From the NCBI GenBank assembly GCA_014859345.1, contig JACUUL010000022.1, positions 1 through 32,834 on the forward strand: 32,834 nt of DNA. The letters are read 5' to 3'. The notes beneath the pieces were generated by a model that was not told the origin of the DNA, searched no databases, and worked only from the letters and a program-made list of their open reading frames with translations. This stretch comes from Thermoleophilia bacterium. Its GTDB lineage: Bacteria > Actinomycetota > Thermoleophilia > BMS3ABIN01. Below, in pieces: positions 1-32,834 of this stretch. How positions within the stretch are numbered: the first letter of the stretch is position 1; each line of letters starts with the position of its first letter. The position numbers were made by a program, and so were the translations under genes.

Positions 1-3
1 TTT

Positions 4-79
4 TGGTGGAGGATAGGGGATTCGAACCCCTGACCTTTTGGCTGCCAGCCAAACGCTCTCCCAGCTGAGCTAATCCCCC
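4..79 (-). tRNA. tRNA-Ala (anticodon GGC), CCA encoded
   Basis: Reverse complement GGGGGATTAGCTCAGCTGGGAGAGCGTTTGGCTGGCAGCCAAAAGGTCAGGGGTTCGAATCCCCTATCCTCCACCA folds as a cloverleaf; anticodon loop CTGGCAG; TTCGAAT T-loop; acceptor pairs GGGGGAT/ATCCTCC. Confidence 0.95.
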
Positions 80-194
80 ACGACAGAAAAACTGTCAGAA
101 GCGGGCGCTTCCGACTTAATGATTATAGATATGGGCTTCTTTGCCTGCAAGCCGAAGACGTTCCGTTTATCTTCCCCGGAAGACGGCGGTTGCC

Positions 195-1823
195 TTAACG
201 AGGGAATCTGTAAACTATCAATTCCTCGTCCGTCCCCTGCCCGGAATGATACACAGGTTCCAGCCGGTCGAGGTAAGGATTGTCGGTGTCCAGGAGCGGC
301 CTGAGCTGAGGCCTCAGCTCGTCCGTGATTCCCCGGTGTATCACCAGACAGTCGGCGCCGTGGCGCTCCCCGTAATCCAGCGTCTCCTCAATCGAGGCAT
401 ATGGCATAACAAGCTGCGAGCCGCCGGCGTACCAGGCGCTCGACGCTTCCCGGCTCATCACCACCGGCTCTTCGATACCCAGCTCGGCTATCCGCTCCCC
501 CGCCTGCCTGAATTCAAGTGGATAATCGGTCCGGGCAACGCCCCACAGGGACATCACCACCAGCGGCGCCAGCAGCAGCGTTCCCACCGCCGCCTGTACC
601 TGCCACTTGCGCCGGGCATCACCGCTCTTCCAGCCGGCCATCTCCTCCATGCTCTGGATGCCCCATTCTTCGAGATAAAGCCAGCCCTTGGCCGCGCCCA
701 GCATGACGATCCCCAGGTAGGGAATCGCGAACCGCGTGTCTCCCCAGACAACCGGCAGCACTATCAGGGGCGCCAGGGCCAGCGTGAAATAGCCATATTT
801 GAGCGCTTCCCGGCGGGTCCACGCGAACCTGAAAATTCCCAGGCCGATAAGGGGCAGCAGCCAGACCGGCACCAGACTGTTTATGTTTCGGATGAAGACA
901 TTGTAATCACGTTGTAGCGCCGCCTTGGCAAAACGTCCAGGGCTATCGGCAAAGCTGGTGAAGATGCCGTTTCCGTCGCGTACCTCGTTCAGCCTCAGTT
1001 CGCCCGCGGGCGTCAGCGCATAGTGATCCTGCTCCCGCTTGAGCGATCCAGCCGTCAATTTGTTGACGGCCGCGTGAATCTGATCCGTGGGCCGGTCGCT
1101 CAGGGTAAAGGCTCCATTTTGCCAGGTCATGAACACGACATTTGGGATGGCGAAAATCAGGAACATGAGCAGGAAATGGACGGCGGCCTTGTTGGCGTAA
1201 TTGGCCAGCTCCTGCCTCAGTCCCACGATCACGAGCAGGGGCAGCAGGACTACCAGGTAATAAAGCGCCGACGGGTCGACGAGATATGCAATCCCCAGCG
1301 ACGTGCCGGAAAGCATGCCGCACAGGCACCGTTTGGTGAACAACATCCGGTAGCCGAAGAAGAGGGCGCACATCAGCCAGAAAGCAAACAGGCTCTGCCC
1401 GTCTATGAGACTGCCGCTGGCCACCAGCGGAGGCAGGACCGCAACCAGGGCCGTAGCCCGCCGCGCCACTCGTTTGTTCCACATGACCTTGCCGAAAAGA
1501 TAGGTGGGCAAAACCAGCAGCGCGCCGAAAAGAACCGAGACCGCATATGCGGCCGCCGTCGTGCTGCGGAGAGCAACCGCAAACGAAGCGGTCACCAGCG
1601 GGTACAGGATGGAGTAGTGAGTGGTGGTTGTCCCGGTGATGTCGTAGGGAGCCTTGCCGAGCAGCAGATTCTCCGCCATGCTGAGGAAGGAAGCCTCATC
1701 GAAACGGATCATTTCCCGGAAAAAAACAGAAATTATCCTCAATGTCAACGCCAGCAGAAAAATAACCAGAAGCCAGAAAATCTCGGGGTTAATTTTCTTC
1801 ATTTTGTCAGCGGCCAACTTCAT
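195..1823 (-). CDS. Multi-TM membrane glycosyltransferase, GT39/PMT (ArnT-like) family
   Basis: 542-aa ORF with many TM segments; N-terminal RFDEASFLSMAENLLLGKAPY resembles the acidic first loop of GT39/PMT proteins. Confidence 0.75.
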   Translation of the reverse strand: MKLAADKMKKINPEIFWLLVIFLLALTLRIISVFFREMIRFDEASFLSMAENLLLGKAPYDITGTTTTHYSILYPLVTASFAVALRSTTAAAYAVSVLFGALLVLPTYLFGKVMWNKRVARRATALVAVLPPLVASGSLIDGQSLFAFWLMCALFFGYRMLFTKRCLCGMLSGTSLGIAYLVDPSALYYLVVLLPLLVIVGLRQELANYANKAAVHFLLMFLIFAIPNVVFMTWQNGAFTLSDRPTDQIHAAVNKLTAGSLKREQDHYALTPAGELRLNEVRDGNGIFTSFADSPGRFAKAALQRDYNVFIRNINSLVPVWLLPLIGLGIFRFAWTRREALKYGYFTLALAPLIVLPVVWGDTRFAIPYLGIVMLGAAKGWLYLEEWGIQSMEEMAGWKSGDARRKWQVQAAVGTLLLAPLVVMSLWGVARTDYPLEFRQAGERIAELGIEEPVVMSREASSAWYAGGSQLVMPYASIEETLDYGERHGADCLVIHRGITDELRPQLRPLLDTDNPYLDRLEPVYHSGQGTDEELIVYRFPR

Positions 1824-1827
1824 AGGA

Positions 1828-2469
1828 TTAATCTGACCGGCATTCCATGATAATTAGCGTATAGGGTATTTTGAGTGCGTTATCTGAAATTTCAGTTTTT
1901 ACGCCAGAAAAATGATATTTGGCAAGCTTTATATATTCTTGTTTGGTCCTGACAAATTTGCCTCTGTCCAGCCTTAAAACAAATTTAGCGACCAGCCGCT
2001 GGTTTTTCGTAAAACAACCGTCAAGCGTTACCAACTTTCCGCCCTTGATTAACATCGCTTTTGCCAGCTCAAAAAGAGAGATCGCCTGGTCGTCAGCCAG
2101 ATGGTGCAAAATTCCGGTCGCCAGCACTACATTAAAGGAATTGGTTTCTACCAGAGTATTTTTTAATAGATCAGCACCGACTTCCTGACAGAAGAAATTT
2201 CCGCGGTTTTTGAACTGTTTTTTCGCTGACCTGATATAGTTTTCATTGTTATCGAATCCCGTGTATTGAACATCTGCGGGCAGATATCTGAGGATATCAG
2301 CCGGCCCGCAGCCGATATCAAGTATTTTGTCGCCGGCTTTCAGTTCAAGTTTCTCAACCAAATCTTTCCTGGCTTTCCCAGCGCCAGTCAAATGCTGAAA
2401 GGTTGTGTATATGGCAGCTCTATGGAGTAAAAATTCCCGCATTATACTTCCCTGCTTCTTAACAATCAC
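1828..2469 (-). CDS. Class I SAM-dependent methyltransferase
   Basis: Motif I ILDIGCGPADILRYLP, then YTGFDNN and VVLATGILHHLADD; stop lies only 4 nt upstream of the GT39 ORF start. The true start may be the internal MREFLLH. Confidence 0.8.
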   Translation of the reverse strand: MIVKKQGSIMREFLLHRAAIYTTFQHLTGAGKARKDLVEKLELKAGDKILDIGCGPADILRYLPADVQYTGFDNNENYIRSAKKQFKNRGNFFCQEVGADLLKNTLVETNSFNVVLATGILHHLADDQAISLFELAKAMLIKGGKLVTLDGCFTKNQRLVAKFVLRLDRGKFVRTKQEYIKLAKYHFSGVKTEISDNALKIPYTLIIMECRSD

Positions 2470-2634
2470 AAATCATGATCACAAAATCTTTTCTTCCTCG
2501 GTCAACAATGAGCATTCTCGTGAACGTTAAGGCTGTTTTTGGTGTATCAGTTCGCTCCCGGCAGCTATTGCCAAATAGGTCAGGGCGCATTAATATATCA
2601 GAACTGCTTCAACCAGAAGACGAGGTGAATCTCG

Positions 2635-2769
2635 ATGGAATCAATGGAGATCTTCGAAGCCTTTACCGTCGTGGGTTTTGGCATCGTGCTCATCATTTTC
2701 GTCATTGGGGAGCTCATCATCACCTGGCGGCGTGAGTTGAGCCGTGGCCGCTGCAAAATTCGCCGTTAG
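2635..2769 (+). CDS. Putative single-TM microprotein (44 aa)
   Basis: Hand translation MESMEIFEAFTVVGFGIVLIIFVIGELIITWRRELSRGRCKIRR; GAGGTGA ribosome-binding-like sequence before the ATG; hydrophobic helix then basic tail. Confidence 0.5.
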   Translation: MESMEIFEAFTVVGFGIVLIIFVIGELIITWRRELSRGRCKIRR

Positions 2770-2785
2770 CCCCCACTTAATCTTC

Positions 2786-3223
2786 CTACTCGAATCCCAG
2801 GTACGCCAGCAAGGACAGGAACACCGCCGTCAACACTCCCAGCGCGCCGATCGTATGAACCACCAGCCTGCCGTAAGTGTACTTTGAATACCAATTGTAC
2901 GTAAGCGGAAACAGCATGAGCAATGGCGGGAAGATCAGGAACGAAAAAATGATTCCCGCGTCCTTGGGCACGTACTTAAGAATCTGAAATACGGCCAGAA
3001 AGTACCATTCCGGCTTGATTCCCGGAGGTGTCCTCAACGGGTCGGCCGGCTCTCCCATGGGCATGGGCATCAGCGTGGCCAGGAACCACAGGATCGCAGC
3101 CACCAGCGCCATGACCGACATCTCCTTTACGAAATGGTCGGGAAAGAAAGGAACCCCGCCCTTCTGGTGTTCCTCCGGCGAAGTCTCGCGCCGCTCAGGT
3201 TGATTCATGTTATCGCTCCTCAT
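2786..3223 (-). CDS. Cytochrome b C-terminal domain / subunit IV (PetD-like)
   Basis: IKPEWYFLAVFQILKYVPKDAG contains the PEWY Qo-site motif; about three TM segments. Confidence 0.9.
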   Translation of the reverse strand: MRSDNMNQPERRETSPEEHQKGGVPFFPDHFVKEMSVMALVAAILWFLATLMPMPMGEPADPLRTPPGIKPEWYFLAVFQILKYVPKDAGIIFSFLIFPPLLMLFPLTYNWYSKYTYGRLVVHTIGALGVLTAVFLSLLAYLGFE

Positions 3224-3233
3224 ACACCCGCCC

Positions 3234-3890
3234 CTATAACGGCTCGGAGATGCCCTGCTTGCGAATCATCACGAAATGAAGCACCAGGAACAACGACAGG
3301 ACAACCGGCAGAATTATCACGTGAATCGTGTAAAACCTGGTAAGGGTGGCATCTGATATCCTCTCCCCGCCCATAAGAAATACCTGCACGTAAGAGCCCA
3401 CGAACGGCATGGCGCCGGCGATCTCGGTGCCGACCTTGGTGGCCCAGTATGCAAGCTGGTTCATCGGCAGCAGATAGCCCGAGAAGCCGAAAGTGATGGT
3501 CATAAAGAACAGGAGCACGCCAGTGAGCCAGTTCATTTCCCGGGGCGGCCGGTAGGCTCCGTGAAAGAAGACCCTGAGCATGTGGATGATCACCATGATG
3601 ATCATGATGTTGGCCGTCCAGGCATGAAGGCTCCGCACGATCGCCCCGTAGGGAACTTCTTCCATGATGAAGAGGACGCTGCTGTAGGCGTCATCCATGG
3701 TAGGCTGATAATAAAAAGCCAGCAGGATGCCTGTGAAGGCCTGGATCAGAAAGCATAGAAATGTGATGCCGCCGAAGCAATAGAGCCAGTTGACATGATC
3801 TGGTACATTGTGGTCAGCAAACTCCCTGAGCACCCGCCGCATCTCAAAGCGCTCGTCAAAGAAATCACCAATCGCTTTAAAGGGCCTCAT
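3234..3890 (-). CDS. Cytochrome b6-type N-terminal subunit
   Basis: Heme His pairs in SLHAWTANIMIIMVIIHML and HVIILPVVLSLFLVLH; NWLYCFGGITF carries the Cys that binds heme ci in b6-type cytochromes; ATGA overlap with the Rieske stop. Confidence 0.92.
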   Translation of the reverse strand: MRPFKAIGDFFDERFEMRRVLREFADHNVPDHVNWLYCFGGITFLCFLIQAFTGILLAFYYQPTMDDAYSSVLFIMEEVPYGAIVRSLHAWTANIMIIMVIIHMLRVFFHGAYRPPREMNWLTGVLLFFMTITFGFSGYLLPMNQLAYWATKVGTEIAGAMPFVGSYVQVFLMGGERISDATLTRFYTIHVIILPVVLSLFLVLHFVMIRKQGISEPL

Positions 3891-4363
3891 GATTCGATCC
3901 CTTCCACAAATATGCCCCCGTTCTCGACAGCGATTGTGAACCTGTTCAGCGGCCGTGGCGGCGGTCCGGAGATCACTTCCCCGTCCTCGTCAAAAAAGCC
4001 CGCGTGGCATGGACATTTGAATTCACGGTCTATGGCGTCCCATCTGACTATGCAGCCCAGATGCGTGCATACCAGCGAGAAGGCGGCAAAACTCCCGTCC
4101 TGCTTCTGAATCAGCATGCCGGGCACCTCCTGGTATTCGAACCGCACGCCCTCGGGCGTGATATCCTCGACGCTGGCCAGCCGCAGCCGTTCAAAAACCG
4201 GCCCTGTCACAACCGGGTAGGCAAACCGCACGAGCGGCGCCAGAAAAGCCCCCAGTCCAATGGCGCTGGCTGCCGCGAACAGCGTGGTAAGGAAACGGCG
4301 GCGGGTGATCTGCGCCCGCGACTCCTCCTTTTGCTTCTCTTCGATAGTGGTTTGATCACTCAC
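3887..4363 (-). CDS. Rieske [2Fe-2S] protein
   Basis: CTHLGC and CPCHAGFF cluster motifs; N-terminal RRRFLTTLFAAASAIG TAT/TM anchor. I prefer the GTG start at 4363 (VSDQTT) over the upstream ATG at 4393. Confidence 0.92.
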   Translation of the reverse strand: MSDQTTIEEKQKEESRAQITRRRFLTTLFAAASAIGLGAFLAPLVRFAYPVVTGPVFERLRLASVEDITPEGVRFEYQEVPGMLIQKQDGSFAAFSLVCTHLGCIVRWDAIDREFKCPCHAGFFDEDGEVISGPPPRPLNRFTIAVENGGIFVEGIES

Positions 4364-5534
4364 GTCCGGACAATCTCCTTCGTCGGGGTACAAGCACTCC
4401 CTGGTGGAACAGGAATATCAACAGGCTGGCGCTGGCCAGCATATAAGCGATCCAGAGCGTGGCCGGCCCTATCTGGCGCGCTCCGGTCTCTACCTGCAAG
4501 ACGTCGGTAAAGAGCTTATATACGGCATAAACATTGGTAGCCAGCACCGCGGCAGCGGCAATCAGTGCCGGCCAGCCCTCGAACAAGAACCGTTTGGCCT
4601 TGGGATAGGGCAATATTGTTACAAGGAAGATACCGATCACCAGGCCGAACATGGCCAGAGGGAACGCGCTGGTCCGCTGGGTCTCAGGCGTGGCGGCGAA
4701 CAGGGGCTCGGACGGAAAGTGGCAACTCTTGCAGGTTCTGTCAACAGTCGGCTCCTGGTGGCATACCAGGCAGGTATCCCTTTCTATCGCGTCATACATC
4801 ACGCCATCGATGACACCGGGCGCTTTGGATACCCGCCAATGCTGGTTCTTCCAGATCGAGGTGTCTATCTTGGGCACGCCGGGATGTTCCCGGCCCGATA
4901 GCGGAATCTCGCCAAACAGGATAGGCGCGATATCCCCGGCGTGGCAACTGCCACAAAATTCAGGCGTATTGTCAGCCTGGGGCCTGCCCTGGATGAGGTC
5001 AGTGCCGTGCACCACCGCCGAGTGGCATTCAGCGCAGGAAATTTGCGCGTCCACCACGTGGAAATCATGCGGAAACCCGATTACATTCTCCGGCCTTTCC
5101 GTATCCGTAACGATAATCCTGGGATACGATGGATGTTCGCGGTCGACGACGTTGGTGCTGTCCTCGAAGTTGGGACGCGGGTCGCTCCCGTGACATTCCA
5201 GGCATGAGGTGCTCGTAAGAAGCTCTGCCGAGGGCGGCGGCGTCTCGTACCTGTGTATCGCGAACTCGGTCAGCTTCATGAGGGAATAGATCTTGCCGCG
5301 AGTGAAACCGATGACCCCGGGTTCGAAATGACAGTCTATGCAGGTTACGCTTCGATCGCCGCTTAGGCCGCCCCCCATAAGGGACTGGCTCCAGGTTTCC
5401 ACATAAGGCTCGATTATATGACAGCTACTGCAAAAACCGGGCCTGTTAGTGTAATCGATCCCCCAGACTGTGACCCCGACTATCGCCACCAGCAGCACGG
5501 CCAGTGCCACGGCCAGAATGGACCTGCCGTTCAA
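4356..5534 (-). CDS. NapC/NirT-like heptaheme c-type cytochrome with C-terminal TM segments (bc-complex partner)
   Basis: Seven CxxCH motifs (CSSCH, CIDCH, CLECH, CAECH, CGSCH, CLVCH, CKSCH); N-terminal anchor; three predicted C-terminal TM helices; start appears to be TTG. Confidence 0.88.
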   Translation of the reverse strand: MNGRSILAVALAVLLVAIVGVTVWGIDYTNRPGFCSSCHIIEPYVETWSQSLMGGGLSGDRSVTCIDCHFEPGVIGFTRGKIYSLMKLTEFAIHRYETPPPSAELLTSTSCLECHGSDPRPNFEDSTNVVDREHPSYPRIIVTDTERPENVIGFPHDFHVVDAQISCAECHSAVVHGTDLIQGRPQADNTPEFCGSCHAGDIAPILFGEIPLSGREHPGVPKIDTSIWKNQHWRVSKAPGVIDGVMYDAIERDTCLVCHQEPTVDRTCKSCHFPSEPLFAATPETQRTSAFPLAMFGLVIGIFLVTILPYPKAKRFLFEGWPALIAAAAVLATNVYAVYKLFTDVLQVETGARQIGPATLWIAYMLASASLLIFLFHQGVLVPRRRRLSGRE

Positions 5535-5671
5535 ATTATTTCCCCATTCCGTGGTTTAACGTTGATGCAGGATAACACAAGGATTTCTGTGCGCCCAAGT
5601 TCCGGGCCCGCCCGCAGCGAGATTGTATAATTTTTTCACAAACTCTGTCAATATTATTAATTAAATTATCT

Positions 5672-5700
5672 TTGACTAGTTAATCCGGATACCTTAAGAT
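5672..5700 (+). promoter_or_regulatory. Candidate sigma70-type promoter (TTGACT-17-TAAGAT)
   Basis: TTGACT at 5672-5677 and TAAGAT at 5695-5700 with 17-nt spacing in an AT-rich intergenic stretch. Confidence 0.4.
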
Positions 5701-5959
5701 TGTCTAACCGGGATATTCCGTCACTGTATCGAAGAATAATCCGGCAAGGCCGTGCATTATCAATAACAGGTCCGAGGCTTTCAACGTTTACTGAGTTCCA
5801 CAGGGAAGCCGGAATGCCTGCTTGCACCTGACGCGAACCGGCGTTTATGATTGCTTCAGGTCAGGGTTTTCATTGGGCAGTAACAGTTTTGAACCTGTCT
5901 TGCGGGTGGTATATATGAAATGCGGCAATATTGGTACCCAGGTCAGGAGGTGAGATTAA

Positions 5960-6097
5960 GTGCCAGTCGAAGCCATCATATTCCTGTTTTTCATCCTGGT
6001 ATTGGCGCCCGTAGTTGCGGTGCTGGCGTACTGCGGTATCAGGGGCACTTGTGGTCAAACTGACGATGAGGACCAGGGCGCACGGAAACAGCCATAG
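5960..6097 (+). CDS. Putative single-TM microprotein (45 aa), GTG start
   Basis: Hand translation MPVEAIIFLFFILVLAPVVAVLAYCGIRGTCGQTDDEDQGARKQP; strong AGGAGGTGA ribosome-binding site upstream. Confidence 0.55.
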   Translation: MPVEAIIFLFFILVLAPVVAVLAYCGIRGTCGQTDDEDQGARKQP

Positions 6098-6188
6098 ACC
6101 GGGTTCTGGCCGGTTTGCCGGCGGAGCGGGCAGTTACCATCCGGGAGTCGCTTGCACGAACGTCCAGATGCAAGGTTTATTCTTCAAA

Positions 6189-6764
6189 ATGATTCGAAAG
6201 GCCGCGGGTTCGCGGCCTTTCGGCGTGCCTGGCGCGTTTATTCTGGCGGCTTCGGCGGTCCTCCTGCTTTCAGGGCCCGCCTGCGGCGGTCAGACCGAGT
6301 CTTCCTCTGCCACCGGCCGGGCCGATGACTATGAGACTCCAAAAGCCTTGTTTTTTCCGGGATCGGGGTCGGAAGAAGATTCGGAGGAGGCAGTGGAGGC
6401 GGCAGCCGGCGCTGCTTCCGAGATCGTTGTTTACCTGGAAGTTGCCCGTACTCAGCAGGAAAAAACACAGGGACTCATGAACCGCGATTATCTGGCTCCA
6501 GACCACGGCATGGTTTTCATATATGATCATCCCGTCCGCGGTTCGTTCTGGATGAAGAACACTTTCATCCCCTTGTCCATCGCTTTCATCTCCGGAAGCG
6601 GCGTGATCCTCGACATCCAGGATATGGAGCCGCATTCTCTTAACCCGCATCAACCGGCAGAAGCATACATGTACGCGGTGGAAATGAACCAGGGCTTTTT
6701 TGCCGAAAAAGGGATCGGCGTAGGCGACCGGGTCAGGTTCGAGAGCATCGACCCCGCTAGCTGA
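6189..6764 (+). CDS. DUF192 domain lipoprotein/exported protein
   Basis: Signal-like AFILAASAVLLLSGPACGG; C-terminal VARTQQEKTQGLMNRDYLAPDHGMVFIY...FWMKNTFIPLSIAFI matches the DUF192 pattern. Start uncertain (6168, 6189 or GTG 6225). Confidence 0.85.
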   Translation: MIRKAAGSRPFGVPGAFILAASAVLLLSGPACGGQTESSSATGRADDYETPKALFFPGSGSEEDSEEAVEAAAGAASEIVVYLEVARTQQEKTQGLMNRDYLAPDHGMVFIYDHPVRGSFWMKNTFIPLSIAFISGSGVILDIQDMEPHSLNPHQPAEAYMYAVEMNQGFFAEKGIGVGDRVRFESIDPAS

Positions 6765-7545
6765 GCGAGGCGGGCTCCAGATGCTCCTTTAACCGCCCTT
6801 TAAGGCGCAGGATGGCCTTGGTGTGAAGCTGCGAGACCCTGGATTCAGTGACGCCCAGGACATCGCCGATCTCTCGCAGAGTCAGGCCTTCGTAATAATA
6901 GAGGGCGATGACTACCTTCTCCCTCTCGGGAAGATTGGAGATAGCCTGGGCCAGCCGGTCCTTGATCTCGTTAAGGTCGATAACCGAAGCCGGGTCTCTG
7001 CTTTGCTTGTCCTCGATAGTATCGATGAGGGCAACCGATTCGGTACCGCTGCTGGAGACGGTCCATAACTCTTCCAGCGCTACTATCGAGCTCGAACTGA
7101 TGCGCGTCAGGGCCTCGTGGAATTCTTCCATGGTAAGCCCGAGGTCCTGTGCCAGCTCTTCATCAGAAGGCGCCCGGTGCAGCCGGTTCTCCAGCACGGC
7201 AGAGCTTTTCTCAATCCGGCGGGCCATGCTGCGCACCGAACGGGGCACCCAGTCAAGAGAGCGCAGTTCATCCAGAATCGCCCCTTTGATCCGGGTAATG
7301 GCGTACGTCTCGAACTTGATATTCCGCGAGAGATCGAATCGCTCGATGGCCCCGATGAGCCCTAACAGTCCGTAGCTGATCAGGTCTGACTCATCGACAT
7401 GAGAAGGAAAGTTGGTCCCCATCCGCCCCGCCACGTATTTCACCAGCGGCGCATACGTAAGGATGATCCGGTCCCGCGCCTTGGAATCGCCATTTTCCTT
7501 GTAAAGGCGCCAAAGCTCCAGTATTTCCTTATTTTCTTCGGGCAT
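6757..7545 (-). CDS. RNA polymerase sigma factor, FliA/WhiG (sigma-28) type
   Basis: Regions 2-4 clear: LVKYVAGRMGTNFPSHVDESDLISYGLLGLIGAIERFD, IKFETYAITRIKGAILDELRSLDWVPRSVR, LTLREIGDVLGVTESRVSQLHTKAI. Confidence 0.93.
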   Translation of the reverse strand: MPEENKEILELWRLYKENGDSKARDRIILTYAPLVKYVAGRMGTNFPSHVDESDLISYGLLGLIGAIERFDLSRNIKFETYAITRIKGAILDELRSLDWVPRSVRSMARRIEKSSAVLENRLHRAPSDEELAQDLGLTMEEFHEALTRISSSSIVALEELWTVSSSGTESVALIDTIEDKQSRDPASVIDLNEIKDRLAQAISNLPEREKVVIALYYYEGLTLREIGDVLGVTESRVSQLHTKAILRLKGRLKEHLEPASLS

Positions 7546-7569
7546 ATCTATATCTTTTCCCTGCCGGCT

Positions 7570-8526
7570 TTACTTGTGCCGCGCCCGGGGATGAGAGCGC
7601 TCATATACCCGCCGCAGATGGGCCCCGCTCACCTGCGTGTAACGCTGGGTTGTGGAGACTGAAGCGTGGCCCAGCAACTCCTGCACGGCCCTCAGGTCCG
7701 CTCCTCCTTCCAGCAGGTGCGTGGCGAAACAGTGCCGGAAAACATGCGACGAGGTTTTTGTCTTGATGGCAGCCTTCCTTACATACTTTACAGTACGGCG
7801 GCGAATATCCGAAGTCCCCAGGCGTTTTCCGCGTGCAGAGAGGAAGAGCCATGGTGTCTTTTTCTTTTCCTGCCCTTCATTCACGCCAACCGGGAACAAT
7901 TGAGGCCTGCCTCTTTCCAGGTATGCCCTGACCGCTTCCAGGGCCATTTCGCCTACGGGAACCACACGGGATTTGTGTCCCTTTCCGGTAACTGTAACCT
8001 CTTCCACATCGAAGTCAAGGTCTGTGACCTTGATGCTTACCAGCTCCTCGCTTCGCAGACCGCAGCCATAAAGCAGCTCAAAAATCGCCCGGTCTCTTAG
8101 TCCCAGAGGGGTTCCGGGGTCGATGGCGTCCAGAAACTGCTGCACCTCGGCAGGCCTGAGTACTGCGGGCAGCTTTCTGGGCTGCTTGGGCGAGGAGAGA
8201 GATTCAGCCGGATTGAATCCCAGCAGCGCTTCAGAACGGCAAAAGCGAAAAAGGCCGCGCACTGCCGAGAGTTTCCTGGCGATGCTGGATTTCTCATAGT
8301 CCTGTCCGGCGAGAAAGGCTGCATAATTTCTCAGGAAGCGGTAATCGGTCTTACCCGGAAACTCCCGGCCGTCGGCGGCCACGAAGCGCAGAAACTGGCG
8401 GCAGTCACGCCGGTAAGCGACGATGGTCTTTCGGGAGCTGCCCATATGGACAAGCGTGGACAGATACCGCTCCAGAATCTCCAGGTCCTCTGCCCGGGCT
8501 TTTTCGGGTGTTTGTTCGGCTCCCAA
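7570..8526 (-). CDS. xerC: Tyrosine recombinase XerC/XerD type
   Basis: C-terminal catalytic motifs LLYGCGLRSEELVSIK, HVFRHCFATHLLEGGADLRAVQELLGHASVSTTQRYTQV; N-terminal SAM-like domain. Confidence 0.9.
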   Translation of the reverse strand: MGAEQTPEKARAEDLEILERYLSTLVHMGSSRKTIVAYRRDCRQFLRFVAADGREFPGKTDYRFLRNYAAFLAGQDYEKSSIARKLSAVRGLFRFCRSEALLGFNPAESLSSPKQPRKLPAVLRPAEVQQFLDAIDPGTPLGLRDRAIFELLYGCGLRSEELVSIKVTDLDFDVEEVTVTGKGHKSRVVPVGEMALEAVRAYLERGRPQLFPVGVNEGQEKKKTPWLFLSARGKRLGTSDIRRRTVKYVRKAAIKTKTSSHVFRHCFATHLLEGGADLRAVQELLGHASVSTTQRYTQVSGAHLRRVYERSHPRARHK

Positions 8527-8740
8527 TGTAATTAACGATTATTCATTAATCAGGGACATGCGATAACCCCGGCAACGGGCATTAATGTGAATGCGATTCC
8601 CGGTAAGGCTTCATCCGGCCGGATCATATGCAATTGAAACGCTTAACAATAGTCCTTTCTTTCGACGTGATGGGGACGGCTTCCTTTTTCAGGTTGATTT
8701 CCAGCGCCGGCGGTCACTGGCAATGACTTTCCCCGTCATG

Positions 8741-9943
8741 CTAACGCGTGTAGCCACCAGCCGGGTCCCTGCGGGCAAGTCCCATAAGCTCCAGGGTCAC
8801 CAGAGCCGCGCCGGAACGGGCGCCGCTCAGACCCGTTTTCCGGGAAAGCGCGTCTTGGTGAACCGGCCTGACGTCCAGAGCCTCAAGGATTAACCGCTCA
8901 TCCGGCCCCAGGTCATGAGACGCCGCCGAAGAACCGTTTTCATGGCCAGACGGCGGCCTCCCACAGGCAGTATCCAGACCCAGATCCTCGAGCACGTCGT
9001 CCGCGCCGGCTATGGCCGGCGCGCCCACGCGCATCAGCCGGTGCGGGCCCCTGGACAGATCCGAGAAGATGCTGCCCGGCACCGCCCAAACCTCCCGCCC
9101 CTGCTCCAGGGAAAATTCCGCCGTGATCAGGGCTCCGCTTCTTTCCCTGGCCTCGACCACGACGACGCCGTCGGCCAGTCCGGATATAATCCGGTTGCGG
9201 GCCGGAAAACGCCAGGAGCGCGGTTCCTCGCCCGGCGGATATTCCGTCACAATGGCGCCATATTCGACTATCTGACGGTAAAGAGCAGTGTTTGACCGGG
9301 GATAGATCACATCAGCTCCCCCGCCGAGTACCGCTACGGTGCCGCCGTTTCCGGCTCTGACTGCTCCCTCGTGGGCGGCGGCGTCGATGCCCCGGGCCAT
9401 GCCGCTGATCACGCAAACCCCGGCCATTGAGAGGTCTCCCGCGATCACCCTGGCGGCGTCCAGTCCATACCGGGATGCGTCCCGGGCTCCGACTATGGCC
9501 ACCCGGGGCCGTTTCATGAAACCTTCGAGCTTTGTAATCGATCCCCGGACAAACAGCGCCGGCGGCGGGTCATGGATGCGGGCGAGGCGGGAAGGATACG
9601 CGGCATCCCCCAGCGCCACCAGTTCGATATCTTTTTCCTTCAATTCCTTATAGGCAGCCACAGGCCTGAATTCTTTCCGGAAAGTCAGGAGGCCGCAGGC
9701 CGCGGCATGCCCCACACCCAGCATGCGAACAAGCGCCTCGTCAGAGCTCTCCCAAATCTCCCTGGGCGTCATGCTCGCGGTAGGAATCCTGAGAGGCCAT
9801 CCGTGAGACGCCAACATGCAGGCAAGCCCCAGGGCGGCGGCGCGTTCGGGCCTCAGGTAATCACGGCGGTCAAGCCGGCCGTCCTCGCGACTGGAATTTG
9901 AGAGACGGCTGCTTTCGTCACTGCTGCCACCCTCAACGGCCAT
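8741..9943 (-). CDS. dprA: DNA-processing protein DprA/Smf
   Basis: VAIVGARDASRYGLDAARVIAGDLSMAGVCVISGMARGIDAAAHEGAV, EYPPGEEPRSWRFPARNRIISGLADGVVVVEA; start MAVEGG overlaps the comM end. Confidence 0.93.
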   Translation of the reverse strand: MAVEGGSSDESSRLSNSSREDGRLDRRDYLRPERAAALGLACMLASHGWPLRIPTASMTPREIWESSDEALVRMLGVGHAAACGLLTFRKEFRPVAAYKELKEKDIELVALGDAAYPSRLARIHDPPPALFVRGSITKLEGFMKRPRVAIVGARDASRYGLDAARVIAGDLSMAGVCVISGMARGIDAAAHEGAVRAGNGGTVAVLGGGADVIYPRSNTALYRQIVEYGAIVTEYPPGEEPRSWRFPARNRIISGLADGVVVVEARERSGALITAEFSLEQGREVWAVPGSIFSDLSRGPHRLMRVGAPAIAGADDVLEDLGLDTACGRPPSGHENGSSAASHDLGPDERLILEALDVRPVHQDALSRKTGLSGARSGAALVTLELMGLARRDPAGGYTR

Positions 9944-11468
9944 TCCATCCCCGTCTGTCGATGCTCCTGTAGCTGATGGCCTCGGCCAGGTGGGCCGCGT
10001 CCAGCTCGTCCCGGCCGTCAAGATCGGCTATGGTCCGGGCCACCTTGAGAATCCGCTGGTGGGCGCGGGCGCTCAGGCCCAGCCGCTCCACGGCGCTTTC
10101 CAGCATCGCCATGGCGGTGCCGGTTAAAGGGCAGTGGCGGCTGGTCTGGCGCGATCCCATCTGCGCATTAAAGAAGATGTCCGTTCCGGCCAGCCTCGCT
10201 GTCTGGATTTTCCTGGCTCCGGCCACCCTTGCCGCAACCGCCGCAGAAGACTCGCTCCGGGAGGCAGACAGCAGTTCTCTCTTTGTGAGCGCCGGCACTT
10301 CCACCGCCACGTCGATCCGGTCCAGCAGAGGTCCGCTCAGGCGGGATCGGTATGTCATCACCTTTTGTGGCGGGCACAGGCATTGGTTCTGGGGATTGCC
10401 CAGATGACCGCAGGGACAGGGGTTCATCGCCGCCACCAGCATGAACCTTGCCGGGTAGCTGACTGACGCCAGCGCCCGGGAGATGGTGACCGCGCCGTCT
10501 TCGACCGGCTGGCGAAGAGCCTCCAGCGCCAGCCGGGAAAACTCGGGCAGCTCGTCAAGGAAAAGCACGCCCATGTGCGCGAGGCTGACCTCGCCCGGCC
10601 GCGGGGTCCGCCCCCCGCCTGCCAGCCCCACGTGCGAGATGGTGTGATGCGGGGACCTGAAGGGACGGGTGCTGATCAGCGGGCTGCCGTCCAGCAGGCC
10701 GGCGACGCTGTAAATCCTGGTCACCTCGATGGCTTCGCCGATCTGAAGCGGAGGCAGGATTGACGGTAGGCGCCTGGCCAGCATTGTCTTGCCCGAGCCA
10801 GGCGGGCCGATCATCAGCAGGTTGTGGCCACCCGCGGCGCAGACCTCGAGAGCCCGGCGGGCGTGCTGCTGCCCCTTGACCTCGGACAGGTCCGGATGAT
10901 GGCCGTTGCCTCCGGAAAGCAGGGAGGCGGTATCCACCGGTACGGGCTCAATGGACAGTTCACCCCGGAAAAAAGCGGCAGCTTGACCCAGATCGCGGAC
11001 GCCTATCACTTCCAGGCCGTCAACCAGGGCCGCCTCGCGGGCGTTGACTGCCGGCAGCACGATGCCTTTATAACCTGCCTGCCGGGCGCCTTCGGCGATG
11101 GACAGGGCGCCGTTTATGCGGCGGACACCTCCATCCAGCGATAGCTCCCCCACAACGCTGTATTCGGAAAGCAACCCGGACTTCAGCTGGTCAGAGGCCG
11201 CCAGCACCGACAGGGCGATGGGCAGGTCAAAGGCGGGACCCTCCTTGCGCACATCGGCAGGCGCCAGATTGACGGTAATACGCCTCAGGGGAAATTCGTA
11301 TCCGGAGTTGGCGATCCCGGCTCGCACCCGCTCCCGGGCCTCGCGCACGGCTACATCGGGGAGGCCCACCACGCTGAAGGCCGGCAGCCCCCAGCCCAGA
11401 TCGGTCTCCACTTCCACGGGACATGCATCCATGCCCAGAACAGCATGGCTTTGCAACCGGGCCAGCAT
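9933..11468 (-). CDS. comM: Mg-chelatase-like AAA+ ATPase, YifB/ComM family
   Basis: NLLMIGPPGSGKTMLARRLPSILPPL, LFLDELPEFSRLALEALRQPVEDG, MNPCPCGHLG. Confidence 0.95.
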   Translation of the reverse strand: MLARLQSHAVLGMDACPVEVETDLGWGLPAFSVVGLPDVAVREARERVRAGIANSGYEFPLRRITVNLAPADVRKEGPAFDLPIALSVLAASDQLKSGLLSEYSVVGELSLDGGVRRINGALSIAEGARQAGYKGIVLPAVNAREAALVDGLEVIGVRDLGQAAAFFRGELSIEPVPVDTASLLSGGNGHHPDLSEVKGQQHARRALEVCAAGGHNLLMIGPPGSGKTMLARRLPSILPPLQIGEAIEVTRIYSVAGLLDGSPLISTRPFRSPHHTISHVGLAGGGRTPRPGEVSLAHMGVLFLDELPEFSRLALEALRQPVEDGAVTISRALASVSYPARFMLVAAMNPCPCGHLGNPQNQCLCPPQKVMTYRSRLSGPLLDRIDVAVEVPALTKRELLSASRSESSAAVAARVAGARKIQTARLAGTDIFFNAQMGSRQTSRHCPLTGTAMAMLESAVERLGLSARAHQRILKVARTIADLDGRDELDAAHLAEAISYRSIDRRGWNGR

Positions 11469-11659
11469 GCGTCATCACTCCTTTTTTCCGGAGGGATGCT
11501 TCCGCGGCGGGGACGGCAGACAGTTAAAGCGGGATTGTCAGGCTACCAGAAAACGCTGCCGGGGGAAAGCCGGCTCACTTTTTCCGGGCATCATAAGCGG
11601 AACGCCATGATGGAAGCAGCTGGCTGCAATCAGATGTAAAACGAGAAAAGGTCTCCAAT

Positions 11660-11693
11660 CCAGGGCCCGACGGGCAAGTTCGGGTCACCCTGG
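11660..11693. other. Inverted repeat/hairpin
   Basis: CCAGGGCCCGA / TCGGGtcaCCCTGG: 11 paired bases with a 3-nt bulge, in the intergenic space upstream of comM. Confidence 0.6.
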
Positions 11694-11710
11694 CCGCACC
11701 GCGCTGAGTG

Positions 11711-11758
11711 AAAACGAGAGGGGGACGGTCCCCGGCCGGGGACCGTCCCCCTCGTTTT
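11711..11758. repeat. Large REP-like palindrome, possible bidirectional terminator
   Basis: AAAACGAGAGGGGGACGGTCCCCGGCCGGGGACCGTCCCCCTCGTTTT: near-perfect ~23-bp inverted repeat (2-nt bulge) with A-run and T-run flanks; each arm carries GGGGACGGTCCCC. Confidence 0.85.
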
Positions 11759-11776
11759 GCTCTTTACGCGGCCGCC

Positions 11777-11908
11777 TTATCCTTCAGGCTGGCCCGGAAC
11801 CGCTACGCTACACTGCCAGTCGGGACACTCGAACGTGACGTCCCTCAGGTTCTCATGCCTGACGAGAACCGGCTTGGCATAGGGTTCCCGCGTTTTCCTG
11901 GTCTTCAT
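11777..11908 (-). CDS. Putative RiPP precursor-like peptide with lasso-type leader pattern (43 aa)
   Basis: Hand translation MKTRKTREPYAKPVLVRHENLRDVTFECPDWQCSVAVPGQPEG; AGGAGA upstream; YxxPxLxxHxxLxxxT leader pattern then short CPDWQC segment. Confidence 0.6.
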   Translation of the reverse strand: MKTRKTREPYAKPVLVRHENLRDVTFECPDWQCSVAVPGQPEG

Positions 11909-11959
11909 GCGGTCTCTCCTATGTTCGTCGATCATGATACTGGCTATCCCTTATCCTGC

Positions 11960-14900
11960 CTAGGGATATGTGTAGCCGTTTCCATCACAGTCCTCGGCGG
12001 AGCCGCTGACACTGGTCTTGAACGACGTTACGCCTCCCGGCACATCATACTTGACCGTGGCGGTGGCGCTGGTGCCGCCGGCGATATCGCCCACGCTGAC
12101 CGGAGTGGCGCTGATCAGCGATACTCCGTTCGTGGCGGTGGCGCCGGTGAGGGCCACGTTATAGGCCGTGTCAGCGCCGGTGTTGCCGACCTTGAGGTCA
12201 ACAGACAGCTCGCGCGCCGTGTAGTCGGCATAGCTGGCCCAGTAGACGTTGTCGGCTGCCAGATTCAGATCCGGCTGGCCGATAATGCCACAGCTGGCTG
12301 GGGTGGTGAAGCTGAACTCGGCGCTCTCGGCGCCATTGGCCCAGCCGTCGTAGGAGGTCACCTTGACGTAGTAGGTGGTGCCCTCTGCCAGACCCGTCAG
12401 GCTCACGGTCTTGTCGGCGTTAAGCACGGTGTCGTTGACGACATCCGTGTAGACGCCAGAAGCCGTGCCGTACTCCACCTTCATGGTGGCCGGCTCGTCC
12501 GCCACGCGGCTGATGTCGGCGCTGCTGGTTGTCACGTTGCTGGCCGACGGCGCCGTGGTTATGTTCGGCGCGTTGGTCTTCATCTTGGCGGGCGCACTCA
12601 GGCCGGCGGTGCTCAGCAGCGGCAGGTCGGCGCCGATGGCGAACTGCTGCTCGCCCTCGCTGCTGTTCCAGCGGGGGATGCCCCTGTTTATGAAGCCGCC
12701 GGGTATCAGGTCGTAGCCCAGCATCTTCAGGCCGATGTTGGTCATGCCGGCATGCTGGCTTCTGGAGACGATGACGGTTGACTTCAGCGGATCGAGGTTG
12801 CCGAGGCCGGCAGGGGTAAACAGCTCGTTGATCGGCACCTGGATGTTGTCGCCGTCGGTGCTGATGGTGCTTACCGCACCGGTCCTGACGTCCACCGACT
12901 GTTGGGCGCCGGCGATGGTGGCAATGTCGCTCTGGCCGTTGCCGACGTTGCCCAGGGTGGAGGCGATGGCCCAATTGGCCTTGCAGCGCACCAGCTCGGC
13001 GTCGGTGGCCGCCGACTCGCATTCAGGCGGCGGAGAAGTCGTGGGCAGGCTGAACCCTGCCGACGCCTCAGGCGCGCCGATGGGGTTGCTGGTGTCAAAC
13101 GCGCCCGGCAGGCCGTTGGTCCAGCCGATGCGTGAGTACTCCAGCTCGTAGACGTTAGGCGTAAGCGAACTGTCACTCGCCAGCACGCCCGGGACCTGGG
13201 CCAGGATGCCGAAGCCGCCTGAGGCCGGACCCGCGGTGTGTGAGGTGTTGCAGTAGACGACGATGTCGGTGGAGAAGCCGGCCGCCTCATGGGCGTCCAC
13301 CAGCTCTTTCACAGTATCGAGCGACGACTGCGAGTAACAGTCCTCATCATTGTTCCAGCGACAGCGGAAGCTGGTCCCCGGTATGATGTGGCTCTGCTGG
13401 CTCAGGTTATCGATAAGCACCGGGCGGTTGGCGGCGTCGTCGCCTTCGCCGAGCACGCCGGTGACGCCGTCGCATATGTCGCCCGAGCCGGCTGATATCG
13501 GCTGGTTGGTGCAGTCGAGCCCGGCCATGTCCTTGTTGGAGTCGAGCGCGTCGTGCAGGTCCTGCTTGCCGTAGATGATGCCGGCCTCGCCGTCCCTGTC
13601 CGGATCGAACTGCGGGCCGCTCCAGTAGGCCTCGATGTAGCCCCGCACCCTCTCCCACTGGCTGTCGAGAGTGGTGAGGCTGAACTCGGCGCCGCTCTCG
13701 GCGCCGTTGGCCCAGCCGTCGTAGGAGGTCACCTTGACGTAGTAGGTGGTCCCCGGCGTGAGGCCGGTGAGGCCCACCGTCTTGTCGGCGTTGAGCACGG
13801 TGTCGTTGACGACATCCGTGTAGACGCCAGAAGCGGTGCCGTACTCGACCTTCATGGTGGCCGGCTCATCGGCCACACGGCTGATGTCGGCGCTGGTCTC
13901 GGTGATGTTGCTGGCCGACGGCGCCGTGGTTATGTTCGGCGGCGTGGTGTCGACCAGGGACGCCAGACCGTCGCCGACAGCCTCCTGCAGCGGCAGGCTG
14001 TCGCCAATGGCGCTCTGCATCTCGCCCTCGGTGTTGTTCCAGTAGGAGATGCCGTGCCGGATGAAGCCGCCGGGTATCATATCGTAGCCGAGCATCTTCA
14101 GGCCCATGGCGGCCTGGCCGCCGTGCTGCGACACGGGGACGACGACGGTCGACTTCGACGGATCGAGGTTGCTCAGGCCAGCGGGGGTAAACAGCGTCCC
14201 TATCGGTATCTGGAGGTTGTCGCCGGCGGTGCTGATGGTGTTTATCGGCGTGGCGGCCCTGGTGTCCACCGACTGGCCGGCGCCGTCAACGGTGTCGAGG
14301 TTCGTCTGGCCGGAGCCGACGTTGCCGGCATCGGACTTAATGGACCATTCGGCCACGCAGCGCACCAGCTCTTCGTCGGTAGCGGCCGATGTGCAGGCGC
14401 TCGGCGCCCAGCCGGTGGCGGGGGCGCTGAAGCCGCCCGTCGACGTGTCGGGCGCACCGATGTCTCTGGTGTTGGTGAACGGGTCCTGCACCTGGTTGAT
14501 CCAGCCGACGCGGGACCACTCTATTTCGTAGACCTGGGGCGTCAGCGAGGGATCGCTCGCCAGGGCGCCGGGGACCTGGGCGAGGACGCCGAAGCCCGCC
14601 GTGGTCGGAGACGACGTGTGGGAAGTGTTGCAGTGGGCGAGGATGTCGGTGCTAAAGCCGGCCTCCTGGTGGCGGTCGACGAGGTCCTTTACTGCCGCGA
14701 CCGACGACTCGGTAAAGCAGTTGCCGCCGTCAGCGCCGCCGCTCCAGCGGCACCTGAAGCTCGTCCCCGGGATATGGTGGGCATTCTGCGACAGGTTGTC
14801 GATGATCACCGGCCGGTTGGCGGCGTCGTCGCCCTCATCGAGCACGCCGTCGATCGTGGTGAACGTGGCGGTAGCGAACGTTCGCTCGCCTGGGGCGGTG

Positions 14901-15154
14901 TTGCTCATGTCGCCGTTGGAGTCGATCGCGTTCCGCAGGTCCTCCTTCGGGAAAATGAGGTTCCCCGTGCCCGTCGCGTCACCGTCCCACTGGCCGCTGA
15001 AGTACGCCTCTATGTAACCCCGCACCGTTTCCCACTGGCTCGTGTCGAGCGCCCCGGCTTTCTGGACGCTGGCGCCCACAAATACGGATACAGCGATCAG
15101 CAATCCTAGAAGGACGATCGCCACTTTGAATAAAACGTTAGAACTTGCTTGCAT
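11960..15154 (-). CDS. Exported modular protein: duplicated rhodanese-like regions, two FN3 domains, CARDB/DUF11-like C-terminal domain
   Basis: N-terminal VLFKVAIVLLGLLIAVSVFVGASVQKAGA signal; RPVIIDNLSQNAHHIPGTSF and RPVLIDNLSQQSHIIPGTSF; HCNTSHTS and YCNTSHTA loops; two near-identical NITTAPSASN...SYDGWANGAES FN3-like segments; C-terminal PDLNLAADNVYWASYADYTARELSVDLKVGNTGADTAYNV. Confidence 0.75.
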   Translation of the reverse strand: MQASSNVLFKVAIVLLGLLIAVSVFVGASVQKAGALDTSQWETVRGYIEAYFSGQWDGDATGTGNLIFPKEDLRNAIDSNGDMSNTAPGERTFATATFTTIDGVLDEGDDAANRPVIIDNLSQNAHHIPGTSFRCRWSGGADGGNCFTESSVAAVKDLVDRHQEAGFSTDILAHCNTSHTSSPTTAGFGVLAQVPGALASDPSLTPQVYEIEWSRVGWINQVQDPFTNTRDIGAPDTSTGGFSAPATGWAPSACTSAATDEELVRCVAEWSIKSDAGNVGSGQTNLDTVDGAGQSVDTRAATPINTISTAGDNLQIPIGTLFTPAGLSNLDPSKSTVVVPVSQHGGQAAMGLKMLGYDMIPGGFIRHGISYWNNTEGEMQSAIGDSLPLQEAVGDGLASLVDTTPPNITTAPSASNITETSADISRVADEPATMKVEYGTASGVYTDVVNDTVLNADKTVGLTGLTPGTTYYVKVTSYDGWANGAESGAEFSLTTLDSQWERVRGYIEAYWSGPQFDPDRDGEAGIIYGKQDLHDALDSNKDMAGLDCTNQPISAGSGDICDGVTGVLGEGDDAANRPVLIDNLSQQSHIIPGTSFRCRWNNDEDCYSQSSLDTVKELVDAHEAAGFSTDIVVYCNTSHTAGPASGGFGILAQVPGVLASDSSLTPNVYELEYSRIGWTNGLPGAFDTSNPIGAPEASAGFSLPTTSPPPECESAATDAELVRCKANWAIASTLGNVGNGQSDIATIAGAQQSVDVRTGAVSTISTDGDNIQVPINELFTPAGLGNLDPLKSTVIVSRSQHAGMTNIGLKMLGYDLIPGGFINRGIPRWNSSEGEQQFAIGADLPLLSTAGLSAPAKMKTNAPNITTAPSASNVTTSSADISRVADEPATMKVEYGTASGVYTDVVNDTVLNADKTVSLTGLAEGTTYYVKVTSYDGWANGAESAEFSFTTPASCGIIGQPDLNLAADNVYWASYADYTARELSVDLKVGNTGADTAYNVALTGATATNGVSLISATPVSVGDIAGGTSATATVKYDVPGGVTSFKTSVSGSAEDCDGNGYTYP

Positions 15155-15188
15155 ACCTTTCTCCCTCCTAATTCCCCTGTGGATGTGA

Positions 15189-15243
15189 CCGGCATTTCAA
15201 ATGCCTGCTTTTTAGCAGGCGCCCTTGCCGGTTCCCCCTTGGC
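15189..15243 (-). promoter_or_regulatory. Stacked hairpins in the 5' leader of the 1064-aa gene
   Basis: On the minus strand ACCGGCA...TGCCGGT encloses GCCTGCT-AAA-AGCAGGC, which spans the last codons and stop of the 21-aa ORF. Confidence 0.5.
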
Positions 15244-15277
15244 AGGTCCCCTTACTTGCACATCTTTTATCCTTCAT
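15212..15277 (-). CDS. Short Cys-containing ORF (21 aa), candidate leader peptide or small peptide
   Basis: Hand translation MKDKRCASKGTCQGGTGKGAC; GGAGGG ribosome-binding-like sequence before the ATG. Confidence 0.4.
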   Translation of the reverse strand: MKDKRCASKGTCQGGTGKGAC

Positions 15278-15386
15278 CTGTCCCTCCGTTTACCTTGCCA
15301 AGAGTTTGAGGCTCTTTAATCCAAGCCCATAAAATCAGCTCCTTTCCCTAAATCACACTTCATCCGGAAACTGGCCATAAAAATAA

Positions 15387-15422
15387 AAACCCCAGGCAGG
15401 ACGCATTGCTCTGCCTGGGAGC
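15387..15422 (-). terminator. Rho-independent terminator-like hairpin
   Basis: Minus strand CCCAGGCAGagcaatgcgtcCTGCCTGGGGTTTTTATTTTT: 9-bp GC-rich stem then T-rich tail. Confidence 0.75.
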
Positions 15423-15700
15423 CACTAAAAACAGCTGTTATTGTTTTGTGCCACTGACCAACCCGCCTAGATATGAAGGGACTTATGCCAGTCGATAATA
15501 GTTATATCAATCAGTCAGGTATCAAAAATTGTCGGTTTACGCGGAGACGCCTCTCCAACCAAACGCATAATTCTGGTATAAGCTACTCTTTAAAATCTCG
15601 ATAATATCCAGCGGCCCGATAAAGTTTAAAATCTGCTTATTTCCTGACAATCTTAATCAAATTTCTCTTAATTACTACATTCTGTAACATGAATTCAAGA

Positions 15701-15727
15701 TTAATACAATGGGAAAGCTTTTGTCAA
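15701..15727 (-). promoter_or_regulatory. Candidate promoter (TTGACA ... TATTAA)
   Basis: Perfect TTGACA at 15727-15722 and TATTAA at 15706-15701; spacer 15 nt (17 to an alternative TTAATC). Confidence 0.35.
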
Positions 15728-15798
15728 TATTTTCTTGGTTGATTTATGAGTAATTATGAGTTGCTGGAGACATCCAGAAAAATGCCTGGCGATGGTTT

Positions 15799-16215
15799 TT
15801 ACCGGAAAGCATCTTCCATATGGCGCACATCGATCAGAGAGCCCTCGGCGTCGAAAAGTACGGAGATTATGTCAAAGCGGAATACGCAGTCGCGCAGGGA
15901 TGGATCTGACTGGTGCGCGGCCACCCACATGAGAGCCATGCGGCGGATCTGGCTCTGCTTGCGAAGGCCCACCGATTCGAACGGCTCTCCGAAGCTTTTG
16001 CTGCGGCGGGCCTTGACCTCGATGAAGGCGACGGTCCTGCCGCGACGGGCGATGATGTCTATCTCGCCATAGCGGCTGCGGTAGTTGGCATGGAGAATCC
16101 CGTAGCCCTGTATCTCGAGATACGCGCCGGCCAGGGCTTCGCCGGCGCGGCCCCGCTGGCGCCTCTGGTCTGACGGGATGTTTGCGGCTGGCCCGGATGC
16201 TCCTTTGTCAGGCAT
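15799..16215 (-). CDS. YraN/UPF0102 family nuclease-like protein
   Basis: GRAGEALAGAYLEIQGYGILHANYRSRYGEIDIIARRGRTVAFIEVKAR; probable start MPDKGAS, ORF extends upstream to 16341. Confidence 0.87.
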   Translation of the reverse strand: MPDKGASGPAANIPSDQRRQRGRAGEALAGAYLEIQGYGILHANYRSRYGEIDIIARRGRTVAFIEVKARRSKSFGEPFESVGLRKQSQIRRMALMWVAAHQSDPSLRDCVFRFDIISVLFDAEGSLIDVRHMEDAFR

Positions 16216-16306
16216 GTGACCGTATCCAGAGGCAGCGCCTCCTGTGCCTCGCGGGCCCTTTCTTTTCCTGTCCTTTCCTCCTGACTTGCCGCGCCCAGCA
16301 GCAATG

Positions 16307-17008
16307 TCATTCAAGCTCCACCTGATCAGGGTACCCGGCAACAGGGCTCTTCAGGCTGAAGGAGAGCCGGTGCAGTCCGCAGTACCCATGCCTGGAGATG
16401 GCTTCGCGATGTTCCCGGGTGGCATAACCCACATGGCGGTCGAAACCGTACTCCGGATAGAAGCCGGCAAGCCTGCGCATGACCCGGTCGCGCGCGACTT
16501 TGGCTATTACAGAGGCCGCCGCGATACAGGCGCTGCGGTCATCGCCGCCGGTGACAGGCCGGTGGGGGACGGCACAATCCGGCAGCTGTTGACGCCCGTC
16601 CACCAGCACCACCTCCGGCCAGGGATCCAGCACCTCTATGCTCCGGCAGAGAGAATCGAGATTCGTGTTGTGAAGCCCCATTTCATCGATGGTCCGGTTT
16701 CCGGAGATAATGATGGAAAAGCGGGAGGCAGAGCGCGTTATCAGTGGATAGAGCCGCTCCCTCGCAGGCGCGCTCAATTTTTTCGAATCAGCAAGGCCGG
16801 CCATCAACCTGGCAAACTTGCGGGGTTCCCGCACCGAGTAGTCAAATACCACAGCCGCCACCACCAGCGGCCCTGCCAGGCAACCGCGCCCGGCTTCGTC
16901 CGCGCCGGCGATCTCCCGGTCTCCGCAAAACTCGCGATCGAATTTAAACAGTCCGATCGAGGAATATCCGGATTTTTTCGCTCGCTTCAAAGGTGATTCA
17001 GAGACCAT
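16307..17008 (-). CDS. rnhB: Ribonuclease HII
   Basis: IAGADEAGRGCLAGPLVVAAVVF, VLVDGRQQLPD, YPEYGFDRHVGYATREHREAI. Confidence 0.95.
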   Translation of the reverse strand: MVSESPLKRAKKSGYSSIGLFKFDREFCGDREIAGADEAGRGCLAGPLVVAAVVFDYSVREPRKFARLMAGLADSKKLSAPARERLYPLITRSASRFSIIISGNRTIDEMGLHNTNLDSLCRSIEVLDPWPEVVLVDGRQQLPDCAVPHRPVTGGDDRSACIAAASVIAKVARDRVMRRLAGFYPEYGFDRHVGYATREHREAISRHGYCGLHRLSFSLKSPVAGYPDQVELE

Positions 17009-17050
17009 GCCGGGATCCGATCATGCCTTGATTTGCCTGTAATCGTTTGC

Positions 17051-17572
17051 CTAGAGCGTCCCGATCCGTTCTGGCGGCCAGTACTTGATGAACGCCTCGC
17101 CGATAACGTTATCGAGCGGCAGCCACGGCGGCTGCCAGAAGCGGCTGTCGTCGCTGTTCCTTCTGTTGTCTCCCATCACGAAAACAGCGTCCTCGGGAAT
17201 CTGCCGGGAAGGAAAGGTGCTCGAGTCGGGAGCCTGCACGTACGGCTCGATCAGGGGTTCTCCGTTAAGGATCACAAGCCCCTGTTTGACCTCGACTGTG
17301 TCTCCCGCCACCGCTATCACTCGTTTGACGAAATCAACATCGGGATCCTGGGGAGATTTGAAGACGATGACATCGCCGCGCTCGATGGTGCCATACCGGT
17401 AGGCCAGGCGGTTTACCAGGATGCGGTCTCCCGGGCCGATCGTGGGCTCCATCGATTCGGAAGGAATCTGAAAGGGCTTGACTAGATAAGCCTGCAGCAC
17501 GAAGGCCAGCGCCACCGCGCCCGCCAGGATGCCGACGATCTCGAGAAAGCTCCGGAAAGCCCGGCCGGGCAT
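17051..17572 (-). CDS. lepB: Signal peptidase I
   Basis: IPSESMEPTIGPGDRILVNRLAY, GDVIVFKSP, DFVKRVIAVAGDTVE, FVMGDNRRNSDDSRFW. Confidence 0.95.
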   Translation of the reverse strand: MPGRAFRSFLEIVGILAGAVALAFVLQAYLVKPFQIPSESMEPTIGPGDRILVNRLAYRYGTIERGDVIVFKSPQDPDVDFVKRVIAVAGDTVEVKQGLVILNGEPLIEPYVQAPDSSTFPSRQIPEDAVFVMGDNRRNSDDSRFWQPPWLPLDNVIGEAFIKYWPPERIGTL

Positions 17573-17580
17573 TCAGGTCC

Positions 17581-17928
17581 CTACTGTTTCTTTTCCCGGA
17601 CCTTGGCCCGCTTGCCCACTTTGCCGCGCAGATAATACAGCTTGGCGCGCCGGACGTCGCCGACACTCACGACTTCAATCTTCTCGATCTTGGGGGAATG
17701 AAGCGGGAACGTCCTTTCAACACCCACGCCAAAGGAATGCTTGCGCACGGTGAAGGTCTCCCTGACGCCTTCTCCCTGGCGTTTGATGACAATCCCCTGG
17801 AAGACCTGGATACGTTTGCGGGTACCCTCGATGACCTGAAAATGCACCTTGACGGTGTCCCCGGCCTTGAACTGAGGAATTCCCTTCTTCAACTGCTGCT
17901 TTTCTATTCTTTCTATGGTCGGATGCAC
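17581..17928 (-). CDS. rplS: 50S ribosomal protein L19
   Basis: [44 protein letters not shown]...[21 protein letters not shown]. Confidence 0.97.
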
Positions 17929-17944
17929 GTATTTCTCCTGACTG

Positions 17945-17970
17945 GCTGGCCGCTTGTCTTTCGGGCCAGC
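17945..17970 (-). promoter_or_regulatory. Hairpin in the rplS 5' leader
   Basis: GCTGGCC...GGCCAGC 7-bp stem, 12-nt loop, about 17 nt upstream of the rplS start. Confidence 0.35.
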
Positions 17971-18223
17971 TTACACCGATCCCCTTCTCATGAAACAGTA
18001 ACGCCAAGCATGAGATTTTAGAGGTTTCCTGAGAAAAATGCAATTTTCAACCCAGGGAAAACCAGACGACCCGCCTGTTTTGTTAATAAATCATCGGAAT
18101 GGGGTATCTGCTTTTATTATGAGTTAGATTCCTCTAATATATTTTTTATGGGTGGTCTTTACTTTTTATCATTGCTATGCTAATAATTGATTACGTGATT
18201 ACCTAACTCCGGAAAGGAACAAA

Positions 18224-19246
18224 ATGCGGACCCGTTACCTCTTGATCCCGTTTTTTCTTGTTCTGGCTCTGGCGCTGGCCTCGTGCAGCGGCGGCGCGGG
18301 CCAGGATGAGGCTGATGATGGAGGAAAACTGGTAATCTATTCCGGCCGCAAGGAAAACCTGATCAAGCCTGTCATCAATGCGTTTGAGGAGCAGAGCGGC
18401 GTCAAGGTCACCCTGCTGGCCGGCGGAGCTTCGGAGCTGGCAAACCAGATCATCGAGGAACAGAACAACCCCCGCGCCGATGTATATATTTCCAATGATG
18501 CCGGCACCCTCGGCTACCTGGCTCTTCAGAATGTACTCCAGTCATATGAATCAGAAGCCACCAATGCGGTTCCTGATGACCTGAAAGCTGATGACGGCGC
18601 CTGGGTGGGAGCCTCCATCAGGGCCCGCGTGATCATGTATAACTCCGATCTTGTGACGCCCGCGGACTTGCCGGACTCGATCTTCGATCTCGCCGATCCC
18701 AAGTGGAAGGGCCAGTTCGGCATGACAAACAGCGCCAGCGAAGCCCTTACCGGGCATGTGAGCGCCCTTCGCATACTCAAGGGGGATGATTTTACGGAGC
18801 AGTTCCTGCGCGATCTCAAAAACAACGATCCGCTCCTGACCAAGAGCCACGGCGAAATCCGTAAAGCCGTCGGTTCGGGCGAGATCAAGCTGGGCCTCGT
18901 CAATCACTATTACTATCATCATGAAAAAGACGAGGGCTCGCCGGTGGGCGTCATCTATGCGGATCAGGGGCCGGATGATATCGGCACCGTGCTTAACGTC
19001 GCGGGGATCGCCATCGTCAAGGGAGCCAGGAATCAGAAAGCAGCTGAGGCTTTCGTCGAGTTTGTGCTTGGCCGTGAGGCGCAGGAGATATTCGCAGGTG
19101 AGAACAAGGAAGCACCCGTCATCTCCGCGGTGCCCACGGTGGACGCCAGGCCGCCGGGAACATACAAGCAGGCCAGCGTGCCGCTCGGCCAGCTGGGCAA
19201 GGAGCTCGACCAAACACTGGCAATGCTGGAAAAAGTAGGGATCTAA
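18224..19246 (+). CDS. ABC transporter substrate-binding lipoprotein, Fe(3+)-type (FbpA/FutA-like)
   Basis: Lipobox LALASC; KLVIYSGRKENLIKPVINAFEEQSGVKV; VNHYYYHHE resembles the Tyr iron-ligand motif. Confidence 0.85.
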   Translation: MRTRYLLIPFFLVLALALASCSGGAGQDEADDGGKLVIYSGRKENLIKPVINAFEEQSGVKVTLLAGGASELANQIIEEQNNPRADVYISNDAGTLGYLALQNVLQSYESEATNAVPDDLKADDGAWVGASIRARVIMYNSDLVTPADLPDSIFDLADPKWKGQFGMTNSASEALTGHVSALRILKGDDFTEQFLRDLKNNDPLLTKSHGEIRKAVGSGEIKLGLVNHYYYHHEKDEGSPVGVIYADQGPDDIGTVLNVAGIAIVKGARNQKAAEAFVEFVLGREAQEIFAGENKEAPVISAVPTVDARPPGTYKQASVPLGQLGKELDQTLAMLEKVGI

Positions 19247-19358
19247 GATATCAACCGGAACCGACATCGTTCTCGCCCGGCGGCCTGGCGGCCGCGGCCG
19301 GGGCCTCAACCTCTCCAGGCGGATCTGGGGAGAGAACCCGGCCGGCTGGACACTGGTC

Positions 19359-20921
19359 GTGATTTCGGTCACCATCGGCCTGTTCATGGCCGCGCCGGCG
19401 GCATATATCGTCATGCGGGCCCTGGGCGCGGACGCGGAGACCTGGGCCCGGCTCTTGTCCGCCCGCGTGCCCTCACTGCTGGGAAGCACTCTGAGCCTGA
19501 CCCTGGCGGTCACGGCCCTGACCATCCTCATGGCAGTTCCGGCTGCCTGGCTGGCAGTTAGAACCGATGTTCCCGGAAAGCGTTTCTGGCAGTGGTCTCT
19601 GGCGCTGCCGCTGGCGATTCCTCCCTACATAGGCGGCTTTGCCTTCATCACGCTTTTCGGACCGAGGGGCCTTCTGCAGCAGCAGCTGAGCGAAACACTT
19701 GGGATTCCCCCTCATGAACTCAGCATACCTTCAATCTACAGCTTCGCCGGCGCCCTGATAGTCCTGTCCCTCTTTACCTACCCATACGTATTTCTGCTGG
19801 TCTCGGCAGCGCTGCGCTCCCACAATCAAAATCTGATAGACGCCGCCAAAAGCAGCGGCCTTTCGCCGCGGCGCGTATTTTCCCGCGTGACCCTTCCGCT
19901 GCTGCGTCCCGGCATGGCCGCCGGCGGGCTGCTGGTCGCGCTTTATGTGCTCTCCGATTTCGGCGCGATCACCCTGCTCAGGTACCCGACATTTACCAGC
20001 GTGATATATCAGCAGCTGGTCGGACGGTATGACCGGCAGGCGGCGGCGGTTCTGAGCATGGTTCTCATGCTGATAACTATCGCGGTCATCTGGCTGGAGT
20101 GGCGCTCGCGGGCCAAAGTGAGATACTTCCAGACCGCAAGTTTCCGGCCCGCAGAAACAGTTAGGCTGAGCCGCTGGAAATGGCCTGCTGTCATTTTTCT
20201 GTCATTGCTTTTTTTCGCGGCTTTGATCCTGCCGCTGTCCGTTCTCTCATACTGGAGCGTTATCGGGATATCCCAGGGCGCCCTGACTTCAGATTTCTCC
20301 CGCTATGCCTTGAACAGCTTCTTCGCCTCCTTCCTCGCCGCTTCCGCCGCCGTCTTGCTCGCCTTCCCCGTGGCTTATCTTGCCACGCGGCATGGAGGCC
20401 TTTTCAGCCATGGTGTCCTGAGGCTGTCCTATTCGGGCTACGCCCTTCCCGGCGTCCTGGTGGGCCTGGGCATGGTGTTCTTCTTCAACAGCGCCATCCC
20501 CTGGCTGTACGGAACCCTGGCCGTCCTCATCCTGGCATACATCATCAGATTTCTTCCCCAATGCCTGCAGGCTGAGGAATCGGGGCTGGCATCCATCTCG
20601 CCGGTGCTGGAGGAAGCCGCCCGGAGCATGGGCCACGGCACTGCCAAAGTCGTGAGGCGCGTCACCGTGCCTCTGATGTTCCCTTCCATGGCCGCCGGCT
20701 GGGTTCTTGTCTTCTTGAGCGCGATGAAGGAGCTGCCTGTCACCCTGATGCTCCGGCCCGCCGGCTTTGACACCCTGGCCGTCCGCGTCTGGATAGATGC
20801 CAGCGAGGGCTTTTTCGCAACGGCCGCCCTGCCTTCCCTTCTGCTGGTGCTGGCCTCAGCCGGTCCCCTGATGTTTGTCATCCGCCGCAGATACTCGCTG
20901 AGGACGGGGAGGTCAGAGTGA
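19359..20921 (+). CDS. ABC transporter permease, FbpB/ThiP-like (two fused permease domains)
   Basis: Two EAA-type loops (LIDAAKSSGLSPRRVFSRVTLPLLRPG and LEEAARSMGHGTAKVVRRVTVPLMFPS). Start uncertain: frame is open to 19239 with no canonical start upstream of GTG 19359. Confidence 0.88.
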   Translation: MISVTIGLFMAAPAAYIVMRALGADAETWARLLSARVPSLLGSTLSLTLAVTALTILMAVPAAWLAVRTDVPGKRFWQWSLALPLAIPPYIGGFAFITLFGPRGLLQQQLSETLGIPPHELSIPSIYSFAGALIVLSLFTYPYVFLLVSAALRSHNQNLIDAAKSSGLSPRRVFSRVTLPLLRPGMAAGGLLVALYVLSDFGAITLLRYPTFTSVIYQQLVGRYDRQAAAVLSMVLMLITIAVIWLEWRSRAKVRYFQTASFRPAETVRLSRWKWPAVIFLSLLFFAALILPLSVLSYWSVIGISQGALTSDFSRYALNSFFASFLAASAAVLLAFPVAYLATRHGGLFSHGVLRLSYSGYALPGVLVGLGMVFFFNSAIPWLYGTLAVLILAYIIRFLPQCLQAEESGLASISPVLEEAARSMGHGTAKVVRRVTVPLMFPSMAAGWVLVFLSAMKELPVTLMLRPAGFDTLAVRVWIDASEGFFATAALPSLLLVLASAGPLMFVIRRRYSLRTGRSE

Positions 20922-22027
20922 AACCGGTATTGGAGCTTTCCAATGTGACGAAGACTTACCGGGGATGTGGGGTTCCCGCGGTAGATTCCGTCTCTCTCGA
21001 GGTCGCGGAGGAAGAGATCCTGACCCTGCTCGGCCCCAGCGGATGCGGTAAATCGACTCTTCTGCGGCTGATCGCCGGCCTGGAGCGTCCGGACCGGGGT
21101 TCCATCCGGATAGGCGGCAGGACTGTCGCGGGCGAAGCCTGGGTTGAGCCTGAGAAGCGCGGAGGCATCGGCATGGTTTTTCAGGATTACGCTCTTTTCC
21201 CGCACCTGACCGTTGCTAAGAATGTCGCGTTCCCGCTGCACAGGCTGCCCAAGAAATCAAGAGCGGTCCGCGTAGCCGAGGCTCTGGAAGTAACCGGTCT
21301 GGACGCTTTCGGAAAGCGCTATCCACACGAACTCTCCGGCGGCCAGCAGCAGCGTGTGGCCCTGGCGAGGGCGCTGGCCGGGCAGCCGGAGCTGATCCTC
21401 CTGGATGAGCCGCTCAGCAACCTGGACGCCGACCTGAGGAAGCAGATGCGCGCGGAGGTGAAGGAGATCCTTAAAAAAGCTGGCGCCACCGCCATTCTTG
21501 TCACCCACGACCAGGAAGACTGCTTTGCCCTGGCCAGCAGGGTCGCCGTCCTCAAAGATGGCAAGATAGAACAGCTGGGCGCGCCCGAATATGTCTACCA
21601 TGAACCTGAATCCCGGTTCGTAGCAAATTTCCTCGGCGTTGCCGACTACCTGCCGGGAATAGCGGGCAGCGGCGTCATCGAGACGTTTTTGGGAGCGTTT
21701 ACGGACGGTGAGCTGCAGAGCGGAGCCGAGGTTGATTTGCTGATCCGGCCTGATGATGTGGCGCTGGCCGAGAATCCGGGTGGAAGCGGCGTTATAACCG
21801 AACGTCAGTTCAAAGGGGCCGAAGTACTGTACACGGTTGAGACTTCCGGCTTCGTTCTTCACAGCCTGGGCCCCTCATACAGGGGAATGCCGGTGGGACA
21901 GAGGGTTGATCTTGAAGTAAACCTTGATCATCTCGTCGTCTTTCCCCGGAATGCGGACAGGCGGGTCCCCAGGCAACTGCGTTTCCGGGAGGCCGGCCAT
22001 GGCCTGGATGGCGTGGCTGCGCTTTAG
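20918..22027 (+). CDS. ABC transporter ATP-binding protein (FbpC/PotA-like, with C-terminal TOBE-like region)
   Basis: Walker A GPSGCGKST, LSGGQQQRVALARAL, LILLDEPLSNLD; GTGA start/stop overlap with the permease. Confidence 0.93.
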   Translation: MKPVLELSNVTKTYRGCGVPAVDSVSLEVAEEEILTLLGPSGCGKSTLLRLIAGLERPDRGSIRIGGRTVAGEAWVEPEKRGGIGMVFQDYALFPHLTVAKNVAFPLHRLPKKSRAVRVAEALEVTGLDAFGKRYPHELSGGQQQRVALARALAGQPELILLDEPLSNLDADLRKQMRAEVKEILKKAGATAILVTHDQEDCFALASRVAVLKDGKIEQLGAPEYVYHEPESRFVANFLGVADYLPGIAGSGVIETFLGAFTDGELQSGAEVDLLIRPDDVALAENPGGSGVITERQFKGAEVLYTVETSGFVLHSLGPSYRGMPVGQRVDLEVNLDHLVVFPRNADRRVPRQLRFREAGHGLDGVAAL

Positions 22028-22039
22028 ATTCTGATAACG

Positions 22040-22702
22040 CTATCGCAGATTATTCCGCCTCCATTTTTCAATCTCGGCGTGGTCGCCCGAGAGCAGCACG
22101 TCCGGCACCTTCCAGCCACGGAAATCCGCGGGCCTGGTATATTGGGGATACTCCAGGCGGCCGCCCAGCTCGCGGGAAAAAGACTCGCACATGGCGCTGG
22201 CTTCGCTTCCCAGCGAGCCCGGCAGGCGGCGCGCCAGGGCATCCACAAGCACCATCGCCGGCAACTCCCCGCCGCTGACCACATAGTCTCCGATGGAGAT
22301 CTCGCCTGTAGACAGATGCTCCACGACCCTCTCATCGAACCCCTCGTAACGTCCGCAAAGCAGCGTCAGCTTTTTAAGCCCCGCCAGCTCGGCCAGCACC
22401 TGCTCATCCAGCCGCCGCCCCCGCGGCGATAGCACATAAACCGGCTGCCGGTCGCGGACTGACTCGCAGTCGGCGCCGTATACTCCTTCAAGCGCGGCGC
22501 AGACAGCGTCCACCCGGATGACCATGCCGGCGCCGCCGCCGGCCGGGGTGTCATCCACCTGACCGTGCTTGAGAGGCGTGTATTGGCGGTAATTGAAAAG
22601 CCGTGCTTCCAGGCTGCCGGCCTGCATGGCGTTGGTGACATGGCGCTGGCTGAAAAACCAGTTGAACCACTCGGGAAAGAGAGTAAAAATATCTATCCGC
22701 AT
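22040..22702 (-). CDS. trmD: tRNA (guanine-N1)-methyltransferase
   Basis: [83 protein letters not shown]. Confidence 0.97.
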
Positions 22703-22724
22703 CAGGCCGCTTCCCGTGGTGAGG

Positions 22725-23273
22725 TCATCCCAGAAAATCTTCGATTATCTCTATACGCCGGGCATCCAGGTCAACGGATCTGACTACATCGCTGACAAAA
22801 GGTATCAGCACGAGGGGCTTCCCTTCGCCGGGATCGACCTTCAGATAGGGATTCGCCCTGGGGGTTTCCTCAAGGCCGGCCACCTTCCCGATCAGCTGCC
22901 GGCCTGCGTACACCTCGCATCCTTCGACCTGAAAGGAATAATAAGAGCCGGCTTCAGGCGCGGCCAGGTCTGCGGCGCGGATAAACAGGTTGGCGCCGAA
23001 CAGCGGCAGCGCTTTCTCGCGGGAGCCGTATCCTTCGAGGACGATCACAGGACCACGATGCGAAAACCGGCTGGAAGCTGTCCTGACTTTCAGACGCTCT
23101 TCATGACGCTTGCGCGACAGGTACAGCACCGAACCGGCCTTGAACCTTTCCTCGGCGTGGTCCGTGAACGGCATGACCAGCATCTCCCCATGAGGTCCGT
23201 GGATGCGTTTTATCATGCCCACCAGTATCCATTCGGGAGATTCCTTCAATGCGGATTGTCCATTCAATCTCAT
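22725..23273 (-). CDS. rimM: Ribosome maturation factor RimM
   Basis: [35 protein letters not shown]...[17 protein letters not shown]...[18 protein letters not shown]; start assigned to MRLNGQS at 23273. Confidence 0.9.
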
Positions 23274-23397
23274 CCCGAGGAAGCGGCCGAAAAAGTGCCC
23301 GGCTCCTGACCGCCGGCCGCTCTGCTTACCCGCCTGCGGCTGGCCCGCTCCTGGCGCCGGGCGGAGCAGTTGAGCGGTCCGGGCAGAGAATAACGTC

Positions 23398-23628
23398 TCA
23401 GTCCACGATCTCCACGATTGCCCGCTTGCCGTTCTTGACGGCGCTGGCCTTGACAATGGTCCTGAGCGCCCGGGCGATGCGGCCCTGCTTGCCGATGACC
23501 TTGCCAATATCTTCCTTGGCCACGGTAAGCTCCAGCACCACCGTGGTGTCGGTTTCCGTCTCCTGGACCTGAACTTCCTCCGGATGATCCACCAGCGCCT
23601 TGGCCAGATATTCGAGCAATTCTCTCAC
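23398..23628 (-). CDS. khpA: KH-domain RNA-binding protein KhpA (YlqC)
   Basis: 76 aa; VAKEDIGKVIGKQGRIARALRTIVKASAVKNGKRAIVEI. Confidence 0.92.
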   Translation of the reverse strand: MRELLEYLAKALVDHPEEVQVQETETDTTVVLELTVAKEDIGKVIGKQGRIARALRTIVKASAVKNGKRAIVEIVD

Positions 23629-23655
23629 TTCAGCCTCCGTTTCAACTTTCTGTGA

Positions 23656-23898
23656 CTAAGAGATACCCTTTATCGCCAGCAGTTTGGCGACGGTCTCCGT
23701 TGGCTGGGCTCCCTTAGACAACCAGTCGCGGGCCCTCTCCGCATCCAGCTCGATAAAAGACGGCTCTTCCTGTGGATTGTACCGGCCTATGTTCTCGATC
23801 ACCTTGCCGTCCCTGGCCGAATGTGAATCCGCGACCACTATCCTGTAGATGGGACTCTTCTTGCGGCCGACTCTGCTGAGTCTGATCTTCACCGACAT
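23656..23898 (-). CDS. rpsP: 30S ribosomal protein S16
   Basis: [46 protein letters not shown]. Confidence 0.97.
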
Positions 23899-23953
23899 TC
23901 AATCACCTCCTTCCGCGTTTGTCATTCGAAGGACGTCTTCCCTTCGCTCCTCA

Positions 23954-25297
<1,344 letters not shown>

Positions 25298-25610
25298 CGG
25301 TTATGCTCACGTCCTTTTCCGAGTGGTGAAGTTGGCCGATGGCGGCATTGGGGGCTTGCCGCACTGGCCTGGAAAGACTCTGGGATAGTGCCACTTCTCC
25401 ACCGTCATCCACATTCCGCCTTGCGAACCACTTCACTATCCTCATCCGGAGGAGGCGCCTGGCCTCGTTCGGCCGCGTTTTAAGCGGCCGCTGCTCGTGT
25501 TTTGCCGATCTCCCTTTTCCGAGCAGGGACTTCCCCCGCGCGGATACTCACGCATTTATATTAAAAACTGCGCGGGTGTTAGTCAAGAAAGAACAGGGAA
25601 TAAAAAAAGG

Positions 25611-26324
25611 ATGAGAACGCTGGTTATCTCCGACATCCACGGGAACATCGACGCCCTTCAGGCCATTGACGAGTCATACGACAACATCATCTGCATGGGA
25701 GACATCGTCGATTACGGCCCGAACCCGCGGGAATGTATCGAGTTTCTGCGCGAGCGCAACCTGCACCGCACCCGGGGGAATCACGACGACGCCGTGGCTT
25801 TCCGGAGGGACTGCCGGACCAGGGGCCCTTACCGGCATCTTTCCGTCTCGACCCGTCCCTACAGCTGGGCCGTTCTCGACAGAGCCAACATCTGGTGGCT
25901 GGGCGAACCGGCAACCAGCGTTTTTACCGAACTGGACGGATTCCGGCTTTTCGCATGCCATGGCGCTCCCAGCAGCCATATGTTCAAATATCTCAGGCCC
26001 GACACTCCAGATGAGGAGCTGGCGCGGGAAGCGGCTCTGATCGATGCTGACATCATCGTCACAGGTCACAGCCATCTGCCTTTTATCAAGCGCTTCGACA
26101 GCAAGTTGCTGGTGAACGTCGGCAGTGTGGGCCAGCCCCGGGATGGCATTCCGAAGGCATGTTACGCGATCATAGATAACGGTGACGTGCAAATCAGGCG
26201 AGTGGAGTACGATGTGGAAGCGGTAGTGGCCAGGACCATGGCCTTGCCGGTCGACGAGCGCGTGCTGAAACAGCTGGCTTACTTGCTGGAGAAGGCGAAG
26301 GCTCCGCCGCCGGCAGAAGCGTAA
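25611..26324 (+). CDS. Calcineurin-like metallophosphoesterase
   Basis: MRTLVISDIHGNIDAL, ICMGDIVDYGPNP, RGNHDDA, IIVTGHSHLPF, VNVGSVGQPRDG. Confidence 0.92.
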   Translation: MRTLVISDIHGNIDALQAIDESYDNIICMGDIVDYGPNPRECIEFLRERNLHRTRGNHDDAVAFRRDCRTRGPYRHLSVSTRPYSWAVLDRANIWWLGEPATSVFTELDGFRLFACHGAPSSHMFKYLRPDTPDEELAREAALIDADIIVTGHSHLPFIKRFDSKLLVNVGSVGQPRDGIPKACYAIIDNGDVQIRRVEYDVEAVVARTMALPVDERVLKQLAYLLEKAKAPPPAEA

Positions 26325-26330
26325 AAACGG

Positions 26331-27323
26331 CTATCCCTCCAGCATCGCTTTTACGAAATCCACCGGATCGAACGGCCTCAGGTCCTCCAGCTTCTCACCC
26401 ACTCCCACCAGTTTGATGGGCAACCCCAGCTCGTGGGAAATGGCCACGGCGATGCCGCCCTTGGCAGTGCCGTCCAGCTTGGTCAGCACCACGCCGGTGA
26501 CGTCCACCGCTTCGCTGAAAAGCCGCGCCTGTATGAGGCCGTTCTGGCCGGTGGTGGCGTCTACGGTCAGCAGGGTTTCATGCGGAGCGCCGGGTATCTG
26601 CTTGGCGATGACACGGCGTATCTTTTTCAGCTCCTCCATGAGGGGCACCTGGGTGTGCAGGCGTCCGGCAGTATCGACTACAACCACGTCGACGCCCTTC
26701 GAACGCGCCGACGAGATGGCGTCGAAGACCACGGCCCCGGGATCGCTCCCGTGCTTCTGCTTGACGACCGGAGAGCCGACCCGCTTGCCCCACTCGCTGA
26801 GCTGCTCGATTGCGGCGGCTCGGAAAGTATCGGCGGCGGCCAGCAATACGCTCTTTCCTTCCTGTCTGAGATGGTAGGCGATCTTGCCGATGGTGGTGGT
26901 CTTTCCGGTGCCGTTCACGCCCACTATGAGGATGACGCTGGGCTCATGGGATACATCGATCTGATAGTCTCCACCGGCAAACATTTCCACCAGCGATTGC
27001 TCCAGCTGAGCGATGAACTGTTCCCGGTTGGTTATCCTGCCCTCGTTGGCCGCCGTCTCCATTCGTTCTACAACGGCCACCGTGCTGTCCACGCCGCAGT
27101 CTGCGAATATGAGCGTCTCCTCCAGCTGCTCCCAGAGATCGGCGTCGAAGCGGTCCAGCATGATCGCCGATAGATTCTGGTGCATGTGCTGCCGGCTTTT
27201 ACTCAGGCCCTCCTTGAGGCGCCTGAACAAGCCGCGCCTGCCTTCGTTGCTTTCTTCAGCCCCGGCCTCGGCTGCATCCGGGGCGGACACGCCCTTGAAA
27301 ACTTCATGCCAGCTTCTGGTCAT
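26331..27323 (-). CDS. ftsY: SRP receptor GTPase FtsY
   Basis: GVNGTGKTTTIGKIAYHLRQEGKSVLLAAADTFRAAAIEQL, DTAGRLHTQVPLMEELKKI, TKLDGTAKGGI. Confidence 0.97.
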   Translation of the reverse strand: MTRSWHEVFKGVSAPDAAEAGAEESNEGRRGLFRRLKEGLSKSRQHMHQNLSAIMLDRFDADLWEQLEETLIFADCGVDSTVAVVERMETAANEGRITNREQFIAQLEQSLVEMFAGGDYQIDVSHEPSVILIVGVNGTGKTTTIGKIAYHLRQEGKSVLLAAADTFRAAAIEQLSEWGKRVGSPVVKQKHGSDPGAVVFDAISSARSKGVDVVVVDTAGRLHTQVPLMEELKKIRRVIAKQIPGAPHETLLTVDATTGQNGLIQARLFSEAVDVTGVVLTKLDGTAKGGIAVAISHELGLPIKLVGVGEKLEDLRPFDPVDFVKAMLEG

Positions 27324-27381
27324 TTGATCCCTTGCATATCTGTCGACTGCGCAACGGCGGGAATACCTGTTCGTCCGTTTC

Positions 27382-27420
27382 GAATCAAGGGGACACAGTA
27401 CTTAATTCTCCCTTTGATTC
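27382..27420. repeat. REP-like inverted repeat with GGGGACACAGTACTTAATTC core
   Basis: GAATCAA-GGGGACACAGTACTTAATTCTCCCT-TTGATTC: 7-bp outer stem plus GGG/CCC, upstream of ftsY. Confidence 0.6.
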
Positions 27421-27500
27421 CCTTAAAGCCTCAACGGATCATCCGGCCGTAAATCGGCGTTCAATTATCCCCGGGATGAAATCCGTGGCTCATAAAATGT

Positions 27501-30500
27501 CTAGGCTACGGCAGCCGGTTCGCGGTCGGCCGGCCCGCCGCTTTTTCGAGAGTCCACGGCTTGCCGGGCGGGCGTCGCAGCCGTCTCATCGCCTTCCGGC
27601 GGCATCCGGCGGGAGAGGACTTTGGAAGTCCCGTCAGAGCCGAGGCTTACGCCATAGAGCACATCCGCCACTTCCATAGTGTGCTTCTGATGGGTGATGA
27701 CAATGAACTGGGTGCGGCTCTGATACTGTCTGAGCATGTTGAGAAGCCGGTCGATGTTTGCATCGTCAAGCGCCGCCTCAACCTCGTCCAGGATGTAAAA
27801 CGGGGCGGGGCGGGCCAGGAAGATCGAGAACAGGAATCCGATGGCGACCAGCGAGCGCTCGCCCCCGGAAAGAAGCGACAGGCTCCTGACCGCTTTTCGG
27901 GCGGGCTTGACAGAGATTTCGATGCCAAGGCGGTCTCCGGTGGAGTTCGCAGCTTCGCCTTCATCCTCGTCGTCCTGTCCCTCATCGATTTCTCCGGCGG
28001 CTGCGGCGAGCGGTTCGACCAGAGTCAACCTGCCCTCGCCGCCGGGGAACAAAGCGGCTATTACGTCTGTGAAATTACGGCGCACTGCCTCGAATGTCTC
28101 GGCGAAATTCGATTCGATGCGCGCTGTCAGATCCCTGATAAGCCCTTTCAGCTCCCTGAGGCTCTTCTCCAGATCAGCTCTTTGTTCCTTCAGGAAGTTC
28201 TGCCGTTCCAGCATTTCCTCATATTCCTGCTGCGCCAGCGGATTGACCGGACCGATAAGCTCACGGCGCTGCGCCAGGCGCTGAAGGTGCTCCTCCGTCG
28301 CCTCCAGATCACCGGCATCCGCGGCTTCTTCCTCATCCATGTCCGCATCGGGGAATTTTTTTCTGACGGCTTCCAGCTGTTCGGACTGTTCACCGATCTG
28401 GTCACGCAACCGCGCGAGCGTAACTTGCCGCTCCGTGGTGTCGTCGCTGGCGTGGCTCAGGCTCTGCTGCAGTTCAGCTTCAGACCTGGATAACGTCTTC
28501 AAAGACGCCGAGTGGTGGTTGCTCTCTTCCTCTGCTTCCTCGAGCTGGCTCTTCAGGCCGTCCAGCACGCCCCTGAAAACTTCATGAAGCCTGTCGATGC
28601 AGGCCTGCAGCCGGCCGGCAGCCGGCCCGAGGCCCTGATAGGCGTCCAGCTCGAAAGCGGTGGCCGCCAGTTCGCGCTTCAGGCGGTTCAGCGCCGGCCC
28701 GGTCCGCTCGACAGCCAAAGCCGCCACCCTCTCTCTTTCTCGTACCCTGGCAGCCAGAATCTGCAGTTCGGTGACCCTTTTTGCCAGGGTTTGCCGGCTT
28801 GTGGACAGTGCTTCATCATTGATTGACGCGGACGCGTCCGTCCCGTCCGGCCCGGAGCCGGTCTCGTCCAGGACCCGTTCTGCCTCATCCAGATGCCGCC
28901 GCGCTTCAGCCAATTCCTCGTCCAGCCGCGACGCCTCGGACAAGAGGTGGTCATGGCTGGCTTCCTTGATCCGGATTTCCTGGTTGAGCACGTGCCGTTT
29001 TCGCTCAATCCCGGCGAGGTGCTCTTGCACGGCCTGAATTTCCCGGCTCACTATGGCAACGTGCTTTTCGGCCTCGATCCGGGGGGTTTCGAATGCGGCA
29101 AGCTTGCGGTCGATGGCGGCTATCCCCGCCTCGATCCCGGCCTTTTTCCCGTTTGCTGCTTCCCGCTCGCTTTCCAGCTGGCGCCGCTCGTTTCTTTGTC
29201 TGAGAACCACGGAAGAGGGCGGATCGGCCTTATAGCTGAGGGTCCGCCTGCGGGCGTCATAAACGACGCCCTCGCGGGTCACCCAGATCCCCTCGCCGGA
29301 AGACCCGGCAAGGCCGTTGATCTCGTCCACCACGCGTACCCCGGCCAGCAGGGAGCTGACAAAGCCGGCCTGAACATCCGGCAGAATCACGTGATCCACC
29401 AGGTAATCTTCTCCCACTCGCCGGTTTTCCACCCGTTTTCCTGCCTGAGGCAGCACAAACTCGATACTGCCAAGCCCGGTATCCCTCGCCTCGCCGAGCA
29501 GTTGCCGGGCTTCATCTATGCCATTTGCCACAAGCGCGAAAAGAACGCTTCCCAGCACAGCAGATAAGGCCTTCTCATAGCCTGGCTCCACCTCGATGAG
29601 ATCGAAGAGAGCCTTTAGTTCATGGTTCAGGGAAATTTCCCTGGCTGCCGGCGGCAAGCCGGAACGGTCGTCTTCACTGGCCTCGATGAATGTAAGCCTC
29701 GCCTTGGCTATCTGCAGATCCTCCGCTACCCGCCTAAGTTTTGACGACAGATCGCGCCGTTCGTTCTCGAGATTCTCCCTCTGCTCGATGATGGCGCCAA
29801 GGTCAGCTCCGGCAGCAGACGCTTTTTCCCGCAACGAAGCCAGCTTCTCCTCCTCCAGCCCCGCGGTCTCGTCCAACTCCTTGTATTCACGCTTGTGCGC
29901 CTGCGCCTCCCCGGATAACCGCTCCATCGAACCGGCGATCTTTTCCCGCCGCTGGGCAAGATACTCAATCTGATGCGCGTAACGTTCCTTTAACGCTGAC
30001 AACTCGCCCACGCGGCGACTCTTCTCCTCGCTGGCATGACGGCGCTGGTTGATTTCCTCCTCGACACGCGCCAGTTCCGCCTGCCGGCTATCAAGTTCTG
30101 ACTCGAGCTCGCCCAGCCTGACATTGCCTTCATCGCGCTCGGACCGGGCCCTCCTCATCTCCGCGGATACCCGCTCGGACTGTCCCCGCAGGTTCTGAAG
30201 CCTGGCTTCTGCCCGCTTCACTCCCTGATCAGCCATCTCGCGGCGGGCAGCCATGGCCTCACGGCGGCTCTCCAGGGTGTCGCGTTTCGACTTCAGGCTG
30301 TAATATCGATCGGCCAGCTGTTTATGGGCTGTCAATGATTCCGTCAGAAGCTCTTCGGTCTGTCGTCTCCGTCCAGCGGTTCGGGCAAGCTCCGCCTCCA
30401 GCTGAGCCCGGCGCTCGCCAGCGGTACGGGAAGCATCCTGCGCCCCCTCGAGCTCCGAGTTGAGAATCTCAAGCCGGCCTTTTAACAACCGCGTTTTCGC

Positions 30501-31172
30501 CCTGGCGATCTGCAGATCCAGCTTTGCGGAGCGTTCGGCGGCAGTCGCCTGCTTCTTTAGCGGCCTGAGCTGCGCCTTTACCTCTTCCTCGACATCTGCC
30601 AGCCTTTCCAGGTTGCGCCTGACCGCGTCCAGCTTGAGCTCCGCGCGCCGCCTGCGCTTCTTGAACTTTCCCAGCCCGGCAGCTTCCTCTATGTGCGCGC
30701 GCCTCTCGATCGGTTTGCTCTCCAGAATCGAATCAACCTTACCCTGGCTGATAATCGAGTGGCTGTCGCGGCCCAGGCCGGCATCCGAAAGGAGCTCCGC
30801 GATATCGATCAGACGGCAGGCCGAACGGTTGATGAAATATGAGCTTTCCCCGTCCCGATAGACACGCCGGGAGAGGGCGACCTCGGAAAACTCGATAGGA
30901 ATCTGCCCGCTGTTATTGTCGAAGACAATCTCCACCTCGGCCATCCCGGCCGGACTCAGCTTGTCGCTGCCGGTGAAGATGACATCCTGCATGCTGGCCC
31001 CCCTGAGAGCCGAGGGGCTCTGCTCGCCCATGGCCCACAGCACCGCGTCGGCGATATTGCTCTTGCCGCTGCCATTGGGACCCACCACCACGGTTATGCC
31101 GGGCTCGAAACCGAACTCCACAGGACGCCCGAAAGATTTGAAACCTCTTGCCTTGACGGACTTGAGAAACAT
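27501..31172 (-). CDS. smc: Chromosome segregation protein SMC
   Basis: MFLKSVKARGFKSFGRPVEFGFEPGITVVVGPNGSGKSNIADAVLWAMGE; long coiled coils and hinge; LSGGERSLVAIGFLFSIFLARPAPFYILDEVEAALDDANIDR. Confidence 0.97.
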   Translation of the reverse strand: MFLKSVKARGFKSFGRPVEFGFEPGITVVVGPNGSGKSNIADAVLWAMGEQSPSALRGASMQDVIFTGSDKLSPAGMAEVEIVFDNNSGQIPIEFSEVALSRRVYRDGESSYFINRSACRLIDIAELLSDAGLGRDSHSIISQGKVDSILESKPIERRAHIEEAAGLGKFKKRRRRAELKLDAVRRNLERLADVEEEVKAQLRPLKKQATAAERSAKLDLQIARAKTRLLKGRLEILNSELEGAQDASRTAGERRAQLEAELARTAGRRRQTEELLTESLTAHKQLADRYYSLKSKRDTLESRREAMAARREMADQGVKRAEARLQNLRGQSERVSAEMRRARSERDEGNVRLGELESELDSRQAELARVEEEINQRRHASEEKSRRVGELSALKERYAHQIEYLAQRREKIAGSMERLSGEAQAHKREYKELDETAGLEEEKLASLREKASAAGADLGAIIEQRENLENERRDLSSKLRRVAEDLQIAKARLTFIEASEDDRSGLPPAAREISLNHELKALFDLIEVEPGYEKALSAVLGSVLFALVANGIDEARQLLGEARDTGLGSIEFVLPQAGKRVENRRVGEDYLVDHVILPDVQAGFVSSLLAGVRVVDEINGLAGSSGEGIWVTREGVVYDARRRTLSYKADPPSSVVLRQRNERRQLESEREAANGKKAGIEAGIAAIDRKLAAFETPRIEAEKHVAIVSREIQAVQEHLAGIERKRHVLNQEIRIKEASHDHLLSEASRLDEELAEARRHLDEAERVLDETGSGPDGTDASASINDEALSTSRQTLAKRVTELQILAARVRERERVAALAVERTGPALNRLKRELAATAFELDAYQGLGPAAGRLQACIDRLHEVFRGVLDGLKSQLEEAEEESNHHSASLKTLSRSEAELQQSLSHASDDTTERQVTLARLRDQIGEQSEQLEAVRKKFPDADMDEEEAADAGDLEATEEHLQRLAQRRELIGPVNPLAQQEYEEMLERQNFLKEQRADLEKSLRELKGLIRDLTARIESNFAETFEAVRRNFTDVIAALFPGGEGRLTLVEPLAAAAGEIDEGQDDEDEGEAANSTGDRLGIEISVKPARKAVRSLSLLSGGERSLVAIGFLFSIFLARPAPFYILDEVEAALDDANIDRLLNMLRQYQSRTQFIVITHQKHTMEVADVLYGVSLGSDGTSKVLSRRMPPEGDETAATPARQAVDSRKSGGPADREPAAVA

Positions 31173-31852
31173 CAGGCTCCTTCCTCGCGTTCCCTTAATA
31201 CCTCCAGAGCTTCCTTCGCCGCTTCCTGTTGCGAAACCTTCTTGGTCCTGCCCTTGCCCCGGCCCAGCACCTCGCCAGCGAGCACCACCTGTGAAGAGAA
31301 CGTGCGGGCGTGGGGCGGCCCCTCGGATCCAACCACCCTGTATTCCACTTCCTGGCCGCGCTTGGCAACCTCCTCCTGAAGCACTGTCTTGTAATCAATA
31401 TGCTCACTGGTGGCGTAAGCGATGTGTTCGTCGAATTCCTCAATGACAGCGTCCATGATCGGTTCCAGGCCGATCTGGAGATACAGGGCCCCGATGAGCG
31501 CTTCCAGCACGGCGGCCAGCACGTTGGCGTTGCCGGCCAGAGATGCCACATTGGCCGCCCCTGCCTCCCTGGCTGCTTCCGCCAGTTGAGCAGGCAGGCC
31601 AAGCTTGATCGCCACCCTGGCGCAGGTCCCGCGGCTGACGACGTAGGCGCGAATCTTGGCCAGTTCTCCCTCGTTGTAGTCCGGATAACGCTCGAAAATG
31701 TGAGTGCTGATGCAGAGTCCCAGAACGCTGTCGCCGAGGAATTCGAGTCTTTCGTAGGAGAGGGTCCTTTCGGACGCCCATGATGAGTGGGTAAACACGC
31801 GCCGGGCCAGATCCGGCGCCAGTTCAGCTGCCAGTTCAGCTAGCGTTGCCAC
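31172..31852 (-). CDS. rnc: Ribonuclease III
   Basis: YERLEFLGDSVLGLCIS, VLEALIGALYLQIG; C-terminal dsRBD. Confidence 0.96.
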   Translation of the reverse strand: MATLAELAAELAPDLARRVFTHSSWASERTLSYERLEFLGDSVLGLCISTHIFERYPDYNEGELAKIRAYVVSRGTCARVAIKLGLPAQLAEAAREAGAANVASLAGNANVLAAVLEALIGALYLQIGLEPIMDAVIEEFDEHIAYATSEHIDYKTVLQEEVAKRGQEVEYRVVGSEGPPHARTFSSQVVLAGEVLGRGKGRTKKVSQQEAAKEALEVLREREEGA

Positions 31853-31900
31853 GTAAATATATCAGGCCTTCTGTAGTTTTAAGGGGCCGCAATTACTGGT

Positions 31901-32140
31901 TCAGCTGTGGGCAGCCACATAGTTTACGGCTTCCCCTACCGTGCGGATCTTCTCTGCCTCCTCGTCGGAAATCTTGATACCGAACTTGTCCTCCATCTCC
32001 ATGATCAGCTCGACCAGATCGAGGGAGTCGGCGTCAAGGTCATCAGCGAACGAGGCTTCGATGGTGACGTCATCTTCATCGACACCCAGCTGCTCCACCA
32101 GCATACCCTTGATCTGGTCGAAAATTTCTTCGTTAGACAT
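31901..32140 (-). CDS. acpP: Acyl carrier protein
   Basis: [50 protein letters not shown] phosphopantetheine site. Confidence 0.97.
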
Positions 32141-32297
32141 GCAATAATCCTCCGTGATCCCGTTTAAGGATTTTTATCCGGGTGAATCTACCACGATGGG
32201 AGAGAAAATTAAAGCGCGGCGGGCAAGCGTGCCGCCTGGCCCGGAGTTCATGCAAGGAACCTGCTCTGGATGTTGTGAGCCAAAAAACGGAAAACAG

Positions 32298-32834
32298 ATG
32301 AAAAAAGCATACGGAATGACCGTGTTGATGCTGCTCCTGACAACGGTTTTATCCCTGGGCTGGGCAACTGAAGGTTCGGCGCGCCCGGGAGACCTGGCTA
32401 CATTCAATTCCACTTATGACACTGCGGGAACGCGTCTGGACTCATGTCTTGTCTGTCATGTCGACGGCTCTGATCTGAATCCCTTCGGCATGGACATTTC
32501 GATGCAGACGGGAACGACCGGCCAGCGGCTGGCAAATGTCGAGGTCCTTGATTCCGACGGAGACGGCTTCAGCAACATCGACGAAATAAACAATCTGACC
32601 TTTCCCGGAGATCCCGACGACAACCCGGCGGTGGGGCCCGAGGCAGCTCCTGATGGCCTGGCTGCCCTGAGCTTTGCCATCGCAGTGATCATCGCCCTGT
32701 TTGCAATTTTATCGGCAGCCGCATATCTGGCCAGCCGCATGAAGGAAGCGAACCTCCGGAAGTGGCACCGATACGCGGGCGTCATACTGGCGCCTTTGAT
32801 CGTGCTGCAGGCGTTGAGCGGAATTTTTCTGAGC
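32298..32834 (+). CDS. Partial CDS: exported CxxCH heme-binding protein with EF-hand-like repeat and PepSY-TM-like membrane region (runs off window)
   Basis: Hand translation from ATG 32298 stays open to the last base: MKKAYGMTVLMLLLTTVLSLGWATEGSA...LDSCLVCHVDGSDLNPFG...VLDSDGDGFSNIDEI...RKWHRYAGVILAPLIVLQALSGIFLS. Confidence 0.75.
   Translation, partial: MKKAYGMTVLMLLLTTVLSLGWATEGSARPGDLATFNSTYDTAGTRLDSCLVCHVDGSDLNPFGMDISMQTGTTGQRLANVEVLDSDGDGFSNIDEINNLTFPGDPDDNPAVGPEAAPDGLAALSFAIAVIIALFAILSAAAYLASRMKEANLRKWHRYAGVILAPLIVLQALSGIFLS

Follow-up and report, generated by a model that had tools for sequence, protein, structure and literature searches.

The window, a stretch of 32,834 nucleotides from a Thermoleophilia bacterium, carries on its minus strand a 43-aa precursor ORF (11777–11908) with the exact translation MKTRKTREPYAKPVLVRHENLRDVTFECPDWQCSVAVPGQPEG, followed by the stop codon. 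The peptide consists of a basic N-terminus, a leader (YAKPVLVRHENLRDVT, residues 10–25) and a core (FECPDWQCSVAVPGQPEG), and direct reading of the sequence places a Shine-Dalgarno-like AGGAG (11916–11920, minus strand) 7 nt 5' of its ATG. The peptide gene is the second and last of a two-gene unit that adjoins comM, and a bidirectional terminator-like hairpin of 16 pairs (11718–11753) lies 3' of it. The first gene of the unit (11960–15154, minus strand), the stop of which is located 51 nt before the peptide ATG, codes for a protein of 1064 aa that appears to begin with a signal peptide and contains an internally duplicated region of about 400 aa, fn3-like domains and a shared C-terminal domain (CTD) of about 106 aa (11963–12280, minus strand, ending in GNGYTYP and the stop), which has an Ig-like beta sandwich fold and ranked top of 29 matches in the genome. 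The duplicated region belongs to no known family; it contains C-N-T-S-H-T motifs and appeared rhodanese-like by eye. A segment comprising CTD, intergenic region and peptide (11773–12493) is shared with contig C56 of the same genome, with 89.6% identity over 729 bp by blastn, and this match reaches the end of C56. The earlier note had seen no maturation system at the peptide gene, which was borne out: the B1 and B2 proteins are encoded far away (see below). Elsewhere in the window (2786–5534), genes for a cytochrome b-like protein, a NapC/NirT protein and a cytochrome c7 multihaem protein probably constitute a respiratory unit.

A peptide family with a lasso-type leader and a nearly constant core

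The genome to which the window belongs comprises 2.08 Mb in 122 contigs and is listed as 100% complete; searching it revealed 8 homologous peptide ORFs. A profile built from these 8 copies (A1), when run against 399 genomes of the class, matched 19 genomes, all of which belong to the window's family, represent seven genera and contain 4–12 peptides each; no match was found in the remaining 380 genomes. As a search restricted to the family returned the same 19 genomes, all family members covered here carry the peptide. The named relatives are Thermoleophilia/Gaiellales metagenome bins. Across the phylum, just three leader-only matches (E about 1e-3) were obtained, all in another family, and a motif scan of these three loci found no such peptide ORF. 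A codon comparison of 59 distinct members of the window's type (type 1) gave a pN/pS of 0.24, with third codon positions accounting for 58% of the differences, so that the absence of coding conservation, which the earlier note had named as the outcome speaking against its proposal, was not seen. The 8 copies in the genome, the presence in 19/19 family genomes and the pN/pS of 0.24 place the ORF far beyond chance, and together with the exact translation and the AGGAG they confirm it as a real gene.

Among the type-1 members, the core (E-C-x-x-W-x-C-S-V-x-V-P-x-x-P) and, with it, the entire second half of the peptide (T-F-E-C-P-x-W-Q-C-S-V-x-V-P-x-x-P) are nearly constant: the Thr, both Cys, the Trp, the Ser, the second Val and the Pro are invariant in 59/59 members, and Asn20 is present in 57/59. 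In these 59 members the core was thus no less conserved than the leader, contrary to the conserved leader and variable core that the earlier note had expected from an alignment. A second subtype, reached via weak matches, occurs in the same genomes, e.g. with the leader YERPRLVRLGNIREIT, in which the canonical Gly is present; its core carries W-x-C-S and continues into tails rich in Asp, Gly, His or Ser. When 18 members of both subtypes were aligned, Pro13, Asn20 (18/18), Thr25, Cys33 and Ser34 did not vary, and within W-x-C-S the Ser and Cys were invariant and the Trp nearly so. Subtype 2 loci were located in other family genomes (L164, L165, L169–L171, L173, L174, L176–L178, L180, L181 and L183), most of them with the canonical Gly in the leader, and at three of these (L164, L165 and L170) a CTD gene lies 340–580 nt downstream.

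The lasso leader pattern YxxPxLxxxGxxxxxT is present in the family. The earlier note had recognized the motif correctly and had placed an Asn at the Gly position; this position is in fact Glu19 in the window's peptide (Asp or Glu in type 1, Gly in subtype 2), and Asn20 follows one residue later. When NCBIfam models were searched, the window's peptide matched none, and two other members passed the 'lasso RiPP family leader' model NF033521 (cut-off 19), namely a paralogue in the same genome (19.3 bits) and the subtype 2 peptide L164 (23.2 bits). Through these two members, the comparison with lasso leader models supports a precursor of the RiPP type whose leader is of the lasso type. The own-genome paralogue with the passing leader is located on C38 (L012, C38:42789) and has an intermediate core (TRTAPDWQCSIGPPYGNGIGKGPCDAPGAPWNR).

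A distant cassette encoding an HprK-like kinase, B1 and B2

The own genome contains a single PqqD gene (66.8 bits) and a single lasso-type B2 gene (65.4 bits), which adjoin each other on contig C81; the genes there are arranged as HprK-like kinase, PqqD (B1), B2, DUF2079 membrane protein and methyltransferase. A genome-wide search for a PqqD-like B1 thus found one discrete recognition protein beside B2, and the refutation considered in the earlier note, a genome devoid of any RiPP recognition element (RRE), fails. B2 passed NF033537 (50.4 vs the cut-off of 33 bits); B1 (62.9 vs 80) and the kinase (64.5 vs 200) remained below the curated equivalog cut-offs. The motifs of the kinase (H..GxSGxGKS..DD) and the Cys/His of B2 are intact. 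Throughout the family the HprK-B1-B2 cassette occupies one syntenic site beside hemW-like, hrcA-like and dnaJ-like genes (named from their protein starts), the hemW-like gene being divergent from the cassette. B1 was found in 18/19 family genomes and B2 in 16/19; the three genomes in which B2 was not found are 92, 78 and 69% complete. The closest solved relatives of B1 are the lasso and LPP (linear polyphosphorylated peptide) B1 proteins TbiB1, PbaB1 (9x90), TfuB1 and LppB (9x8z), and in an ungapped alignment Asp74 and Asn37 of B1 correspond to Asp70 and Asn33 of LppB, which hold the leader Tyr and Pro, with Asp70 bonding the Tyr (PMC13381572). Leader-like small ORFs were not enriched near the cassette (65 found vs 87 expected from shuffles), which points to the scattered peptide family as the natural substrate; a cassette-local precursor was rejected, as no leader-like ORF rose above chance. 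No exporter was identified for the peptide system.

Genes adjoining the peptides

Across the family, 44 of the 56 genes that directly precede a type-1 peptide code for secreted proteins with the CTD at their C-terminus, and in the own genome 7 of the 8 peptides adjoin the CTD-encoding end of a gene for a secreted protein. The N-terminal parts of these proteins differ and include rhodanese, EB_dh and beta-propellers, and at three loci in two genomes the CTD instead forms the N-terminus of the protein encoded downstream, its coding region still adjoining the peptide. Independent placement would give the 7/8 adjacency a probability of about 1e-19, a figure tempered by shared duplication, which is an evident cause of non-random placement: the units on C93 and C56 have a CTD and peptide block in common; the adjacency may in part reflect duplication of one ancestral unit. 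The CTD is confined to the window's family save for one match among the 380 other genomes, and displays weak similarity to CARDB/DUF11. Its Ig-like sandwich was predicted by AlphaFold with a mean pLDDT of 96; by sequence it matched no solved structure, and the hits of a fold search were Ig-like sandwiches of a general kind (TRAP-beta, COPI and adaptin appendages), with no E-value of 0.001 or below. About 19 CTD proteins of the own genome had no peptide detected alongside, and a peptide-profile search beside these remaining CTD genes found none, which indicates that the partnership is not obligatory and that the CTD can do without the peptide. Conversely, a type-1 peptide stands alone, with no CTD neighbour, at a syntenic hemC-like site in five genomes (L085, L087, L088, L093 and L096). 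In a genome of another genus (L098, G012 C1), the interval between comM and UPF0102-rnhB (cf. 9933–17008 of the window) contains the peptide and lacks a large CTD gene, which shows that at this site the peptide can be maintained by itself.

Eleven genomes, among them the own (C56), have a second gene for an HprK-like kinase just 3' of a type-1 peptide gene, a direct connection between the peptide family and the chemistry of phosphorylation. The gene order at these loci is secreted CTD protein, peptide, lipoprotein and kinase, and several loci add another CTD protein and peptide. In 11/11 genomes the C-terminal tail of the lipoprotein (L009:829–1443; homologues L068–L083) reads GW..GGIxIxVPxxP or differs from it slightly. 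This tail resembles the end of the peptide core, W-x-C-S-V-x-V-P-x-x-P, a likeness that was noticed by post hoc comparison and hence carries no statistical result; at the level of sequence it suggests that the lipoprotein tail and the peptide core meet the same partner.

Proposed product and related systems

We propose that the peptides are precursors of a linear, kinase-modified RiPP produced by lasso enzymes minus the one that closes the loop and acting with the neighbouring surface proteins, a reading to which we assign a probability of roughly 0.6. The leader (YxxPxL...T) would be bound by the sole PqqD-type B1 of C81, and the conserved binding residues of this protein make such an interaction with the window-type leader highly probable. 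The HprK-like kinase, encoded on C81 and in a second copy beside a sister peptide on C56, would phosphorylate the core, the likeliest acceptor being the Ser of W-x-C-S; by analogy with LPP and Bsf (see below) we give this site about an even chance. B2 would then cut the leader off near the conserved Thr, and cleavage close to Thr25 is likely. No macrolactam step would take place, and a single trans-acting cassette would serve at least 8 scattered precursors. The short, beta-prone and Pro-rich product (CSVxVPxxP) would work at the envelope with the CTD proteins encoded alongside and with the lipoprotein bearing the look-alike tail; action on the CTD proteins, for which gene order argues, is plausible at somewhat less than even odds. 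A further-reaching and rather doubtful version is that lasso-derived machinery has been recruited for envelope assembly. In this version a single cassette acting in the cytoplasm would modify and trim many scattered short peptides, each linear product would be the dedicated ligand of the adjoining protein's CTD or serve it as a plug or an additional strand, and the core-mimicking lipoprotein would act as an anchor or as a competitor for the same site. Taken together, the gene content suggests that these genes form a hitherto undescribed peptide system by which the cell surface is built or marked.

The association with secreted proteins could also be mere inheritance, i.e. the same machinery would produce a RiPP unrelated to the secreted proteins, and the adjacency would stem from a duplicated CTD-peptide unit. 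This is in line with the single 729-bp block in which C93 and C56 share CTD and peptide, with the about 19 CTD genes of the own genome that have no peptide neighbour, and with the peptides that have no CTD neighbour. We consider it unlikely, however, since the N-terminal parts of the partner proteins are unrelated, the order is reversed in the two genomes with an N-terminal CTD such that the peptide adjoins the CTD either way, and the adjacency has been kept over several genera.

A cross-link involving W-x-C (Trp-Cys or other), introduced by a radical SAM/SPASM or other enzyme with B2 removing the leader and the kinase being secondary, would account for the nearly invariant Trp and Cys of W-x-C-S in both subtypes. 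The own genome has radical SAM/SPASM genes, and in one relative (G104, L151) two peptides lie about 12 kb away from a radical SAM/SPASM–PqqD–HprK-like triad. Yet family-wide the cassette and the peptides are without a radical SAM gene save the divergent hemW-like one, and the triad was seen complete in one genome only, which makes such a product distinctly improbable. The triad (L151:6778–9095) is ScmC-like and lies near pyruvate:ferredoxin oxidoreductase-like genes; parts of it were also observed in G006 (L152).

The lasso peptide named in the earlier note was not supported, although its recognition of an unannotated precursor with a lasso-type leader stands. Lasso rings require an Asp or Glu at core position 7–9 (PMC10368454), and counted from Thr = -2 such a residue is absent in 59/59 type-1 members, many of which contain no acidic residue at all after Glu27. 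An asparagine-synthetase-like cyclase is likewise absent from the HprK-B1-B2 cassette. The leader, B1 and B2 are of the lasso kind, and a true lasso would need a cyclase acting in trans, for example an asparagine synthase homologue on contig C92 (L026, 13571–15451) that starts with MSG and has lost the catalytic Cys2. The two asparagine synthase homologues on C92 score well below the lasso-cyclase cut-off of 525 bits (234 and 253 bits) and are found in a sugar/radical-SAM locus; the Cys2-less one, at 253 bits, fits an EPS/PEP-CTERM amidotransferase model better (445 bits). In addition, G006, a 98% complete draft genome with 11 peptides, B1, B2 and the kinase, has no asparagine synthase homologue at E<=1e-15. 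With both ring acceptor and cyclase missing, a lasso product was rejected, and even its in trans version is very unlikely; it is strongly indicated that no macrolactam is formed, and the peptide product is most probably linear. Two further structures were considered and rejected: a ring between Asn20 and Glu27, both nearly constant in type 1, as Glu27 is missing in subtype 2, and a two-Cys metal knuckle, as the first Cys is missing in subtype 2 and in L008. A reading in which the ORF encodes no RiPP but a small conserved peptide of structural or regulatory function, the resemblance of one half to a leader being a coincidence, would agree with the window's peptide matching no RiPP model and with a core conservation unusual for a RiPP, but has only the slightest chance of being correct given the two paralogues that pass the lasso-leader model, the kinase adjoining the peptide in 11 genomes and the B1 kept throughout the family with its Tyr-binding Asp.

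For the linear, kinase-modified product proposed here, the closest described system is that of the linear polyphosphorylated peptides, which combines an RRE and a kinase without a cyclase and is represented by lppAKBSDN of Paenibacillus alginolyticus (Popov et al. 2026, PMC13381572); in a literature search for lasso-like systems without a cyclase, this paper alone was useful. Both systems have a YxxP leader, a discrete PqqD-type RRE, an HprK-like kinase, no macrolactam cyclase and an expected linear product. They differ in the leader peptidase, which is a SipW-like signal peptidase in LPP and a lasso-type B2 cysteine peptidase in the present family, where no SipW-like signal peptidase was noticed among the genes of the cassettes, B2 being present instead. 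In LPP the precursor genes are part of the cluster and the peptides vary at their C-termini, whereas those described here are scattered with a nearly constant core, and LPP clusters occur in Bacillota near capsule genes, whereas the present genes belong to one actinobacterial family and lie beside genes for secreted proteins with a common domain. At the leader-core border, LPP has FETxxS, the Ser3 of which is (poly)phosphorylated; here the sequence is T-F-E-C-x-x-W-x-C-S, with the invariant Ser 9 residues after the Thr. The leader motif, the split B1/B2 and the catalytic motif of the HprK-like kinase are also shared with the phosphorylated lasso peptides paeninodin, pseudomycoidin and Bsf of Bradymonas (PMC10368454), in contrast to which the present cassette is without a cyclase and a precursor, and the peptides are without an acidic ring acceptor. 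In the HPr-rel-A/SynChlorMet-type systems of NCBIfam (TIGR04352, TIGR04249 and TIGR04248), an HprK-related kinase adjoins a PqqD-family chaperone as it does here, but all scores against these models were below the curated cut-offs and the present cassette has no radical SAM maturase. In prochlorosin biosynthesis, ProcM acts on many distant ProcA precursors, and the present family likewise has a single maturation set and many unlinked precursor genes; prochlorosins differ in their lanthipeptide chemistry, their diverse cores and their other leader and enzymes.

We know of no biological role for LPP or for the phosphorylated lasso peptides. The present machinery is family-wide, not mobile-looking, equipped with many scattered fixed-core precursors and tied gene by gene to secreted proteins, features that together point to a RiPP with a house-keeping function related to the surface. 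Among RiPPs of the lasso/LPP kind the family represents a new form, set apart by its scattered precursors, fixed core and link to surface proteins. Precursors of 40–45 codons, which fall under ORF cut-offs and lie distant from their enzymes, escape cluster-based RiPP mining. A last likeness to LPP concerns an NTP_transf_5 enzyme, which accompanies the kinase in phosphorylated lasso clusters (PMC10368454) and in LPP clusters (PMC13381572) and which in the present family was seen in just two genomes, where it replaces B2 after HprK-PqqD (L148:7516–10408 and L149:255–3196); one of these genomes carries B2-DUF2079 about 20 kb away (L150).
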